Virus record (IMG/VR): IMGVR_UViG_3300036770_005874
Location: 1 to 64,000 of that record
Direction: 5' to 3' (one strand)
DNA from: a virus
DNA: 64,000 nucleotides
Part shown: positions 1-64,000 of the stretch, piece by piece
Numbering within the stretch: position 1 is the first letter of the stretch
How the letters are laid out: each line of letters starts with the position of its first letter
The notes under the pieces: model-generated
Told to the model about the DNA's origin: nothing
Seen by the model: the letters and a program-made list of their open reading frames with translations, nothing else
Databases searched by the model: none
Translations under genes and position numbers: made by a program

Positions 1-59
1 GCGATATCCTGGCGGAGGTTGGCGGCGATGGACTTGCCGTCGATCAGTTTTGCAGTCAT
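1..59 (-). CDS. folD: FolD, N-terminal fragment
   Basis: Only the first 19 codons lie in the window, read leftward from an ATG at 59 (MTAKLIDGKSIAANLRQDIA). This start matches bifunctional methylenetetrahydrofolate dehydrogenase/cyclohydrolase, a cytosolic enzyme of one-carbon metabolism. It is divergent from the tRNA cluster, as I recall for Pseudomonas aeruginosa. Identification rests on a short sequence, so it is likely but not certain. This is host chromosome outside the prophage. Confidence 0.75.
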   Translation of the reverse strand, partial: MTAKLIDGKSIAANLRQDI

Positions 60-192
60 GACGCGTGCTTAACCATGAGGAGGGGTGGAAAAAAGATCGC
101 GCATTCTCGCACGGCAGCCCCATCGGGCAAAGGCGCATGCATCGTCTGCTCCCGTAACTCCTTTTCCCAGCAGGATTTTTTTCATTTTCGTG

Positions 193-219
193 TTGACGCT
201 TGCAGAACGCCTCTATAAG
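193..219 (+). promoter_or_regulatory. Promoter of the tRNA cluster
   Basis: TTGACG at 193-198 and TATAAG at 214-219 with a 15-base spacer, followed by a GC-rich discriminator, about 100 bases before tRNA-Arg. This fits a strong stable-RNA promoter. The short spacer is slightly unusual. Confidence 0.6.
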
Positions 220-319
220 ATTCGCCCCGCTTGTCGAGCACAGCCAGCCGCTGGGTAAGATGGCAACGACCGGAAGCGGTTGGAGCTGTAGCTTAGAAGT
301 CTGTTCCGCAGATGATTAA

Positions 320-396
320 GCGCCCGTAGCTCAGCTGGATAGAGCATCCGCCTTCTAAGCGGATGGTCGCAGGTTCGAGTCCTGCCGGGTGCGCCA
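320..396 (+). tRNA. tRNA-Arg (UCU)
   Basis: A 77-base cloverleaf with anticodon loop TTCTAAG (anticodon TCT), a standard GGTTCGAGTCC T-loop region and an encoded CCA end. First tRNA of a three-gene host cluster. Confidence 0.95.
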
Positions 397-428
397 TTTG
401 GCGAATCAGGCACAAGCAACGCAATATG

Positions 429-504
429 GTGGGCGTAGCTCAGTTGGTAGAGCACAGGATTGTGGCTCCTGGTGTCGTGGGTTCGATTCCCATCGTCCAC
501 CCCA
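429..504 (+). tRNA. tRNA-His (GUG)
   Basis: The cloverleaf has acceptor stem GTGGGCG/CGTCCAC, anticodon GTG in loop TTGTGGC and encoded CCA. The G at 428 can serve as the extra 5' G-1 typical of tRNA-His, opposite discriminator C501. Confidence 0.95.
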
Positions 505-512
505 TATTCGAG

Positions 513-540
513 AAAACGCCAGGCAAAAGCCTGGCGTTTT
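513..540 (+). terminator. Hairpin between tRNA-His and tRNA-Leu
   Basis: AAAACGCCAGGC, loop AAAA, GCCTGGCGTTTT: a perfect 12-base inverted repeat ending in a T run, typical of an intrinsic (possibly bidirectional) terminator. It lies inside the tRNA cluster, so it may be a processing hairpin or imply that tRNA-Leu has separate transcription. Confidence 0.7.
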
Positions 541-558
541 CGTTTCAAGCGTTACCAC

Positions 559-643
559 GCGGACGTGGTGAAATTGGTAGACACACCAGATTTAGGTTCT
601 GGCGCCGCAAGGTGTGAGAGTTCGAGTCTCTCCGTCCGCACCA
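559..643 (+). tRNA. tRNA-Leu (UAG), prophage attachment gene
   Basis: An 85-base class II tRNA: acceptor stem GCGGACG, anticodon loop TTTAGGT (TAG), long variable arm and encoded CCA at 641-643. The integrase gene begins 173 bases downstream, and foreign DNA starts directly after the tRNA. The tRNA gene is complete at this junction. Confidence 0.95.
601..643. other. Probable attL at the tRNA-Leu 3' end
   Basis: The host tRNA cluster ends here and a P4-type integrase follows. P4-family integrases commonly use tRNA 3' ends as attB, so the core should lie within the T-arm and acceptor stem. No matching copy was found elsewhere in the window, so the core length cannot be fixed. Confidence 0.6.
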
Positions 644-816
644 TCTTTTTCTTTCGCTAGCTTCCGATACCTTTCGCGAAACCACTAGCGGCGCGCTCTA
701 CAGCGCATTCCCCAAGAGCATATATCTTTCGCAGTCCTTCGCTGCGTTCGCATACATTCGCGCATTTCTAGTACATTCCCCAGTACAGCTGAGTTCGACT
801 GATCTGCGGATGTACT
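644..816 (+). promoter_or_regulatory. Region between attL and int, with repeated CATTCCCCA
   Basis: A 173-base non-coding stretch. CATTCCCCA occurs at 706-714 and 774-782 and a related ACATTCG lies between them. Repeats like these could be integrase arm-binding sites, but nothing in the sequence proves it. No clear terminator for the tRNA cluster remains. Confidence 0.35.
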
Positions 817-2043
817 ATGCCCCTCACCGATACCGCCGTCCGTAACGCCAAAGCCCAGGAAAAGGACTACTCCCTGAACGACATGGACGGGCTGTCGCTG
901 TTCGTCTCTGCGAAGGGTACGAAGTCCTGGCACTTCCGCTTCTCCTGGCACGGCAAGCAGCCGCGCATATCCCTTGGCACCTACCCAGAGCTCAGCCTTC
1001 GCGACGCGCGCGAGGCGCGAGACAAGGCTCGATCGCTGGTGGCCAAGGGCATCGATCCGCGCCTTCAGCGGCGAGCGGAAAGGCACGAAGCAGGCCGATC
1101 CGCAGAGTCGACCTTCGCTGCAGTCGCCGAGCGCTGGCAGGAGTTTCGCAACCCGCGATTGACCGCCGGCCGGCAGGGCAGCGTCGCCCAGAGTCGGCGA
1201 TACCTGGACAAGGACTTGATCCCCGCGCTCGGTAAATTGCCCATCTCGGAGATCACTCGTGCCGATGTACTGGGCGCCGTCCGTCGGATTGAGCAGCGCG
1301 GTGCGCTGGATGTGGCGAAGAAGTGCAGGACCTGGCTGAACCAGATCTTCCGCTTCGCGATAGCCGAGGGGCTTACGGAGTCCAACCCGGCTTCTGACCT
1401 GGACATCATGGCCGCCCCGGCGCCGGCGCCGCAGCACAACCCGCATCTGAAGCTGAATGAGCTTCCTGAGTTGCTCAGGGCTCTCAGAGCTTATAGCGGG
1501 TCGAGCATCACCGCGTCGGGCGTGCGCCTGCTGCTGCTCACCATGGTGCGAACGCAGGAGCTGCGTTTCGCTGAGCGGAAGCAGTTCGACCTCGGCGAGG
1601 CACTCTGGAGCATCCCGCCTGAAGTGGTGAAGCAGCTGCAGGGTAAAGCAAAGGAGGATCGGAACATGCCCGACTACCTGGTGCCGCTATCGCGCCAGGC
1701 TGTTGAGGAGGTTCGCAAGCTGCTGGCCATCGGCGGCAACTACCGCCTGCTGCTGCCCGGGCGCAATGACCCGAACACGCCGATCAGCGAGAACACCCTG
1801 AACACTGCGCTCAAGCGCATGGGCTATGAGGGGCGCCTGACCGGCCACGGTATCCGCGGCACGATCTCGACGGCGCTGCATGAGGCTGGCTTCAAGTCGG
1901 AGTGGATCGAGGCCCAGCTGGGCCACGCGGACCCGAACAAGGTCCGCGGTGCATACAACCACGCCGAGTACCTGGAGCAGAGGAGGGAGATGATGCAGTG
2001 GTGGGCCGACAAGCTCGATGAGCTGGAGCGTCAGGCCTCCTAA
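817..2043 (+). CDS. int: Prophage integrase (P4-type tyrosine recombinase)
   Basis: A 408-residue tyrosine recombinase that should integrate and excise the prophage at tRNA-Leu. The N-terminal 90 residues form the arm-DNA-binding domain of P4-like integrases (GLSLFVSAKGTKSWHFRF, ISLGTYPELSLRDARE). A core-binding domain spans about 95-200. In the catalytic domain MVRTQELR holds the first Arg, LTGHGIRGT the HxxR pair, LGHADPNKV the second His and YNHAEY the likely nucleophile Tyr. It is the first gene after attL and converges on the AlpA-like gene, whose stop overlaps its own end by four bases. Confidence 0.93.
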   Translation: MPLTDTAVRNAKAQEKDYSLNDMDGLSLFVSAKGTKSWHFRFSWHGKQPRISLGTYPELSLRDAREARDKARSLVAKGIDPRLQRRAERHEAGRSAESTFAAVAERWQEFRNPRLTAGRQGSVAQSRRYLDKDLIPALGKLPISEITRADVLGAVRRIEQRGALDVAKKCRTWLNQIFRFAIAEGLTESNPASDLDIMAAPAPAPQHNPHLKLNELPELLRALRAYSGSSITASGVRLLLLTMVRTQELRFAERKQFDLGEALWSIPPEVVKQLQGKAKEDRNMPDYLVPLSRQAVEEVRKLLAIGGNYRLLLPGRNDPNTPISENTLNTALKRMGYEGRLTGHGIRGTISTALHEAGFKSEWIEAQLGHADPNKVRGAYNHAEYLEQRREMMQWWADKLDELERQAS

Positions 2044-2258
2044 TTGGCTTTGGCTTCCTTCTCGGCCTGCCAGGCGCGCACCTCGTCCTCGCGCCAAGCC
2101 ACTGCGCGGCGGCCAATCTTGCGCTGGCGCGGGAAGCGGCCGGCAGCCATCTCGGTGTAGATGAAGGTTGTGCCCATGCCGGTGATCTCCCGCACCTTGG
2201 CGATGCGGAGGAAGTTCACCTGGGTCTCGGTGATTGGGGTGGCTTCGACTGCAGACAT
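2040..2258 (-). CDS. AlpA-family DNA-binding protein, possible excisionase
   Basis: A 72-residue protein with one winged-helix/MerR-like fold: the segment FLRIAKVREITGMGTTFIYT is the helix-turn-helix and FPRQRKIGRRAVAWREDEV the wing, typical of AlpA/Xis-type regulators. Members of this family next to phage integrases act as excisionase or regulate the integrase. It lies tail to tail with int and is the last gene of a leftward group from 3695. The excisionase role is inferred from size, fold and location. Confidence 0.75.
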   Translation of the reverse strand: MSAVEATPITETQVNFLRIAKVREITGMGTTFIYTEMAAGRFPRQRKIGRRAVAWREDEVRAWQAEKEAKAN

Positions 2259-2274
2259 GGCAGGTCCTCTTCGG

Positions 2275-2697
2275 TCAGGTATTCGGGGCGTGGTAGGGGC
2301 ACCGGCAGCGATCTGGGTGCTGTCCCGTGCCTCGGCAAATGTTCGGGGTGAGGGCGGCCAGCTCCTCCTGGGAGAGGGGCTGTGCCTCTGGCTCGATGGC
2401 CGGCAACTGGTCGACCTCGGCGATCGGCAGGCCGACCTGCAGCGCGACGCTGCGCTCGAGCACGGCGCCGCGGGAGCCTTGCCAGCCTGGAAGCAGGGCG
2501 ATCAGGTCGCTGCCGAGCATTTGGCGCAGAGCCTGGCGCATGTAAGAGTCCCAGTCCGGCTGGGCCGGGTTCTCTGCCGGGTTCTCCACGTGGTAGCCCT
2601 GGGCGCGCAGCCGAGCGGCCTCGGCGTGGAAGGCGGGGTAGTTGTATTCGGGCAGGCCGGTCATGGGGCCGGCCAGGTAGATGCGTTTCGCGGGCAT
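2275..2697 (-). CDS. DUF4406-type (deoxyribosyltransferase-like) protein
   Basis: A 140-residue protein beginning KRIYLAGPMTGLPEYNYPAF, the signature of the DUF4406 family, which is related to nucleoside 2-deoxyribosyltransferases; SDLIALLPGWQGSRGAVLE is the second conserved loop. The last 15 residues carry CRGTG and HPDRCRCPYH, a cysteine/histidine cluster that may bind metal. Such genes are common in phage accessory regions; a role in nucleotide metabolism is family-based inference. Confidence 0.7.
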   Translation of the reverse strand: MPAKRIYLAGPMTGLPEYNYPAFHAEAARLRAQGYHVENPAENPAQPDWDSYMRQALRQMLGSDLIALLPGWQGSRGAVLERSVALQVGLPIAEVDQLPAIEPEAQPLSQEELAALTPNICRGTGQHPDRCRCPYHAPNT

Positions 2698-2747
2698 GAG
2701 CGGGTCCTCCGCGCCGGCAGTGCAGGCGCGCTTGATTACGGGGATGG

Positions 2748-2837
2748 TCAGTTGCTAGGGAGTATTGGCGTGCAGCGCAGACAGCGGCACTTGCCGATGC
2801 GCTCGCCGGTGGTGCGGCAGTAGGTGGGTGTGTTCAT
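2748..2837 (-). CDS. Small cysteine-rich phage protein (29 aa)
   Basis: A very small gene read from the ATG at 2837 (MNTPTYCRTTGERIGKCRCL start). Its ATG overlaps the TGA of the upstream gene as ATGA, which suggests translational coupling and supports it as real. It has four cysteines with a CRCLRC motif, similar to the CRCPYH tail of the DUF4406 protein in the same group. Function unknown. Confidence 0.6.
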   Translation of the reverse strand: MNTPTYCRTTGERIGKCRCLRCTPILPSN

Positions 2838-3532
2838 GGGGCCACCCGCTTGAACTCGACGACCCAGACCCAGGGGTTGGCGGCCCAGCTGCCCTCGCCG
2901 TTGAGTGATTCCCAGAGGAAACCGAAGGCGCCCTTGGCGGTGTCGCCCCAGCAGCCGATATCGGCGCACGCTTGCCGTGCATGGTCGCAGGGCTCGCCTT
3001 TCACGCCCTCGGCCAGGGCCTGCTCCTCGCTGATGTCCTGCAGGCGCTCGACTCGCACGGCGGTGATTTCCAGCAGGATGCGGGCCTGCTCGCGCTTCAT
3101 GTGGATGGATGGGCGCACGTCGCGTGGGTAACTCCAGTGCGAGACCGCGTGAATTGGCTCGCCATCATCATAGTCCCAGTACATGACCGGCGCCTTGTCG
3201 GCGCAGTAGCGAGACAGATCCACAACATCACTGGTCTCGCGGTCGATTTCGGTGCTCTCGCGCACCCACATCCGGTCGCCGGGCAGGCCGTATGGGTAGC
3301 GACCTAGCACCGCCAGTTCCTGCGCGCACTCGACCTCAGTGGCACCGCTGACGACGAAACCCCAGCGCGGATCGTGTTGACCAACTGCAGACCAGCGAAG
3401 CAATGGATCGCTCTCTCCGGGATTCTCCTTGGGTATCTGGTCACCCTTCACCAAGCGCCGCGTGACCGTCTTCCGGCCCTCAAGAATGGCGCGCACCATG
3501 GCTCCGCTGAACAGGATGGGGCGCTCAGTCAT
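2834..3532 (-). CDS. ASCH-like phage protein
   Basis: A 232-residue protein with the layout of phage ASCH/PUA-like proteins: PILFSGAMVRAILEGRKTVT at the start, GDRMWVREST in the middle, and RPSIHMKREQARILLEI followed by VRVERLQDISEEQALAEGV. These proteins probably bind RNA or modified nucleotides; no activity is established. I chose the ATG at 3532 because family members start with this MTERPILF-like segment and upstream sequence is unrelated. It overlaps the neighbouring small genes on both sides, consistent with one leftward unit. Confidence 0.7.
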   Translation of the reverse strand: MTERPILFSGAMVRAILEGRKTVTRRLVKGDQIPKENPGESDPLLRWSAVGQHDPRWGFVVSGATEVECAQELAVLGRYPYGLPGDRMWVRESTEIDRETSDVVDLSRYCADKAPVMYWDYDDGEPIHAVSHWSYPRDVRPSIHMKREQARILLEITAVRVERLQDISEEQALAEGVKGEPCDHARQACADIGCWGDTAKGAFGFLWESLNGEGSWAANPWVWVVEFKRVAP

Positions 3533-3695
3533 GGCCTGGATCTCCGAGCTTGGTTTCACCGCATGCGCAACGGTAGACGCCTCGCTTGCTGATTCGGATG
3601 GTTCTCGGTCCGCCGCTCTGGGTGATCCGGTTGTGGGCGAACTCCCACTTGTGACGCTTGCCGGTGCTGCAGGCACGGAGTGTTTTTTCAGGCAT
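3525..3695 (-). CDS. Small zinc-ribbon-like protein (56 aa)
   Basis: Read from the ATG at 3695, which has a GGAGAAG ribosome site just upstream. The protein has one Cys near the N-terminus (LRACSTGKRHKWEF) and a CRC-type pair (VYRCACGETK) near the C-terminus, resembling short phage zinc-ribbon proteins. It overlaps the ASCH-like gene by eight bases and is probably the first gene of this leftward group. Function unknown. Confidence 0.6.
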   Translation of the reverse strand: MPEKTLRACSTGKRHKWEFAHNRITQSGGPRTIRISKRGVYRCACGETKLGDPGHD

Positions 3696-3774
3696 GACTT
3701 CTCCCTCGCCAGTGGCGTGAAGGGTGGGTTGTGGGTTAGGGTCAAGCGAGGCGGATATATCTAGGGAGCGGAGA

Positions 3775-4437
3775 ATGGAAGTAACTTTTTCGATGGATGT
3801 GACTGACGGCGAATCTATTCGCGCGCTTTGTGAAGTCTGCAAAATCGATCAGAAGCATTTGGTTGTTAGGTCTGCGCGGCGCCGGAATGATCATGACGAT
3901 TTCTCGTCGATAACTGAATACCAAGTCATCCAGTGTCAGAACTGCGACTGCCTTTCGTTTCGCCGCGAGTACTCTAATTCTGAGGATTACATTCAGGATA
4001 TGGAGACTGGAGAATACTTAACCGCGTATACAATTGATCTCTATCCAATCAGAACCGCCGGGCGATTCAGGATTGATGGATATCGATTCCTGCCAGCAGA
4101 GGTTAAAGCTATCTATGACGAGCTTTTGCAAGCGATGAATGGGGGGCAAAATATATTGGCAGGGCTTGGAGTTCGATTGCTTATTGAAATGATCTGTCGT
4201 GACAAGAAGGCAGTGGGAAAGACTCTTTTTATTAAGCTAGACGATCTTAAGTCTAAACATGTTCTGACGGAGTCTGATGTTGAGATTCTCCACCGCTTGC
4301 GATCAATGGGTAACGATGCTGCTCATGAGGGTAGAGCCAGTAGTGCCCCTCAACTTACTCTCGCCATGAACGTTGTAGAGAACTTGATGAAGAGTGTTTA
4401 CATACATCCACGACAGGCCAAGCAAGCGTTTAGCTAG
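3775..4437 (+). CDS. DUF4145 domain protein, accessory cargo
   Basis: A 220-residue protein. The N-terminal part has two CxxC pairs (CEVC and CQNC), a likely zinc ribbon; the C-terminal part has the DUF4145 signature AGLGVRLLIEMICRDKKA and LRSMGNDAAHEG. DUF4145 occurs with nucleases and in defence loci, but no function is assigned here. The gene is visibly AT-richer than its neighbours and divergent from the 3695 group, as expected of a separately acquired lysogenic gene. The ATG at 3775 follows a GGAGCGGAGA site; the upstream extension has no such support. Confidence 0.7.
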   Translation: MEVTFSMDVTDGESIRALCEVCKIDQKHLVVRSARRRNDHDDFSSITEYQVIQCQNCDCLSFRREYSNSEDYIQDMETGEYLTAYTIDLYPIRTAGRFRIDGYRFLPAEVKAIYDELLQAMNGGQNILAGLGVRLLIEMICRDKKAVGKTLFIKLDDLKSKHVLTESDVEILHRLRSMGNDAAHEGRASSAPQLTLAMNVVENLMKSVYIHPRQAKQAFS

Positions 4438-4737
4438 ATCAAATAATTCAGTGTCGATCATGGGGCTTGTGTCCACGGAATAACTACCGCGCCATCCGGC
4501 GAAGAACACTGCCAGGCCAGCTGGTGGATGCTTTCGTCGCCTGCGTCGTCGTGTCCCTGGCCAGGCTGTGACCCTTCCCTATACTCAAGACCACGCCCGC
4601 CGGCCGCGCATCGGGCAAGGATGACGGCCGGGCAGGGTGGCTTATGTTCGTGAATGTAGTGGCTTTTTGATGTTACCCTGTTATAGCTTCTCCATGCGTT
4701 TTGTGCGTATTCGCCTGATGTAACGTAAGGAGTCGGT
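4438..4737. other. 300-base intergenic stretch, possible gene remnant
   Basis: No convincing gene. A leftward open frame covers most of it (ending near 4458) but lacks a plausible start codon and ribosome site; it may be a degraded gene. The last 40 bases are AT-rich and likely hold the promoter of the next gene. Confidence 0.4.
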
Positions 4738-5064
4738 ATGAAGGGTTTCGCGGTGTTTTGCGTGCGCTGGTCTGGTGTGTTGTGCCTGGCCTGCATTGTT
4801 TGGTTCGTGCTAGGAAGCGCTCTGGGTGGGGATCGGAAATCTCCAAGTCTGCTACCGATTTACTTCTTTTGTGCCTTCTATGCCGTCTGGCTTGCCAAAG
4901 TCATCGGACATATTTGGGAGCGAGCTAGGGCATGGCGCTTTGGATGGTTGGCCCGTGGTTACATCGTTCTGTTTTCCATCCCTGGCTTTCCGATAGCGCT
5001 GCTGAGCCTTCTGATCTGGCACAAGATCATCAAGTTCGACTACGTCAATGAGCTGGCGGAATAG
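4738..5064 (+). CDS. Small inner-membrane protein
   Basis: A 108-residue protein with three hydrophobic segments at about 5-28, 37-57 and 75-95 and a short charged tail. No family is recognised. GTAAGGAG just before the ATG is a good ribosome site. It sits alone between cargo genes in a base composition unlike the phage core, so it is probably a lysogenic conversion gene. A membrane-based exclusion role is possible but unsupported. Confidence 0.6.
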   Translation: MKGFAVFCVRWSGVLCLACIVWFVLGSALGGDRKSPSLLPIYFFCAFYAVWLAKVIGHIWERARAWRFGWLARGYIVLFSIPGFPIALLSLLIWHKIIKFDYVNELAE

Positions 5065-5078
5065 GGCAGCTAATCGGC

Positions 5079-6551
5079 TCACGCTCTGCGGTCCAGCTGC
5101 TGCTTGATCCGCCGCCCGATCCAGCGCACCACTGGTACCGCCTTGCTATTGCCGATGGCCTTGTAGCGCGGGCCGTCCGGGCATTCCTCGGCGGTTTTGC
5201 CGCGCCATGGGATCAGCGTGTGGTCGTCGGGCATACCCTGCAGGCGTTCGCACTCACGCGGGGTAAGACGCCGAACGCCGGACACGGCAACCAGCATGTC
5301 GGCTTCCGTCACCGGATTGCTGTTGTTACGCTGATTGCCGGCGCGCAGTGTTGGTGCCACCACGGCGACCTGGCCGCCGGCATTGGCATGGCTCTCGCCG
5401 TGGCCCATGGCGCGGAGCGTGGGTGAAAGCTCGCCAGCGTCAGCGCCATAGTCCTTGCAGCTGAATGCGAGTACAGCGTTCTCTTGAACGTTGTTGCGGC
5501 CGAGGGTGTGAGCCTGATCCAATTCTACGCATGGATCTTGCGTGCCGTGCACCACAAAGGTTTCCGTCTCGGCATCCATCCGCATGCCGCCTGGGTGGGC
5601 GCTCAAGGCGGTGCTGACGTCGGTCTGCTGGCAATTGGCGCCGCCACCGAAGGCGACCAGCAGACCCTGCTCGGCATCCTGCAGCGTGGCGGAGCCTGCT
5701 GCCTTGCCGCCGGCTTGTAGGGTGCCGGCGATGAGGTTTGTCGGCAGGCAATCATTTCCAGCCGGGATGCCGCCGTTCTTCCCGTAGCTGGAGGTGACAG
5801 TGGCAGCAGTCAGGGGGATATCGTCATGGCTGTATCCACCGTCGCGGCGAGCGCCGCCAGCAATGGTGCCGGTAGGGTTTTCCCCCTGGCTTCGGCGCGG
5901 CGGATGATCCCGGCGCATGCTTTCGGACTCAAGAAGTACCGCTGCGGGATCGAAGTCTGCTCGAGCACTTGCGACAACGAACACACGGCGGCGTCGTTGG
6001 GCCACTCCGAAATATTGGGCATCCAGCACCCGCCACGCGGCTGCTCGCTTGGGTCCATACACACAACCAGCGTTCGTCCACCTTCCCCCTGACGGGAGGA
6101 GCGCATCGGATTCGCCCACCAGGGCCCCGAGGAAGCAGCCGAACGCGTTGCCTTTGTCGGAGAGGACTCCTGGCACGTTTTCCCAGACGACGATGCACTC
6201 GTCTCCTGCGGGGCGAACATGGTCAACTGCATCTGCCAGCTCCACGAATTTAATAGTTAGGGCGCCACGCGGATCGGCCAGGCCAGCACGCATTCCGGCC
6301 ACGCTGAACGCCTGGCAGGGGGTGCCGCCGACGAGGATCAGCGGCGCGGCGATGATGCCGAGCAGGACCTCGCGGCACAGCTTGGTCATGTCGCCCAGGT
6401 TGGGGACCTTCGGCCAGCGGTACGCCAGCACGGCGGACGGGAAGGGCTCTATCTCGGCGAACCAGCGGGGCTTGAAGTCCAGGCATTCCCAGGCCAGAGA
6501 CGCCGCCTCGATGCCGCTGCAGATTGAGCCGTAGTCGATAGCGCAGGTCAT
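5079..6551 (-). CDS. Orphan DNA cytosine-5 methyltransferase
   Basis: A 490-residue C5-methyltransferase that would methylate cytosine in DNA. Visible motifs are SICSGIEAASLAW (motif I), GGTPCQAFSVAGMRAGL (motif IV with catalytic Cys), VWENVPGV (motif VI), QRRRRVF (motif VIII) and YKAIGNSKAVPV (motif X). The region between motifs VIII and X (about residues 210-430) contains several copies of a PTLRAGG/AGTLQAGG-like element, as in many phage methyltransferases. No cognate endonuclease is nearby, so it probably protects phage DNA from host restriction or affects transcription. Confidence 0.9.
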   Translation of the reverse strand: MTCAIDYGSICSGIEAASLAWECLDFKPRWFAEIEPFPSAVLAYRWPKVPNLGDMTKLCREVLLGIIAAPLILVGGTPCQAFSVAGMRAGLADPRGALTIKFVELADAVDHVRPAGDECIVVWENVPGVLSDKGNAFGCFLGALVGESDALLPSGGRWTNAGCVYGPKRAAAWRVLDAQYFGVAQRRRRVFVVASARADFDPAAVLLESESMRRDHPPRRSQGENPTGTIAGGARRDGGYSHDDIPLTAATVTSSYGKNGGIPAGNDCLPTNLIAGTLQAGGKAAGSATLQDAEQGLLVAFGGGANCQQTDVSTALSAHPGGMRMDAETETFVVHGTQDPCVELDQAHTLGRNNVQENAVLAFSCKDYGADAGELSPTLRAMGHGESHANAGGQVAVVAPTLRAGNQRNNSNPVTEADMLVAVSGVRRLTPRECERLQGMPDDHTLIPWRGKTAEECPDGPRYKAIGNSKAVPVVRWIGRRIKQQLDRRA

Positions 6552-6645
6552 GCGTACCTCAGAACAGGGCCATCTGTAGGTCGAGCGTCGCCACGCCGCT
6601 GGGGTAAACTCAGCGGCATATAGATCAACTCAAGGATGGCGGTGC

Positions 6646-6933
6646 GTGAATAAGGTTTTGATTGTTGGTTTGTCGCTGTTTGGACTGACTGCCTGTGGCG
6701 GCGAAGAGGGGCCCTCTACCAGCACGCATGAGCGTTGGGCTGCAGCCTGCGAGGAAATGGAGCGGAACAACGATAAGTTCTGGGAAGTTTCCGTAGGAGC
6801 TTGTCGTAATGCCGATTCCCTATCTGAAGCTCAGATAGCTGAGCTGCTGAAGTTTTACGAGGCTGCTCAGTCTGCTGAGGACAAAGTGAGGAATGTCGAA
6901 GCAGAGGGGCGCCAGAAGGGTTACACCCAATAG
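6646..6933 (+). CDS. Small lipoprotein, cargo
   Basis: A 95-residue protein read from a GTG at 6646. The first 17 residues form a lipoprotein signal ending in the lipobox LTAC; the mature chain is short, acidic and helical. There is no Asp at position +2, so the outer membrane is expected. It is transcribed against the methyltransferase and the early operon, as expected for a gene expressed from the prophage. No homologue recognised. Confidence 0.65.
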   Translation: MNKVLIVGLSLFGLTACGGEEGPSTSTHERWAAACEEMERNNDKFWEVSVGACRNADSLSEAQIAELLKFYEAAQSAEDKVRNVEAEGRQKGYTQ

Positions 6934-7122
6934 CAATTGGCGCGCTCTAACCAGGTATCAGCTACCAGCCTGTTCTGACAACTTGAGCAGGCTAGAGTGA
7001 TCACTGCGTATTGCTGGGCTTGCTGGGTGACGCGGAGGCAGTCGGCGACTTGCTGACCATCTGTTCAGGCTTCGCATGTGCTGGCAGACTGCCTGCACAC
7101 ATCAGCCTCAGGGACGACAACG

Positions 7123-7893
7123 ATGCTTCGAGCGATTGTTCTGGCCTGCCTTTTGGCAGTGACCAATGCGCATGCTGCAGCACTACAACCAGCGCCTTTC
7201 AACCAGCAGGCTGTCGACGAGATTGCCCGCCACTGGAACCAGACCTATCCCCAGTTCCAGGCTGAGTCGGCCCAGTACCCCGGTGACTCACCGGAAGCAC
7301 TGGTGATCCTCGCGGGCTACTTGCACGACGCCTTCGCATCGGCCGGCTACAGCCTGGACGAGACGCTGTACATCTACCTTTCGCAGAGCAGCCCTGGCGC
7401 CATACAGATGCACCAGTTCGCATCGCTCTCTGGTCTTGGCACGGTGATACTGGGGCTCGACGGTGGCGGCCCGAAGTCCGTCTACCTGGTAAACGCCGAG
7501 ATCCTTTCCAAGCGCACGTACGATTACCTGCGGAAGCTGTCCACGAATGTGCCCATCGAGGAGGCCAACTACATCCTCGAGGGCACCCGTGGCGACAGCA
7601 TCAGCGGTGAAGGCGTTGTGCGGAATGAGTTCCGCGAACTCGGGCGCCTGGTGCTCGGCGAGGATGAGTGGGAGGGGTGGGTAGTGTTCAAGGAAGGTGA
7701 ACTGCTCACTACTGCCGGCCGCCCCGTAGGAGTGGCCGACCTTCGCAATGCGTCGGCCGACTACCGCGAGTTCGTCATGTCCATCGTCAACCAGAAGCGC
7801 TTCCTGAAGATTCAGGGCGTCACGGTGCGGGCACCTGGAACAGAGACTGTCTTCGACGAGACGCAGGACATCCTCATCCTCATGCTGAAGTAA
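7123..7893 (+). CDS. Exported protein of unknown function
   Basis: A 256-residue protein starting at the ATG at 7123; residues 1-20 are a signal peptide cleaved after AHA. The mature chain is soluble, with no membrane segment, so it is periplasmic or secreted. I do not recognise the fold. Placed convergent with the early left operon and next to a lipoprotein gene, it is probably lysogenic cargo. An upstream in-frame ATG would destroy the signal peptide and was rejected. Confidence 0.65.
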   Translation: MLRAIVLACLLAVTNAHAAALQPAPFNQQAVDEIARHWNQTYPQFQAESAQYPGDSPEALVILAGYLHDAFASAGYSLDETLYIYLSQSSPGAIQMHQFASLSGLGTVILGLDGGGPKSVYLVNAEILSKRTYDYLRKLSTNVPIEEANYILEGTRGDSISGEGVVRNEFRELGRLVLGEDEWEGWVVFKEGELLTTAGRPVGVADLRNASADYREFVMSIVNQKRFLKIQGVTVRAPGTETVFDETQDILILMLK

Positions 7894-7938
7894 CGCGCGG
7901 TTTTCGATCAGAGGCCGGCAGTCCCTGGGCGGCAGGTT

Positions 7939-8508
7939 CTACGTGGCGTTGCGCAAGGCCTGCAGGGCGAAGTAGATGCGGGCGCAGGCCTGGGCATCGG
8001 GCATTGCGCGGTGCGCCTCCTGCAGCTCTTCGCCAAAGAAGTGCTTGTAGGCCTCGGCCAGCGTGGGAACCTTCTTGAGGCCGACGGGGGCGCGCGACTT
8101 GTTGCAGGTGCAGAACTTCTCGCTGGCATCTCGGTATGCGTTGGCCTGCTCCTCGCTGCGGTAGCGCATCAGGGCGATGCGGACGATCCGGTCGTCGAAG
8201 TTGATGTTGTGAGCCGCGCGGATGTTGGCCCGGGCATGCAGCGACAGAAATCCCTCCAGCGCCTCGGCCTCGCTGATTCCTACATCCATGGCCATCTCAT
8301 GGGTGATGCCGTGAACCTTGGCGACCTCGTCGGTGATCACCCAGCCGTCAGGGCGGACGATGGCGCTGAAGGTTTCCTCGGCCTGGCCGTCGACTCCGTG
8401 CAGGATGGCTGCGATCTCAACGATGTGGGGCTGATGCGGGGCTTCGCTCGGCGCCGGAAAGTCAGGGAAGCCAGTGGATTCGGTGTCGAAGACGATTACC
8501 TTGCTCAT
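7939..8508 (-). CDS. DnaQ-like 3'-5' exonuclease
   Basis: A 189-residue DEDDh exonuclease resembling ExoX or RNase T type enzymes. The motifs are VIFDTEST-like at residues 5-11 (Asp8 and Glu10), AHNINFDDR near 99-107 and HRAMPDAQA near 166-174 with the catalytic His and Asp. It would degrade single strands from the 3' end in replication, repair or recombination. It is the last gene of the leftward early operon and its start overlaps the stop of the preceding gene as ATGA. Confidence 0.85.
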   Translation of the reverse strand: MSKVIVFDTESTGFPDFPAPSEAPHQPHIVEIAAILHGVDGQAEETFSAIVRPDGWVITDEVAKVHGITHEMAMDVGISEAEALEGFLSLHARANIRAAHNINFDDRIVRIALMRYRSEEQANAYRDASEKFCTCNKSRAPVGLKKVPTLAEAYKHFFGEELQEAHRAMPDAQACARIYFALQALRNAT

Positions 8509-8858
8509 GCTTTGCTCCGTTGCGGCAGGCTGATGCTGTGCCGCGCGATGAATTGTTCGAAGGCTACGGGGCCGAGGCCCAGCTTCTTGCGGATCTCCTC
8601 GTTCGGTAGCCGTGCATTGGCCAGGGCCCGCGCACGCTTTGCCAGGTCCTGGTCGCGCTGCTCAAGCTCCCGACGGCTGCAGCCGTAAATGCGGGTGGTG
8701 GCGATCGAACGCTGGCGCAGGTTGCCTTTCGGCTCCGGCGCGCGAGCGGTGATGGCGAGTTGCTCGATCTGGCCGCCCTTGGCCAGGTAGTCATCGCAGG
8801 CCTTGGCAAGCAGGCTGCGCAGCGGCTCCAAGCGTTCGCTGGTGTTTTGTCCGAGCAT
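8505..8858 (-). CDS. Early phage protein, possible DNA-binding
   Basis: A 117-residue protein. The C-terminal part (RLPNEEIRKKLGLGPVAFEQ) looks like a helix-turn-helix; the centre is strongly basic and helical. It is translationally coupled to the exonuclease gene. No family recognised, so function is open. Confidence 0.6.
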   Translation of the reverse strand: MLGQNTSERLEPLRSLLAKACDDYLAKGGQIEQLAITARAPEPKGNLRQRSIATTRIYGCSRRELEQRDQDLAKRARALANARLPNEEIRKKLGLGPVAFEQFIARHSISLPQRSKA

Positions 8859-8880
8859 GTGGTCCTCGGTATCTGGGGGG

Positions 8881-9198
8881 TTACTGTTCGGTGCGGTCGA
8901 GTTGGGCGGCCTGGAGCCTGCCCTGGCGGTAGAGTTCGCGCGCCACGTCTTCCGATAGCGCGAATTCGTGGCGCGCGATCACTAGCGCTGAGGTGGAGCC
9001 ATCCGGGCCCAGAGCGTGGGCATTCCAGATCAGCAGCTGAATGGCCTCGGCCTGCTCGGTGATCCCGTGCCAGGCCATCAGCTCCTCCAGCTTGTCGCGG
9101 GTTCCGCGTCGGCAGCGGTGGCGCAGCTCCTTCTCGTCCAGCTCGATGCGCTTGGCGACGGCTTTCTCGTCGCGCTCCTTCTGGCTTTTGGCGGCCAT
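8881..9198 (-). CDS. Early phage protein, unknown
   Basis: A 105-residue protein with a highly charged helical N-terminal half (KSQKERDEKAVAKRIELDEK) followed by a compact domain. It lies between the YqaJ-type exonuclease and the 117-residue gene in the leftward operon, with short gaps. No family recognised. Confidence 0.6.
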   Translation of the reverse strand: MAAKSQKERDEKAVAKRIELDEKELRHRCRRGTRDKLEELMAWHGITEQAEAIQLLIWNAHALGPDGSTSALVIARHEFALSEDVARELYRQGRLQAAQLDRTEQ

Positions 9199-9208
9199 GC
9201 AGGCGTCC

Positions 9209-10930
9209 CTACGCGACGGCCTGGCTGACCTGCACGCTCTGGATGTGAGCGATCAGGGCAGCGCAGATGCGCGGGAAGTCGTTGGCGCGGTAGAGCTTGG
9301 CTGCGCGCTCCTGCTCGACCGGGTCGAAGCCCAGCGAGGATAGGAAGTCTGCGGTCAGCGTGAAGCCGAGGCGGGTAGTGATGTCGCCCAGCTTGATGCG
9401 CTGGCCGTTGTCGGCTGCCAACTGGGTGATCGGCGTCACCGCGGCGGTGGCGACTGGTGCAGCTGCAGGGGCAGGGGTGGCCTCGATCGCCTCGGCCGTT
9501 GCGACCGGCTCCGGCGATTGGATCTGCTCGACCTGCTGGGGTGCCGGCGTCGGCTCCACTGCAGCTGCAGCCGCCTGCTGCTGAGCCAGGCGCTCCTGCT
9601 CGGCTTCAGCTTCACGCTCGGCCTGCTCGGCGGCCTGCCTGGTGCGTTCCTCCTCGGCCTGTTGGTGCTCGTTGATGCGGACCTTGATCAGCGCCACCAG
9701 GTCGTCGTTGGCCTTGAGCACAAGGTCCTGGGCATCGTGGAACAGGAACGCATGACCCCGGGCCAGCTCGTTCAGGCTGTTGAGGTTGGCGCGGATGCCG
9801 TCAGCGATGCGACTGGCCTCGATCTTGGCGCGGGCCAGCTCGCCGTCGGCGGCTTCCTTCAGGCTGGAAACCGCCTTCTTGCCCTTGATCACGCCGGCGA
9901 AGTCCGCGGCGATGCGCGGCAGGCGAATTTTGCCGCCCAGCGTGGCGTTGATCTGATCGACATGAGCCTGGAGCGCCTTGGCGGCGTCCATCACGATATC
10001 CTCGCGGATCGATTTCTTGCGGGTCTCTACCAGCTTGCTCAGTTCCAGGCGCTTGGCGCGGGCCTGCTCGGCAATCTGATCGATGGTGCGGAACAGCTCG
10101 TCGATGCTGGCCGTCTGGCTCAAGGCATGGCGCTTGGCTGCTTCCAGGCGATCCTCGACGTCCTCCTTCAACCACTTCACTGTCTTGTCGGCGTCGGCGA
10201 AGTCCTGGTCATCCTGCAGATCGGTCTTGATGGAGCCGATCACGCCGAAGGCGTGCTGCTTGAAGGCGTCCAGGTTGCTGGCGGTCACCATCCCGGTAAC
10301 TTCGATACGCAGCGCGGGCAGGGCATCGGGTGCAGAACCTACAACCTCGACCTTGGCCGACTGCGGCACGAACTCAGCCAGGTCCTGCTCGAACTGCTTC
10401 CAGCCGGCCACCAGCTGCTCGGCGCGGCCGGGCACCGGGCGGTACTCCATGTGCTCGAAGTTCTCGCGGGTGCCGTCGGAGCAGACGAAGATCACGCGCT
10501 CGGCGCCGCTGACCAGCAGCTGCTGCTCCAGCTGCCAGTAGTAGTGCGGTTCCAGCTCACCGGCGCGTACCTGGGCAGCGAGGTTCTGGCCCCACAGCTT
10601 GTGCTCGAACAGGGTCTCGCCGAGCATCGTCGCGCCGTCCATGCTGGCCAGCAGGTTGCCCTCGGTTCCAACGATGGGGAAGAGCTCCTCGCCGATCAAC
10701 TCCTCGACCAGCGGTCGGGCCATGGCCTCCGTCGCATGGCCTTGGTCGAAGAGGCGCTGCACGGCGCCGTCGACCTCCGGCACGATGCCGGTCTTCTTCT
10801 GGGTCAGAAGCTCGTTGCGGGTCTGGTACTTCGAGACGCCCATCATTGCGGGTGCCTCGGAGGCGGTGAAGTAGTTGGCGCGGAGGGAATGCCACTCGGG
10901 GCTGCCCTGCAGGACGTTATGCACTTGCAT
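9209..10930 (-). CDS. YqaJ-type recombination exonuclease with long C-terminal extension
   Basis: A 573-residue protein. The first ~210 residues are a YqaJ/lambda-Exo type nuclease: GSPEWHSLRANYFTASEAPA, then DGATML, FEHKLW and YYWQLEQQLL with the acidic and Lys residues of the active site. A long helical region follows (about 240-430), then an Ala/Pro/Gln-rich linker and a small C-terminal domain. Typical family members have about 200-330 residues, so the extension is unusual. With RecT it forms a two-component recombinase; its start overlaps the recT end by 14 bases. Confidence 0.85.
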   Translation of the reverse strand: MQVHNVLQGSPEWHSLRANYFTASEAPAMMGVSKYQTRNELLTQKKTGIVPEVDGAVQRLFDQGHATEAMARPLVEELIGEELFPIVGTEGNLLASMDGATMLGETLFEHKLWGQNLAAQVRAGELEPHYYWQLEQQLLVSGAERVIFVCSDGTRENFEHMEYRPVPGRAEQLVAGWKQFEQDLAEFVPQSAKVEVVGSAPDALPALRIEVTGMVTASNLDAFKQHAFGVIGSIKTDLQDDQDFADADKTVKWLKEDVEDRLEAAKRHALSQTASIDELFRTIDQIAEQARAKRLELSKLVETRKKSIREDIVMDAAKALQAHVDQINATLGGKIRLPRIAADFAGVIKGKKAVSSLKEAADGELARAKIEASRIADGIRANLNSLNELARGHAFLFHDAQDLVLKANDDLVALIKVRINEHQQAEEERTRQAAEQAEREAEAEQERLAQQQAAAAAVEPTPAPQQVEQIQSPEPVATAEAIEATPAPAAAPVATAAVTPITQLAADNGQRIKLGDITTRLGFTLTADFLSSLGFDPVEQERAAKLYRANDFPRICAALIAHIQSVQVSQAVA

Positions 10931-11825
10931 CGGTGGCCTCTCCTTCGATAGGCGCGAGCGCGCGGATCTTGTCCTTCTGCTCGTCGCTGAGGGTGTACTT
11001 GCTGCTGATCGTGTTGATCAGGTGGTCGGGGCTGGTCTTCTTCGCCGCGATTCGCTCGCGCCACTGCTCGCTGCTGGCGTCCAGCTGGGCGTCTGGGTAG
11101 GGCGGTAGCTCCTGTGGAGCTGCGGCGGCCGGCGGCGGGGTGATGTCGCGCATCACTGGCGCTTCATCCAGCTCGTCGGGGGTGTAGACGCCGAGGATCA
11201 CATCGGGGCAGTACAGGCGGGACCAGCGTTTGGTCGCCAAGTACGCCAGCTGCTGTTTCGGGTCGTCTGCCCAGAGCGTGGAATTGCGGGTACGCGCCTG
11301 GATCAGCAGCAGCTCGAGCACGCGGGGCTCGGTTTCGCCCTTGAGGGTGGCCCATACCCGAACACCAAGGCCTTGCTCGTCCTGCATGGTCCAGTTGGGA
11401 ACTCGGTACTTCTTCTTCTCACCAGTATCCTCGTCGACCTTGGACTTGCTCTCGCCCTCGCGGAATTTACCGATGACCTTGCTCCAGTCGCCGAACCACT
11501 CGAAGTGCAGGCGGTCCTTGGTCGGCGCCAGCGCGGTGATCACCGCATTGACCAGCTGCGCCTCGTAACCCAGCGTGCCGTTGACGACGTGCGTTTTCTG
11601 GGCAACGGCGAACGGGTTCATCTTCCATTGCATCGACTGCATGATCACCGCCATGCAGTCCGCTGGGTTCTTCTGAAGGTGCTTCGGTACCGTGGCGATG
11701 CCCCCGGACATTACCTTGGCTACCTCCATGATTTGCTGGAAGGCCTGGCCATCCAGCACTAGGGCGCTGGTCATGGTGTTCGGCGTGGCAACCGATGCCA
11801 GCGTGCTCTCGACAGGTGCATTCAT
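10917..11825 (-). CDS. recT: RecT/Bet-type single-strand annealing protein
   Basis: A 302-residue protein of the RecT family: IATVPKHLQKNPADCMAVIM, MNPFAVAQKTHVVNGTLGYE and QLAYLATKRWSRLYCPDVIL are characteristic segments. It anneals complementary single strands produced by the partner exonuclease encoded immediately downstream. Residues 225-245 are Pro/Ala-rich and the C-terminus is a small helical domain. It is coupled to the preceding 69-residue gene by an ATGA overlap. Confidence 0.9.
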   Translation of the reverse strand: MNAPVESTLASVATPNTMTSALVLDGQAFQQIMEVAKVMSGGIATVPKHLQKNPADCMAVIMQSMQWKMNPFAVAQKTHVVNGTLGYEAQLVNAVITALAPTKDRLHFEWFGDWSKVIGKFREGESKSKVDEDTGEKKKYRVPNWTMQDEQGLGVRVWATLKGETEPRVLELLLIQARTRNSTLWADDPKQQLAYLATKRWSRLYCPDVILGVYTPDELDEAPVMRDITPPPAAAAPQELPPYPDAQLDASSEQWRERIAAKKTSPDHLINTISSKYTLSDEQKDKIRALAPIEGEATDASA

Positions 11826-12031
11826 TCCAGCTCTCCCTTGCGGAATGCCTGGTAGTCATCCTCGGTGGCAGTGCTCACGTTGCGGACGTCGGCGGGGTTC
11901 TTGTGCTGCTCGTGGAGCTTGCGCTGGGCGGCCATGAACAGGCTGCGATCCCAGACGCGGTGGTAGTTGACGACAGGCGAGTGCCGGCCGCTCGGATCGT
12001 CCAGGCGGACATAGAGATCGGTGGATTGCAT
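11822..12031 (-). CDS. Small early protein (69 aa)
   Basis: Read from the ATG at 12031. The sequence (start MQSTDLYVRLDD; WDRSLFMAAQRKLHEQH later) is helical and charged; no family is recognised. Its stop overlaps the recT start. A longer reading upstream would pass through the 39-residue membrane protein gene, so the shorter start is preferred. Confidence 0.55.
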   Translation of the reverse strand: MQSTDLYVRLDDPSGRHSPVVNYHRVWDRSLFMAAQRKLHEQHKNPADVRNVSTATEDDYQAFRKGELE

Positions 12032-12039
12032 GGGGGCTC

Positions 12040-12159
12040 TCAGGAAGTAATGGTGTCGGCAATGGCCGGCAAGATGACGATGAGGGTGAAGAGGAGCAGG
12101 GCAGCGGCACACTCTTTCCAGAGAGCTACCCGGCGGGCGCGCTGTTCAGGAGTGGCCAC
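12040..12159 (-). CDS. Tiny membrane protein (39 aa)
   Basis: A short gene with GTG start at 12159. The product has a basic N-terminus (ATPEQRARRVALWKE) and one hydrophobic segment at about 18-32. It overlaps the preceding 44-residue gene in a tightly packed cluster. Single-span phage proteins of this size can affect membrane enzymes, but no role is known here. Confidence 0.45.
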   Translation of the reverse strand: MATPEQRARRVALWKECAAALLLFTLIVILPAIADTITS

Positions 12160-12280
12160 GGGGCACCTCCCGCAACCGCCGCCCCTTGGTCAGCGCCTGC
12201 TGGTGCAAGTCCCTGGTCGTGTGGATGCCCATGGCGGCGAGTACGCGAATTGCTGCACGGAGACTGCTGACGTTGCTCAT
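12146..12280 (-). CDS. Small early protein (44 aa)
   Basis: Read from the ATG at 12280, which overlaps the TGA of the previous gene as ATGA, a sign of coupling. The product is basic and helical (MSNVSSLRAAIRVLAAMGIH start). No family recognised. Confidence 0.5.
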   Translation of the reverse strand: MSNVSSLRAAIRVLAAMGIHTTRDLHQQALTKGRRLREVPRGHS

Positions 12281-12516
12281 GAAGGGCTCCCGATCAGTCG
12301 TTCATTGCGGAGGTAGCGCAGGCGCTGCCGGCGTGTGGTGGTGGCAATCTCGATGCGGCGCATCCAGTAGCCGAACTCCACGTCGTCGAGCAGTTCAGTG
12401 GCCAGGGCCATTTCCAGCATGCCGGCGGCCTTGCTGCTGTCAGGTGCTACCGACTGGCTGATGTTCTTCAGCTGCGTCTCGATCAGCGCGATTGCCTTTT
12501 CCTTGGCTCTATCCAT
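12277..12516 (-). CDS. Small early protein (79 aa)
   Basis: A 79-residue helical protein (MDRAKEKAIALIETQLKNIS start; C-terminus RRQRLRYLRNERLIGSPS). It overlaps neighbours on both sides by 4-8 bases. Function unknown. Confidence 0.6.
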   Translation of the reverse strand: MDRAKEKAIALIETQLKNISQSVAPDSSKAAGMLEMALATELLDDVEFGYWMRRIEIATTTRRQRLRYLRNERLIGSPS

Positions 12517-12868
12517 GAGGTTCCTTCTCCATCTGGCTGTTGATCAGCCGTTCGGCGGCGGCCCGTATAGGCTCGCGGAAGCGTTCGGCCAGTCTGCTCG
12601 CCAGCTCCTGCTCACCTCGCAGGACTGCCAGCACCAACTGCAGCAGGGGGGATTCGTGATCGTCGGCCTCAGCGATCGCGTCTGTACCGACCTCGTTGAA
12701 GCCGGGGTCGTGGAATGGGGCGCCGGTGCCGAAGAAGGGCACCCGGTCGGCGTCCTCGGCTTTCATCAGCAGGGCCACCTGGCCGGCCAGGTAGTCAGCT
12801 GCGCCGTCGTCTTCTGGTGGTGATGCGAAGTCGTGGCGGCGCTGGGCCGCCTTCAGTGCTGCGTTCAC
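12509..12868 (-). CDS. Early protein (119 aa), GTG start
   Basis: The open frame runs on into the tRNA gene, so a downstream start is needed; GTG at 12868 has a GAGG site eight bases upstream. The product is acidic in the centre and helical at the C-terminus (LASRLAERFREPIRAAAERL). No family recognised. It follows tRNA-Thr in the leftward operon. Confidence 0.55.
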   Translation of the reverse strand: MNAALKAAQRRHDFASPPEDDGAADYLAGQVALLMKAEDADRVPFFGTGAPFHDPGFNEVGTDAIAEADDHESPLLQLVLAVLRGEQELASRLAERFREPIRAAAERLINSQMEKEPHG

Positions 12869-12970
12869 GGGTGATACCTCGCTGTCGCGTGCATAGGTCG
12901 CCGCCCTGGCCGAGTGCAGACCTTCCGCAAGGTCACCCGGTAAGGCGGCGGCGTATGGAGGCGGGGGATA

Positions 12971-13046
12971 TGGAGCCGGCAGCAGGGTTCGAACCCGCGA
13001 CATCCTGATTACAGGTCAGGCGCTCTACCAACTGAGTTATGCCGGC
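12971..13046 (-). tRNA. Phage tRNA-Thr (UGU) with C33
   Basis: A complete 76-base cloverleaf on the reverse strand: acceptor stem GCCGGCA/TGCCGGC, anticodon stem CCTGA/TCAGG, loop CCTGTAA giving anticodon TGT, T-arm GCGGG TTCGAAC CCTGC, discriminator T and encoded CCA. Two departures from the norm are C instead of U at position 33 and an A-C mismatch at the D-stem base (10-25). It would read ACA, a rare codon in GC-rich Pseudomonas. It lies in the early left operon between csrA and the 119-residue gene. Confidence 0.85.
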
Positions 13047-13105
13047 AAAAAGGCCCCGGTGTGAGCGGGGCAAGTGCTGATGAAAGAGTTGATGCGGGGA
13101 ACGCA

Positions 13106-13169
13106 TCGGAGAGCGGCCTGGCCAGCGGCTGGACACCCATGCCGCACCGCCAGCCTGGCCGCTCTCCGA
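13106..13169 (-). repeat. Long inverted repeat between csrA and tRNA-Thr
   Basis: TCGGAGAGCGGCC at 13106-13118 and its exact complement at 13157-13169; an inner six-base stem (13127-13132 with 13150-13155) extends the hairpin. In leftward RNA it would form a strong stem-loop just upstream of the tRNA. It has no T run, so processing or stability is more likely than termination. Confidence 0.6.
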
Positions 13170-13273
13170 TACGCCCTGGTGGGTGATCGGGGCCGAATGC
13201 CGGGGTGGCCAACCCCTTGCAGGCCGGGCTGCTCCAGCTGCCCGGGCGGCGACCCCGAACCGACTCGGCGGGG

Positions 13274-13465
13274 TCAGTTGGCGGCAGGCTGCTGCCCGCC
13301 GCTTTCCTTCTGGATGCGCTGGTAGATCTCTTCACGGTGCACGGCCACGTCCTTCGGCGCATTGACGCCGACCTTGACCTGGTTGCCGTTGACTCCGGCG
13401 ATCGTCACGGTGATGTCGTTACCGATGTAGAGGGTTTCGCCAATGCGGCGGGTGAGTATCAGCAT
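13274..13465 (-). CDS. csrA: CsrA/RsmA-family RNA-binding regulator
   Basis: A 63-residue protein with the canonical CsrA sequence: [20 protein letters not shown], then [20 protein letters not shown] and IYQRIQKE. Leu4 and Arg44-type RNA-contact residues appear present. CsrA dimers bind GGA motifs in mRNA leaders to control translation and stability. The ribosome site reads AAGGAGAAGGACC and itself contains two GGA motifs, so self-regulation is plausible. As the first coding gene of the leftward early operon, it is placed to alter host or phage translation early. Confidence 0.93.
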
Positions 13466-13734
13466 GGTCCTTCTCCTTGGGTGGTTGGCATCCCAGAGCA
13501 CCCGGTTGCCCAGGTGCTCCAGTGATGCTTCCCATCGCGATCCGCTACTGGCGTCGATCGCGAAGGTGACTCTGATGTCGCAGTCATCGCCCCGAAGCGC
13601 CGGTTCCCCAAACGCTGCAGCGCAATGCCTGCGTGTGCACACCGGCTTACCGAGGTCGATACAGCGACGATCAGGGAGGCTCCTGCCTATAACCGTGCTA
13701 ACGACCTTTCCCGGCCGGCGTGCGTGAGATGTGT

Positions 13735-13768
13735 TGTTAAAGAGCGAGCCCGCTTTCGCAGGCTTGCT
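13735..13768 (-). promoter_or_regulatory. boxA with upstream hairpin (nut/rrn-like antitermination leader)
   Basis: In leftward RNA a stem-loop (13768-13743, 11 bp with one mismatch and one G-U, GAAA tetraloop) is followed by GCTCTTTAACA (13745-13735), identical to the core of the bacterial rRNA boxA. It lies about 35-70 bases after the predicted PL start. The hairpin-then-boxA order matches rRNA leaders, which bind NusB/NusE, more closely than lambda nut sites. A 12-codon frame (13775-13737) ends within boxA but lacks a ribosome site. Confidence 0.65.
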
Positions 13769-13791
13769 TGGTCATTCGGCGAGGTTCGCGA

Positions 13792-13851
13792 ATAACTCAA
13801 GTTATGGGCAATAATAACCAGGGTTCTGGCTTTGTCAATAACTAAAGTTAT
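13792..13851 (-). promoter_or_regulatory. PL promoter with three operators (OL)
   Basis: Three 14-base sites of consensus ATAACNNNNGTTAT: 13792-13805 (ATAACTCAAGTTAT), 13814-13827 (ATAACCAGGGTTCT) and 13838-13851 (ATAACTAAAGTTAT), spaced 22 and 24 bases. A leftward promoter overlaps them: TTGACA at 13838-13833, TATTAT at 13816-13811, spacer 16. Bound repressor would cover both boxes. This should drive csrA, tRNA-Thr and the recombination genes. Confidence 0.75.
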
Positions 13852-13893
13852 GTGGAGGTCGGGAGGGTTGAGGAGGTTGTTATTGTTCGGATA

Positions 13894-13909
13894 CTGTATG
13901 GATGTACAG
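13894..13909 (+). promoter_or_regulatory. LexA box upstream of the DUF1654 gene
   Basis: CTGTATGGATGTACAG is a perfect CTGT-N8-ACAG SOS box, 14 bases before the gene's ATG. It should make the gene DNA-damage inducible independently of the phage repressor. Confidence 0.85.
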
Positions 13910-13923
13910 TACAAGGAGGGCGT

Positions 13924-14238
13924 ATGGCCAAGCAGAAAGCGCAACAGCAACCCCGTGAACTGACCGCCCTGGAGAAGCTGGGGCTACGGGTGAGCGCGAT
14001 GATCAACTCGCCGAAGGCGCAGCTGGACAGGCAGGTGACGATTCACCGGATGGACACTGACCCGGACGAGGCCTGGCAGGCGGTGCTGGAGTTGCTGCTG
14101 GAGGAGGATGCGCTGGAGGTGACGTTGAACGACGACGGTTCGGTGACGCTGAGGTGGGCGCTGGCCGGGGAGGGTGACCAGGTGGTGGAGGAGGGGGAGC
14201 TGGTGGCGGTGGAGGGGGAGAATTCGATTGTGGAATGA
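13924..14238 (+). CDS. DUF1654 protein under LexA control
   Basis: A 104-residue protein with the DUF1654 pattern: LEKLGLRVSAMINSPKAQLD, VTIHRMDTDPDEAWQAVLEL and DGSVTLRW. This Pseudomonas/phage family has no settled biochemical role. Start at the ATG at 13924 after AAGGAGG. A LexA box precedes it and a terminator follows, so it is a one-gene SOS unit beside PL. A role in induction, for example counteracting the repressor, is attractive but only inferred. Confidence 0.8.
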   Translation: MAKQKAQQQPRELTALEKLGLRVSAMINSPKAQLDRQVTIHRMDTDPDEAWQAVLELLLEEDALEVTLNDDGSVTLRWALAGEGDQVVEEGELVAVEGENSIVE

Positions 14239-14241
14239 CAA

Positions 14242-14265
14242 GGGCCCGCTATGCGGGCCCCTTTA
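14242..14265 (+). terminator. Terminator after the DUF1654 gene
   Basis: GGGCCCGC, loop TAT, GCGGGCCC followed by CTTTAAGATTT, directly after the stop at 14238. It also faces the end of the convergent 236-residue gene. Confidence 0.75.
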
Positions 14266-14269
14266 AGAT

Positions 14270-14980
14270 TTACTCGCTCGGAGGGAGGCCGCATTCGCCT
14301 CGCCACTCATTGATCATGTCGTACCGGACCATGGCCTCTTCGCCCATTTCAGTTCGGAATGCTGCGAGCTTTTCCTCGTAGCAGGTTTCGCCCGATTCGA
14401 CCTGAACGACTTGATCTGAAACAAGCGGTTCATCCGCAGGTTCGGTGCTGGGGATCACTGGTGCAGGCTCAGCTACTGGCAGGGGCTTGGGCTTGCCTGG
14501 TCTATCCTCCGCAATCTCAAGCAGCTCTTCCTGGGCTTCCTCTCCTGCCTCTATAAGGTCGTCGATCTCCATCCCGTCGAGGCGATCTCTCAGCTCGGCC
14601 TTAATTCTGCTGATCTGCCACATGCTCGAGAACATGCTGTCCGGCACCTTGCCGTTTGGCGTGAACATCGCTCGGATTTGATCCCCGTCCACGCTCTCAT
14701 CTGCCTCGACGTGCGCAAGCATTGCAATGGATCCTAGAGCGAGGTTGATCTGCAGAATCTGGGTGGGGTAGGTGCGCGACATTTCATCAATGCTAACCGC
14801 CATAGCCTGCTCGCTTGAGCCATCCAGCTCGGGGTCGCTTTTGAAGATTGTGATAGGCCAGGTGATCCCAACTCCTAGGTTGTAGAAGAAGCTCCTGTGC
14901 TGGTAAGGACCAAAGAAGTAGCCCCACGCTCCGAAAATCAGGGATATGACCAAGTACCCGCCAATCAGTTTGGCCTTCAT
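14270..14980 (-). CDS. Membrane-anchored protein near cI
   Basis: A 236-residue protein with one N-terminal hydrophobic segment (about 5-26), an Asp/Glu-rich helical middle (ELRDRLDGMEIDDLIEAGEE) and a Pro-rich stretch (about 160-190) before a small C-terminal domain with two cysteines. Probably anchored in the inner membrane with the rest in the periplasm. It lies on the repressor side of the immunity region, where lysogeny genes such as exclusion functions are commonly found. No family recognised. Confidence 0.6.
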   Translation of the reverse strand: MKAKLIGGYLVISLIFGAWGYFFGPYQHRSFFYNLGVGITWPITIFKSDPELDGSSEQAMAVSIDEMSRTYPTQILQINLALGSIAMLAHVEADESVDGDQIRAMFTPNGKVPDSMFSSMWQISRIKAELRDRLDGMEIDDLIEAGEEAQEELLEIAEDRPGKPKPLPVAEPAPVIPSTEPADEPLVSDQVVQVESGETCYEEKLAAFRTEMGEEAMVRYDMINEWRGECGLPPSE

Positions 14981-15167
14981 GTAACTGCTCCATGCTTCTG
15001 ATTATTTATGCTGTCCTGTAGGTCAGCTCTGCCAGTGTAATGGCTTTTTGCCTCCCGGTCCTGAGGGCGTGGTTTGACCTACCTTGGGAAGGGAATAGTT
15101 CTGGATCTCGCCTTTCGGGAGTCATTGCGGCAGGATCGCAGGACACCATGGATGACAGGAGAAGCAC

Positions 15168-15521
15168 ATGGAAATCAACCTGACTGCGATCGTGCGCAAC
15201 CTTCGCTATTACGGACCGCCAGCTGCTCTGGCTGTTGGCGGCCTCATCGTCGGCTTTCTTGCTGCACCTGGTGAAGCGACAACAGGGTTTGCATCAATCC
15301 TTCTGCCCATCCAGAAAGCGGTCCATTTCGCCTCCCTTGCTGCGACCTTGGCCGGCTTGATCTGGTTCGCGCATTGCGTCTGGATCGAGTGGCGGCTGGA
15401 GCGGGGCGAGTATGAGGGCGGATGCATCCAGTGCGGAGGCCCGATGCGTCACCTGGATGGGCGTTATGGGACTTACAGCAAGTGCAAGATGTGCGGGGCG
15501 AAGCGGGAAGGGTGGCACTGA
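15168..15521 (+). CDS. Two-span membrane protein with zinc ribbon
   Basis: A 117-residue protein with two hydrophobic segments (about 18-34 and 50-70) and a C-terminal CIQCGG ... CKMCGAKRE pair of CxxC motifs that should bind zinc on the cytosolic side. It is single-gene, flanked by a terminator downstream and convergent with the protease-like gene. Function unknown; location suggests expression in the lysogen. Confidence 0.6.
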   Translation: MEINLTAIVRNLRYYGPPAALAVGGLIVGFLAAPGEATTGFASILLPIQKAVHFASLAATLAGLIWFAHCVWIEWRLERGEYEGGCIQCGGPMRHLDGRYGTYSKCKMCGAKREGWH

Positions 15522-15531
15522 GATTCAAATC

Positions 15532-15557
15532 AAAAGCCCCGCTACTGCGGGGCTTTT
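15532..15557. terminator. Bidirectional terminator
   Basis: AAAAGCCCCGC, loop TACT, GCGGGGCTTTT: a perfect 11-base stem flanked by A and T runs, serving the rightward membrane gene and the leftward protease-like gene. Confidence 0.85.
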
Positions 15558-15618
15558 GGATTGCTAGATCTTCGTCGATAAGGTGTGAGACGGCGCACGC
15601 TGTGGGTTCACCATCGCA

Positions 15619-16551
15619 TCAGCCAGCATCTGCCAGCTTTCGCTCGCCTTTTTCATGCTCTCCGCCAGCTCCTTCGGCAGCTGGTAGCTCTGGATCGGCT
15701 GCTGGGATTGCTTCGGGGATTGGGTTTGCATGGGGCTGAACCTCGATCTCTTGAGAGTTCCAATTGTAAATAAACTCATCGCCCAACTGGGGCAGCAGAG
15801 TATACAGATTCTCCAACAGCGCGAGCTCACGTTCGTCAGGTGCTCGCACGTTGGAAAACAAAGACGTAGCTTCCTTCCTATCAATCACAAAGCTATGCGC
15901 TGGATAGCCCGTAATCAAGCTGAGTAGGGCATTGGCTTTTAGGTTCCTGCTATCTGCATCTAGGCGCTTTCCGTACTCGAATCCGACAGCGTTGGCTCGG
16001 AAAATTTCTCCCAGCCTTACTGGGTCAATCTGACCAAAAACTGGCTGGAAGACGCTTCCCGCGAGCTTCGCCGAAATATCCGCAGCCATTTTGGTGGATA
16101 CGCCTGTACGAGCTCGTGTGCTGTACATGAATTCCTCAAACGCTGCGTAGGTCTGCTTCCTAAGGAGCTCAAGACCTTGCTGAATATCCATTCCCGAAGA
16201 GCGCTCCATTAACTCGTCCGGCTTGGTCATCTGGATATCGAGAGGACCCAACTCCCCTCGATCTGCAACGATCAGCTCATGTGCACCAATGGCAATGAGC
16301 GTGCCAGCGGACTTGCAAATATCTGGAACGAGGAGCTTGAAATCACCGTAATGGTGCCTAAGGCAGCGTGCAATTCGGTATCCCGCATGAGGGTCACCGC
16401 CGTGGGTAATGAGGATGAGGTAGGCCGAATTACTCAGCTTCCGATTCTGGCAAATATTTGTGATGTGCTCATATCCACGGCGAGAGATATCACCCAGATA
16501 GAGAATTATGTCTTCTTCGAAATTATTGAAGCGTTTTATCAGCTGTGGCAT
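15619..16551 (-). CDS. SDH/ClpP-fold serine proteinase-like protein
   Basis: A 310-residue protein resembling the serine dehydrogenase proteinase (SDH) family with a ClpP/crotonase fold. Visible are ITHGGDPHAGYRIARCLR (oxyanion-type glycines), CKSAGTLIAIGAHELIV with the candidate nucleophile Ser, and GELGPLDIQ, typical of SppA/SDH proteins. The C-terminal 40 residues are Pro/Ala/Glu-rich and probably disordered. Ribosome site GGGAGG precedes the ATG at 16551. AT-richer than the phage core and placed next to cI, it is a good candidate for a lysogen-expressed defence or exclusion protein; this is inference. Confidence 0.65.
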   Translation of the reverse strand: MPQLIKRFNNFEEDIILYLGDISRRGYEHITNICQNRKLSNSAYLILITHGGDPHAGYRIARCLRHHYGDFKLLVPDICKSAGTLIAIGAHELIVADRGELGPLDIQMTKPDELMERSSGMDIQQGLELLRKQTYAAFEEFMYSTRARTGVSTKMAADISAKLAGSVFQPVFGQIDPVRLGEIFRANAVGFEYGKRLDADSRNLKANALLSLITGYPAHSFVIDRKEATSLFSNVRAPDERELALLENLYTLLPQLGDEFIYNWNSQEIEVQPHANPIPEAIPAADPELPAAEGAGGEHEKGERKLADAG

Positions 16552-16620
16552 TTCCCCTCCCTGTGCCCTATCCGTCTTATATTTCGAGCAGGATCTACCG
16601 CTCTTTATAGCTGGTCCTGG

Positions 16621-17472
16621 TCAAACTTTCTGAGCATTCCAAACCAGCAGAACTCTGGCATGAATGGCGACCTCGTCGGTGTTGACGACGCGGTCCTTGT
16701 GTTTGGGGTTGTCGGATATCAGCTCCAGCTTACCGTCGCCGGCGCTCTGCAGGCGCTTGATGTAGAGCATGCCGTCCCAGGTGATGACGTAAACGCCGTC
16801 GCCGATGAAGTCGGTGACGCCGCGGTCGACGATGACCGGGTCTTTGTCCTGGATGGTGGGCGCCATGGACTGGCCCCAGCCGCTGATGATCGCCAGGTTG
16901 GCCGGGGATGTGTAGTCCAGGCCCAGCTTCTCCAGCTGCGGCGCGCTCACCACCACGTTGCGCATGAAGTCGGTGTAGTCGGCCGGCACCTGGCCGTGGC
17001 CCATGGAGCCGCGCACGTCGTACTGGGGAATGAGCAGCTCGCCGGGCTTCAGTCGGGAGCCGGAGAAGTCGGCGCTGATGACGTTGCTGCTCTGGACGGC
17101 CTCGGCAACTGTTTGCTCGACTGCTTGGGCAATCTGATCGCGGGCCGATTCGCTGAGGCCTTTGTGCTTGCTCAGCATTTCCAGCACTTTCTCGGCGGCA
17201 CCACTGGCCGGCGGCGCCGGCTCGCCAATATCTGACGACAGGAAGGCTCGCATAACCTCGTTGTGCCGAGCCCCGGTCTCCAGCCATTCAGCTGGTACAC
17301 CCAGCGCCATTGCGATCTGAACCACTTTCTTACTGGTCTGGTTTCGAGCGCTCTCGATGTGGGCAATGGTGACCTGGCTGGAGCCGATTTTATCGGCCAG
17401 CTGGGATTGGCTTAGGCCACGGCGTTCGCGCGCGAACTGTAGGCGGCCTGCAAGGGTCGTGAGCTCTGTCAT
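16621..17472 (-). CDS. cI: CI-type phage repressor (S24 peptidase family)
   Basis: A 283-residue repressor that should maintain lysogeny by binding the ATAACNNNNGTTAT operators. The N-terminal helix-turn-helix is RERRGLSQSQLADKIGSSQV (about 16-35). The C-terminal LexA-like domain has GWGQSMAPTI with catalytic Ser and MLYIKRL with catalytic Lys. The usual Ala-Gly or Cys-Gly cleavage pair is not evident; the linker reads YDVRGSMGHGQ. ATG at 17472 is chosen because the first helix begins there; a 140-codon upstream extension lies across the operator region and is spurious. Confidence 0.92.
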   Translation of the reverse strand: MTELTTLAGRLQFARERRGLSQSQLADKIGSSQVTIAHIESARNQTSKKVVQIAMALGVPAEWLETGARHNEVMRAFLSSDIGEPAPPASGAAEKVLEMLSKHKGLSESARDQIAQAVEQTVAEAVQSSNVISADFSGSRLKPGELLIPQYDVRGSMGHGQVPADYTDFMRNVVVSAPQLEKLGLDYTSPANLAIISGWGQSMAPTIQDKDPVIVDRGVTDFIGDGVYVITWDGMLYIKRLQSAGDGKLELISDNPKHKDRVVNTDEVAIHARVLLVWNAQKV

Positions 17473-17479
17473 GGCCACA

Positions 17480-17547
17480 AGCCTAAAACGCACGTTATTG
17501 GTATTCAAATAACATGCGTTTGATCTTGCCATAACTTGGGTTATGAT
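17480..17547. promoter_or_regulatory. PR/PRM promoters with three operators (OR)
   Basis: Three sites matching ATAACNNNNGTTAT: 17485-17498 (AAAACGCACGTTAT), 17509-17522 (ATAACATGCGTTTG), 17531-17544 (ATAACTTGGGTTAT), spaced 24 and 22 bases, mirroring OL. Rightward PR: TTGATC 17520-17525, TATGAT 17542-17547, spacer 16, overlapping two sites. A candidate leftward PRM has TTGAAT and AGCCTA complement (17485-17480) and would start close to the cI ATG, giving a nearly leaderless cI mRNA. Confidence 0.75.
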
Positions 17548-17575
17548 CTTGGCAGCTTTCACTGAGGCTGTCGCC

Positions 17576-17815
17576 ATGACCGAAAAAGAAACTCCGATCC
17601 AGAAGGCGGTACGAATCGCTGGCGGCCAAGCCGAGCTGGCACGTCGCTGCGAAACCAGCCAGCCCAGAATCTGGCAGTGCATCCACCGCAACCAGCGAAT
17701 TCCTGCTGACTTGGTGCTTCCCATCGAGAAAGCCACGGCCGGCGAAGTGTCTCGCCATGAGCTGCGACCTGACCTGTATCCGCTTGAGCAGCAAGCGGCC
17801 TGCACCGCGGGCTGA
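17576..17815 (+). CDS. Cro-like / YdaS-type regulator
   Basis: A 79-residue helix-turn-helix protein: PIQKAVRIAGGQAELARRCE followed by TSQPRIWQCIHRNQRIPADL is the layout of Cro/YdaS-like proteins. It is the first gene from PR, divergent from cI. Start at the ATG at 17576, downstream of the predicted PR start site; an earlier in-frame start lies at or before that site. It should oppose CI at OR, by analogy. Confidence 0.8.
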   Translation: MTEKETPIQKAVRIAGGQAELARRCETSQPRIWQCIHRNQRIPADLVLPIEKATAGEVSRHELRPDLYPLEQQAACTAG

Positions 17816-17892
17816 GGCATCCCAGGCTGTTGGAGAAGAGGGTGAAGAGCTTGGGCAACGGCCATCAGGTAGGACTCCGAGAAGATTTGCAT

Positions 17893-17910
17893 CAGCAGCT
17901 AAAGCTGCTG
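17893..17910 (+). repeat. Hairpin upstream of cII
   Basis: CAGCAGC TAAA GCTGCTG, a perfect seven-base stem with a four-base loop, 16 bases before the cII start and just ahead of its GGGAG ribosome site. It could influence cII translation or act like a boxB; no boxA is seen beside it. Confidence 0.4.
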
Positions 17911-17926
17911 GCTGGGAGCATTCCAA

Positions 17927-18220
17927 ATGAATAAGCCAGAAAGGGCACGCAAGAACGAACAAGCCGTCTTGCAGCGGCTTTCGAGTGTGGGGCAGGCCAC
18001 CGTTGCAGCGGCGATCAAGGTCGACGAGTCGACTATCAGCCGCATGAAGAGCGACGGGAAGGTCACTCAGTTCGCCGAGATCCTCGCGGAGCTGGGCCTG
18101 AAGGTGGTGCCGGAGACCATGCGCGTCTTCGATCCGAGGGATATCGACGCCCTGTTGCACCTGGCCAAACGCCAGATGGACAAGATCGTCTCCGCCGAAG
18201 AGCTTGGCCTTGACGACTGA
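17927..18220 (+). CDS. cII: CII-family transcriptional activator
   Basis: A 97-residue protein of the CII family: ARKNEQAVLQRLSSVGQATV, then AAAIKVDESTISRMKSDGKV is the helix-turn-helix, followed by LAELGLKVVPETMRVFDP. CII proteins are tetrameric activators that direct the lysogenic choice. Its position, third after PR and before the O gene, matches lambdoid order. The ATG at 17927 follows GGGAG. Confidence 0.85.
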   Translation: MNKPERARKNEQAVLQRLSSVGQATVAAAIKVDESTISRMKSDGKVTQFAEILAELGLKVVPETMRVFDPRDIDALLHLAKRQMDKIVSAEELGLDD

Positions 18221-18249
18221 GCACCAAGTCCTGGGCTTGGGGGCCTGAC

Positions 18250-19239
18250 ATGCAATTCACGATCACCGTCAACCAGGTGAAGTCGCTCGAATGGGGGCTG
18301 AATGCGCAGCAGGCGCTGCTGTTCGCGTTCGTCTACGAGTGCCCGAGCTGGGCGAAGCTCACCCGCACGGTCGATGGTGACTTCTACGCCCTGAGCAAGG
18401 CGAAGGTCATCGAGGAGCTGCCGCTGCTGACTGATAAGCCAGACACCGTATACCGCCTGCTCAAGAGCCTGGCAGATGCCGGCGTCATCGAGCTGTCGAG
18501 CACGAACAGCATCACGCTGGTGCGCCTGACGAAGAAGGGGCGGCAGTGGAACCGGAAGGGCGATGGGTCGGAAATTTATCCGACCCAGAACGCCGCTCAA
18601 CAGGTCGGAAAAAAAACCGATCAGGAGCCGGGTGGGTCGGAAAAAAATCCGAGCCGGGTCGGAAAAAAATCCGGGCTGGGTCGGAAAAAAATCCGAGATG
18701 GGTCGGAAAAAAATCCGACAAATCAGGATACCAGTAATCAGGGTACCAATCAGGATACCAGTCAGATCTCTGCGCCGGAGGCTTCGCCACCAGCGCCCCT
18801 CGTTCTCGTTGGCGACGCCGAACAGCCTCGCTGCGAAATCCCCGATGACATGCCGGGACCTCGCGACCCGAAGTGCACGACGTACCGCACCTGGGCCAAT
18901 TACGCGATTGCCTACCACAAGACCTACGGCACCTGGCCTGTGTGGAACAGGACGGTCGGTGCCCAGATCGCCAAGTTGGTTGAGCGCCTTGGCCAGCAGG
19001 ATGCCCCGAAGGTGGCCGCGTTCTTCGTGCTGCGGGTCAAGTCGGTTGAGGCGAACAAGAAAACCCACGCTGTCGGCCTGCTGCTGCAGAACGCCGAGAG
19101 CTACCACACGCAGTGGAAGACCCTGAACCCCGTCACCAACATCGCCGCCCGCCAGGCCGAGAGCACTCAGCAGAACCTGAGTGAGATGGAGCTGGCGCTG
19201 GAGGAGCAACGTATGCGGAGGCAAGCCAATGCTCAGTGA
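18250..19239 (+). CDS. Replication initiator (lambda O-like) carrying iterons
   Basis: A 329-residue protein. The N-terminal domain (about 1-100) is a winged helix (FVYECPSWAKL, DTVYRLLKSLADAGVIELSS) as in phage replication proteins. The middle (about 105-175) is low-complexity and repetitive (GSEKNPSRVGKKSGLGRKKI), because the DNA here is a run of iterons. The C-terminal part (RTWANYAIAYHKTYGTWPVW) probably contacts the helicase loader. As in lambda O, the origin lies inside the gene. It overlaps the next gene by 11 bases. Confidence 0.8.
   Translation: MQFTITVNQVKSLEWGLNAQQALLFAFVYECPSWAKLTRTVDGDFYALSKAKVIEELPLLTDKPDTVYRLLKSLADAGVIELSSTNSITLVRLTKKGRQWNRKGDGSEIYPTQNAAQQVGKKTDQEPGGSEKNPSRVGKKSGLGRKKIRDGSEKNPTNQDTSNQGTNQDTSQISAPEASPPAPLVLVGDAEQPRCEIPDDMPGPRDPKCTTYRTWANYAIAYHKTYGTWPVWNRTVGAQIAKLVERLGQQDAPKVAAFFVLRVKSVEANKKTHAVGLLLQNAESYHTQWKTLNPVTNIAARQAESTQQNLSEMELALEEQRMRRQANAQ
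18565..18718. repeat. Iteron array, probable replication origin
   Basis: Six copies of GGGTCGGAAAAAAATCCGA-like units start at 18565, 18602, 18634, 18656, 18678 and 18700; the last four are at an exact 22-base period. Each is itself an inverted repeat (TCGGA/TCCGA) around an A tract. ATCAGGATACCAGT-like repeats follow at about 18721-18765. The array lies inside the O-like gene. Confidence 0.8.
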
Positions 19240-20017
19240 GAGCCAGCAGGACCAGCTCCTGGTGTCTTTGTTCGCGACGGCTGAAGCCATGGGGCAGACG
19301 CTGACCAAAGCCGCCGCGCTGCTGATGGTCCAGGACCTGGCCGGCTACACCGAGCCGGCGCTGGTCGCGGCGCTGCAGGCGTGCCGGCAGCATGGTGGGC
19401 GCTTCTCCGTGGACGCTATCCTGAAGCGTGTCCTGGCCGCTGACGGCCGCCCCGAGGCGAATGAGGCCTGGGCTATCGCCTTGCGCTCCTTCGATGAAGC
19501 CGAGTCGGTGCTGATGACTCCAGAGATCCAGCAGGCTGCGGTGGCCGCTGCTCCGATCTTCCATGCCCGGGACAAGGTCGGTGCGCGCATGGCTTTCCTG
19601 GCTGCCTACGAACGGCTTGTGACCGCGGCGCGCGCCGAAGCGCGGCCAGTCAGCTGGTCCTTGTCGCTCGGCCACGATCCGCAGGGACGGGAAACGGCTA
19701 TCCGAGAGGGCGCACGCCTGGGGCAGCTCACTGGCCCGGTCGCCAATCTGCTGCTTGAGCAGCATGCGGTAGCGCCAGTAGCTGCAGATGGGCAAGCAAT
19801 CGCCGGGCTCATCACGGGCAATGGTGTTCCGCCTTCGCCAGGTCTGCGCGCCAGGTGGCAGGAGGTCAAGAAGACCATCCAGGACAGCAAGCGGCGCAAG
19901 GAGGTCCAGCAGCGTTGGGATCACCGTAAGCGTCTACGCGCCGAACGTCAGCGCAAGGAGTTTCTCCTGAAGCAGGTGGAGCAGTTGCAGGCTGCCCAGG
20001 CTGGCCACCATGCATAA
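19229..20017 (+). CDS. Replication protein, P-like position
   Basis: A 262-residue protein read from the ATG at 19229 (MLSESQQDQLLVSLFATAEA), which overlaps the O-like gene end. The N-terminal half resembles phage replication P or DnaT-like proteins (YTEPALVAALQACRQHGGRF, FSVDAILKRV); the C-terminal 60 residues are basic and coiled. Location after the O gene suggests helicase loading, but I do not see a decisive motif. The ORF extends upstream, but that reading has no ribosome site. Confidence 0.65.
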   Translation: MLSESQQDQLLVSLFATAEAMGQTLTKAAALLMVQDLAGYTEPALVAALQACRQHGGRFSVDAILKRVLAADGRPEANEAWAIALRSFDEAESVLMTPEIQQAAVAAAPIFHARDKVGARMAFLAAYERLVTAARAEARPVSWSLSLGHDPQGRETAIREGARLGQLTGPVANLLLEQHAVAPVAADGQAIAGLITGNGVPPSPGLRARWQEVKKTIQDSKRRKEVQQRWDHRKRLRAERQRKEFLLKQVEQLQAAQAGHHA

Positions 20018-20138
20018 GGCCTGCTGGATGGTCCTGCTGCCTGGCCGCCGGCCGTTCCCCTTGGTTGGGACGAAGTGCAGCGAGGGCGAGGCCTTGGCCT
20101 ATGCCCGAGGCATTTGGCCCTGCGCGGAGGTGCTCTGA
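20010..20138 (+). CDS. Small Nin-region protein (42 aa)
   Basis: A short gene whose ATG overlaps the end of the P-like gene and whose TGA overlaps the ninB ATG as TGATG. The product (MHKACWMVLLPGRRPFPLVG start, ending ARGIWPCAEVL) resembles short proteins seen in Pseudomonas phages at this spot. Tight overlaps on both sides support it. Function unknown. Confidence 0.6.
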   Translation: MHKACWMVLLPGRRPFPLVGTKCSEGEALAYARGIWPCAEVL

Positions 20139-20614
20139 TGGCTAAGACCGAGAAGGTAGCCGTTAACGGCGCCGCCCGGCTCTCCGAGGCGATCTCCAAG
20201 TTGACTGCCATGTTCAAGGCGAACAAGTACGTGGTGGTGAGCATGCGCCCAGGCAAGGATCGCACCCTGGACCAGAACGCTCTGTGGTTCGCCCTGTACC
20301 AGCGAATAGCTGAGATGACGCAGATCGGTGACGTCGAGGATGCTCGGCGGTACTGCAAGCTGCATCTTGGAGTGCCGATCATGCGCCGCGACTGCGATGA
20401 CTTCCGTCGTGGCTGGAACCAGGTGTTCCTCCACCTCGAGTACGAGCAGAAGCTGGAGCTGATGGGCGAGTGCTCGCTGTTCGGCCCGGATGGCTTCCCT
20501 GTGACCCGGCTGTTCAACCGCCAGCAGGGCATCGAGTACACCAATCGCATCGTCGACGAGTTCACCGCCAAGGGCGTCGCGTTCGCTGATCTGCTGAGCG
20601 AGGAGGCGGCATGA
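20138..20614 (+). CDS. ninB: NinB-like recombination protein
   Basis: A 158-residue NinB/Orf-family protein; the hallmark is GKDRTLDQNALWFALYQRIA. Lambda NinB (Orf) binds single-stranded DNA and takes part in RecFOR-type recombination. It lies between replication genes and ninG, as in lambdoid phages. Confidence 0.85.
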   Translation: MAKTEKVAVNGAARLSEAISKLTAMFKANKYVVVSMRPGKDRTLDQNALWFALYQRIAEMTQIGDVEDARRYCKLHLGVPIMRRDCDDFRRGWNQVFLHLEYEQKLELMGECSLFGPDGFPVTRLFNRQQGIEYTNRIVDEFTAKGVAFADLLSEEAA

Positions 20615-20928
20615 GTGGACTTCGGGTAGGAGGTTTGGCCCTGGTAATCGCTTGCCCACAGATGCCCGAGAACGTCGGCTGCGTCGTTGAGTTGGTGCAG
20701 CACCTGATGCCAGATGAGCTGTACATCGCGCCCAGCAACGGTGAAGTCCGCTACTCGCAGGGTGAGGGATGGCTGGTAACTGGTCGAGTTACTGGCCTCG
20801 GTCGCCGCCAGGATGGAACGACCTTCCGCGAGTTCGGGCATGCACTCTTCAGTGCTCAAAGGCTAATACCGCTTGAGGGCGAACCTGCAGTCGAGCCCTA
20901 TGTAGTCGGCGAGGAAGTGCCGGTATGA
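20611..20928 (+). CDS. Hypothetical Nin-region protein
   Basis: A 105-residue protein with alternating hydrophobic pattern (LALVIACPQMPENVGCVVEL, GEGWLVTGRVTGL). It overlaps ninB by four bases and ninG by four bases, so it is part of a coupled series. No family recognised. Confidence 0.6.
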   Translation: MSGLRVGGLALVIACPQMPENVGCVVELVQHLMPDELYIAPSNGEVRYSQGEGWLVTGRVTGLGRRQDGTTFREFGHALFSAQRLIPLEGEPAVEPYVVGEEVPV

Positions 20929-21557
20929 CCGCTATTCGAAAGCCGCTCAAGGCTATAAGCGGCCGGCAAAGGAAGTGCGCGGTTCGTGCCTGCAGGACGC
21001 CTTTCGTGCCGAGACGGCCATTCCAGACCTGGTGCAGCCCAGACTGCGCCATCGTGATCGCCCGCCAGAAGCAGAACCTCGAGCGCAAGGCTCTCGACAA
21101 GATCGAGCGAAAGGCCATCCGAGCGGCCAAGGAGCGGGTGAAGCCGCGCAGCGCGCACATGAAGGAGGCTCAGGATGCCTTCAACGCTTACATTCGCCAG
21201 CGTGACCTGGGCCAGCCGTGCATTTCGTGCGGTACCACAGCCAGAGTGCAGTATGCCGCCGGCCACTATCGGACGGTGGGCGCCTGCCCCGAACTGCGTT
21301 TCGAGCCGCTGAACGTGCACCTGCAGTGCAACAAGAACTGCAACATGGAGAAGTCGGGAAACATCGTGGAGTACCGCATTCGCCTTCTGCGGAAGATCGG
21401 CGCGGAGAAGGTGGCCTGGCTGGAAGGGCCGCACGAACCGAAGAAGTACTCGATCGAGGACCTGAAGGCGATCAAGGCGCACTACCGCGCCTTGACCCGG
21501 CAGCTACGCCAAGGGAATGGGGGACGCATTTGCACTACAGAGGGGGGCTGTCCATGA
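20925..21557 (+). CDS. ninG: NinG-like endonuclease
   Basis: A 210-residue NinG (Rap) family protein. It has an N-terminal zinc-binding region (CAVRACRTPFVPRRPFQTWC, then SPDC) and the HNH-like core CISCGTT, AAGHYRTVGACPELRFEP and NVHLQCNKNCN. Lambda Rap cleaves branched recombination intermediates. It overlaps the next gene by four bases. Confidence 0.9.
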   Translation: MTAIRKPLKAISGRQRKCAVRACRTPFVPRRPFQTWCSPDCAIVIARQKQNLERKALDKIERKAIRAAKERVKPRSAHMKEAQDAFNAYIRQRDLGQPCISCGTTARVQYAAGHYRTVGACPELRFEPLNVHLQCNKNCNMEKSGNIVEYRIRLLRKIGAEKVAWLEGPHEPKKYSIEDLKAIKAHYRALTRQLRQGNGGRICTTEGGCP

Positions 21558-22045
21558 GTGAGGGCGGGGAGAAGAAGTCGTCGACGCAGATCGTGCTGGA
21601 CGCTGTGCGGGACCTGCACAACCTGGAACAGCTGGTGACCAGGGAGGCTCTGCAGGAGCTGACGAAGCTGAAGATGACCATCGTCGACGATCGGCTCAAG
21701 CACCTGGCTGATGAGGGGCTGATTCACCGGATGCAGCGCGGTGTGTTCGTGCCGGTCGACCAGCACCCCCAGGCGCGCCAGATCAGCCACACCGAGCTAC
21801 CGGACGGCACCGTGGTGCTGGATGTGGGCGACGAGGTGTTGCACCTGACGCCGAAGGAAGCCAGGACCATGGCCAGCCTGCTCGCCGGCCGGGCCATCCA
21901 GGCCAGCCAGATCGAGCTGGGCAACCAGGCCGCGGTGATGAATGCCGAGCTGGCGCTTCGAGTTCGCCATCTGGAGCGGCAGGTGAGGGCGTTACTGGCG
22001 GAGCGGTGTGCGCCCGAATCTCTACAACTGGCTTTGATAGGCTGA
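21554..22045 (+). CDS. Winged-helix protein at late-regulator position
   Basis: A 163-residue protein from the ATG at 21554. Residues 8-65 form a winged helix: STQIVLDAVRDLHNLEQLVT, REALQELTKLKMTIVDDRLK, HLADEGLIHRMQRGVFVPV. The C-terminal part is a helical coiled coil (VMNAELALRVRHLERQVRAL) suited to dimerisation. It is the last gene of the PR operon after ninG, where lambdoid phages keep the late regulator Q. It may be the activator acting on the repeated dyad elements before late blocks; this is inference. Confidence 0.7.
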   Translation: MSEGGEKKSSTQIVLDAVRDLHNLEQLVTREALQELTKLKMTIVDDRLKHLADEGLIHRMQRGVFVPVDQHPQARQISHTELPDGTVVLDVGDEVLHLTPKEARTMASLLAGRAIQASQIELGNQAAVMNAELALRVRHLERQVRALLAERCAPESLQLALIG

Positions 22046-22149
22046 GGTCGTCCCATGGCAACAGTAAAAATGTATTCGGATAGCTGAATGGACGGCTGAA
22101 CAGTTTGGAGCGAATAATTTACAACATCGCCAGAGAGTAAGGAGTGGGT

Positions 22150-23106
22150 ATGTCAAAGGGGTGGATCGACGATCTGATGCGGCTTATGTGCGTTCGTGGA
22201 CTGATTCCCACTGAAAACATTGAGCGGGCTCAACGACTCAAGCAAAGCCACTTCCCGCAAGCACTATACAAGTTCAGGGAGGTTAATAACTATTCCTTGA
22301 GCAATCTCAGGGAGGCAACGTTACACTTAACGGTCGCAAGTAATTTCAATGACCCCTATGACTCCGCTGTTAACTACGATCCACATTTTGGCTTGAGTCA
22401 TGCCGAGTTGATATTGGATAGCATCGAGGGAGTTACTGCCGACATTAGAGCGAAAATTCTGATGGCTGAGGACCCAGTGCTTGAGGTGGTTAGGTATCAA
22501 GCAGATCAAACCGATGCAGCTGGCCAAGTTAATAGCGAGGTTCTGGCAAAGATTGCCAAGGTTATAAGTGTTGGCCATGAATCATTCATCATGAAGGCAA
22601 AAGCTGAGATGAATAGGATGGTCCAGAACACCTACAAGATTTGCTCACTAACTGAGCGCTTGGACTCATTGCCTCTCTGGGCCCACTACGCCAAAAATCA
22701 CTGCGGCTTTGCCATGGAGTACGATTTTAGAAGTCTACAGTTTGATGATCTGATGGGGCTTTCTCTCTGGCCAGTCAGGTACAGCGGAGTTTTTGATGCT
22801 TCAGAGATGCTAAAAGGAGTCATTTCAGGTCAGCCAATCAACAACATGTTTGCCCTCGTCGCAGCACTGCACAAATCTCCCGATTGGGCATACGAGGAGG
22901 AGTGGCGACTGGTCATGGTCGATGGATCAGACCAGCCGCCTCGAAACTTTCGCGTACCGCTCAAGGCTGTCTACCTCGGATCTCAGACCGGTGAAGAGCA
23001 CACCAAGCAGGTCGTGCGGGCTGCAGCGGCTATTGGTGTGCCTGTCTACAGAATGCGCTTGGTTCCGCATGAGTTTCGGATGGAAGCGGTGCCACACCCC
23101 CTGTAA
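22150..23106 (+). CDS. DUF2971 protein, AT-rich cargo
   Basis: A 318-residue DUF2971 protein: LYKFREVNNYSLSNL, SNFNDPYDSA, PLWAHYAKNHCGFAMEYDF, YEEEWRLVM and LKAVYLGSQTG are the conserved blocks. The function of the family is not established; it turns up in phages and mobile islands. The gene is clearly AT-richer than ninG and the terminase, has its own AAGGAG site before the ATG at 22150, and ends inside a copy of the dyad element. It is probably an inserted cargo gene. Confidence 0.75.
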   Translation: MSKGWIDDLMRLMCVRGLIPTENIERAQRLKQSHFPQALYKFREVNNYSLSNLREATLHLTVASNFNDPYDSAVNYDPHFGLSHAELILDSIEGVTADIRAKILMAEDPVLEVVRYQADQTDAAGQVNSEVLAKIAKVISVGHESFIMKAKAEMNRMVQNTYKICSLTERLDSLPLWAHYAKNHCGFAMEYDFRSLQFDDLMGLSLWPVRYSGVFDASEMLKGVISGQPINNMFALVAALHKSPDWAYEEEWRLVMVDGSDQPPRNFRVPLKAVYLGSQTGEEHTKQVVRAAAAIGVPVYRMRLVPHEFRMEAVPHPL

Positions 23107-23112
23107 GGTTCG
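23095..23112 (+). repeat. Dyad element, variant copy (1 of 7)
   Basis: CACCCCCTGTAAGGTTCG, one base from the consensus core CCCCCTGTAGGGTT. The TAA stop of the DUF2971 gene is inside it. It precedes the small exported-protein gene at 23178. Confidence 0.65.
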
Positions 23113-23177
23113 ATGCGGGGCAGGAGAGCCGGGACAATCAAGGCTCCTCATTCCCTCCCTGAGTGCGAGGTTGCCCC

Positions 23178-23465
23178 ATGCTCAAGCGCCACCTGTCTCT
23201 CGCTGTAGCCCTGTCTCTGGCCTGCGGCCTTGCTTTCGCCGAACCGGAGGATGTCCGTCCGTTACCGGCAGCGGTGTGCTACTCCACCGCCCAGGATCTC
23301 GCCGATGCCGGCGGTGCCCGGCTGGTGCCTGCGATGTTCCTGGTGCCCTCGATCGAGGACTACCGCCATCCGGCAATGCGCAGCGACATGCGTGTGGCCA
23401 GCGCCGGCCTGGTGTTCGAGCAGGTGAGCATGCTGGAGGCCCCGCCGGGCAGTATCTGGCTGTAA
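23178..23465 (+). CDS. Small exported phage protein
   Basis: A 95-residue protein with a clear signal peptide (MLKRHLSLAVALSLACGLAF, cleavage after FAE or LAFA). The mature part is about 75 residues with one cysteine. It starts at the ATG at 23178, is preceded by a dyad element and followed by a terminator. No family recognised. Confidence 0.65.
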   Translation: MLKRHLSLAVALSLACGLAFAEPEDVRPLPAAVCYSTAQDLADAGGARLVPAMFLVPSIEDYRHPAMRSDMRVASAGLVFEQVSMLEAPPGSIWL

Positions 23466-23470
23466 AGAGA

Positions 23471-23500
23471 GAAGCCCGCTTAGTGCGGGCTTCTTGTTTT
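23471..23500 (+). terminator. Terminator after the exported-protein gene
   Basis: GAAGCCCGC, loop TTAGT, GCGGGCTTC then TTGTTTT, right after the stop at 23465. It also fits the end of the opposite-strand 90-residue gene. Confidence 0.85.
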
Positions 23501-23513
23501 GCAGAAGACGGCC

Positions 23514-23786
23514 TTAGTAGCTCGGATGGATAGAGGCTAAGCCTTCGCCGCGCGATATCCACGTCTCCTCGGGAGCGTTGGGTGAGGGCATCAGGAATAC
23601 CTCGACAGGTTTGCCCTCTGCAGGATCTGCCGGCTTTATGCGGGCGTAGCGGTAGGGCGTATGACCGTGATCAGTTGTCCAGGTACTCTCGGAGCGGTGG
23701 AAGTCCCAGATGCCGCTGCCAGCTGCCTCGCTGAGCTTCCGATCCAGTTTCAGCGCCCAGCCTGTGGCCAGTTTGATCATCAGCAT
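23514..23786 (-). CDS. Hypothetical protein (90 aa), reverse strand
   Basis: Read from the ATG at 23786 with GGAG eight bases upstream. The sequence (MLMIKLATGWALKLDRKLSE start, RYARIKPADPAEGK middle) has ordinary composition and no membrane segment. It stands between two cargo genes and against the direction of late transcription. No family recognised; moderately sure it is real. Confidence 0.5.
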   Translation of the reverse strand: MLMIKLATGWALKLDRKLSEAAGSGIWDFHRSESTWTTDHGHTPYRYARIKPADPAEGKPVEVFLMPSPNAPEETWISRGEGLASIHPSY

Positions 23787-23919
23787 GGGTTGGTCTCCGA
23801 GATGCTGTATGGCGCCGCATTGTACCGGGCAGATAGGCCAAATGTTGCATTGATCCTGTGCTGCGTAGTATCAGGTTCAAAGGAACACCACATTTGGCTG
23901 GGCATATGGGAGGGTGGCA

Positions 23920-24522
23920 ATGCCGCTGATCAATCAAGACTCAATCGACTTGCTCAAGCAGGATGGAGCTACAGTTGCCGGAATCAGGGCAACGGTAGCG
24001 AGCAGTGATCTAATTGTGTTCTCCGCCAAGCAACAAGGAATCGCTGAGCTAGTGCGTGTCGATCCAAATGATCTGTTGGTCAGAAAGACGTCTGTAGGCG
24101 AAGAGACTTACCAGGTAATCGATCCTGTGTTCTATGAGCAGGGTCTCGGGCCCAGGGGAGCGCACTACCAATGCAAAGTGAAGAAGCTTGGGTTGCCCGA
24201 AGCTACCGCTGCGATCCAACACATCACCTACAACGTAAGCGGTCCGAATGCTCGAGTGAATGTAAATTCAACGGACAACTCGACCAACATCGCCAATATC
24301 GATTCACAGGTAGATCAGCACATTGGTGACCTGCGAGAAGCAATCAACACCTCCGGGTTGAATGCTGAGCAGATGCGCGAGGCGCTGGAGATAGTCGACG
24401 CAGTAAAGGCTCAATTTGAAGCTGGTAAGCCGAAGCGGTCAGTTGTGATGGCTATGCTCTCGGCCATTCCAGCCGTAGGCAAAATCGCTGCCGCAATCAC
24501 AGCTCTTATCAGTATTCTCTGA
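23920..24522 (+). CDS. Cargo protein with Asn/Val repeat linker
   Basis: A 200-residue protein from the ATG at 23920 (GGGAGGG upstream). An N-terminal domain of about 95 residues is followed by a VNVNSTDNSTNIANIDS segment, a pattern of alternating Val/Asn/Ser seen between domains in phage and defence-associated proteins, then a helical stretch (IGDLREAINTSGLNAEQMRE) and a hydrophobic C-terminus (about 180-200). AT-richer than the terminase genes. Its TGA overlaps the first base pair steps of a dyad element. Function unknown; a membrane-active role is possible. Confidence 0.6.
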   Translation: MPLINQDSIDLLKQDGATVAGIRATVASSDLIVFSAKQQGIAELVRVDPNDLLVRKTSVGEETYQVIDPVFYEQGLGPRGAHYQCKVKKLGLPEATAAIQHITYNVSGPNARVNVNSTDNSTNIANIDSQVDQHIGDLREAINTSGLNAEQMREALEIVDAVKAQFEAGKPKRSVVMAMLSAIPAVGKIAAAITALISIL

Positions 24523-24538
24523 ACCCCCTGTAGGGTTC
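24521..24538 (+). repeat. Dyad element, perfect copy (2 of 7)
   Basis: GAACCC CCTGTA GGGTTC, a perfect six-base inverted repeat, overlapping the stop codon of the gene before it and 35 bases ahead of the terminase small subunit gene, the first packaging gene. Confidence 0.8.
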
Positions 24539-24572
24539 GACCATTAAATAGCCGGCCGGGACACTCCCGGCC

Positions 24573-25421
24573 ATGGCCACCAAATCCCCGGGCGCAAAGC
24601 CCACCTCTCCGAAGAGCAAGAAACCGGCTACCAAGCCCAAGGCTGCCGGCAAATCTGCTCGTCCGCGCAATTCCGTAAAGGTCCAGAACGCCGAGGTCGC
24701 GCTGACGCCCCTGCAGGCGCGCTTCGTCGAGGAGTACCTGGTCGACCTGAACGCGACTCAGGCAGCTATCCGAGCTGGATACAGCAAGAACACAGCTGCC
24801 GAGCAGGGCTACGAGAACCTGAGAAAACCTCAGATCGTCGCCGCCATCGCAGAAGCACGCCAGCGCCAGCAGGAAAGAACCGAGATCACCGCCGACCGGG
24901 TGCTGCGAGAAGCATGGAATCAGGTGACTGCTGACGCCCGCGAGTTGACCCAGCTGCGCATCGGCTGCTGCCACTTCTGCCACGGTTTCGAGCATCGCTG
25001 GCAGCGCACGGACAATGAGTACGAGGCCGATCTGGCGCTGTGGGAGGCCGACGCCAGCCTGGACAAGGGTGAGTTCAACGAGAAAGGCGGCCCTGGCTTC
25101 AATCCGAACGCAGAGCCGCACCCTGATTGCCCGGAATGCGCAGGCGACGGCATTCCGCGCGTTGTGCTGATGGACACGGCCAACCTGTCGCCAGCGGCTC
25201 GCTCGCTGTTCGCCGGCGTTAAGCAGACGAAGTTCGGCATCGAGGTGATGACGCACAGCAAGGACGCGGCCATGGAAAAGCTGTTCAAGCACCTGGGCCT
25301 TTACGAGAAGGACAACCAGCAGCGCGTCGACCCGCTGGCCAGCCTGCTGCACACGATTGCCAGCGGCAACTCCAATGGCTTCAAGCCAGTTGCCCGCGAT
25401 CCTGAGCATGACGAGGGCTGA
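24573..25421 (+). CDS. terS: Terminase small subunit
   Basis: A 282-residue protein. After a basic Lys/Pro/Ala-rich N-terminus (about 1-40), LTPLQARFVEEYLVDLNATQ and AAIRAGYSKNTAAEQGYENL form the DNA-binding helix-turn-helix of Terminase_2-type small subunits. The middle carries two cysteine pairs (CCHFCHG and CPECAGDG), a likely zinc-binding insert. It recognises phage DNA for packaging and is followed by the large subunit with a three-base gap. Confidence 0.9.
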   Translation: MATKSPGAKPTSPKSKKPATKPKAAGKSARPRNSVKVQNAEVALTPLQARFVEEYLVDLNATQAAIRAGYSKNTAAEQGYENLRKPQIVAAIAEARQRQQERTEITADRVLREAWNQVTADARELTQLRIGCCHFCHGFEHRWQRTDNEYEADLALWEADASLDKGEFNEKGGPGFNPNAEPHPDCPECAGDGIPRVVLMDTANLSPAARSLFAGVKQTKFGIEVMTHSKDAAMEKLFKHLGLYEKDNQQRVDPLASLLHTIASGNSNGFKPVARDPEHDEG

Positions 25422-25424
25422 CCT

Positions 25425-27041
25425 GTGGCTGCGCAGGTGGTGAGCCAAGAGCCGCTCAAGCCGCTTCCAGAGAATGCGGAGGAGTTGGCGCGCTGCCTGG
25501 CCGACCCAGAATGGCGCCTGTTCTCCGGCTGCCTCTACAAGATCATGATCAAGGGCGACGACAAGCTCGACGAGCACGGCAACGTGGTCGAGGAGGGCGA
25601 GTCGTTCGTGATGCCGTTCAAGCCGAATCGGGCGCAGAAGCGATTCCTGAAGCGGCTCTGGCACCGTAACCTGATCCTGAAAGCTCGCCAGCTCGGTTTC
25701 ACCACGCTGATCGCCATCCTCTGGCTGGATCACGCGCTGTTCAATGCCAACCAGCGCTGCGGCATCATCGCCCAGGACCGCGAGGCTGCCGAGGCGATCT
25801 TCCGCGACAAGGTGAAGTTCGCCTACGACAACCTGCCCGACGAGATCCGTGAGCGCTTTCCACTGGCGCGGGATAGCGCGGTCGAGCTCCTGTTCGCCCA
25901 CAACAACAGCTCAGTGCGCGTGGCCACCTCCATGCGTTCCGGCACGATCCACCGCCTGCACGTCTCCGAGTTCGGGAAGATCTGTGCCAAGTATCCCGAT
26001 AAGGCCCAGGAAGTGGTCACTGGCTCGATCCCTGCCGTTCCAACCAACGGGGTGCTGGTGATTGAGAGCACGGCGGAAGGCCGCGACGGCGAGTTCTTCA
26101 AGATGGTGCAGATTGCCCAGAAGAACCACCGGGACAAGAAGCCGCTCACGCCGAAGGACTATCGCTTCCACTTCTACGCCTGGTGGCAGGAGCCGAACTA
26201 CCGGCTGCCGAGCGTGACGGTTCCGGTCGACATGGGGCAGCACAAGTATTTCGACAAGCTCGAAGCGCTGATGGACTGCAAGATCGACCCGGACCAGCGA
26301 GCCTGGTACGTGGCCACGAAGCAGGCCGACTTTGCTGGCAAGGAAGAGCGGATGTGGCAGGAATACCCTGGCACGCCCGACGAAGCATTCCAGATCAGCA
26401 CCGAGGGCAACTACTACGCCGAGGACATGCAGGCCATGCGCAAGCGTGGAGGCATTACCCGCGTGCCAGTCCTCGACCTGCCGGTGAATACCTTCTGGGA
26501 TATCGGCAACAGCGATGGCTGCGCGGTCTGGTTCCAGCAGGAGCTGCGCGGCGAGGACCGGTTCGTCGACTACTACGAGGAGCATGGCAAGGATCTGCGC
26601 CACTACGCCCAGGCTCTGAAGGATCGCGGCTACCTCTATGGCACGCACTACCTGCCGCATGACGCAGCACATAAGCGCCTGGGCGACTACAACCGCAGCG
26701 TTCTGGAGATGCTTCAGGACCTGCTGCCCGGGCACACCTTCATCATCGTTCCGCGGATCACCGAGCTGATCACCGGCATCCAGCAGACCCGCAAGCACAT
26801 GAAGGGCTGCTTCATCGACGAGATCGCCTGTGAAGACGGAATCAATCGCCTGGACAACTACAAGAAGAAGTTCAGCCGCGCTGAGAGCCGCTTCATCGAT
26901 CACGAGCCGAACAAGGCCAACGGCTGCAGCGAGGGCGCAGATGCGTTCCGCCAGTGGGCCCAAGCCAAAGAACTGGACATGCTTGGCAGCCCTGCCCAGC
27001 GCCGCTACGAAGAAGCCCCTGCGCCAGACTGGCGCACCTGA
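25425..27041 (+). CDS. terL: Terminase large subunit
   Basis: A 538-residue packaging motor with GTG start. LKARQLGFTTLIAILWLDHA is the ATPase P-loop-like region, NGVLVIESTAEGRDGEFF the Walker B region, and NTFWDIGNSDGCAVWFQQ the start of the C-terminal RNase H-type nuclease. It cuts concatemers and drives DNA into proheads. The start is weakly supported: GAGGGC lies upstream, no ATG is available nearby. Confidence 0.92.
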   Translation: MAAQVVSQEPLKPLPENAEELARCLADPEWRLFSGCLYKIMIKGDDKLDEHGNVVEEGESFVMPFKPNRAQKRFLKRLWHRNLILKARQLGFTTLIAILWLDHALFNANQRCGIIAQDREAAEAIFRDKVKFAYDNLPDEIRERFPLARDSAVELLFAHNNSSVRVATSMRSGTIHRLHVSEFGKICAKYPDKAQEVVTGSIPAVPTNGVLVIESTAEGRDGEFFKMVQIAQKNHRDKKPLTPKDYRFHFYAWWQEPNYRLPSVTVPVDMGQHKYFDKLEALMDCKIDPDQRAWYVATKQADFAGKEERMWQEYPGTPDEAFQISTEGNYYAEDMQAMRKRGGITRVPVLDLPVNTFWDIGNSDGCAVWFQQELRGEDRFVDYYEEHGKDLRHYAQALKDRGYLYGTHYLPHDAAHKRLGDYNRSVLEMLQDLLPGHTFIIVPRITELITGIQQTRKHMKGCFIDEIACEDGINRLDNYKKKFSRAESRFIDHEPNKANGCSEGADAFRQWAQAKELDMLGSPAQRRYEEAPAPDWRT

Positions 27042-27052
27042 GGACACACCAG

Positions 27053-29347
27053 ATGGACGCGACCGCGATCAAGTATGCCGATCAGCAACAGGCCGACGAG
27101 CAGCCGGTAAACGAGCTGGCGCTTACCCTTGATGAGTACTCCGAGATCATGCGGGAGATCGAGGAGCAGCCGAACTGGCGTGGCACGGCGGACAAGGAAA
27201 TGGACTACGCCGATGGTAACCAGCTGGCCAGCGATCTCCTGCAACGTCAGCGTGCCCTGGGCATCCCGCCGGCGGTAGAGGACCTGGTGGGGCCTGCACT
27301 CCTGTCGATCCAGGGCTATGAGACTGCCACTCGCACCGACTGGCGCGTGACTCCCGATGGCGACGTGGGCGGCCAGGATGTCGCCGATGCCCTGAACTAC
27401 AAGCTGAACCAGGCCGAGCGCCACTCAAGAGCTGACCGAGCTTGCAGCGATGCTTTCCGTCCGCAGATCGGCATTGGCGTGGGATTCGTCGAGGTGAAGC
27501 GCGAGAGCGACCCCTTCAAGTTTCCCTATCGCTGCGTTGCAGTGCACCGCAATGAGCTGCATTGGGACTTTGCAGCGCTGGAGGATGATCTGAGCGATGC
27601 GCGGTGGCTTCGCCGGCAGCGCTGGCTACGGCCTGAGCGCATTGCCCGGGTCTTTCCGCAGCATGCTGATCTGATCAAGGCAATCGGCCGGAGCGGCGCC
27701 ACCTGGTGGCTGGATGACCCGATTGGCAGCAATGACGGTGGCAACTCCACCGGTCTCCAGAATGCGTGGGCAGAGGCCCGCACGTGGACCGTTCAGGAGG
27801 AGCGCTGGTACAACCCGACGTCGAAGGAGGTATGCCTGGCTGAGGTCTGGTACCGCCGCTGGGTCGATGTCGGCGTGATCACGACACCGGACGGAAGGGT
27901 GGTCGAGTACGACCCGGCCAACATGGCCCACGCAGTGGCCCTGGCTAGCGGCCGGGCGGAGTTCAGCATGGCTGTCGTCGCCCGGGTGCGCCGCAGCTAC
28001 TGGCTTGGCCCTCACTGTCTGCATGATGGGCCGACCCCCTACAGCCATCGCCACTTCCCCTACGTCCCGTTCTGGGGTTTCCGCGAGGACAGCACCAGGG
28101 TTCCCTATGGGTACGTGCGCGGCATGATCTACCCGCAGGACAGCCTCAACAGCGGTATCAGCAAGCTGCGCTGGGGCATGGCATCTGTGCGTACAGAGCG
28201 CACGAAAGGCGCCGTGGATATGACCGATGCTCAGTTCCGCAACCAGATTGGCCGTGTAGACGCCGATATCGTGCTGAACGCCGATCACTTCCGAAACAAT
28301 CCTGGCGCTCGCTTCCAGGTACACCGCGACTTCCAGCTCAATCAGCAGCAGTTCCAGATGATGCAAGACAATCGGTCGGCGATTCAGCGCGTATCGGCGG
28401 TGACCAGCGGCTTCATGGGCAAGCAGGGCAATGCCACCAGCGGCCGGCAGGAGCAGATGCAGATCGAGCAGAGCAACCAGTCTCTGGCGCGGATGATGGA
28501 CAACTTCCGGGCTGCCAGGACCATGGTCGGCGAGCTGCTGCTGTCGATGATCGTCGAGGACCTGGGCGACAAGGAGGCCACCATCATCATCGAGGGTGAT
28601 GCCGTCCGCGCCGATCGTGCAGTGGTGATCAACAAGCCGGAGCAGGACCCGGCCGGCTACAGCTACCTGTCCAATGACCTGCAGCGCACTCGCCTGAAGG
28701 TGGCGCTCGAGGATGTTCCCAGCACCACCAGCTATCGCGGTCAGCAGCTCAGCGCCCTTTCCGAGGCGGTCAAATCGCTGCCGGCTCAGTACCAGGCCGC
28801 CGCCATGCCCTACCTGGTCAGCCTCATGGACGTGCCGTTCAAGCGCGACGTGGTCGAGGCTATCCGCGCCGCCGGCGAGCAGGAGAGTCCCGAGGCGATC
28901 GAGAAGCGCATTCAGGAGCGTGTGCGCCAAGAACTGGCCAACGCTGGCATGGAGGTGAAGCTGCGGGAGGTGGCGCTCAAGGAGAAGCGCAGTGAAGCAG
29001 AGATCGAGATGATGCTGGCCAAGGCTGTGCAGATCGGCGTACAGACGGCGTACTCGGCCATGCAGGGCGGCGCCCAGGTCGCTCAGATGCCGATGATCGC
29101 GCCCATCGCGGACGAGATCATGAAGGGCGCAGGCTTCCAGCAGAAGAAGGGCGATGACCCGAACTTCCCGCTACCCGACCAGCAGGCGGCGATGAACATC
29201 AAGTCGCCTTACATCCAGGGTGAGGGGCTGGCGGCGGAGGCGGTTGAGGTGCGTGAGAACACCAGTCCGGCGTCGCCGCCGGTGCCGGCTTTAGGAATGA
29301 ATGGCATAGAGACGGCAACAGCTGCGGACAACCTGGAAAGCCGCTGA
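27053..29347 (+). CDS. Portal protein, P22-like
   Basis: A 764-residue portal from the ATG at 27053. DEYSEIMREIEEQPNWRGTA, DWRVTPDGD and FPYVPFWGFREDSTRVPYGY are typical of P22-type portals; residues 560-680 are helical and the C-terminus is Pro/Ala-rich. It forms the dodecameric DNA gate of the capsid. An apparent 33-residue N-terminal extension overlaps terL and lacks support. Confidence 0.88.
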   Translation: MDATAIKYADQQQADEQPVNELALTLDEYSEIMREIEEQPNWRGTADKEMDYADGNQLASDLLQRQRALGIPPAVEDLVGPALLSIQGYETATRTDWRVTPDGDVGGQDVADALNYKLNQAERHSRADRACSDAFRPQIGIGVGFVEVKRESDPFKFPYRCVAVHRNELHWDFAALEDDLSDARWLRRQRWLRPERIARVFPQHADLIKAIGRSGATWWLDDPIGSNDGGNSTGLQNAWAEARTWTVQEERWYNPTSKEVCLAEVWYRRWVDVGVITTPDGRVVEYDPANMAHAVALASGRAEFSMAVVARVRRSYWLGPHCLHDGPTPYSHRHFPYVPFWGFREDSTRVPYGYVRGMIYPQDSLNSGISKLRWGMASVRTERTKGAVDMTDAQFRNQIGRVDADIVLNADHFRNNPGARFQVHRDFQLNQQQFQMMQDNRSAIQRVSAVTSGFMGKQGNATSGRQEQMQIEQSNQSLARMMDNFRAARTMVGELLLSMIVEDLGDKEATIIIEGDAVRADRAVVINKPEQDPAGYSYLSNDLQRTRLKVALEDVPSTTSYRGQQLSALSEAVKSLPAQYQAAAMPYLVSLMDVPFKRDVVEAIRAAGEQESPEAIEKRIQERVRQELANAGMEVKLREVALKEKRSEAEIEMMLAKAVQIGVQTAYSAMQGGAQVAQMPMIAPIADEIMKGAGFQQKKGDDPNFPLPDQQAAMNIKSPYIQGEGLAAEAVEVRENTSPASPPVPALGMNGIETATAADNLESR

Positions 29348-29388
29348 TGTCGTGATAGCATTCTGTGATCCAGTACAGGGAAGTGCCG

Positions 29389-29766
29389 ATGCCAACAGAT
29401 CTCCCACCATTATCAGCCTCCGAGCGTGCAAGCCTGATTTTTAATCTACGCACCATATTGAGTATCAGGGCGGAGTGCGAAGAAGACCCTTGCATCACCT
29501 ACAGCGATCTCGTCAATGAACTGCCGTTCGACATCGCTCCGAGCGATAAGCGCTTTCATGATCTGCTGGATCAGCTTTCAGTTGAGGAATATCACTCTGG
29601 CCGGGGCTTGCTCTCAGTTCTAGTTGTGCAGAAAGACAGTCGGTTACCTGGCCCTGGTTTCTTTGCGATAGCCCGATTTTGCGGTGAGCGCTTTGATGAT
29701 GAGCGAAAGTTTTTCGAATTGGCGAAGCAGCAAGTGCTCGATTACTACCGAGGTGAGCGATGCTAG
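29389..29766 (+). CDS. Cargo protein of unknown function (125 aa)
   Basis: A 125-residue soluble protein from the ATG at 29389 (GGGAAG upstream). It has several cysteines (ECEEDPC; IARFCGERF) but no recognisable motif. Together with the overlapping membrane-protein gene downstream it forms a two-gene AT-rich unit inserted between portal and scaffold genes. The pair is a candidate superinfection-exclusion or defence unit, by context only. Confidence 0.55.
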   Translation: MPTDLPPLSASERASLIFNLRTILSIRAECEEDPCITYSDLVNELPFDIAPSDKRFHDLLDQLSVEEYHSGRGLLSVLVVQKDSRLPGPGFFAIARFCGERFDDERKFFELAKQQVLDYYRGERC

Positions 29767-30641
29767 AGAAAATCGGGCATATCAAAAATCCGCTCACGGT
29801 CATTGCGATGTTCGCGGGTATAGCTGAAGTCAGCGGAGCTGTGGCACTTCCGTTTCTCAAGCCAGAAGTGCAGGGCACCTATGTCTGGTTCCTAATGCTT
29901 TTTCCCTTTTTTCTGGTAGGTGTGTTCTTTATTGTCTTGTGGCGACGGCACCACGTCCTTTACGCACCATCCGACTTCCAGAATGAGCAGCTTTTCGCTG
30001 ATTTGTTCCGCCCTACGAAAACCGAACTTACGCCAGCAAATGCTATGCAGCAGGTCATAGTAGAAGAGGAGAGTGTGCCTAGATTCTCTGTAGTCTCTGG
30101 GGCGGGTGAGGATGAGAAAGTAGTTGAAGATGCTTCTGCCGAAGCCTCTGCAAGGCTTGAGGAAGTCGAAATTCTTGAAGAGCAGCTAGATCGAATTAAG
30201 CGCTTGCGCTCCAATGGTGATGTGTTATTGCGGCGCATTGAGAGGAGGCGGCTTGCATCTATTGCACTGAGCAGGCTCTCCAATGAGAGTGGCTTATTGT
30301 TTGCTCCAAACGTCGAGTTAAAGAGCGTGCCAGGAGTGGTGTTCGACGGCGCATGTCTGCTGCCTAATTCTGAACGTGTTGTTCAGATATATTGGTTTGG
30401 GAAACACACTAAAGTGTTGCCATCGATAAATTCCTATGAAAATGTGATGAAGCTCTACTCTGGTTTGGATTTACATGCGAAAGCCAACTTCGTTTTTATT
30501 CTTGTGGTTCTAGAGGAAAAAACCGATGCGGGGCGTTATTTCAAATCGAAAATGAAAATGTATGCCGAGGCATATCCTTTTAAGGTTGAGTTTGTAACGT
30601 ACGCCATTAGTGATCTGGTGAACTACGACTTGATTGAGTGA
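29760..30641 (+). CDS. Membrane-anchored cargo protein with nuclease-like C-terminal part
   Basis: A 293-residue protein. Two hydrophobic segments (about 11-31 and 41-60) anchor it; a long charged coiled coil follows (about 110-165, with VEILEEQLDRIKRLRSNGDV). The C-terminal 110 residues (LLPNSERVVQIYWFGKHTK, KANFVFILVVLEEKTD) form an alpha/beta domain that could be a restriction-endonuclease-like fold, though I see no certain catalytic set. It overlaps the 125-residue gene and is AT-rich. The dyad element follows 40 bases after its stop. Confidence 0.55.
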   Translation: MLEKIGHIKNPLTVIAMFAGIAEVSGAVALPFLKPEVQGTYVWFLMLFPFFLVGVFFIVLWRRHHVLYAPSDFQNEQLFADLFRPTKTELTPANAMQQVIVEEESVPRFSVVSGAGEDEKVVEDASAEASARLEEVEILEEQLDRIKRLRSNGDVLLRRIERRRLASIALSRLSNESGLLFAPNVELKSVPGVVFDGACLLPNSERVVQIYWFGKHTKVLPSINSYENVMKLYSGLDLHAKANFVFILVVLEEKTDAGRYFKSKMKMYAEAYPFKVEFVTYAISDLVNYDLIE

Positions 30642-30680
30642 TGTCCCCTGGGCCTGGTGCAACGCCGGGTCATTTGATTT

Positions 30681-30698
30681 TGACCCCCTGTAGGGTTT
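30681..30698 (+). repeat. Dyad element (3 of 7)
   Basis: TGACCCCCTGTAGGGTTTTT lies between the cargo pair and the scaffold gene. In this copy a T run follows, so a weak terminator reading is possible. A further perfect inverted repeat GTTGAGC CACCC GCTCAAC lies at 30735-30753 in the leader. Confidence 0.8.
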
Positions 30699-30823
30699 TT
30701 GCTTTTTCCTCCCCCTCTCGACACTCGTTGGCAAGTTGAGCCACCCGCTCAACGATGCGCAGGGCGGCGACGCCTTGCACCTGCTGAACCCCTGCGGCCA
30801 CGGCGATATGTGGCGGGACAAGC

Positions 30824-31873
30824 ATGAATCCAAGCGAGTTTATCCAGCAGCACGCACCTGAAGGTGAGATGACCGCAGCACAGGCCGCACAGCTCCTTGA
30901 GCTGGTGGACCAGGGCGATACCGGCGCCGAATCGCCGGAACAAGGCAGCGCGCCCGACGCCGCCCCTGCCGCTGCAGCACCGGAAGCCGTGCAGGCAACC
31001 ACGAACGAACAGAACACCGATGGCGCCGCGCCGTCGACCGAAACGGAACCGGACCCGGCGAAAGCCGTTCTCCTGGCCAAGGACGGTATCCACACCATCC
31101 CCTACGAGCGGTTGGTAGAGGCGCGGCAGGGCAAGCAGGTAGCCGAGATGCAGGCGCAGGAAGCGCTGCAGAAGCTACAAGCGAAAGAGCAGGAGCTGAA
31201 CGCGCTCCGGCAGCAGGCACAGCAGCGGGCGGACGCAGGGATTGCGCCCACCAGCACCGACCAGAACCTGGCCGCAGCGGAAGCGGCGATCGAGGCCGGT
31301 GTTGACCCTGACCTCTTCGGGGATTTCTCCGAGGAGGCGCTGGCCAAGGGCATCCGGAAGCTGGTCAGCATGGATCTGCCGAAGCTGGTGGAGCAACTGG
31401 TCCAGAAGCAGCTGGAGCCGTTGCACCAGGAGCGCCAGGAAAGTGTGCACGACGCGCACGCCAAGGCACTTTACGAGGCACACCCGGACCTCGACTCCAT
31501 TGTGGAAAGCAAGGAGTTGCAGGACTGGGTCGCCAGCCAGCCGAGCTACGCCCGCCCCGGTATCGAGCAGGTGCTCAAGGAAGGCACCACTGACCAGGTC
31601 ATCGAACTGTTCAATTCGTTCAAGGAAGCCACTGGAAAAGCTCAGGCAGCCGCGCCGACGCCCTCTGTCGAGAGCGTGAAGGCAGCTGCCGCTAAAGCTG
31701 TCGCTGCGGCTAAGCCGCCTATTCCTGCAAGCCTCACGGACATTCCGGGTGGCACGCCAGGTCCGGCAACTGGCCATGAAGCGTTGGCGAACCTAAGCGC
31801 CGTCGATCAGCTGGAGGCCCTGGCGGGCAAGACTCCCGAGCAGATCGAGGCATGGCTCAACCGGAGCCTCTGA
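30824..31873 (+). CDS. Capsid scaffolding protein
   Basis: A 349-residue acidic, Ala/Gln/Glu-rich protein placed directly before the capsid gene. Residues 1-75 are low-complexity, 100-140 a coiled coil (VAEMQAQEALQKLQAKEQEL), 150-260 helical (ASQPSYARPGIEQVLKEGTT) and the C-terminus a small basic-acidic domain. These are the usual features of podovirus scaffolds, which guide prohead assembly and then leave. Confidence 0.8.
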   Translation: MNPSEFIQQHAPEGEMTAAQAAQLLELVDQGDTGAESPEQGSAPDAAPAAAAPEAVQATTNEQNTDGAAPSTETEPDPAKAVLLAKDGIHTIPYERLVEARQGKQVAEMQAQEALQKLQAKEQELNALRQQAQQRADAGIAPTSTDQNLAAAEAAIEAGVDPDLFGDFSEEALAKGIRKLVSMDLPKLVEQLVQKQLEPLHQERQESVHDAHAKALYEAHPDLDSIVESKELQDWVASQPSYARPGIEQVLKEGTTDQVIELFNSFKEATGKAQAAAPTPSVESVKAAAAKAVAAAKPPIPASLTDIPGGTPGPATGHEALANLSAVDQLEALAGKTPEQIEAWLNRSL

Positions 31874-31905
31874 GCTCCGGGTCCCGTTGAACAAGGAGAT
31901 TTACC

Positions 31906-33198
31906 GTGTCCGACAAGACTCACATGCGCTACGGCGACCCCAAGGCAATGGTCGAGCAGGCCGTGGGCCTGTTCGCAACCCACACCCAGCGCAACACCAC
32001 TCTGGCGCGTCTGACCGGCAAGATGCCGAAGGGCACCGCCGGCGCTGAGGCTACCCTGCGCAAGCAGACCAGCTCTCACATGCCCATCGTGCGTTGCCAG
32101 GACCTCAGCAAGGGCCGTGGCGACGAGGTGACCTTCCACCTGCTGAACCCCACTGGTGGCTACCCGATCATGGGCAGCGCGTATGCCGAAGGCCGCGGTG
32201 TGGGCATGAAACTGTCCGAGGACAAGCTGCGCGTGAACCAGGCGCGCTTCCCGATCGACCTCGGCGACACCATGACCACCATCCGTAGCCCGGCTGACTT
32301 CCGCCAGCTCGGCCGTCCGGTTGCGCAGGCGAAGATGGACGCCTATGTAGACCAGAGCCTGCTGGTGCATATGGGCGGTGCCCGGGGCTTCCACGACAAC
32401 ATCGAGTGGGCCATCCCCACCGAGACCCACTCGAAGTTCGCGGAGATCATGGTCAACCCGGTGAAGGCGCCGACCAAGAACCGCCACTTCATCGCCGACG
32501 GCGGCAATGGCATCAAGCAGTTCACCGTCAATGCGGGTGAGGTGGACTTGGCCAGCACCGACCTGCTGAAGATGGATACCGTGGACGGCATCCGCAACTT
32601 CATGGACCAGATCGCGCTGCCACCGCCCCCGGTCATCTTCGAGGGCGATGCCGCAGCCAACGACTCGCCGCTGCGTGTGCTGCTGGTATCTCCGGCCCAG
32701 TACAACCTGTTCGCCGCGGATAACAGCTTCCGCCAGCTGCAGGCGAGCGCCATGGCGCGCTCTCAGCAGGCAAAGGGGCACCCGCTGTTCCTGGGCGAGG
32801 TGGGGCTGTGGAACGGCATCCTGATCGTGAAGATGCCGAAGCCGATCCGCTTCTATGCGGGCGACACCATCCGCTACTGCGGCTCCTACGACAGCGAGAA
32901 CGAGTCGACCTGCACCGTGCCGGCCGCCTTCGGCACTACCCACGCCGTCGATCGCGCCATCCTGCTGGGTGGCCAGGCGGTGGCCGAGGCAATGGCGGCC
33001 AGCGAGAAGTCCAAGATTCCGTTCTTTTGGAGCGAAAAGGAGCTGGACCACGGTGACAAGGTCGAGCTGCTGCTGGGTGCGATTCGCGGTGTGTCGAAGA
33101 TCCGCTTTGCGGTGGATACCGGCAACGGCACTCAGTTCACCGACTACGGTGCCACCGTGATCGACACCGCGGTGCCGATCATCGGCGCCCGCCTGTGA
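31906..33198 (+). CDS. Major capsid protein (N4-gp56 family)
   Basis: A 430-residue HK97-fold capsid protein of the N4 gp56 family: DEVTFHLLNPTGGYPIMGSA, YAEGRGVGMKLSEDKLRVNQ and LRVLLVSPAQYNLFAADNSF are typical. AAGGAGAT precedes the ATG at 31906. It builds the icosahedral head. A hairpin follows the gene. Confidence 0.9.
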   Translation: MSDKTHMRYGDPKAMVEQAVGLFATHTQRNTTLARLTGKMPKGTAGAEATLRKQTSSHMPIVRCQDLSKGRGDEVTFHLLNPTGGYPIMGSAYAEGRGVGMKLSEDKLRVNQARFPIDLGDTMTTIRSPADFRQLGRPVAQAKMDAYVDQSLLVHMGGARGFHDNIEWAIPTETHSKFAEIMVNPVKAPTKNRHFIADGGNGIKQFTVNAGEVDLASTDLLKMDTVDGIRNFMDQIALPPPPVIFEGDAAANDSPLRVLLVSPAQYNLFAADNSFRQLQASAMARSQQAKGHPLFLGEVGLWNGILIVKMPKPIRFYAGDTIRYCGSYDSENESTCTVPAAFGTTHAVDRAILLGGQAVAEAMAASEKSKIPFFWSEKELDHGDKVELLLGAIRGVSKIRFAVDTGNGTQFTDYGATVIDTAVPIIGARL

Positions 33199-33204
33199 TG
33201 GGTT

Positions 33205-33223
33205 GGGCCGGCTAGTCCGGCCC
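33205..33223 (+). terminator. Hairpin after the capsid gene
   Basis: GGGCCGG CTAGT CCGGCCC followed by GCCTTTCC. A strong seven-base stem with a weak T tract. It may lower read-through or protect the capsid mRNA. Confidence 0.55.
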
Positions 33224-33257
33224 GCCTTTCCATACCCAAGATCAAGGAGAGCCCATC

Positions 33258-33728
33258 ATGGCTAAGCGAACCCTCAAGCAGTTCGGCAAGCGCCAGTTCG
33301 GCGGTGCCGCAGGTTGCTACGGCAACACCACCACCCTGCATTTCAAACTCACCACCAACGCCTCCGGCGGCGCGCTGGATGCGGACGACAGCACTGCTCT
33401 GGCGATCGCGGATGTGGTCGACCTGGGCCCGCTGCCGGAAGGCATGCGCCTGGATGACCTCAGCGCGATTGTCTCCGTGGGCATGACCGCCTCGGTGACT
33501 GGCTCGCTCGGCTTCGCCTATGCCGACGGCGTGGACGACGCGGGCGTGCCACAGGATGCCGCCTACTTCGGTGCCGGCCTAAACCTGGCCACTGCCGCGC
33601 GATTGCGCGCCAACGCCAGCAAGGCTCTGGTCGTGTTGCCGAAGCCGGCGCGTTTGATCCTCACCATCGCTGGCGCGAACAACGCCAAGGCCAGCGCCAT
33701 CGACGTGCTGGTGACCGGCGAGCTGTAG
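33258..33728 (+). CDS. Head protein, probable capsid decoration
   Basis: A 156-residue protein with AAGGAGAG ahead of its ATG. It is Gly/Ala-rich with beta-type segments (LHFKLTTNASGGALDADD, VTGSLGFAYADGV, ARLILTIAGANNA). Position right after the capsid gene and size fit a decoration or head-stabilising protein. No firm family match from sequence alone. Confidence 0.65.
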   Translation: MAKRTLKQFGKRQFGGAAGCYGNTTTLHFKLTTNASGGALDADDSTALAIADVVDLGPLPEGMRLDDLSAIVSVGMTASVTGSLGFAYADGVDDAGVPQDAAYFGAGLNLATAARLRANASKALVVLPKPARLILTIAGANNAKASAIDVLVTGEL

Positions 33729-33752
33729 GGCGATCGCTAAGGTCGCCATTCG

Positions 33753-33780
33753 GGAGGGCCTTCTGGCCCTTCCATCTTTT
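33753..33780 (+). terminator. Possible terminator after the decoration gene
   Basis: GGAGGGCC TTCT GGCCCTTCC (one bulge) followed by ATCTTTT. Similar in placing to the hairpin after the capsid gene. Confidence 0.5.
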
Positions 33781-33800
33781 CGCAGGAGCAGGACACCGAC

Positions 33801-34679
33801 ATGAAGATTCTCGTCATCGCGCAGGTTGCGCATGCCATCAACGCCGCATACTGCCTGTCGCTCGGCGACACCTCCGTTCCGGCCTGGGAGGATGCGGGCG
33901 AGCAGCATCAGCTGAGCATCCAGGCTGGTGTGCAGATGCACTTGGATAATCCCGATGCCACTCCCGAGGACTCGCACGCCGCCTGGCTGGCGGACAAGGT
34001 CGCCCAGGGCTGGGTCTACGGTGAGGCCAAGGACACCGAGGCCAAGACCCACCCTTGTTGCCGTCCCTACGAGGAGCTGCCGCCCGAGCAGAAGTCGAAG
34101 GACTACCTCTTCCGCGCTGTGGTGCACGCACTCAAGGGCATCCCCGACGCCGAGGAGGAGGTCGCTGCGGCCCTGGCCAACCTGACGGTTACACCTGCTG
34201 CCCGGGAGCAAGTCGCAGGTCCGGCGCCTGTGGGAGTCATCCCCGCCGGGCAGATCCCGGTCGAGTACATCGGCCGCCGCCCGACTTATACCGATCACCT
34301 CTACGGCACTGGCCTGGTGTTCGAGAAGGGCCAGGTGCGCAACCTGCCGAGCGAGCTGGCTCGCAAGTTTCTGCGCCACGGCGATCAGTTTGCGGAAAAC
34401 GTGGCGCGCGAAGGCGAGCAGCAGATCGTGCAAGCCTCGGCAGCGCCTGACCAGGACGACACTGCTGCCAAGCTGGCGGAGGCTCAGAAGCTGCAGGAAC
34501 TGGAGCGCGACAAGGAGAGCCAGCTACAGGACCTGAAGGTCCAGGTCAACGCCATGACCAAGACCGCGCTCGGCCAGTATGCCCTGACCAACTATCAGCA
34601 GAAGCTGGACCAGAGCAAGACTGTGGCCGAGCTGCGCGCTCAGGTCATCGGCATGATTGACCAGTTCGGCCCGGTGTAA
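33801..34679 (+). CDS. RyR-domain virion-region protein
   Basis: A 292-residue protein. Residues 5-115 have the RyR domain pattern known from ryanodine receptors and phages: INAAYCLSLGDTSVPAW, WLADKVAQGWVYGEAKD, THPCCRPYEELPPEQKSKDY. The middle (about 150-200) has VEYIGRRPTYTDHLYGTGLV, resembling small head-completion domains, and the C-terminus is a coiled coil. It lies among head genes, so it may be a structural or completion protein; RyR function in phages is unknown. Confidence 0.7.
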   Translation: MKILVIAQVAHAINAAYCLSLGDTSVPAWEDAGEQHQLSIQAGVQMHLDNPDATPEDSHAAWLADKVAQGWVYGEAKDTEAKTHPCCRPYEELPPEQKSKDYLFRAVVHALKGIPDAEEEVAAALANLTVTPAAREQVAGPAPVGVIPAGQIPVEYIGRRPTYTDHLYGTGLVFEKGQVRNLPSELARKFLRHGDQFAENVAREGEQQIVQASAAPDQDDTAAKLAEAQKLQELERDKESQLQDLKVQVNAMTKTALGQYALTNYQQKLDQSKTVAELRAQVIGMIDQFGPV

Positions 34680-34682
34680 GCG

Positions 34683-35354
34683 ATGCTGCAGGAGGAGCTG
34701 GAAAAGGACTTTCGGGCCACCGCCCAGGACAAGGTCGGCCCGGAGTTCTTGTTTGACCGGGCAGATGTGGCTCGCTGGCTTATTGAGGCGGAGCAGGAGG
34801 CGTGCATTCGTGGTCGCCTGCTGCACGACTCGTCGACGCCAGCGGTTTGCGAGATTCCTGTCGTAGCCGGCGTCTCCAGTTACCCCCTGCATGCTGCGCT
34901 GTACGAGATCGATCATCTGGGCTTGAAACTGAGCGGCGCCACGGATCGGCGCCGAGTCCAGCTGGTATCCAAGGAATGGCTCGACGAGCACCTCAACGGG
35001 TGGCGCGACCGCTCCGGTACCCCGGAGTATGCAATTCAAGGCGATACCTCTCTTCGCCTGGTGCCGAGGCCTGATGCTGCGGCGACCCTGCTGCTGGAGG
35101 GCTACCGGCTGCCCATCCGAGGTCTGACGGCTGACGCCAAGTCCAAGCCCGAGATCTTCCAGGCCCACCACCGGCACCTGGTGAACTGGGCCCTGTACCG
35201 CGCCTTCAGTCAGCCGGATTCCGAAACGATGGACCTCGGCCGGGCTGGCGATGCTGAGGCAGCATTCACCGCCTACTTCGGCCCGCGCCCCGACAGCGAC
35301 CTTCGACGCCTCACCCAGGAAGATGGGCAGCACCATAACCAAGCCTGGATCTGA
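34683..35354 (+). CDS. Head-tail connector (adaptor) protein
   Basis: A 223-residue protein four bases after the RyR gene. VARWLIEAEQEACIRGRLLH, YPLHAALYEIDHLGLKLSGA and HHRHLVNWALYRAFSQPDSE match podovirus adaptor proteins that bind the portal and complete the head. Its stop overlaps a dyad element and it ends the head block. Confidence 0.75.
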   Translation: MLQEELEKDFRATAQDKVGPEFLFDRADVARWLIEAEQEACIRGRLLHDSSTPAVCEIPVVAGVSSYPLHAALYEIDHLGLKLSGATDRRRVQLVSKEWLDEHLNGWRDRSGTPEYAIQGDTSLRLVPRPDAAATLLLEGYRLPIRGLTADAKSKPEIFQAHHRHLVNWALYRAFSQPDSETMDLGRAGDAEAAFTAYFGPRPDSDLRRLTQEDGQHHNQAWI

Positions 35355-35370
35355 CCCCCTGTAGGGTTCG
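35352..35370 (+). repeat. Dyad element (4 of 7)
   Basis: TGACCCCCTGTAGGGTTCG; the TGA is the stop codon of the adaptor gene. The lysis cassette starts 62 bases further on. Confidence 0.8.
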
Positions 35371-35431
35371 TCGCATCCGCCTGCTGTTCATAGCATCCCG
35401 TCATCGCAACCAGCCGGCACGGGAGAGCGGC

Positions 35432-35686
35432 ATGGCACAGCAGGTCAATGAGGGCGTGGTCGACGCTCTAGTCGTTTCGGTTACCAACAAGGGAATGGTC
35501 GGCGGTGCGATTGCTGGCTTGTATGGCTATCTGGTGCAGATCAACTGGCTTGGCCTCGGCGGCTTTCTGATTGCTCTGATCGGCCTGGCGGCCAATATCT
35601 ACTTCCAGCACCGCCGCGATAAGCGCGAAGCCGCAGAAAGCCTGGCTCGCATCGCTGCGCTGCGTGACCAGTGCGAAACGCCATGA
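35432..35686 (+). CDS. Holin
   Basis: An 84-residue protein with two hydrophobic segments, about 23-38 and 42-60 (IAGLYGYLVQINWLGLGGFL), and a charged C-terminal tail (HRRDKREAAESL). Size, position before the endolysin and an ATGA overlap with it support a holin that forms membrane holes at lysis time. Confidence 0.85.
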   Translation: MAQQVNEGVVDALVVSVTNKGMVGGAIAGLYGYLVQINWLGLGGFLIALIGLAANIYFQHRRDKREAAESLARIAALRDQCETP

Positions 35687-36204
35687 ACCGCACCCGCACT
35701 TGGGTTGGCGCACTCACCATGAGCCTGGCGGCATTTGCGACATGGCAGGCGTCGGAAGGCTTCACACCTGTGCCGATGATCCCGACCCAGGGCGACGTGC
35801 CTACCATCGGCTACGGCTCGACCCGCTATGAGAGTGGGGCGCCGGTGACCCTGGCTGATCCTCCCATCACCCGCGAGCGCGCCGAGCAGCTTGCTCGATC
35901 GCTGCATGAGGAAGAGGAGCAGCGCTTTCGGGCATCGTTGCCCGGGGTGAAGCTCTTCCAGGAGGAGTACGACCTCTATCTCGACTTCACCGGCCAGTAC
36001 GGCATCGCCAACTGGCGCAAGTCCTCCATGCGACGACTCCTGCTCTCCGGCCAATACGGCCAGGCCTGCGATGCCTTGCTGCAATGGCGCAAGGCTGGCG
36101 GCTACGACTGCGCAACGCTGGTGAACGGCCGGCCGAACAACCGCTGCTGGGGTGTGTGGACGCGCCAGCTTGAGCGCCATGCAAAGTGCTGGAGCGTGCA
36201 ATGA
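35683..36204 (+). CDS. Endolysin (lysozyme-like, possible SAR signal)
   Basis: A 173-residue muramidase-like protein from the ATG at 35683. The N-terminal 20 residues are weakly hydrophobic (WVGALTMSLAAFATW), like a signal-anchor-release sequence. ASEGFTPVPMIPTQGDVPTI and IGYGST hold the Glu and Thr of a lysozyme-type active site, with the Asp at a non-standard spacing for GH24. It overlaps the holin and the Rz gene. A GTG twelve bases earlier is an alternative start. Confidence 0.8.
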   Translation: MNRTRTWVGALTMSLAAFATWQASEGFTPVPMIPTQGDVPTIGYGSTRYESGAPVTLADPPITRERAEQLARSLHEEEEQRFRASLPGVKLFQEEYDLYLDFTGQYGIANWRKSSMRRLLLSGQYGQACDALLQWRKAGGYDCATLVNGRPNNRCWGVWTRQLERHAKCWSVQ

Positions 36205-36686
36205 CCAGAGCCCTGCTGATCATCTTGGCTGCCATGGGCCTGCTGCTCGGCGCTGTGCTGTGGCGCCTCGATCACGTCACCAGCGAGCGTGACGACGCGG
36301 TGACTCTGAGTGACACAGCGTTGAAGTCGGTTGCGTCACTGCGCGCCACCATGCGCCTGCAGCGCGAGCTTGCCCAGGACCAAGCAGCCATCGAAACAAC
36401 CTACCTCGAGGAGAAGCAACGTGCCGAGGACTATGCCGAAAGCCTGCGCCGCTGCCTTGCTGATGGCACTTGCGGGCTGCGTGTCGCCGCCACCTGCATG
36501 CGAGTGGGTGCAGCCGGGACCGCTGCCGGAGAGCCTGATGCAGGAGCCCCAGAACTTACAGCCGCTGCTCGACGAGCTTATCCAGCCCTCGTTGCCGGCC
36601 TCCGGCAGCAGCGAACCCAAATAGTCGGCCTGCAGGCCGAACTCACATCCCTGCACCGCGTGTGCAACATAGGAGCTACTCCATGA
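36201..36686 (+). CDS. Rz: Inner-membrane spanin (Rz)
   Basis: A 161-residue i-spanin: N-terminal membrane anchor (LLIILAAMGLLLGAVLW) and a periplasmic helical region (TMRLQRELAQDQAAIETTYL). It overlaps the endolysin stop. The Rz1 gene lies inside it in another frame. Confidence 0.85.
   Translation: MTRALLIILAAMGLLLGAVLWRLDHVTSERDDAVTLSDTALKSVASLRATMRLQRELAQDQAAIETTYLEEKQRAEDYAESLRRCLADGTCGLRVAATCMRVGAAGTAAGEPDAGAPELTAAARRAYPALVAGLRQQRTQIVGLQAELTSLHRVCNIGATP
36433..36624 (+). CDS. Rz1: Outer-membrane spanin (Rz1), nested in Rz
   Basis: A 63-residue lipoprotein in the +1 frame within Rz, starting at the ATG at 36433. Signal MPKACAAALLMALAGC ends in lipobox LAGC; the mature part is Pro-rich (VSPPPACEWVQPGPLPESL), as Rz1 proteins are. 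It pairs with Rz to fuse inner and outer membranes at lysis. The longer reading upstream would bury the signal peptide. Confidence 0.85.
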   Translation: MPKACAAALLMALAGCVSPPPACEWVQPGPLPESLMQEPQNLQPLLDELIQPSLPASGSSEPK

Positions 36687-37060
36687 GCGACAAAGATATC
36701 GAGCAGGAAATCCTAGCCAAGGGCCTTACCGCGCCGCGCATCACTCTGGCGGACCTTCAGGGGAACATCGCCAGCGAGCAATACTTCACTGCGGCTCAAG
36801 GCGTGCATGGAGCAACGAAGGGGAAGATCAGCTACGCGAGTGACCATGCGCTCAGTTGCCTGACCTTCTGCGTTCTGGTGCTGCGCAACGGCTTCACCGT
36901 GACCGGCGAGAGCGCCTGTGCCAGCCCGGAGAACTTCGACGCCGAGTTGGGTCGCAAGATCGCCCGCGAGAATGCTGTCAGCAAGATCTGGCCGCTGATG
37001 GGTTACGAGCTGCGCTGTCGCCTGCATCGCGAGGCTGGTCAAGGCGTCGCGGGTAGCTGA
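36683..37060 (+). CDS. N4 gp49/Sf6 gp66-family phage protein
   Basis: A 125-residue protein from the ATG at 36683 (AGGAG upstream). ITLADLQGNIASEQYFTAAQ and LTFCVLVLRNGFTVTGESAC, then NFDAELGRKIARENAVSKIW, match the Gp49/Sf6 gp66 family. The family is widespread in phages without a known function. Confidence 0.8.
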   Translation: MSDKDIEQEILAKGLTAPRITLADLQGNIASEQYFTAAQGVHGATKGKISYASDHALSCLTFCVLVLRNGFTVTGESACASPENFDAELGRKIARENAVSKIWPLMGYELRCRLHREAGQGVAGS

Positions 37061-37070
37061 GGAGCAGTCC

Positions 37071-37697
37071 ATGGGCGCCGTGCAGCAGGATCTTGAGATC
37101 ACCCAGGGCAAGACCTTCGAGGCCGCCTTCGGCTGGGCCCAGGGCAAGTTCGTGTGGAAGGCGATCACCGGAGTCAGCCAGGCGGCGCCGCTGCAGCTGA
37201 CGGCGGTTGGCCACGACCTGAAGGACGGCTGGCCGTACTGGATCAGCGACCTGAAGGAGCCGGCCTGCCTGAACAACGTGCGCAACGGCTGCGAGGGTGA
37301 GCCCGACGAGCTGGGTGAGCCTTACCTGGCCGAGGTGGTGGACGCCGATACCCTGGCGATCAACCACCTCAACGGCGCGCGCTTCAAGGCCTATGCCAGT
37401 GGCGGCGCCATTCGCTACTACACCCGCGAGGACATCACCGACTACACCGCGCTGCTGCAGGTCCGCCGCAGCGAGCAGGATGAGACGGTGCTGTTCGAGG
37501 CCAGCAGCGAGGGCCTGGACCCGATGATCGCTGTCGACGAGGACGGGGCGACCTTCTACCTGACCATCCCGGCCGGTGCTTTCGACGAGGCTGCCTTCAC
37601 CAGTGGCGTCTACGAGATCGAGATCGCTTCAGCGGACGGGAAGCGGTACCAGCTGGCCTACGGCGCCTTCACCATCTCACGGGACCGGGTGCGATGA
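37071..37697 (+). CDS. Tail/fibre-region structural protein
   Basis: A 208-residue protein, AGGAG before the ATG. ITQGKTFEAAFGWAQGKFVW near the start and VYEIEIASADGKRYQLAYGA near the end suggest a beta-sandwich tail component seen before fibre genes. I cannot name the family with confidence. Confidence 0.55.
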   Translation: MGAVQQDLEITQGKTFEAAFGWAQGKFVWKAITGVSQAAPLQLTAVGHDLKDGWPYWISDLKEPACLNNVRNGCEGEPDELGEPYLAEVVDADTLAINHLNGARFKAYASGGAIRYYTREDITDYTALLQVRRSEQDETVLFEASSEGLDPMIAVDEDGATFYLTIPAGAFDEAAFTSGVYEIEIASADGKRYQLAYGAFTISRDRVR

Positions 37698-37984
37698 CCG
37701 CTGTGGCCGTCAGCAGTCGCCGGCCGTTGCATGTTGCCGTGCACCGCGGCGCTGCTCTGGCTGTCGGTACCGGCGACGAGCCTGTCGCGCTGGCCGGCGG
37801 GGAGGGCATCGAGCAGGCCCTGGCCCTTGCCGACCAGGCGCCGCGAGCGATCGCCCTGCAGGCGCGGGAGCGCTTCGGCATCTCCTTCCGTGGTCAGCAG
37901 CTGTTCACCGCCATAGGCGCCGTTGCGGGCCGACCTGGGCCGCCCGGCGAGGGTGCTGCCGCCTGGCAGCAAAAAGACTGGTAA
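37694..37984 (+). CDS. Small tail-region protein with collagen-like tip
   Basis: A 96-residue protein overlapping the previous gene by four bases. The C-terminus has AGRPGPPGEGA, a short collagen-like motif as found in tail fibre hinges. Likely a structural part of the fibre or its attachment. Confidence 0.55.
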   Translation: MTAVAVSSRRPLHVAVHRGAALAVGTGDEPVALAGGEGIEQALALADQAPRAIALQARERFGISFRGQQLFTAIGAVAGRPGPPGEGAAAWQQKDW

Positions 37985-38006
37985 CTCACTACAGCAGGAA
38001 CCCGCT

Positions 38007-38573
38007 ATGGCCCTGGTCAAATTCTTCAAGGTCACCTCGTTGCCTGGCACGCTGGAGCCGGACAGCCTCTATTTCGTCCTCAACTCGGGGTACACCGAGT
38101 CCTACCTGACCAACGCCGCCGGCGAGGCCAAGGCGATCGGCAACAGCGCAATGATCAATGCGCTAATCGCCGATGCGCTGAGCAGCCTGCCGTCCTCGGG
38201 CGCGCCAGTGCTGTATGCCGCCGATATCGACGCACGCGATGCCCTGGAGCCCAGCCTGACGCAGGCGGTGTTCGTGCTGGTGGCTGACGCTAGCGCTGAC
38301 CCGACCGTTAATGCCGGCGCCGCCATGTACGCCTGGAACCCCTCGGCCAGCGCCTGGATCAAGGTGGCTGAGTACGAGTCGATGGACGTGACGCTGACCT
38401 GGGCATCGATTGTCGGCGGTCCCAGCTCGACACCGGCACAGATCGATAGCGCCGTTTCGGCATCGCACACGCACGCCAACAAGGCGACGCTGGACAAGTT
38501 CGGAGAGGCAGGCGGTCTCCTTCGATTCAATGGCAGTCCGATCCCGGCAGAATGGGACGGCGCGACCTGGTGA
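38007..38573 (+). CDS. Tail fibre protein, short
   Basis: A 188-residue protein. The first 35 residues (VKFFKVTSLPGTLEPDSLYF) match the start of the next gene, marking a shared anchoring module. ASHTHANKATLDKFGEAGGL is a repeat common in phage fibres. It probably attaches to the tail and carries or supports the longer fibre encoded next. Confidence 0.7.
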   Translation: MALVKFFKVTSLPGTLEPDSLYFVLNSGYTESYLTNAAGEAKAIGNSAMINALIADALSSLPSSGAPVLYAADIDARDALEPSLTQAVFVLVADASADPTVNAGAAMYAWNPSASAWIKVAEYESMDVTLTWASIVGGPSSTPAQIDSAVSASHTHANKATLDKFGEAGGLLRFNGSPIPAEWDGATW

Positions 38574-38577
38574 CCCC

Positions 38578-39924
38578 ATGGCGACGATCAAGCATTACAA
38601 GGTGGTCGCCGCACTGCCATCCACCCTTGTGGCCGATTCGATCTACCTGGTGCGCGTGGGCACGGGCTTCGACCTGTATGTGACCAACAGCTCCGGCACC
38701 ATCGTGGCCTACCCGGCCAACTATCAGCAGGGCTCGGCGAACCTGAGCGCGCTGTCGGGTCTGACCGGGGCTGCCAACAAGGCATCGTACTTCACCGCTG
38801 CGGGGGCCATGGCGGTCTACGACCTGACGGTTTTTGGTCGTTCGTTCGCGGCGGCGGCGGACGCTGCCGCTGGTCGGACGGTGTTGGGGTTGGGGACGGC
38901 TGCTGTTCGCAACACCGGGACCAGCGGCGCCAACGTACCGCTACTATCCACTGGGAATACTTGGTCTGTCAGCCAGACGATCAACTCTGGCGGGGCTGGA
39001 TATGTCGGGCTCCAGCTGGTAAGGGCAGACCAGGGGGTAGTGGGTGAGACGGACACTGCTCTGATAGACATCCAGACCAGCACAGGCGCTACTCGACTGC
39101 TGCAGGTCAGCGGGCCGGGCGGTGCAACGCAACGATGGATTTCAATTCCGCGAGGCGGCGCGGCACCGCTGTACCACGATGGCAGTGGTAACAGGGAGAT
39201 ATGGCACAGCGGCAATCTAGTAAAGCAGTCTAGCAACGTAGACGTCACTTCCGGCAGCGTGATGTTGGCCGGAGCCGGTGGCTGGCTGGGCCCAGCCCCG
39301 TTGTTACCCTCTAACGACTACAACAACGGGGCGGATTATTCCGGTATCGTCAGGAACGATAACAGCGCTGCTGCAGTAAACTACCCGCCTCAAATCGCTT
39401 CCAATGCCCCAATGGCTGCGCTCAACGTGCGCTTCAGCACCGGATACGGGTGGCAGCTCGGTGTGCAGACTGCTGGCGCGGCCCCGAACGATGCCAACAC
39501 AAGAGCTTTTCTGCGCACAGAGGTCAACACCGCCTGGAGTAGCTGGCTAGAGCTTTGGCATTCGGGGAACTTGGACAACACCGAAAGCGGCTGGCTGACC
39601 CCAACCTTGGTGAATAGCTATACCCATGGCACCGATCCGGTTCGCTATCGCCGGGTTGGAAAGTTCGTAGTTGCGACCTGCACTTTGCGGAGATCCTCAC
39701 CCCCCGAGGCGCTGCAGACGATCTGTACTCTGCCTACTGGGTACCGGCCTACTAAGCAGCACACGGTCGCGGTGCTCTGGATAAGCGATAACCTGGCCTT
39801 GCAAGCGACGAACGTAGCGATAGGTACGGACGGCGCAATCGTTACAGGGCTTATTTACAGCCTTCTCGGCACTCCGAGCGGAGCGGGCGGGGCTTCATTC
39901 ACGCTGATATTCCCGGTGGGATGA
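38578..39924 (+). CDS. Tail fibre protein, receptor-binding candidate
   Basis: A 448-residue fibre. The N-terminus (IKHYKVVAALPSTLVADSIY) repeats the module of the previous gene. The centre has WHSGNLVKQSS and LWHSGNLDNTESG, classic fibre motifs, and a Gly/Ser/Thr-rich shaft; the C-terminus (LLGTPSGAGGASFTLIFPVG) is likely the tip domain. It should bind the host receptor. Confidence 0.8.
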   Translation: MATIKHYKVVAALPSTLVADSIYLVRVGTGFDLYVTNSSGTIVAYPANYQQGSANLSALSGLTGAANKASYFTAAGAMAVYDLTVFGRSFAAAADAAAGRTVLGLGTAAVRNTGTSGANVPLLSTGNTWSVSQTINSGGAGYVGLQLVRADQGVVGETDTALIDIQTSTGATRLLQVSGPGGATQRWISIPRGGAAPLYHDGSGNREIWHSGNLVKQSSNVDVTSGSVMLAGAGGWLGPAPLLPSNDYNNGADYSGIVRNDNSAAAVNYPPQIASNAPMAALNVRFSTGYGWQLGVQTAGAAPNDANTRAFLRTEVNTAWSSWLELWHSGNLDNTESGWLTPTLVNSYTHGTDPVRYRRVGKFVVATCTLRRSSPPEALQTICTLPTGYRPTKQHTVAVLWISDNLALQATNVAIGTDGAIVTGLIYSLLGTPSGAGGASFTLIFPVG

Positions 39925-40424
39925 CCATGTACGGCTACGAGCTAGATAGTCAGGGTTTTTTCATCTGCGATATACCAACCGAGGCTGGAGTAGCAGGGGC
40001 TCAGTGGTGGACCCGCGATCCTGTGCTACAGCCTGCTAATAGGCCGCAGTATGTCGGTGGGCAAGACGTCGGCGGTACGGGCGAGCAGACCGGCGGCGCT
40101 TGGGTGGACGCAGAGGCCGTGAGTGCCGAAGAGCAGGCTCGGCAGCTGTTCAACACCCAGCAGCTAAGGCTGACCGCAGTCATCCAGCGCCGGCTCGACG
40201 AAATCGCGGCTGAGCGGGGCTACGACAGCATCCTCAGTCTGTGCAGCTACGCCACCTCAAGCGTACCGAGGTTCCGTGCCGAGGGTCAGGCTGGCGTCGA
40301 TCTCCGAGACCGGTGCTGGATGATCGGCTATCAGGTGCTCGCGGACGTGGCCCAGGGGCTGCGCGACTTTCCTTCCGACGATGAGGCCCTGGCGATGATG
40401 CCGGCCATGGATTGGCCGGAGTAG
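39921..40424 (+). CDS. Tail fibre assembly-type protein
   Basis: A 167-residue protein overlapping the fibre gene by four bases. The N-terminal half includes AGAQWWTRDPVLQPANRPQY; the C-terminal half (LDEIAAERGYDSILSLCSYA, RFRAEGQAGVDLRDRCW) is typical of proteins encoded after phage fibres. A role in fibre folding or as a fibre subunit is inferred. Confidence 0.65.
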   Translation: MTMYGYELDSQGFFICDIPTEAGVAGAQWWTRDPVLQPANRPQYVGGQDVGGTGEQTGGAWVDAEAVSAEEQARQLFNTQQLRLTAVIQRRLDEIAAERGYDSILSLCSYATSSVPRFRAEGQAGVDLRDRCWMIGYQVLADVAQGLRDFPSDDEALAMMPAMDWPE

Positions 40425-40484
40425 GCTTGGAGTTTTCATCGCCGCGATGACATTCCGGCCTGATCATCAGCTGGGTCTACAGTT

Positions 40485-40712
40485 CTAGGTCGCTGTCAAT
40501 TCTGTGTCTGCCATAGACGAGTGCTGCTCCGGGCGCGAAGCGGTGAGCGCCCTAGGGGCTGTAATGTCGAGCTGTGCCCGTGTGGCGGAGGATTGGGTCA
40601 CCTTGATCCTAAGACCGCTTTGCAGCTGATCCCATAGCTCCTGCGGCGTAGTCCCTGGTGTGATTTCAAGCAGAACCGTCTCACCAACTTTGCGCGTAAC
40701 CGTCAGTCCCAT
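40485..40712 (-). CDS. Second, divergent CsrA-like protein
   Basis: A 75-residue protein with AAGGAGG before its ATG. The start MGLTVTRKVGETVLLEI mirrors CsrA's [15 protein letters not shown], and LRIKVTQSSATRAQLDITAP with RALTAS corresponds to the central strands and the VxVHREE region, but an insert (TPGTTPQELWDQLQSG) separates the parts and the canonical HREE is lost. It is transcribed against the late genes. It may bind RNA with altered specificity or act as a dominant-negative partner; both are inferences. Confidence 0.65.
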   Translation of the reverse strand: MGLTVTRKVGETVLLEITPGTTPQELWDQLQSGLRIKVTQSSATRAQLDITAPRALTASRPEQHSSMADTELTAT

Positions 40713-40780
40713 GTTTGCCTCCTTGCGAAATGAGTCATCTGACAGTAGCAGAGTATTTGTTGTATGTGTTTGGTTTTTAA

Positions 40781-41122
40781 TTAGTATTCGACCATTTGAG
40801 CTAATCCGAAAATATCTGCAAGATCACCTAGTTTGTTTAAATGGAGCAGTTCAATCAAACTGTCCGTAGCATCTGTTGTCCCTATTTTGAAGCTGTGATA
40901 AGAATTGAACCACTCAATTGCACAGGTTGACGTTAAAAAGGTATTGAGCCGGTCTTCGCAGTTTTGAATATTGGCGAGCTGGTCAGCAACCTCTGGGAGT
41001 TGATAAGTAAGTTGTGCAAGTAAGAATTTGGCGGCATATGGGTTTTGTATCTTTCTGGTTAGGTTTTGCTCTATATGCCATTTGAATTTAGAAGCTATGC
41101 TGCAGTATCTATGTGTGGGCAT
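40781..41122 (-). CDS. AT-rich cargo protein (113 aa)
   Basis: Start at the ATG at 41122 with GGAG six bases upstream. The product is helical, with IQNPYAAKFLLAQLTYQLPE and DATDSLIELLHLNKLGDLAD. It is strikingly AT-rich compared with the genes on both sides and faces leftward. No family recognised. It is a lysogenic cargo gene placed just before a dyad element. Confidence 0.6.
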   Translation of the reverse strand: MPTHRYCSIASKFKWHIEQNLTRKIQNPYAAKFLLAQLTYQLPEVADQLANIQNCEDRLNTFLTSTCAIEWFNSYHSFKIGTTDATDSLIELLHLNKLGDLADIFGLAQMVEY

Positions 41123-41157
41123 TAAGTGCTCCAGATATTCAGTTAATAACTCGCAAC

Positions 41158-41175
41158 GACCCCCTGTAGGGTTGG
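41158..41175 (+). repeat. Dyad element (5 of 7)
   Basis: GACCCCCTGTAGGGTTGG, 52 bases ahead of the first gene of the tail block at 41227. Confidence 0.8.
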
Positions 41176-41226
41176 CCAGCAGCAATTTGCATCACGAAAC
41201 TCGCCCTATCAAGCAAGGGCGAGAAT

Positions 41227-42435
41227 ATGGATCTTATCCGTCGCGACAATTGGACAGCCGGCGCAAACAATATCGCACCGCGTGACCGGCTGCCCGAGGC
41301 CTCCGCCAGGGAGCTGGTAAACCTAGACCCCCTGCCGGGCGGGCGTCTCGCATTGCGCGCCGGGTACCAGAAGCGCCTCACTACCAATGCAGCCCGAGGT
41401 CTGCTGGCCCTTGGTCGCAAGGTACTGCTGGCGGACGGAACCGATCTCATCGAGTTCGACACCAACACCAACAGCTCCAGGGTGATCCGAACGATCGCCG
41501 GCGCCGGCCAGCTGGTGGGAGCAGTCCTGAACGACCGTCTGTACTTCTGCACCGCCAACGAGGCGCTTGAGTATGACGGTGAGGAGGTTCGCCCGTGGGG
41601 CGTGCCTGATGTCATCCAGCAGCCGGTTGTCAGCAGCGCGGCTGGTGGAACCCTGCTGGAGGGTGACTATCAGGTGGCCATGACCCTTACCGACCAGTGG
41701 GGCCGAGAAGGCGGCACAGGATCGCCAGTGGTCATCAGCGTGCCGGCGTTTGGCTCTCTCACTGTTCAGGTGCCAAGCCTGCCTTCCGGTTGCACCGCGA
41801 ACCTCTACGCCAGTGCCGTCAACGGCCAGACCCTATATCTGCAGCGCCGCGTGACTGCTGAAGGCAGCGTTGAGATTGGAGCGGTCGACGACAGTACCCA
41901 GCGTTGCGAAACGGTGCGCGCCTGGGCACCGCCGGTCGGTCATCGGGTCTGCGCGCACAATGGCGTGCTGGCCATCGCGGTGGGCAACACCGTGCAGATC
42001 ACCAGGCCCTTGCGCCCGCACCTGATCGACCGGGCGCGCAGCTTCTTCCAGTTTCCGCGCCTTGTCGGCGACGTGTTGAGCGCTGCCGGCGCCTTGTTCG
42101 TCAGCTCTGATCGTATGTACGCCGTCCGCAGCGTAGAGACCGCCGAGGTCACCCAGGGCGTGGTGCACGAATATCCGGCCATCCCAGGCACCGCCATCCT
42201 GCTGCCGGACGGTCGCGGCGCGTGGATGACCCAATACGGACAAGCCATCGCCGGCGCAGACGGCGTGCAGCTGGTTACCCGCGAGCGCTACCTGCCTGCC
42301 GAGGCCGCCAGCGGCGCAGCCGGCGTTCTCGATCACAACGGCACCCAGCTGATTCTGTCCGTACTCCATGGCCCTCAGGGGGCCGACAACCCACTGGCTT
42401 CGGCCGATAGTTACCTTGGTGAGGTTTTTCAATGA
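41227..42435 (+). CDS. Tail stabilisation/tubular-type protein
   Basis: A 402-residue virion protein. MDLIRRDNWTAGANNIAPRD and LVNLDPLPGGRLALRAGYQK resemble the start of podovirus tail proteins that dock below the adaptor (P22 gp10-like or related). The rest is a beta-propeller-like series (LLADGTDLIEFDTN, LYASAVNGQTLYLQRRV). First gene of the tail block. Confidence 0.65.
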   Translation: MDLIRRDNWTAGANNIAPRDRLPEASARELVNLDPLPGGRLALRAGYQKRLTTNAARGLLALGRKVLLADGTDLIEFDTNTNSSRVIRTIAGAGQLVGAVLNDRLYFCTANEALEYDGEEVRPWGVPDVIQQPVVSSAAGGTLLEGDYQVAMTLTDQWGREGGTGSPVVISVPAFGSLTVQVPSLPSGCTANLYASAVNGQTLYLQRRVTAEGSVEIGAVDDSTQRCETVRAWAPPVGHRVCAHNGVLAIAVGNTVQITRPLRPHLIDRARSFFQFPRLVGDVLSAAGALFVSSDRMYAVRSVETAEVTQGVVHEYPAIPGTAILLPDGRGAWMTQYGQAIAGADGVQLVTRERYLPAEAASGAAGVLDHNGTQLILSVLHGPQGADNPLASADSYLGEVFQ

Positions 42436-42935
42436 GCATTCTTGGTCGCGGCTTCACCTTTTACGAAGAGCTATTGCTGCCCAGCGGCGAGCTGATCAAA
42501 GGTCCGCCCATTCGCAACAAAACCCCGCAGGAGGGTGTGGATTTCCTCGCCGACTTGATCCTGGGTACCGTTGTTCCGATCAGTTCCTGGTACCTCTTCC
42601 TGTTCGAGTCGAACTACGTGCCGACTGGTACCGAGAAGGCTAGCGACCTGCCGGGCGCTATTGGTGAGTGCACCGCCTATTCCCAGGCTTCGCGTCCGGC
42701 CTTCAGCGGCGTGTACGACGGCATCTCCGTGATCGACAACCTGGCGGCCAAGGGCAAGTTCAACTTCAGCGCGAACAAGACCATCTATGGCGCCGGCATC
42801 GTTTCCAGCGGAACCAAGGCCGGCACCGGTGGGCTGATTATTTCGATCGCACGCTTCCCTTCGCCGCGGGTAATTGCCGCCGGCACCGAGTATTCCCTTG
42901 GCGCAGCTATCCCGCTGCTTTCAACTGACCTGTAA
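42432..42935 (+). CDS. Tail structural protein (167 aa)
   Basis: Overlaps the previous gene by four bases. FTFYEELLLPSGELIKGPPI and GIVSSGTKAGTGGLIISIAR suggest a compact beta protein. Likely virion part; family unknown. Confidence 0.6.
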   Translation: MSILGRGFTFYEELLLPSGELIKGPPIRNKTPQEGVDFLADLILGTVVPISSWYLFLFESNYVPTGTEKASDLPGAIGECTAYSQASRPAFSGVYDGISVIDNLAAKGKFNFSANKTIYGAGIVSSGTKAGTGGLIISIARFPSPRVIAAGTEYSLGAAIPLLSTDL

Positions 42936-42947
42936 GGAGTCATCATC

Positions 42948-43394
42948 ATGGGCATGAAGATCAGCACCGGACTGGCTAAGGGGCTGCTCGATACCGGCAG
43001 CCTGCGCGACCTGCTCACCGGTATGACGTTGAAGATCTACTCGGGTACCGAGCCGACCAGTGCAGATGCGCCCCTCGGAGCCGCCACCCTGCTGTGCGAA
43101 GTCTCGCTGGATGGTTTGGGTGATCCGATCAGTTTCGAAGCTACGGCTGTGGGCAACGTACTGCAGAAGAACTCCAGCGAAACCTGGAAGGGTACTGTGC
43201 TCGCAACTGGCGTGGCGGCTTTCTGCCGACTGGAGCTGGCTTCTGATACAGGTAACGCCAGTTCGAGCGAGGTGCGCTTGCAAGGTGATGTTGGCATAGC
43301 AGGCAAGTTCCTCAACCTGTCCAGTACCAGCCTGACCGCCTCCGCAGAACAGGGCATCGCCAACTTAGCTATTGCCATGCCTCTGCAGGCATAA
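42948..43394 (+). CDS. Tail structural protein (148 aa)
   Basis: AAGGAG precedes the ATG. KISTGLAKGLLDTGSLRDLL and LKIYSGTEPTSADAPLGAAT resemble short phage proteins of baseplate-like complexes. Family not certain. Confidence 0.6.
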   Translation: MGMKISTGLAKGLLDTGSLRDLLTGMTLKIYSGTEPTSADAPLGAATLLCEVSLDGLGDPISFEATAVGNVLQKNSSETWKGTVLATGVAAFCRLELASDTGNASSSEVRLQGDVGIAGKFLNLSSTSLTASAEQGIANLAIAMPLQA

Positions 43395-43406
43395 GAGGCA
43401 TTCACC

Positions 43407-45245
43407 ATGGCCAACCGGCTGCAGAAGCTCGCGCTGGTTAAGTACACCCCAGGCACGCCTGAGGTGCTGCCTGTACCAGCCTATTGCGTGAAGGTGCCGG
43501 AGTACCTGCCCGCGCGTACAGGCATCTCCGGTTGGATCTATGGTGTGGTCACCGGTATTGGTCAGAACGCAGGCCAGACCGCCTATATCCCGCAGTACAA
43601 GCAGTTTCCTGCCCAGACCATCTACAGGGATATCTGCTACCCGGCTGTGCCGGGCAGAAAGGCGGTACCAGCAGTCGTCCAGTACACCGCCATCAACGGA
43701 TGGAGCAGCGGAGCACGCAGCAGCGAGATGCTGGAGGCTGACGGGCATTTCGCTTTCCAGGTTGGCCGCTCGGTTGGCGCCGTTGTGGTTGGGCTTTCCA
43801 GAAACAACATCACCACGTTGCCGAATGAGCAGACCCACGCGCTGTATATCCATGATGGGCAAGTCGACATCATGGAGAGCGGCTACGTAGTCGCCAGCAA
43901 TGTGCTGGAGCATTTCGGCTCAACCGTTTACCGAATCGCCCGGCGCGGTGACCGCATCACATACGAGACGGAAGATTGGTCGTATGAGAGCAGCATGCCT
44001 TCCCAAGGCCCGGTCGCGCTCGACGCATCTCTTTACAGCTCTGGGGACTACATCGAAAACCCGGAACTTGAGGTGTATGCACCGTCAGGGTATGCCGCCG
44101 GACCTCTCCCTGCACTATCTGGCATCGGCAGCGACAGCAGTGGCTATGCCTTCGGCGGCGGTTCGCTGGTTGCACTGCGCGGCGAGGGCGCTGGTGGAAT
44201 GCTTGAGGGGGGCTCCGGCAGCCTGCAGGCGCTATCTGGGTGGGGCTCTGACCAGGCAGGCTACGGTGCTGGGGCAGGCGTGCTGCCGGCGCTGATCGGC
44301 GACGGCGACGGTGGATTCCCAGAGTTTCAGATTGCAACTGCCCAGGGCTTTCTGTCCCCTCTGATCGGCCTTGGCTTTGGCATCACCGGCGAGATCGGCG
44401 AAGGCGCGGGATCGCTGGGTGCTTTGACCGGGTGGGGTTCTGATCGTGACGGCTATGCGGCCGCCAGCGGCACGCTGCAGGCCGTAACCGGTTTTGGCAA
44501 CGGCAGCATTCCTGGTCTGAGCGAGGACATCATCAGCAGCACGCTGGTGATTGGAAGTTCCTTCGATGCACCGCTGGTTGCTGCCGACAACATTTCCAGC
44601 CAGCTCACTATCGGCAACAGCTTCACTCTGACAGGTCTGTCCGGTGACGATTTCACCTCTGCGTTGATCTTCGGCGGGTCGTTTGCTGACGAGTTTGCGG
44701 TGGTGGACAGCTATCGAAGCGGTCTCCTTTTGGGCTTCCGACTCTATGACCAGCTTGCGGCAGAGGATCTTGCCGGCGTACTGGCCGCCCAATCTCAGCA
44801 GCTTGCCGTGAACGCGCTGACGGGGGCTCCAAGCCGCTATGTGGACTTCGACTTTAAGGCATTCGCTCAGGTCGGTCAGGAGCTCTACGCGCTGCGTGCC
44901 GACGGGCTTTATCGCGTTCGTGCTGGCGATGATGACGGCGAGAAGCTGCGCGCCATGGTTGATCTTGGCGCCTCTGATTTCGGCGTCAGCCAGGTCAAGC
45001 GAGTGGAGTCCGTGCTGCTGGGAGCGGACACCGATGCAACTGTGCGAGTGAGGCTGACTGCCGACAGCGGCAACAACGTCTACCCGCTGAAGTTCTATGG
45101 ACCCATGGCCAGGGCAATAACCGCCAAGGGCGCCAGCGGCCGCCTGTGGAACACCGTCCTGGAGATCGATGGGGCCAGTTTCTTCGATATGGACACTATT
45201 GAGTGGCGGGTAGGCGCATCAAGCCGTCGCCTTCTCAGGAGGTAG
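43407..45245 (+). CDS. Tail protein with Gly-rich tandem repeats
   Basis: A 612-residue protein. After an N-terminal domain (about 1-220) come four related units of about 30 residues, such as GSLQALSGWGSDQAGYGAGA, GSLGALTGWGSDRDGYAAAS and PLPALSGIGSDSSGYAFGGG. The C-terminal 150 residues form a beta-rich domain (ELYALRADGLYRVRAGDDDG). It is probably a fibrous or needle-like tail component. No enzyme motif seen. Confidence 0.65.
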   Translation: MANRLQKLALVKYTPGTPEVLPVPAYCVKVPEYLPARTGISGWIYGVVTGIGQNAGQTAYIPQYKQFPAQTIYRDICYPAVPGRKAVPAVVQYTAINGWSSGARSSEMLEADGHFAFQVGRSVGAVVVGLSRNNITTLPNEQTHALYIHDGQVDIMESGYVVASNVLEHFGSTVYRIARRGDRITYETEDWSYESSMPSQGPVALDASLYSSGDYIENPELEVYAPSGYAAGPLPALSGIGSDSSGYAFGGGSLVALRGEGAGGMLEGGSGSLQALSGWGSDQAGYGAGAGVLPALIGDGDGGFPEFQIATAQGFLSPLIGLGFGITGEIGEGAGSLGALTGWGSDRDGYAAASGTLQAVTGFGNGSIPGLSEDIISSTLVIGSSFDAPLVAADNISSQLTIGNSFTLTGLSGDDFTSALIFGGSFADEFAVVDSYRSGLLLGFRLYDQLAAEDLAGVLAAQSQQLAVNALTGAPSRYVDFDFKAFAQVGQELYALRADGLYRVRAGDDDGEKLRAMVDLGASDFGVSQVKRVESVLLGADTDATVRVRLTADSGNNVYPLKFYGPMARAITAKGASGRLWNTVLEIDGASFFDMDTIEWRVGASSRRLLRR

Positions 45246-45247
45246 CG

Positions 45248-46195
45248 TTGAGCAACTACAACGAAACAACCGGTTTTCTGCAGGATGTCGCCTCGCAGGC
45301 GATGACTGCAGCCAGCAACAATGCCAGCCGACTCTACTCGTTGCCAGGCAGCGTGTCGCTGCGCAACCCGCGCTTCGATGTGGAGCTGAAAAAGCCAGTT
45401 ATCGGTCCGCCGCCAGCCTTCTCCGACCTGTTCGTCGGAGGTGATAGCACAGATCCGACGATCCGCTACATGGACGATCAGGCGGATAAGTGGTTGGAGA
45501 AGTTCTTTCCGGAGATGAATGGCGGGTTCCGCAATCAGCCAGAAGAGACGCTGTGCAACATTCTCTCCGGCGTCAAGCCGTTTGGTATCGATAGAACCAT
45601 CTTCGATCTGGTCTGGCATCAGGCGCGCGACCGTGCGTACCGAACGGTTTCCAGCGAGCAACGCGCAGTTGAGGCATCGTTCTCTGGGCGAGGCTTTACT
45701 CTGCCGCCTGGAGCAATGGTAGACACGCTGGCGCAGATTGAGCAGCGTGCTACTGACACCATCCTCGACGTGAATCGCGACCAGGCCATCAAGGATGCTG
45801 ATATCAAACAGCGGATGTTGGAGATTGGTCTGCAGCTGTCCGCCCAGCTGAAAACCGGTGTGCTCGCAGCGATGGCAGACTTTTACCGCATGTGGATCAG
45901 CCTGCCTGACAAGGATATTGAGCGAGCTCGGATTCGTGCCCAGGCGATGGGATCGTTCTACTCGGCGCTGAGCAGCTACCACAACGTCGAGATGGCATTT
46001 CAAGAGCTGACCTTGAGGGCGGCGCAGCTTCGCTCAGTGGTCGATGTCGACGTTGACCGGAATGCCTTGGCCCGCCAAAACAACTCAGCAGCCGCAACCG
46101 GCGCATTGGGCTCTGCGGTGAATGCCTTTGCCGGCATTGCTTCGAGCGCCGCTCAGGCTGGTGGGTCGCTCACTGCAGAGATCGAGACGCTGTAA
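45248..46195 (+). CDS. Helical tail protein, TTG start
   Basis: A 315-residue mainly helical protein. TTG at 45248 is chosen because AGGAGG lies five bases upstream and it follows the previous stop at 45245; the open frame extends further but overlaps that gene. YLKK-like segments are absent; QALKTGVLAAMADFYRMWIS-like helices and an Ala/Ser-rich C-terminus resemble internal or needle-complex proteins. Confidence 0.6.
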   Translation: MSNYNETTGFLQDVASQAMTAASNNASRLYSLPGSVSLRNPRFDVELKKPVIGPPPAFSDLFVGGDSTDPTIRYMDDQADKWLEKFFPEMNGGFRNQPEETLCNILSGVKPFGIDRTIFDLVWHQARDRAYRTVSSEQRAVEASFSGRGFTLPPGAMVDTLAQIEQRATDTILDVNRDQAIKDADIKQRMLEIGLQLSAQLKTGVLAAMADFYRMWISLPDKDIERARIRAQAMGSFYSALSSYHNVEMAFQELTLRAAQLRSVVDVDVDRNALARQNNSAAATGALGSAVNAFAGIASSAAQAGGSLTAEIETL

Positions 46196-46848
46196 TGACC
46201 GTCTTCTTGTTGGACAAATTCACGCTTGAAGGAGCGCTGAACGGCAGCCTGCCTGAGATAGGCCGCCCATCAACCACCTGGTCGGCTTCTTCCGGGATCA
46301 AGTCTGGTGGATACCTCGTCGCTCCAAACAATGCATCGTTCAACTGGTTCGGGGGAGAGATTCGTCTCCCATCGCCAGGTGCTGCGTACTCGCACCTGAC
46401 AGTGCGTTGCAAGTGGTTGTTCTCGACTGAGTCGCCCGTGCGGGCATATGCCGGGTTTGCCGAGGGCTGGTACAAAACTGTGTTCGAGTACAACACGTCC
46501 AGTGGCGTGCCAGCGTGCACCGGCATACTCGGGCCTATAGATGCTGCTTCGATCAATCCCGATGGCGTGAACGAGGTTGTGGTTTCTCTCAACTTCCAAG
46601 ACAAGACTGCGATCACCTACATCAACGGTGTCCTCGTGCAGACCGGGGTTATGGCTTTTGGGGGAGGTGAGGGCAGCGCCTACCCCAGAGCCAGCCTGCT
46701 GTTCTTCGAGGTGGGAGGGACCACCGAGAGATTCAACGGTACGCTCCTGCGCTCCCAGCTGGACGAGCTTGAAGTAACAGATGAGCCATACGTCCCCCTG
46801 GTCGAGCCATTCTGGACCAACGTGGTTGGTGCGGTAGAGACGCCGTGA
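46195..46848 (+). CDS. Lectin-like virion protein
   Basis: A 217-residue protein with the look of a jelly-roll domain (VVVSLNFQDKTAITYINGVL, ASLLFFEVGGTTERFNGTLL). It overlaps the previous stop by one base and the next gene by four. Probably a surface-exposed tail component that may bind sugars; inferred from sequence style only. Confidence 0.6.
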   Translation: MTVFLLDKFTLEGALNGSLPEIGRPSTTWSASSGIKSGGYLVAPNNASFNWFGGEIRLPSPGAAYSHLTVRCKWLFSTESPVRAYAGFAEGWYKTVFEYNTSSGVPACTGILGPIDAASINPDGVNEVVVSLNFQDKTAITYINGVLVQTGVMAFGGGEGSAYPRASLLFFEVGGTTERFNGTLLRSQLDELEVTDEPYVPLVEPFWTNVVGAVETP

Positions 46849-49040
46849 GGTTCATCTTCCGGCCACTGGTGAGCTATGCCGTCCATACCCGCAAGTGGTG
46901 TCGTGATCTCGCGCTTGGGCTCCCAGGGGTGGGGGTTGTTCGGCGAATCATCGATGGATTCCTGGTGCAGGTATCCAAGCGCAACGACACGGCCGTCGCT
47001 GATGTCATAGACATGCCGGGTACCATCTTCGTGGCGGGCATGCAGTCGCATTGGTCGGAGGTCAGTGGTGGCGTGGAGACCTTCTATCCGCAGGGACGAT
47101 GCGGATACATCCTGAGCTCTGCTGATGGCGAGCCTTACGCCGGCAACATGACCTACGCGCTTATGATGCCAGAGGGTGTCGCGTACTCAGGGTTCTTCGA
47201 TATCGGCTGGCTGCAGCCGACCAAGTATCTCTCCGCCTCAGGGAAGCCGTGGGCTCCTTTCAGCTGCTGGAGTGTATCAACGCTACCTGGAAGCGGAGGC
47301 AGTCTCACCTACGCGATGGCGGGTGCAGACGGAGTCAACCAGTTCTCGGACCTGTATGTCGCACGTATGGCCCCTGATCCTCAAGTGGGCGACGGTGCAT
47401 GGAGCCTGGCCGGTGAAGCGGTGGAAGCTGAGACGGCAAGCTGGCGCGTTCTGCATATAGCGCGCACCGACATTGCGAGCGAGCCAGGAGAACACCCGCT
47501 GTCAGACTTTCCCGACGTTGCCGCTACGGGATACGGAAACGACATCGTTTATGTGGTCACCTGTTCCATCAACAACCAGCCAGGTAGCAGCAGTGGAACA
47601 CCTGCATGGGATGCAAGCAGGAATGGTTTGTCGGTGGCTAGAGTGGAGATCGTTGATGGAGAAGATGGTCCGCAGGCGAAGGTAGTAAAGCTCGGGCGCA
47701 TCACCGCAGATGATCTTCTGCCACTGGACAGGCCTCAGCGCGTGATGTGGAGCATGGCACCGCCCAGGGCGTACACCCTCGTCAGGCTGAACGGTGACTA
47801 CAACATCAACAGCCCCCGCAGCGGCGTGTTTAATCCCAGCGCCTCTCTGGACTATGGCCCATTTGCCTCCTTCGGTGCATTCCAGAATCCCGGAGAGCCG
47901 AAGACTCGCTTTGTGTGGAGGCGGGCACCCCGCCTCGCTTGCGTGGGGCTCGCTGAAGGGGTGGACATACTGTTCACCGTTCAGACATCCCGAGAGCTGC
48001 CTCTGGTACAAGCAACATGGTCTTACTCGACGCCAGAACTGGTCACCGTCGAGGAGGATATCGCCGTGCCAGAGTACTCAGCGTCTGGGGACATAAGCCT
48101 AAATCACACGGCTACCTACCTGGTGCACGTTGCACTAGATGGCAGCAAAACCGTGCGCTGCATCCACAGGCATACGTTCTCTGTTCACGACCAGACGCTG
48201 CGCGTTCTGCCGCGGGTTGAGTTCAGCCCGGTCCTGACGTACCGGGACTTAACAGTCGAAGGGGATGAGGTGGTTGAGGTATCGCGCTTTGTCTGCATTC
48301 GTGCAGAGAGCGGGGAGTATGCCGTCGGCAACCCAGATCCTGATCTGCGGCGCGTGCATCGAGCTGTTGCCCCAACCAAAGAGGGCGTGGATCTGGCGGT
48401 TATCTCAAGCGACGGCAGCTACGTCATTGCCGAGCTCGGTGACCTGTACCCGGTGAGCTATCCGTGTGTGGCTGACGGGATATCGGATGTCTCTTCGGAT
48501 TCAGTGGATGGCGCCATACGGCGGCATGGATACGGCTGCGACAAGTTCCTATGGCCGGAGTACAGGAATGGCTATTCATCTGTAGCCCCGGCCTGCGTGT
48601 ATGCCCCAGGCATGATTGCAGTAGTGGTTGCCACCAGGGCCGGGTTCTCCAGCGCATCTCAAATCGCCAAGCTAGCTGTGATCCGGGTCCGCGACGGTGA
48701 GCTTGTGCGGCTTTCCGATTTTGAGCTGCCGTTTGTGGTCAGTAACGCCTCCGGAGATGCAGATCAGTGGAACGTCACTTGTGTGGAAGAGGGCGCAGTC
48801 GATGAGGACGGTGAGCTGACGCGCTACGCCAAGTTGTTGCTCTCCAAGGTAGGACGCAGGGTGCCGTCGATTCTTTATCGGGCTGATGATCTGAGCACAC
48901 TGAGAAGTGTTGGCGCTTGGGGGTTGATAGGTCAGAACTACCTCAGGGGCCCAGCCTACTACCTTGGCTCTCCTATCGCGCCAGCAAGAGCGGGGCGCAC
49001 CACTGGGCGTAGCTTTCTTGCGGGGAAGTCGGTGCAGTAA
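46845..49040 (+). CDS. Large tail protein (731 aa)
   Basis: A beta-rich 731-residue protein without membrane or enzyme motifs that I recognise; LVSYAVHTRKWCRDLALGLP at the start, many short strands such as TYLVHVALDGSKTVRCIHRH in the centre. Coupled to the previous gene by a four-base overlap and last of the tail block before a dyad element. Likely a virion component. Confidence 0.6.
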   Translation: MRFIFRPLVSYAVHTRKWCRDLALGLPGVGVVRRIIDGFLVQVSKRNDTAVADVIDMPGTIFVAGMQSHWSEVSGGVETFYPQGRCGYILSSADGEPYAGNMTYALMMPEGVAYSGFFDIGWLQPTKYLSASGKPWAPFSCWSVSTLPGSGGSLTYAMAGADGVNQFSDLYVARMAPDPQVGDGAWSLAGEAVEAETASWRVLHIARTDIASEPGEHPLSDFPDVAATGYGNDIVYVVTCSINNQPGSSSGTPAWDASRNGLSVARVEIVDGEDGPQAKVVKLGRITADDLLPLDRPQRVMWSMAPPRAYTLVRLNGDYNINSPRSGVFNPSASLDYGPFASFGAFQNPGEPKTRFVWRRAPRLACVGLAEGVDILFTVQTSRELPLVQATWSYSTPELVTVEEDIAVPEYSASGDISLNHTATYLVHVALDGSKTVRCIHRHTFSVHDQTLRVLPRVEFSPVLTYRDLTVEGDEVVEVSRFVCIRAESGEYAVGNPDPDLRRVHRAVAPTKEGVDLAVISSDGSYVIAELGDLYPVSYPCVADGISDVSSDSVDGAIRRHGYGCDKFLWPEYRNGYSSVAPACVYAPGMIAVVVATRAGFSSASQIAKLAVIRVRDGELVRLSDFELPFVVSNASGDADQWNVTCVEEGAVDEDGELTRYAKLLLSKVGRRVPSILYRADDLSTLRSVGAWGLIGQNYLRGPAYYLGSPIAPARAGRTTGRSFLAGKSVQ

Positions 49041-49041
49041 C

Positions 49042-49060
49042 TGGCCCCCTGTAGGGTTTT
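49042..49060 (+). repeat. Dyad element (6 of 7)
   Basis: TGGCCCCCTGTAGGGTTTT, two bases after the stop of the 731-residue tail gene and 55 bases before the next start. As in copy 3, a T run follows. Confidence 0.8.
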
Positions 49061-49114
49061 TCAACGGTCGCCGCTTCGAGAACAATCCAGCTATTCCATT
49101 GGAGGTGCGAAGCC

Positions 49115-50893
49115 ATGTTCGGCGTTCCCGGCTACAAAAAGACCCCCGGCGGTAAGATCGAGGGGCCTGGTACTGGCACTTCAGATTCGATCCATAAAGC
49201 TGTTCAGGCCGGCACTTACATCATGCCTGCGGACTCGACCAGAGAGATTGGTGAGCGGAATTTGGCTGGGCTCGGGGTTCCTGGATACCAGGGTAAAGAA
49301 GTGTCGGTAAATTTGAGCAAAGGTGAGTTCGAGCTCACTCCTGGGCAAGTGCATGCCGTTGGTGTGCAGGCTCTGGACGCCATGAAGCAGGCGACGCACA
49401 AACCCACCGGCCGAGGTGTTCCGCGCAAGGAGCTTTTCTTCGCCGACGGTGGCCTGGTTGAAGACCCGCAGAAAAAGCGACTCACCGGTCCAGGTCTACA
49501 GGCCATGGGAACTCAGGCGGTCCAGGCCGCACGGCAGGCCGCGGTGTCGCCTGTGACCCAGCAGAAGGCTGGTCGGGGTGTTCCCGGGTGGCAGACGTTG
49601 AGGGATGGCCTTGCCGGTGGCGCAAAGGCGCTGGTTGGCGCAGCTGCAGTGCCGCATGCAGCTGTGGCTGATGCCGTGCGCAATACCGCGACCCTCGCAA
49701 CCGGTGGCGACCCCGACACCCTTGAGGGTGGCCGTGCGAAGTACCGTGATATGGCGGTCGGTACCACCCAGGAAGGGCTGGATCAGGCTGGCACGGCCGC
49801 GCAGACTTTCCGTGAGGCAGGCCGGGAGGCACTCGGTGCCCAGCCCCTGGCCTCGGCCCAGCAATCCTCAGTCGCTCCACCAGCAGCACCCGCTGCGCCG
49901 GTAGCTGGAGCTGCAGCAGCGCCTGCTGAAGCATCAGCACCTGCTGGTCGTGGTGCGCCAGGCTGGCAAGGGACTGGCATTGGGGCTGACCGCCAGGGCG
50001 GCGAGATTGCCATGCGGCAGGGCGCAAGCGGCGTGCCGGAGTTCACCAACGAGGCGGCGACGCCGGGCGCGGTATCCGCTGGCCGCGGTGTTCCCGCTCC
50101 AAGTTCTCAGCCTTCTGCAAGCTCTCAGCCGCGCCTCGGCGTGCCTGGGTATGGTTCTGCCGCGAACGTAGGCAACGGTGTGGGCACCTTCAGCCAGGCC
50201 GAGGCGGGCAGCTCACAGCTGGCCCTGGATCGCTTCGAGCGCGCCAACCAGGAACGTGGGCGCATGGTTGAGCAAGCCCAGGCCGGCGAACTCGGTAACA
50301 ACGGTGGCCGGCTGACTGTGGTGCGAGACAGCTCCCGCACTCCGACCCTGCAGGAGCGTCGCTTGGGCCGACATGAGGCACAACTGGCCCAGACCGAGGC
50401 ACTACGATCCCGCACGTCCAACGAATCTGGGGAGTCTGCAGTCCGCACTGCCGCCGAGCACCAGCGCATGCAAACCGAGCAGCTCAACCAGCAGCGGCTG
50501 GGCCAGCAGATTGAGGAGGGCGAAGTCGCCGCGGTTGATCGCCAGCGGCTGGAGTCGCTGCGCGCGGCCATTGCCGACCCGAACACCAGCGAGCAGGAAC
50601 GCAATGCTGCGCGCCAGGCCTACAACGTGCTTGCCACCCAGGCGAAGGACCGCTACATCACGCAGGATGTCGTAATGGGGCAGGGTAACAATGGTCCGGT
50701 GATTGGTCGCCAGGTGATCGACGTCACGACTGGTCAGCCTGTAAGTGGGAAGGCGCAGGCTGAGTCAGACCAATTCGCAGGTGGGCCTCCTGCTGCTGCC
50801 GTTGCGGCCCTACTTGAGAATCCCAATCGCGCTGCAGAGTTCGATAAGAAGTTCGGGCAGGGGGCAAGCGCAAGGTATCTCGGCGCTGGTTAG
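49115..50893 (+). CDS. Internal virion/injection protein with GVPGY/W motifs
   Basis: A 592-residue Ala/Gln/Gly-rich, helical protein. A short motif recurs along it: FGVPGYKK, LGVPGYQG, GRGVPRKE, GRGVPGWQ, GRGAPGWQ, GRGVPAPS and LGVPGYGS. The second half (about 355-500) is a long coiled region (ERANQERGRMVEQAQAGELG). Such low-complexity helical proteins are usually ejected with DNA by podoviruses. It precedes the giant virion protein, so both may form the ejection complex. Function inferred. Confidence 0.65.
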   Translation: MFGVPGYKKTPGGKIEGPGTGTSDSIHKAVQAGTYIMPADSTREIGERNLAGLGVPGYQGKEVSVNLSKGEFELTPGQVHAVGVQALDAMKQATHKPTGRGVPRKELFFADGGLVEDPQKKRLTGPGLQAMGTQAVQAARQAAVSPVTQQKAGRGVPGWQTLRDGLAGGAKALVGAAAVPHAAVADAVRNTATLATGGDPDTLEGGRAKYRDMAVGTTQEGLDQAGTAAQTFREAGREALGAQPLASAQQSSVAPPAAPAAPVAGAAAAPAEASAPAGRGAPGWQGTGIGADRQGGEIAMRQGASGVPEFTNEAATPGAVSAGRGVPAPSSQPSASSQPRLGVPGYGSAANVGNGVGTFSQAEAGSSQLALDRFERANQERGRMVEQAQAGELGNNGGRLTVVRDSSRTPTLQERRLGRHEAQLAQTEALRSRTSNESGESAVRTAAEHQRMQTEQLNQQRLGQQIEEGEVAAVDRQRLESLRAAIADPNTSEQERNAARQAYNVLATQAKDRYITQDVVMGQGNNGPVIGRQVIDVTTGQPVSGKAQAESDQFAGGPPAAAVAALLENPNRAAEFDKKFGQGASARYLGAG

Positions 50894-51219
50894 CGGCTGT
50901 CGAACTGGTCGAAGAAGTTCTCATTGTACAAGCGATCACAGGCCAGACGGATCTGGTATGCGGCGGTGCGGCTCCGGGTATCACCAGACTGATCTAGAGC
51001 ACAGTCGGCACCAGAGTCGTATCCAAGCATGCCGCGGCCGTCCCCCTGCGTCACAGCTTCCAGACCACCAGGGTGATCGGCTCGGCATACCTGGATTGCA
51101 GCTGCCGCTGCTTGGTCATTCTCCAGCCCCGGCAGCTTGTCCAGCAGGCAGGTGGCGTAGTTGGAAGCGCTCGCCAAGCCCGGCAAGCTCAATAGAGTAA
51201 GCATAAGAAATTTTGTCAT
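50890..51219 (-). CDS. Small exported protein ending in FFDQFD motif
   Basis: A 109-residue protein from the ATG at 51219 (AAGGA upstream) with a signal peptide cleaved after ASA. The mature part has five cysteines (YATCLL, VCRAD, DCALD, LACDRL). Its last residues, NENFFDQFDSR, resemble the NYFDQFDE repeats at the start of the giant protein. Transcribed against the late genes, so probably lysogenic. Function unknown. Confidence 0.65.
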   Translation of the reverse strand: MTKFLMLTLLSLPGLASASNYATCLLDKLPGLENDQAAAAAIQVCRADHPGGLEAVTQGDGRGMLGYDSGADCALDQSGDTRSRTAAYQIRLACDRLYNENFFDQFDSR

Positions 51220-51299
51220 TGCGCCATCCTTGATTTTCATGATCTAGCGGCTATTCATTAAATGGCCATAAGCCATGATCGTAGCTGAGGGACCAGACG

Positions 51300-52358
51300 A
51301 TGCGTGCTCCTGCCTTTGCTTGTTTTTCAGTGTTCTTCAGCGGATGCACATTGTTCCCTAGTGAGCCTGACTTCCCTTGGGCATCTAAGCCTATCTGTGC
51401 AGACAATAACGTGGCGGTGGAATGCACCAGCAAACATGTCGCTGATGCCTACAAGGATGCGCGTGTTTATTGCCTGAACCTGGCAAAAAGCTACGAAGAC
51501 GGCAGCGATCTAGTCAACTCGTCCACCTTCTTTATCGGCGGAATTGGCACGCTTGCAGGGGCAGTTTTCTCCCCGCTTGCGGGGGGCAGCGCCAAGACCG
51601 CTTGGTCTGGTCTCTCTGGTTCGGCCAATGCTCTTCAAACCGGGGTAAATACGAGCTTCTCTAATGCCGTCAATGCGCGGCGGCGAGCGGAGATTGCCAA
51701 CGCGGGAACTGCTGGCAAGGACGCAGTGGTGCAGGGAACAGACCCAACTAAGAGGGTGCTGGCGGCAATCGATTTAGCGTATGACTGCAAGATGGCAATT
51801 GGCAGGGCGGATGTAGCTGCGGCAGAAGCCTTGAATAAAATCCAATCCGGGGCGCCGATTAAGTCAGAGAGTCCGTCTGCAACAGTTGACCCTGTCGGGA
51901 CTAAGGTTGATGCCGAGAAAAGCGCCGAAGAAGCTGCAAAGCCGGCTGCTGATGCTGCTACGAAGGTGGCTATCGATCCGAGTGCCACTGTCAAGGATAA
52001 AGCAACAATTGAAAAGCTCCGTGGCCAAATTGCGGAAGCTGCCGCTGTAGCGGCTGCACCAGTTGCTGCGGCAGCCGCTACAGACGTGGCCAGAAAGGCA
52101 TCGGTAGTTGGGGGCGAGACTCCAAGCCTAAACCAGACTCAGGCAGCTGCAACGGTTGCGGCGCAAATGGCGGCAGAGCCTGTGGCGAGGGCAGCAGCAG
52201 AAGAAAAAGCAGCTGAAATTCTCACCGGTAAATCTCAGGAAGTTAAGAACGCGGTGCTGGAGACTACTGTTCCTGCCGCATCCGCAGCCGCAGAGGCCGC
52301 TGCCAAGGCTGCCGCGAGTACGGCGACTGCGCCGGCGCAGCCTGTAATCACTCCGTAG
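51300..52358 (+). CDS. Ala-rich lipoprotein, cargo
   Basis: A 352-residue predicted lipoprotein (lipobox FSGC near residue 16). Residues 75-130 include a Gly-rich hydrophobic segment (FIGGIGTLAGAVFSPLAGGS); residues 200-345 are Ala-rich helical low-complexity (AAAVAAAPVAAAAATDVARK). It could be an envelope protein modifying the lysogen's surface. AT-richer at its start than the surrounding virion genes. No family recognised. Confidence 0.6.
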   Translation: MRAPAFACFSVFFSGCTLFPSEPDFPWASKPICADNNVAVECTSKHVADAYKDARVYCLNLAKSYEDGSDLVNSSTFFIGGIGTLAGAVFSPLAGGSAKTAWSGLSGSANALQTGVNTSFSNAVNARRRAEIANAGTAGKDAVVQGTDPTKRVLAAIDLAYDCKMAIGRADVAAAEALNKIQSGAPIKSESPSATVDPVGTKVDAEKSAEEAAKPAADAATKVAIDPSATVKDKATIEKLRGQIAEAAAVAAAPVAAAAATDVARKASVVGGETPSLNQTQAAATVAAQMAAEPVARAAAEEKAAEILTGKSQEVKNAVLETTVPAASAAAEAAAKAAASTATAPAQPVITP

Positions 52359-52500
52359 AAATCTAAGGTATGAGCGTGAGTGTAGTTAGGGGCCTATTGC
52401 CTTAGGCCCAGTTCTGACTCATTCAATACTCAACACAAAGGCTGAGTCGGACAGGCCAAGTTTTTCTCGGCGGCTTTTCGTCTTGATCGGTATTTGACCC

Positions 52501-52518
52501 GCCCCCCTGTAGGGTTCG
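52501..52518 (+). repeat. Dyad element (7 of 7)
   Basis: GCCCCCCTGTAGGGTTCG, preceded by TTGACCC, 70 bases before the giant gene. Confidence 0.8.
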
Positions 52519-52587
52519 TTAGTTTTTCCTGTTTCCAGTGACATAGCTCCATCGCGCGCCGTGGTGGTGCTGCTGCTGGAGAGCGGG

Positions 52588-55500
52588 ATGAGTAACTACT
52601 TCGACCAGTTCGATGAGGCTGATGGCAGCCCGAAGTCTGCCAACTACTTCGACCAGTTCGACGAGAAGCCCGCAGCGTCGAAAGGCAGCTCCGATCAGAA
52701 CACCTCCACCCTCGGTGACCTGGGCACCGACCTGAAGCGCGGTGTGCAGCAGCTTCCCGGCGTAGCTACCGGCCTTGCCGATGTGGTTGCCGGCGGTCTA
52801 ACCAATCGCCGCTTCGCCGACGACCTGGCCGACCAGGCTGGTGAGCTGACCGGTTTCCAGCCAGAGAAGTGGGCCGAGGAGGCGCGCCAGGAGTACAGCC
52901 CCGAGCGGCAGGCTGCCCAGGCCGAGGTCAACCAGGCCTGGGAGGAAGGTGATGCGCTTGATGTTACCGGCGCTTATGTTCGCAACCCCAGAGTGATTGC
53001 AGGTCTTGTAGCCGAATCCGTTCCGCAGATGCTGGCCGGCGGCGCCATAGGTCGCGGTGCGCTGGCTGCTGGCCGGGCTACTGGCGCGATTTCTGCACCG
53101 GCTACGGCCATTCAAGCCGCGCGCCAAGCTGCCACAGCCGGCGCCGCCGGCGAGGGCGCAGTGGTCGCTGGCTCGACCATGAACCAGATCGATGAAGAGG
53201 TTGAGCCTCAGCGCGCTGCAGCTGCAGCTGTCGGAGCAGGTGTCGGCACGGCGCTGCTCGGCCGCGCTGGTGCTGCAGTTGTTCAGCGACTCGGGCTCAC
53301 CGACGTGGATACTGCTATTGCCGGCGGCGTGCAGCGCACTGCAGCCGAGGCGCCAGGCCTTGGCCGTCGCCTGGCGGGTGGTGCCGCAGTCGAGGGCCTG
53401 CTCGAGGAGTTGCCGCAATCCGTTCAGGAGCAAATGTGGCGAAACTTCGCCGAGAACAAGGCACTGATGGATGGCACGGGTCGCGCTGCGGTTGAGGGTG
53501 CCCTGGCCGGCAGTGTAATGGGCGCAGGCATCAACGTGCTCCCTGCACGCAAGCCGTCCGAGCAGATGGGCATCGACCCAAACGCGGGGCCGCTGTCGGC
53601 TGCTGCCGCCACTGCGGTGGATGGCGGGCCGGCCGGTACACAGAGCCCTGTGATGGAGGCAGCCCGTCGGGCGCTGCTGGCTGGCGCGCCGCAGGAGCAG
53701 GCATCGGCGCCTTACCAGCCGGCCGATTTGCAGACCGCTGTGGCGCAGCAGCTGTTCCGCACCGAGATTGACGAGACCAACCCGGGCGCGCTGCGCTTCT
53801 ACCGCCGCGACAACGACCTGCAGAGCTGGGTCGAGGTACCGGAGCAGGAGGCGCTGGCCGCCGCCCAGGCGCGTATCCAAGAGGCTGAGCAATTCGGCGA
53901 GGATCCGCTGGGCCAGCGCTCGCCTCAGCAGCTGCTACCGGAGGTGGCGGCCGAGAGCGGCGCTGGTCAGGTCGAGGATGTGGAGGCCCTGCCGGCGTTC
54001 GAGCAAGGCGAGACCGTGGTCTGGGCGAACAAGGATTTCGACTACCCGGTTGAATTCCTCGGCTTCGAGGCGTCGCCTGGCGCCGATGGCCGCCAGTACG
54101 CGCGAGTGCGTGTGGCCGGGCGCGAAGGGCATGTGCCGGCCGCTGAGCTGCAGGCTCAGCCCGAGCAGGCGCCGCCGCTGCCAACTGTGGAGATGGACAG
54201 TGGCCCCCAGCAGACGGAGCAGGTGCAGGCCACGCCGGCCGCCGGCGATCCGGACTATGAGTACCGTGTGCAGAAGAACGGGCGCCCATTCAAGGGCCAG
54301 GGCGACGTGCGTCTGCGCAAGGCCCTCAACGATGCCATCGCCGCCGGCGAGAATCCGATGGTCGTGCAGCATGAGGGTGGCTGGGCCGTGGCTGTGCCGC
54401 GCGCACCAGCCGAGCCTGCTGCGCCGCTGGCCTTGCCGGCGCCGAACACCATGGTGGTGGACGCCCAGGGCAACACCCAGCGTGGGCCGGTCGAACCGTT
54501 CGTGGAGCCCGCTGCCAGGCTTCGGCCGCTGGGAGGTCCTGGCATGGAGCGCCAGGCGCCGCCGGCCAGCAGGGTCGACAAGGAGGCGAACGAAGCCGCT
54601 ACCTCGCCGGCCAACGAGCTGCCGGAGCCGACTGAGGCGCAGAAGGAGGCCGGCAACTACCGCAAGGGCCATGTGCGCGTGGCTGGCCTTGATATCTCGA
54701 TCGAGAACCCGCGAGGCTCGGAGCGCGCCGGGCGCCGTCCCGATGGTAGCGAGTGGCGCCACACGATGAGCGACCACTACGGCTACATCCGCCGTACAGA
54801 GGGCGCCGATGGCGAGCAGGTCGATGTTTACCTGGGCCCACAGGGAGATAGCGGCCAGGTGTTCGTCGTTGACCAGCTGAACCAGGGCGATGGCAGCTTC
54901 GACGAGCACAAGGTGATGATCGGCTTCCCGAGCCAGGAGGCGGCGGTCTCGGCCTACCGGAGCAACTTCGACGCCGACTGGAAGGTCGGGCCTGTCACCT
55001 CCATGCCCATGGATCAGTTCAAGTCCTGGCTGAAGGGGGGCGATCTGCGCAAGCCGCTTGCTGCGCCGGCGTCGGCGCAGGAGCAACGCGCGGCGTCCAA
55101 GGGGCCGCGGCGCCGGGTCGATCGTGAGCGTGACTCCCTGCTGCAGGCTGTCATCCGTCTCGGCGGCATCAAGACTGAGTGGCGCCAGGACACCACCGGC
55201 GAGAGCAAGGGGAATCGCCATCTTCCGGGCGTCGGTGCCCTCTGGAGCGACAAGACCGGGACCAGCATCGACGACATGGCCAGTCAGCTGGATCAATACG
55301 GCTATCTGCCTGCCGGCGAGATGGACAACCTGGGTGGTGTACCATGGCTGCAGCAGGCGATCCGCGACGAACTGGCCGGAATCCGCTACTACGCAGCAGA
55401 GTCCGCCGCCCAGCAGGAGCAGATGGAGCGTGAGCTGCAGCAGCGCTACGCTGATGAGGCTGAGCGGGAGCGGCAGCAGTTCGAGGCGTACCTGGCTCAG

Positions 55501-58500
55501 GTGGAAAGCGAGTATGGTGCGGCCCTGGCCAACAGGTTGCGCGAGCACCAGCAGGCTGCCGAGGCCCTGGACAATCAGTTGCTGGCCGAGGCACAGCGCT
55601 ACGAGGATGAGTATGACGAGCGAGAAGACAGTCGAGCCGAAAGCCTTGAGTACGGACCAGGAGCTGCTGGCCAAGCAGCTGTGGAAGGAGAGTCCTTACG
55701 GCAAGCTGATGACGGACAAGATAGCCAGCAGCGAGCGCCTGCGGGATCTGGCCAAGGCCAAGCTGGAGAACCAACCGGCTTCAGCCTCGAACAGCAAACC
55801 GAAGAAAGCCTGAGGGAGCAGGCCGCCCAACAGCAGGCGGCCGAGAAGGCAGATGCCGAGGCGCAACGCCAGGCCGAGCAGAAGGCGCAGGCTGACCGCG
55901 ATCGCGCCGACTTCACCCTCTCTGGGTCTGATCGTCCCGCCGATGTCGCCGAGGCGCGCGGCCAGAACGATATGTTTGCGCCACGCACCCGGGGCGACGC
56001 CAAGAAGATCGAGGATTTTGGCGAGAAGCTGCTGGGAGCGCGGAAGTTCCAGACGTTCAGCCAGCGCATGGATGAAGCCAAGGCGCTGGACGTGAAGGCT
56101 GTTCCCCTATCGAAGTCCTGGCCTGAGCCGGATTACCAGGCGCTGCTGGCCGATGGCGCTGATCCCTGGGCGGTAGGTTTTCTGCGCGCGGCTCGCGAAG
56201 AAGTCCCGAACAAACCCAGCAAGGGCTGGAAGGTCGAGCGCTGGGCAGAGCAAGTGACCAAGCTTCGCGACATGGCCACCAAGGTCGCAGCCGATCCCGA
56301 CTATGCAGTGAGGGTGAAGGCTCGCGCCGGAGATGCGACGGGGCTCGATAAGGGATTCCTCGGCCGGGTCGAGCTCTACGAGCGCTTTGGTCACGACGTG
56401 CCGCTGAAAGGCATGAAGCTTCACTCCAGCTACTTCAGCCTGTATCGCGGCGAGAAGGACGTGACGAAGTGGATCGTCGATGGCCCGAACGAGCGTAACC
56501 GGCTGAGCAACTGGCCTGTCGAGTACGCCGTAGCCGATACCAAGGAGGCCGTGATCGAGGCTTTCGCCAAGGTGCACGCCAAGCTGAAGGCGAAGGGCGA
56601 AGAGGCCGACGTCGGCCCGAAGATCCGCTTCGATATCTTCAGCGATCGCTACACCAAGTCGGTGTTCATCGGTAAGAAGAACGGCAAGCGCGTGGTGAAG
56701 ATGAAGAACTTCCCCGACGTGCAGGCCGCGCGCGACTACCTCAAGAGCAACCAGGCCGAGCTGGAAGCCCAGTACGAGCGGATGAAGCAGCTGCCGGCGG
56801 TGCGCGGCGAGGACAACGCACCGCGAGTAGGTTCCGACTACCGTAACGGGCTGGACGTGACGCCTGAGCTGTTCAGCGAGACATTCGGCTTCCGCGGGGT
56901 GCAGTTCGGCAACTACGTTGAGGGGCGTCGCCGGCAGCAGGACCTCAATGACGCCTTCGATGCCCTGATGGACATGGCGGGCGTGCTGAATATTCCGCCC
57001 AGGGCGCTCTCGCTAAATGGCGAGTTGGGACTGGCGTTCGGCGCGCGCGGGACTGGCGGGCCGGACCCGGCCATGGCGCACTACGAGCGTGACCAGGTGG
57101 TGATCAACCTGACCAAGGCGAAGGGAGCAGGCTCGCTTGGCCATGAGTGGTGGCACTCCCTGGACAACTACCTCAGCCGGGCGCGTGGGGCACCTGACGG
57201 CATGCTGAGCGAGGCCGCCTATGAGCGTGGCACCGGCGTACGGCCGGAGATCGTCGAAGCCTTTGCCAACATCAACAAGGCCATCAATCGCACCCAGCTG
57301 CGCCAGCGCTCCGAAAAGATGGACGAGCTGCGCACCAAGGACTATTGGTCTACCAAGCTGGAAATGACTGCCCGCGCCTTCGAGAGCTACCTGATCGCGA
57401 AGCTGAATGAGGGCGGTGTGCGTAGTGATTACCTGGCCAACGTCGTCAGCGAGCAGGCGTTCGAGCTGGAGGACTCCTATCCATACCCGACTGCTGCCGA
57501 GATTCCAGAGATCCGCGCCGCCTACGACGAGCTGTTCCGGGTGATCGAGACCCGCCAGGACGACAAGGGAAATGTTGCCCTGTATCGGCTTAATCCCGAC
57601 GAGCCGATGCTGCGGCTCAATCCTGGTAGTGCCAAGGGTATTCCGCCTGTCAGCGCCAAGGCGATCGCCCAGCAGGTGCAGGAGGCTACCGGTCTCCGCG
57701 CCCTAGTGGTCGACACCGAGTTCGCTCTACCCATGCCAGTGCTTGAGCAGGTGCTGCGTGACGGCGCCGTGGGTAGGGTCGCTGGCGTGTACCACAACGG
57801 CCAGGCCTACCTGGTGGCGTCGAACCTGCAGAGCGCCAAGCATGCTCAGGAGGTTCTGCTGCATGAGGTCGTAGGCCACCAGGGCGTGCGCGCCGTGCTG
57901 GGCAGCCGCACTGCCAAGGTGATGGAGCAGATCTATGTCGACATGCCGGCCGCAGATCGGCGCGAGCTGGAGGAGCGTTACGCTGGTCAGCTCGAAAACC
58001 TCAGCGAGCAGGAGCAGCGCATCACCGTCGCGGAGGAGTACGTAGCCCACCTGGCGGAAACCAATCCGCAGCACAGCCTGATCCAGCGCCTGGTGGCCAT
58101 GGTCCGAGCCGCTCTGCGGCGTTTGTTCGGCGCTACCGGCGCGCTGAGCTGGACCAACGCCGATATTGTCGCGCTTCTGGCTGACTCCCGGCGCATGGTC
58201 TCCGGTAGCGTTCAGACTTCTGTGCCGGCGCCCCAGTCGGCAGCAGCGGTCAACTACCGGCAGAAGCCGGTGGAGCCGCGGCCTGTTGCTCTGCTGCATG
58301 TGGAGGAGATGGATGTAACTGATGCCATCGATGAGCTGGCTGGGCAGGATGGCACGCAGGCCTTCGCGCGTAGCCTGTACCGCGCCAGGGGCACCGACTC
58401 GCCATTCTTTCAGCGCTGGTTCAAGGGCTCCCGTATGGCGGATCGAACCGGCCGCCCGATTGCCTTCTACCACCGCAGTTTCGGCGAGAAGGACCGTTTC

Positions 58501-61500
58501 GACGACACTCGCTTGGGCGGCAAGACCGGCACTGGCACCGCGGCGTTGGGCCATTTCCTGGCACGCCAGGACGTTGGCAACGTCGAGCGATATGGGCCGG
58601 TCGTCGAGCGCTTCTTCGTGCGCATGCGCAAGCCGAAGGTTGTCAGCCAGCAGCAATTCGAGGCGATGGGCGACTGGACGGATGCCCAGATCAAGGCCTA
58701 TCGCAAGACGACGATGGAGCAGGGGCACGATGGCCTGTACATCCTGGGGCTGGACTGGCCGGTGGTGTTCGAGGGTAAGAACATCAAGGCGGTGCGGAAC
58801 AGCGGAACCTTCGACGAGAGCGACCAGGTGCGCTACAGCCTGACCCAAGACGCCGGCGACCTGTTCAGCCGCTTTGGCCGGCGCCCGGCCGACCTGAATG
58901 ATCCTTTCGCTGAAGAGAACCGGCGCCTGCGCGAGCAGGACAAGACTCTGTGGAGCCGAGCCAAGCAGCAGTTCCGCCGGCAATTCGCCCCGGGCGGGCT
59001 GCTGCCGGAGGCGGTTTTCTCGGAGAAGATCCGACGCGACAGCGAATTCCAAGCGGTCGAGTTCGATGTGCGACACCTGGCTGGCGGGCTGGAACAGGCG
59101 GTACAGGCAGATTTCGGTTCCCCGATCGACCAGTTGCCAGAGGCGCAGATGAAGCCACTGGCGGAAGCGCTAGCGGGCCGGGTAGACCCGGCGCTGCCGC
59201 AGCGCACTCGCGAGGCGGTGGTAGCCATGCGGCAGTACATCGACACGCTGTCGGGCGAGTACATCGGCATCCTGCAGCAGCAGGTGGAGCAGAACCTGAA
59301 GGACGCAGACCCGGCTCTGGTGGAGACCATCACCCGCAACCTGGGCAGCTACGTGCATCGTTCCTACCGTGCCTTCGATGATGCGAAGTGGTTCGAGAAG
59401 GTGCCGACTGAGACCCTGAATGCCGCGCGCCGCTACCTGGCCAACCAGTACGCAGGCCAAGGCGCAACCTCCCAAGAGGCCCTGCGTATGGCCGACGTGA
59501 AGGTCAACGAGCTGCTCAAGACCGGCACAGCCTATAGCTCGATGGAGTCGATGATTGCCGAGGGCATGCTCGGCGCCAAGGACCTGAGCGTGCTGATCAA
59601 GCGGAAGGAGATCGCGCCGGAGATCCGCGCGCTGCTGGGGGAGTACATCGACCCCCGGGTGAACTTCGCGAAGTCCGCCACCAAGATGGGTCGCCTGATC
59701 TGGAACCAGCGCTTCCTCGATCGCACCCGCGCGCAGGGCATGGGCGCCTTCCTTTTCGAGGAGGGCGATCGTCCAGCTGGCGCCACCGAGCAGCTGGCCG
59801 GGGAGCAGTCAGACACCTATGCACCTCTGAACGGTCTCTGGACCTTCCCTGAGGTGGCCCAGGCCTTTCGCGATGCCATGGGCAAGGAGCAGATGAGCGA
59901 TCTGTATCGCGCCGTCGTGCGGATCAACGGCATGGTGAAGTACGGCAAGACCGTGCTCAGTCCAACCACGGCGATGCGTAACTGGCAGTCGGCGCTGTTC
60001 TTTAGCCTGGCAAACGGCCACTTCGACCTGACCCAGATGAAGAAGAGTCTGGCAGCTTTCCGTGAGCAGGTTGCCCAGAACGCCACCGGCGAAGACCTGA
60101 CCTACCTGCGCAAGCTGAAACAGCTGGGCGTGGTGTATGACACCCCCTACGCCGGTGAGATGGCGCGCCTGCTTGAGGACGCTAGGTTGGACGAGCTGCT
60201 GGACGGCAAGACTGGCACTGGCCTGAAGTGGTTGCGCAAGGTCAACCAGGCGGCCCAGGGCTTCTACTCGTTCGGCGATGACTTCTGGAAGATCATCGGC
60301 TTCGAGAATGAGAAGGCCGGCCTGCAGAAGGCCGGTTTCAGCGAGGCTGAGGCCGAGCGCATGGCCGCCGAGCGAATCCGCAATACCTACCCGACCTACT
60401 CGATGGTTGGTCGCGGCATCGACTGGCTGCGCCGTTTCCCGCTGATGGGCACCTTCGTCAGCTTCCCGGCCGAGATCGTCAGGACGACGGTGAATATGAT
60501 GCGGCTGACGTCCGCCGATCTGAAGAGCGGCAACCCTGAGTTGCAGGCACTCGGTCGTCGGCGCGCGGTCGGCATGGCCATGGTTTCGGCCGGCTTCTAC
60601 GCGCTCTCGGCCATGACTGCCGCGGCGTTTGGTGTGGATGACGAAGAGGAGGAGGCTCTGCGCGATCTGGCGCCGGACTGGCAGAAGAACTCCACCTTCC
60701 TTTACGCAGGCCGCGACGCTGACGGCAAGCTGCGCTATTTCGATATGAGCTTCCTTGATCCCTATGGGTACTGGAAGCGTCCTCTGACAGCGATGATGCG
60801 CGACCAGCCGTGGGAGAAGGCTGCAGCCAGCGGCCTGGGTGACATGTTGGCTCCGTTCCTGGGCGCCGACATCGCCGCCGGCGCGCTGTTTGAGGTGATG
60901 GCGAACAAAAAAGGGAGCGGCGGGCTCGTCTACCAAGAGAACGGCGATCCGGTCGATCAGACCTTGGATATCGCCAATCACCTGCGCAAAGCACTGCAGC
61001 CTGGATTCGTGAGTAACGCCGAGCGCTTGGTGCTGGCTGGGCAGGGGGTACGAAGGGAGGGTAGTGGGCAGGCCTACGACCTGCGCGATGAGGTGGTGAG
61101 CCTGCTGGGCTGGCGCGCATCGACAACCGATGCCAGAACCGCGCTGCACTATCGTGCATACGAGTTCGGCGACGCTCTGGCCGAGTCGCGGCAGGTGCTG
61201 ACCCGCGAGCTACGCAGCCAGAACAAGGTGGGCGAGGAGGACATCCGGGATGCCCGCGAAACGGCCGAGCGGCAGTACCAGCAGGCTTTCCGTGAGATGA
61301 ATCGTCTGGTGCAGGCTGCACAGACGGCGGGGATGAGCCGCCCGCAGGTCATGCAGACCCTGCGGATGAGCGGTGTTTCGTCGGCTGACGTCGCGCAGCT
61401 GATGCGGGGAGAGGCTCCGCGCTTCCGGCTTGGGCCAACTGCCATGGGGCGTGCAGTGCAGCAGGCTCGCCTGGTGGGTGGGCAGGCGCATGCAGAGGAG

Positions 61501-61536
61501 GTGGCCAGGCGATACCGGCTGGCTATGAGTCTCTAG
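52588..61536 (+). CDS. Giant polyvalent virion protein (about 2982 aa)
   Basis: The ATG at 52588 follows GGAGAG; a GTG nine codons earlier is an alternative. NYFDQFDE occurs twice at residues 3-10 and 19-26. Domains in order: an Ala-rich helical region; a phage inorganic-pyrophosphatase-like domain (about 695-815, HVRVAGLDISIENPRG, DVYLGPQGDSG); a coiled region (about 935-1110); a zinc peptidase site HEWWHSLDNYLSR at about 1519; a second HEVVGHQGV at about 1759; an ADP-ribosyltransferase-like domain (about 1940-2090, FKGSRMADRTGRPIAFYHRS); and an LPD38-like C-terminal region (about 2559-2660, FYSFGDDFWKIIGFENEKAG). Such proteins are injected with DNA and protect it or modify host targets. Confidence 0.85.
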   Translation: MSNYFDQFDEADGSPKSANYFDQFDEKPAASKGSSDQNTSTLGDLGTDLKRGVQQLPGVATGLADVVAGGLTNRRFADDLADQAGELTGFQPEKWAEEARQEYSPERQAAQAEVNQAWEEGDALDVTGAYVRNPRVIAGLVAESVPQMLAGGAIGRGALAAGRATGAISAPATAIQAARQAATAGAAGEGAVVAGSTMNQIDEEVEPQRAAAAAVGAGVGTALLGRAGAAVVQRLGLTDVDTAIAGGVQRTAAEAPGLGRRLAGGAAVEGLLEELPQSVQEQMWRNFAENKALMDGTGRAAVEGALAGSVMGAGINVLPARKPSEQMGIDPNAGPLSAAAATAVDGGPAGTQSPVMEAARRALLAGAPQEQASAPYQPADLQTAVAQQLFRTEIDETNPGALRFYRRDNDLQSWVEVPEQEALAAAQARIQEAEQFGEDPLGQRSPQQLLPEVAAESGAGQVEDVEALPAFEQGETVVWANKDFDYPVEFLGFEASPGADGRQYARVRVAGREGHVPAAELQAQPEQAPPLPTVEMDSGPQQTEQVQATPAAGDPDYEYRVQKNGRPFKGQGDVRLRKALNDAIAAGENPMVVQHEGGWAVAVPRAPAEPAAPLALPAPNTMVVDAQGNTQRGPVEPFVEPAARLRPLGGPGMERQAPPASRVDKEANEAATSPANELPEPTEAQKEAGNYRKGHVRVAGLDISIENPRGSERAGRRPDGSEWRHTMSDHYGYIRRTEGADGEQVDVYLGPQGDSGQVFVVDQLNQGDGSFDEHKVMIGFPSQEAAVSAYRSNFDADWKVGPVTSMPMDQFKSWLKGGDLRKPLAAPASAQEQRAASKGPRRRVDRERDSLLQAVIRLGGIKTEWRQDTTGESKGNRHLPGVGALWSDKTGTSIDDMASQLDQYGYLPAGEMDNLGGVPWLQQAIRDELAGIRYYAAESAAQQEQMERELQQRYADEAERERQQFEAYLAQVESEYGAALANRLREHQQAAEALDNQLLAEAQRYEDEYDEREDSRAESLEYGPGAAGQAAVEGESLRQADDGQDSQQRAPAGSGQGQAGEPTGFSLEQQTEESLREQAAQQQAAEKADAEAQRQAEQKAQADRDRADFTLSGSDRPADVAEARGQNDMFAPRTRGDAKKIEDFGEKLLGARKFQTFSQRMDEAKALDVKAVPLSKSWPEPDYQALLADGADPWAVGFLRAAREEVPNKPSKGWKVERWAEQVTKLRDMATKVAADPDYAVRVKARAGDATGLDKGFLGRVELYERFGHDVPLKGMKLHSSYFSLYRGEKDVTKWIVDGPNERNRLSNWPVEYAVADTKEAVIEAFAKVHAKLKAKGEEADVGPKIRFDIFSDRYTKSVFIGKKNGKRVVKMKNFPDVQAARDYLKSNQAELEAQYERMKQLPAVRGEDNAPRVGSDYRNGLDVTPELFSETFGFRGVQFGNYVEGRRRQQDLNDAFDALMDMAGVLNIPPRALSLNGELGLAFGARGTGGPDPAMAHYERDQVVINLTKAKGAGSLGHEWWHSLDNYLSRARGAPDGMLSEAAYERGTGVRPEIVEAFANINKAINRTQLRQRSEKMDELRTKDYWSTKLEMTARAFESYLIAKLNEGGVRSDYLANVVSEQAFELEDSYPYPTAAEIPEIRAAYDELFRVIETRQDDKGNVALYRLNPDEPMLRLNPGSAKGIPPVSAKAIAQQVQEATGLRALVVDTEFALPMPVLEQVLRDGAVGRVAGVYHNGQAYLVASNLQSAKHAQEVLLHEVVGHQGVRAVLGSRTAKVMEQIYVDMPAADRRELEERYAGQLENLSEQEQRITVAEEYVAHLAETNPQHSLIQRLVAMVRAALRRLFGATGALSWTNADIVALLADSRRMVSGSVQTSVPAPQSAAAVNYRQKPVEPRPVALLHVEEMDVTDAIDELAGQDGTQAFARSLYRARGTDSPFFQRWFKGSRMADRTGRPIAFYHRSFGEKDRFDDTRLGGKTGTGTAALGHFLARQDVGNVERYGPVVERFFVRMRKPKVVSQQQFEAMGDWTDAQIKAYRKTTMEQGHDGLYILGLDWPVVFEGKNIKAVRNSGTFDESDQVRYSLTQDAGDLFSRFGRRPADLNDPFAEENRRLREQDKTLWSRAKQQFRRQFAPGGLLPEAVFSEKIRRDSEFQAVEFDVRHLAGGLEQAVQADFGSPIDQLPEAQMKPLAEALAGRVDPALPQRTREAVVAMRQYIDTLSGEYIGILQQQVEQNLKDADPALVETITRNLGSYVHRSYRAFDDAKWFEKVPTETLNAARRYLANQYAGQGATSQEALRMADVKVNELLKTGTAYSSMESMIAEGMLGAKDLSVLIKRKEIAPEIRALLGEYIDPRVNFAKSATKMGRLIWNQRFLDRTRAQGMGAFLFEEGDRPAGATEQLAGEQSDTYAPLNGLWTFPEVAQAFRDAMGKEQMSDLYRAVVRINGMVKYGKTVLSPTTAMRNWQSALFFSLANGHFDLTQMKKSLAAFREQVAQNATGEDLTYLRKLKQLGVVYDTPYAGEMARLLEDARLDELLDGKTGTGLKWLRKVNQAAQGFYSFGDDFWKIIGFENEKAGLQKAGFSEAEAERMAAERIRNTYPTYSMVGRGIDWLRRFPLMGTFVSFPAEIVRTTVNMMRLTSADLKSGNPELQALGRRRAVGMAMVSAGFYALSAMTAAAFGVDDEEEEALRDLAPDWQKNSTFLYAGRDADGKLRYFDMSFLDPYGYWKRPLTAMMRDQPWEKAAASGLGDMLAPFLGADIAAGALFEVMANKKGSGGLVYQENGDPVDQTLDIANHLRKALQPGFVSNAERLVLAGQGVRREGSGQAYDLRDEVVSLLGWRASTTDARTALHYRAYEFGDALAESRQVLTRELRSQNKVGEEDIRDARETAERQYQQAFREMNRLVQAAQTAGMSRPQVMQTLRMSGVSSADVAQLMRGEAPRFRLGPTAMGRAVQQARLVGGQAHAEEVARRYRLAMSL

Positions 61537-61991
61537 CCGTTGCGCAGCTCTTCCCAGTTCGGCGCCGGCGCGGCCTCGATCGCTACCGGCCAGCGGTCGT
61601 GGGCCCAGGCGAAGCCGGCCGGCGCTGGGCCGGTGACCAGGTAGACGCGGCGCTGCGCATCCTCACCCACCACCAGCGCCTCCAGGCGTGCGCCGCCGGC
61701 CGATTCGAACCAGTGGGAGACCTTCTCCTCGTCCTTCTCCATGAAGGCGTCGACAGGAACGGCGGCTGGCTGGGGGCTGTACTTCTGCCATCGGCCCTCG
61801 GTTATCGACTCCGTGCGCGCCCATCCACCAGCCGGGCCATGGCCTGGCTCTTCTCTCCGGCGCCCCCAGGGCAGCCATTCCACGCCGCTATCGGTCAGTA
61901 CCGGCAGCGCCGCCTTCGGGTTGGGGAAGTAGATCCTGATCGGCTTCCCGTCGCGGGTGTACTCGCCCGCAATCCTCACCCCTCCGCACAT
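61533..61991 (-). CDS. SRAP-like (YedK/HMCES-related) protein
   Basis: A 152-residue protein starting MCGGVRI; a Cys at position 2 is the catalytic residue of SRAP proteins, which cross-link abasic sites in single-stranded DNA. Later segments (ESITEGRWQKY, GFAWAHDRWPVAIE) loosely match SRAP strands, but it is shorter than the usual 200 or more residues. It is divergent from umuD with a LexA box between them, consistent with SOS control. It overlaps the giant gene's stop tail to tail. Confidence 0.65.
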   Translation of the reverse strand: MCGGVRIAGEYTRDGKPIRIYFPNPKAALPVLTDSGVEWLPWGRRREEPGHGPAGGWARTESITEGRWQKYSPQPAAVPVDAFMEKDEEKVSHWFESAGGARLEALVVGEDAQRRVYLVTGPAPAGFAWAHDRWPVAIEAAPAPNWEELRNG

Positions 61992-62036
61992 CGCATTCCC
62001 TCCTGATTCCGTTGACGGCCGCCTGCTTGCTGAATA

Positions 62037-62052
62037 CTGTATTTATATACAG
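62037..62052. promoter_or_regulatory. LexA box between SRAP-like gene and umuD
   Basis: CTGTATTTATATACAG, perfect CTGT-N8-ACAG, 20 bases before the umuD GTG and 45 bases from the SRAP-like ATG. It can control both directions. Confidence 0.9.
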
Positions 62053-62071
62053 TTAATTCAGGCATTCAACC

Positions 62072-62509
62072 GTGGACAGCTTTACCATCCTCGGCCCCGT
62101 CGCGCCCTCGTCGGTCTCCATTCCCTTCTTTCTGCCGTCCATCCCGGCCGGCTTCCCAAGCCCCGCCCAGGATCACCTCGAGCAGCGCATTTCGCTGGAT
62201 GAGCTTTTCGGCCTGCACCGCCCGCAGATCTATCTGGTGCGCGTAGCCGGCAACAGCCTGCAGGGGCTCGGCATCCATGATGCCGACCTGGTGCTGATCG
62301 ACAAGGCGCTTACACCTCGCCGCGGCGACGTCGTGGTGGCCTGCGTGAACGGCGAACCGCTGTTGAAGATCCTCGGCGGCGACAAGCATCAGGTCATCCT
62401 GCTGTCCGCCAACCCTCAGTATCCGCCGCGCTACATCATGGAGTCCGAGGAGTTCCAGATCTGGGGCGTTTACATCGGCCTATGCCGGGTAGGGCGCGCC
62501 AGTGGCTGA
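62072..62509 (+). CDS. umuD: UmuD-like (RulA) SOS mutagenesis protein
   Basis: A 145-residue protein with GTG start. [13 protein letters not shown] holds the Ala-Gly self-cleavage pair, [10 protein letters not shown] the catalytic Ser and EPLLKILGG the catalytic Lys. After RecA-stimulated cleavage UmuD' joins UmuC to form translesion polymerase V. It is directly downstream of the LexA box and overlaps umuC by eight bases. Confidence 0.9.
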
Positions 62510-62747
62510 GCGAGCCTTCGCCCTGATCGACTGCAACTCGTTCTACTGTAGCTGTGAGCGGGTCTTCCGCCCGGAGCTGGCTCGCACGCCCATCGTGGTG
62601 CTGAGCAATAACGACGGGTGTGTGGTGAGCCGCACGGCCGAGGCAAAGGCGCTGGGCGTGAAGATGGGCGAGCCCTGGCACCAGATCCGGAAACGCTACG
62701 AGGCGGCCGGCGGCTTGGCTTTCAGCTCGAACTACGCGCTGTATTAA
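62502..62747 (+). pseudogene. umuC: UmuC (RulB) N-terminal fragment, disrupted
   Basis: GTG start; 81 codons match the Y-family polymerase start: [20 protein letters not shown] and [20 protein letters not shown]. The frame breaks after SSNYALY, where intact UmuC continues with GDMS, and meets a stop at the edge of an inserted element. Full UmuC has about 420 residues, so the fragment cannot be an active polymerase. The rest should lie beyond the window on the far side of the insertion. Confidence 0.9.
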
Positions 62748-62781
62748 GTTAGGTGGAATGCTTTTGAGCTAGGCTGAATCC
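62747..62781 (+). repeat. Two direct repeats at the element's left end
   Basis: AGTTAGGTGGAATGC at 62747-62761 and AGCTAGGCTGAATCC at 62767-62781, 12 of 15 identical with a 20-base period. They begin at the junction and are likely recombinase binding sites. Confidence 0.6.
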
Positions 62782-62802
62782 GTTGACGCTCAGGGGGCGC
62801 CC

Positions 62803-63822
62803 ATGACCACCACCCCATTGCACAAGCAAGTGTTAAGTCGTTATTCCAGTGTACAAGCTTGGCTGGAGCTCTTGGGTAATCTGGGGCGTGCGCCGGCCAC
62901 CCTTGACGCCTATGGCCGTGCCCTTGCGCATTACTTATTGCATTGCGAAGGGAGTGGGCTGAAACCCGAATCCGCGACATTCGAACAAGTCACGCTCTAC
63001 ATCCGTGAGCTGCTACCTGGCGCAAAGAGCGCGGTGGCGAATTCAACCTTGCACCAGCGGCTTACTGCTATCCGGTTGTGGTACGACCACCTCGTTTTTC
63101 AGGGTCTTTGCGAGCACAACCCCGTGCCCCGCGGACAGCATGGTCGGCTGGCCCAAGTGCCTGGACATGGAGGGTTTGTCAGGGGCTTGCTCCCACGGCT
63201 GATTAAGTTGCCAGACATTCCCACCGATGAGCAGTGGCGACACTTTCTCAGTATTGCGGCCAGGTCGTCTATCCGTGATCGACTAATGCTGTCGTTGGCG
63301 TATTTCGGGGCTCTTCGCCGTGCCGAGTTGGTGGCCTTGCGTATTGAGGATTTAGACGTTGCACACCGACTGATCTCGGTGCGAGCGGAAACGACCAAAG
63401 GCAAACGCAGCCGCGTCGTGTGCTACAGCCCAGACATTGCACCTGTCTTGATAGAGCATCTACATGCTCTTCGCGGCGCTGGCTGGATGCGAGGTTCGTT
63501 GTTTCGATCAGCATCAGATCGTAATCGAGGCTCGCCACTGTCCCGTTGGGCGTGGAGTAAAACGGTTGAAGGGTGGGCCAAGGAAGCGAAACTATCGCAC
63601 CTGAGCACTCATACCTTTCGCCACCTTCGGCTTACCCATCTGGCCCGTGCGGGCTGGAAGCTCCATGAACTGACCACGTATGCTGGACATCGAGACCCCA
63701 AAACCACTTTGATTTACCTGCACCTATCTGGCGCGGATTTAACCGCAAAGATGGCGCACTCCGTCGGCAGTCTCGATGCTCGGATGTTCTGTGAACTCTT
63801 TGGGTCTGAGGCATTGCTATGA
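62803..63822 (+). CDS. Tyrosine recombinase, first of a series
   Basis: A 339-residue XerC-like site-specific recombinase. An N-terminal SAM-like core-binding domain (about 20-110) precedes the catalytic domain: YFGALRRAELVALRIEDLD (first Arg), THTFRHLRLTHLAR (HxxR) and YAGHRDPKTTLIYLHLS (His and nucleophile Tyr). Its stop overlaps the ATG of the next recombinase as ATGA. It probably acts with the downstream recombinases in moving the element. Confidence 0.88.
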   Translation: MTTTPLHKQVLSRYSSVQAWLELLGNLGRAPATLDAYGRALAHYLLHCEGSGLKPESATFEQVTLYIRELLPGAKSAVANSTLHQRLTAIRLWYDHLVFQGLCEHNPVPRGQHGRLAQVPGHGGFVRGLLPRLIKLPDIPTDEQWRHFLSIAARSSIRDRLMLSLAYFGALRRAELVALRIEDLDVAHRLISVRAETTKGKRSRVVCYSPDIAPVLIEHLHALRGAGWMRGSLFRSASDRNRGSPLSRWAWSKTVEGWAKEAKLSHLSTHTFRHLRLTHLARAGWKLHELTTYAGHRDPKTTLIYLHLSGADLTAKMAHSVGSLDARMFCELFGSEALL

Positions 63823-64000
63823 GCACCCCCTCAGTCACCCCTTATGTTCCGTTCGACGCGAGCAAGTACGTACGTCAGAGCGATCTATCGAAAATCGAGC
63901 TGAGCATACTTTCGAATCGCTCTCACCGTTCAGACTGGGGCTACCTCCAATCAGAGATACCTGAGCTCATGAGGCCGCTAGCTGATATAGCGGCGCACAG
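63819..64000 (+). CDS. Second recombinase-series gene, partial
   Basis: Starts at the ATG at 63819 overlapping the previous stop and runs off the window after 60 codons (MSTPSVTPYVPFDASKYVRQ start). The visible part is too short to show catalytic residues; identification as a second tyrosine recombinase rests on the coupled arrangement. Confidence 0.5.
   Translation, partial: MSTPSVTPYVPFDASKYVRQSDLSKIELSILSNRSHRSDWGYLQSEIPELMRPLADIAAH

Follow-up and report, generated by a model that had tools for sequence, protein, structure and literature searches.

The window, the whole 64,000-nucleotide stretch analysed here, belongs to a 69,072-base record whose first 643 bases (tRNA-Arg, -His and -Leu) are 76–77% identical to a single chromosomal site in five Pseudomonas genomes; because of this match we read the contig as a prophage in a Pseudomonas-like host, adjoining the tRNA-Leu. 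Leftward from the early promoter PL lie a CsrA-like gene, a terminator-like hairpin, tRNA-Thr, RecT, RecE and a DnaQ-like exonuclease, together with many small genes of no known function; on the other side are DUF1654, a serine protease-like gene, CI, Cro, CII-like and O-like genes, NinB and NinG (Table 1). Between DUF1654 and CI (14270–16551), a protein without family match and the gene of a ClpP-like SDH-type serine protease resemble inserted accessory genes, and the O-like replication gene carries, as judged by eye, repeated motifs GRKKIR/GSEKNP (18500–18800), which may be origin iterons within the gene, as in lambda O. Between csrA and tRNA-Thr, a spacer with z −4.6 holds a very long near-perfect hairpin of 17 + 10 bp (13101–13173, minus strand). 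The ribosome-binding site of csrA, read in the sequence as AAGGAGAA, contains GGA motifs (AAGGAGAAGGAC, 13466–13483), which a CsrA protein might bind, controlling its own gene.

Table 1. Features of the leftward early leader and its surroundings (positions in the window)
Feature	Positions	Strand	Evidence or remark
RecE-like exonuclease, downstream in leftward operon	9209..10930	minus	phrog_7655, E 3.5e-215
RecT-like annealing protein, downstream in leftward operon	10917..11825	minus	phrog_561, E 1.3e-110
Phage tRNA-Thr (TGT), leftward operon, directly 3′ of terminator-like hairpin	12971..13046	minus	
Intrinsic-terminator-like hairpin between csrA and tRNA-Thr	13053..13071	minus	count found not above shuffles
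csrA, CsrA-like regulator, 63 aa, first operon gene	13274..13465	minus	PF02599, E 1.2e-24
Untranslated leader RNA, about 339 nt, to csrA start codon (by our reading)	13466..13804	minus	start point inferred from −10 box
Terminal hairpin GCATCACTG...GGGATGC, 5′ of ribosome-binding site	13488..13528	minus	covariance model
Pre-terminal hairpin GCGATC-GACGCCAGTAGCG-GATCGC	13526..13561 (limits approximate)	minus	covariation
Middle domain, type of its own, long paired arms	13567..13734	minus	z −4.2
boxA GCTCTTTAACA, identical to rRNA boxA and to Pseudomonas rrn leader boxA	13735..13745	minus	no mismatch
Hairpin core AGCCTGC-GAAA-GCGGGCT, directly 5′ of boxA	13747..13764	minus	z −2.9
Operator ATAACTCAAGTTAT, at start point	13792..13805	not assigned	
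Leftward early promoter (PL), TTGACA-16-TATTAT	13811..13838	minus	11/12 consensus positions
Operator ATAACTAAAGTTAT, exact palindrome adjoining −35 box	13838..13851	not assigned	
Divergent DUF1654 gene, other side of PL	13924..14238	plus	PF07867, E 1.2e-21

PL is the sole promoter found in the 1.9 kb scanned, where shuffles lead one to expect 0.2. The palindrome ATAACTNNAGTTAT stands on both sides of it (13792 and 13838) and recurs at PR (17531) in a copy that has one mismatch; given these three close operator copies over PL and PR, both promoters are probably under the same repressor. By our reading the RNA from 13804 to 13466 is untranslated. It is predicted to fold stably (13465–13803, MFE z −8.2, with 0 of 100 shuffles equally stable), and a comparison of the leader with Rfam returned no family match.

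boxA is a short signal by which bacteria keep their ribosomal RNA genes transcribed. About 60 nt downstream of PL, on the 3′ side of a GAAA hairpin, the minus strand from 13745 to 13735 reads exactly GCTCTTTAACA, which bears out the original prediction of an element identical to the rRNA boxA core; both stem and boxA lie 3′ of the −35 and −10 boxes of PL (13838–13811), that is, in the PL transcript, as had been proposed. Base composition gives an expectation of about 0.01–0.03 exact copies of the 11-mer by chance in 64 kb on both strands. The one exact copy in the whole record is that of PL, so the claim that no boxA follows PR also held when the record was searched for the exact 11-mer. The window’s boxA fits the consensus GYTCTTTAANA, derived from functional boxA sites by Baniulyte et al. 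(PMC5725501). From boxA to the csrA ATG there are about 270 nt of untranslated, folded RNA.

The same arrangement is found in rRNA operons: Pseudomonas rrn leaders run from a −10 box through a hairpin to GCTCTTTAACA. When searched for, the pattern GCGAAAGC-N4-8-GCTCTTTAACA matched 87 viral contigs, as against 0 for a control pattern with boxA reversed, so that the recurrence of hairpin plus boxA exceeds chance; the spacing was N = 6 in 75 of the 88 pattern occurrences read (window included). The genome matches were Pseudomonas prophages and, independently, 16S leaders of Oceanimonas, Zobellella, Mangrovitalea, Methylomicrobium and others, at 122–154 nt ahead of the mature 16S where a 16S start was found. 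Since both these 16S leaders and the Pseudomonas rrn leaders show a hairpin and then boxA, the order seen in the phage is indeed that of rRNA leaders, the host’s included, as originally suggested. By eye, GCGAAAGC and boxA also occur apparently ahead of a phage tRNA cluster, another untranslated RNA (locus L012, 1134–1159, minus strand), and in two loci (L025, 10876–11114; L066, 2066–2305) the Rfam Proteo-phage-1 sRNA adjoins two phage tRNAs.

The antitermination site of rRNA operon leaders is boxB-boxA-boxC, with NusA, NusB, NusE, NusG, SuhB and S4, and boxA–Nus antitermination is established for rRNA and for lambdoid nut sites. The rrn complex counteracts both Rho-dependent and intrinsic termination, and E. 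coli SuhB binds to the boxC region (PMC6614801). With the rRNA site the phage leader shares a promoter, a hairpin, an identical boxA and then a long structured untranslated RNA; it differs in being an mRNA leader, in its probably repressor-controlled promoter and in lacking boxC. Looked for within 60 nt 3′ of boxA, the boxC motif GTGTGGG appears in 31 of 34 rRNA leaders; none of the 215 phage leaders has it.

The search of related PL leaders that had been suggested at the outset was productive: the layout of promoter, boxA, structured domain(s), terminal hairpin and first gene is found in about 200 phage loci, mostly of Pseudomonas. Promoters, operators and first genes differ between the loci and the leader parts are kept. 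As to synteny, among 215 related loci DUF1654 is the leader’s neighbour in 116 and CI is upstream on the same strand in 97, and CsrA, RecT or RecE, where found, are downstream of the leader. Exact boxA is single in 214 of the 215 loci, most of which represent only part of a phage. The singleness of boxA bears on the idea that an abundant leader RNA titrates NusB-S10 or SuhB off the rRNA genes during phage growth. While a strong promoter and an exact rRNA boxA would suit such a sponge, each transcript offers a single boxA, and the position at the operon’s 5′ end and the variable domains are left unexplained; we regard it as very improbable.

To gauge the constraint on boxA we used 135 loci picked solely by 25 bases of one domain type (type 0). 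Exact boxA is present in 111 of them, and 15 have one or two mismatches. The variants GCTCTTTAAAA, GTTCTTTAACA, GTTCTTTAAAA and GCTCTTTAATA fit GYTCTTTAANA, and among the 15 mismatched loci ACTCTTTAACA and GCTCTTTAACC alone fall outside it; variation thus appears almost confined to positions where the functional consensus permits it. In eight loci a type-1 piece stands ahead of the type-0 domain; seven of them have GCTCTTTCACA 101 nt upstream, and the eighth has GCTCTTTACACA. In a second sample, selected solely by the terminal hairpin, exact boxA is present in 54 of 111 loci; in many of the remainder the hairpin precedes an internal gene, the contig is cut, or the leader has a shortened boxA, GCTCTTTAG. 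Exact boxA is absent in F116, H66, E220, phi297, R656, PotUPM1 and LPPA33; the PACL phage has GCTCTTTAAAA and PP9W has GCTCTTTCACA. Another type of leader domain follows the shortened GCTCTTTAG in L189, L202, L221, L226 and L394, and the same domain occurs in L216, L217 and L397, where we saw no boxA. Hairpin-boxA leaders also exist outside the main set of types (L116, L015, L094, L030, L083, L024, L033 and L052): one lies in a Caballeronia genome (L116, which L015 and L094 resemble), and others have TTGAC-type promoters.

Could boxA be a relic that recombination brought in from a host rrn leader and that now has no role? The identical 11-mer in host rrn leaders fits such an origin. The flanking sequence, however, is not rRNA, and boxA is kept as hairpin and domains diverge, its changes falling almost entirely at permitted positions. 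This conservation argues strongly against a relic, a reading to which we attach almost no weight.

The hairpin itself fared differently. Its core pairs 13764–13758 with 13753–13747 around the GAAA loop (7 bp), three further outer pairs draw on the first three bases of boxA, and the z of −2.9 was computed on 66 nt around boxA. In relatives a hairpin occupies the same position with variable sequence and loops of many kinds; across the family one is predicted 5′ of boxA in 78% of cases versus 63% in shuffles. The hairpin is poorly conserved and not constrained comparably to boxA, and the emphasis originally placed on the GAAA stem is not borne out. We also considered the GAAA tetraloop as a recognition loop resembling lambda boxB and rejected it, as loci picked without GAAA show many other loops.

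What the original prediction missed is the main feature of the locus: behind boxA comes a long, structured leader RNA. In the phage leaders 100–230 nt separate boxA from a TCACT...GGGA hairpin, which the ribosome-binding site follows; these 100–230 nt hold a domain that belongs to one of eight or more unrelated types; in some loci the stretch from boxA to the hairpin is longer, with domains seemingly in tandem. The window’s middle domain has a z of −4.2 versus −1.2 on the opposite strand, and 20 random operon windows average −0.3. By folding energy, the common middle domains (types 0–3) mostly lack a stable-fold signal (z about −0.3 to −1), and the case for them therefore rests on covariation (type 1) and conservation: 21 of the 60 predicted pairs of type 1 show two-sided compensatory changes (15 sequences), and type 0 has a mostly invariant long-range helix, CGCATTGC/GCAATGCG, the nine pairs with two-sided changes in its alignment being chiefly in the terminal hairpin.

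Covariation also supports hairpins at the 3′ end of the leader. Among 40 sequences including the window, the terminal hairpin has 98 cells with two-sided changes and is 95.6% paired, 0 of 500 shuffles scoring as high and slid versions far lower; the window’s copy scores 60.2 bits by the covariance model, of which it is one of the 40 sequences. Window positions 13483–13566, aligned with 11 relatives that share the pre-terminal hairpin, show two-sided changes in 10 pairs and 26 cells, a level that 0 of 500 shuffles reached, and the pre-terminal hairpin itself (helix 1 of alignment A4) has two-sided changes in four of five pairs, window included. As the shuffles keep sequence relatedness, these counts are strong but are not probabilities. 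The terminal-hairpin model (R1) matches 41 of 149 sampled Pseudomonas genomes and none of 274 genomes sampled evenly across the gammaproteobacterial class, and the type-0 domain alone is present in 19 of 299 Pseudomonas genomes. In L209, L228 and L399 the terminal hairpin also stands ahead of internal genes and is therefore a movable 5′-UTR module of its own.

The length of this leader bears on the possibility that boxA represses: a boxA-loaded Nus complex would block translation of the first gene, and Rho would stop transcription until Nus factors become scarce. Repression by boxA is indeed on record for E. coli suhB and a Citrobacter toxin gene, and sites of this kind were searched up to 50 nt from the start codon (PMC5725501). 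Like the phage element, the suhB and CKO_00699 boxA sites lie outside rRNA in gammaproteobacteria; theirs are near the start codon (PMC5725501), whereas that of the window is about 270 nt away, and in relatives the terminal hairpin alone starts mostly 180–230 nt 3′ of boxA. We give repression only a slim chance.

Our preferred reading, for which we have reasonable though not high confidence, is that host NusB-S10, with NusA, NusG and SuhB, loads onto boxA and shields both leader and operon against Rho and some terminators. The leftward early transcript would thus begin by imitating, on a small scale, an rRNA transcription unit. Past the repressor-controlled promoter the RNA would form the hairpin and then expose boxA; host NusB-S10 would bind there, NusA, NusG and probably SuhB would join, and RNA polymerase would take on the termination-resistant form it has on rRNA genes. 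Rho would then not stop it on its way across some 270 nt of untranslated structured leader, the spacer and the tRNA, and it could reach the recombination genes. Perhaps the domains behind boxA, with the terminal hairpin, stand in for the missing boxC in completing the assembly; alternatively they may control translation of the first gene. We observe boxA and its conservation, the rRNA order, the structure of the leader, the synteny and no recognisable phage antiterminator; the binding of NusB-S10, the antitermination and the roles of the domains are inferred.

Several observations favour this host-complex reading, which the original prediction had raised. The hairpin-boxA order and the constraint on boxA agree with it, and in rRNA genes it is untranslated, structured RNA of this sort that boxA antitermination shields. 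The leftward operons of relatives contain sense-strand intrinsic terminators to be passed (63 in sense versus 20 on the opposite strand, 132 loci); where an operon has such a terminator (58 operons), the first is met after a median of 1.2 kb; boxA is single per locus with none on the PR side. Counting against it, boxC is missing throughout the 215 phage leaders, and this part of the likeness to rRNA fails; the hairpin 5′ of boxA is only a little commoner than in shuffles; and F116-type relatives keep a structured leader without boxA, others carrying the altered GCTCTTTCACA or GCTCTTTAG. The leftward leader of F116 (Hollowayvirus) shares the csrA, DUF1654, CI and Cro neighbourhood; it differs in having no boxA and, by eye, another version of the terminal hairpin, missed by the covariance model.

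The original prediction had also allowed for a factor supplied by the phage. Among the window’s leftward and early proteins tested, we found no family match to an N-like or Nus-like gene, N proteins being known to diverge fast; host factors are therefore the likelier agents. A nut-like site, at which an unrecognised N-like phage protein joins Nus factors on boxA and hairpin to build an antitermination complex, would suit the lambdoid layout (CI, Cro, CII-like, NinB, NinG) and a leftward operon rich in uncharacterised small genes, and lambda nut likewise uses boxA in the early-operon leader of a lambdoid-type phage. However, the order in lambda is boxA and then boxB (PMC6614801), whereas here the hairpin precedes boxA with a freely variable loop; there is no site on the PR side, the first genes after the leader vary between loci, and no N-like family was matched. 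We consider a nut-like site unlikely. HK022 put RNA is likewise a structured leader RNA on early phage transcripts; PMC9378689 describes putRNA as acting alone on polymerase, and by that description the present leaders differ, with boxA conserved and the RNA domains variable.

On this evidence the phages probably borrow the host’s ribosomal antitermination machinery instead of coding their own, and, should the host complex be at work here, boxC may have its substitute in the domain behind boxA. More tentatively, and with somewhat less than even confidence, we propose a modular class of phage leader RNA in which interchangeable domains between an rRNA boxA and the terminal hairpin programme the host rRNA antitermination complex without a phage protein or boxC. 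We found no description in Rfam or the literature searched of an rRNA-ordered boxA heading modular structured leaders of Pseudomonas phages, and it may be worth setting up a separate family for this leader RNA. The question addressed is how lambdoid-type Pseudomonas phages without N pass the terminators of their early operons, as noted for P. aeruginosa phage YA3, in which no N was found and terminators lie in the PL operon (PMC7326022); a host rRNA boxA ahead of undescribed covarying RNA domains is a directly testable answer. If the modular proposal is true, an early phage operon would in effect be antiterminated by RNA alone, acting through host Nus factors. The leader would also show that boxA–Nus antitermination, considered a matter of rRNA and lambdoid phages, serves a broad phage group, the terminal hairpin being present in more than a quarter of the sampled Pseudomonas genomes.
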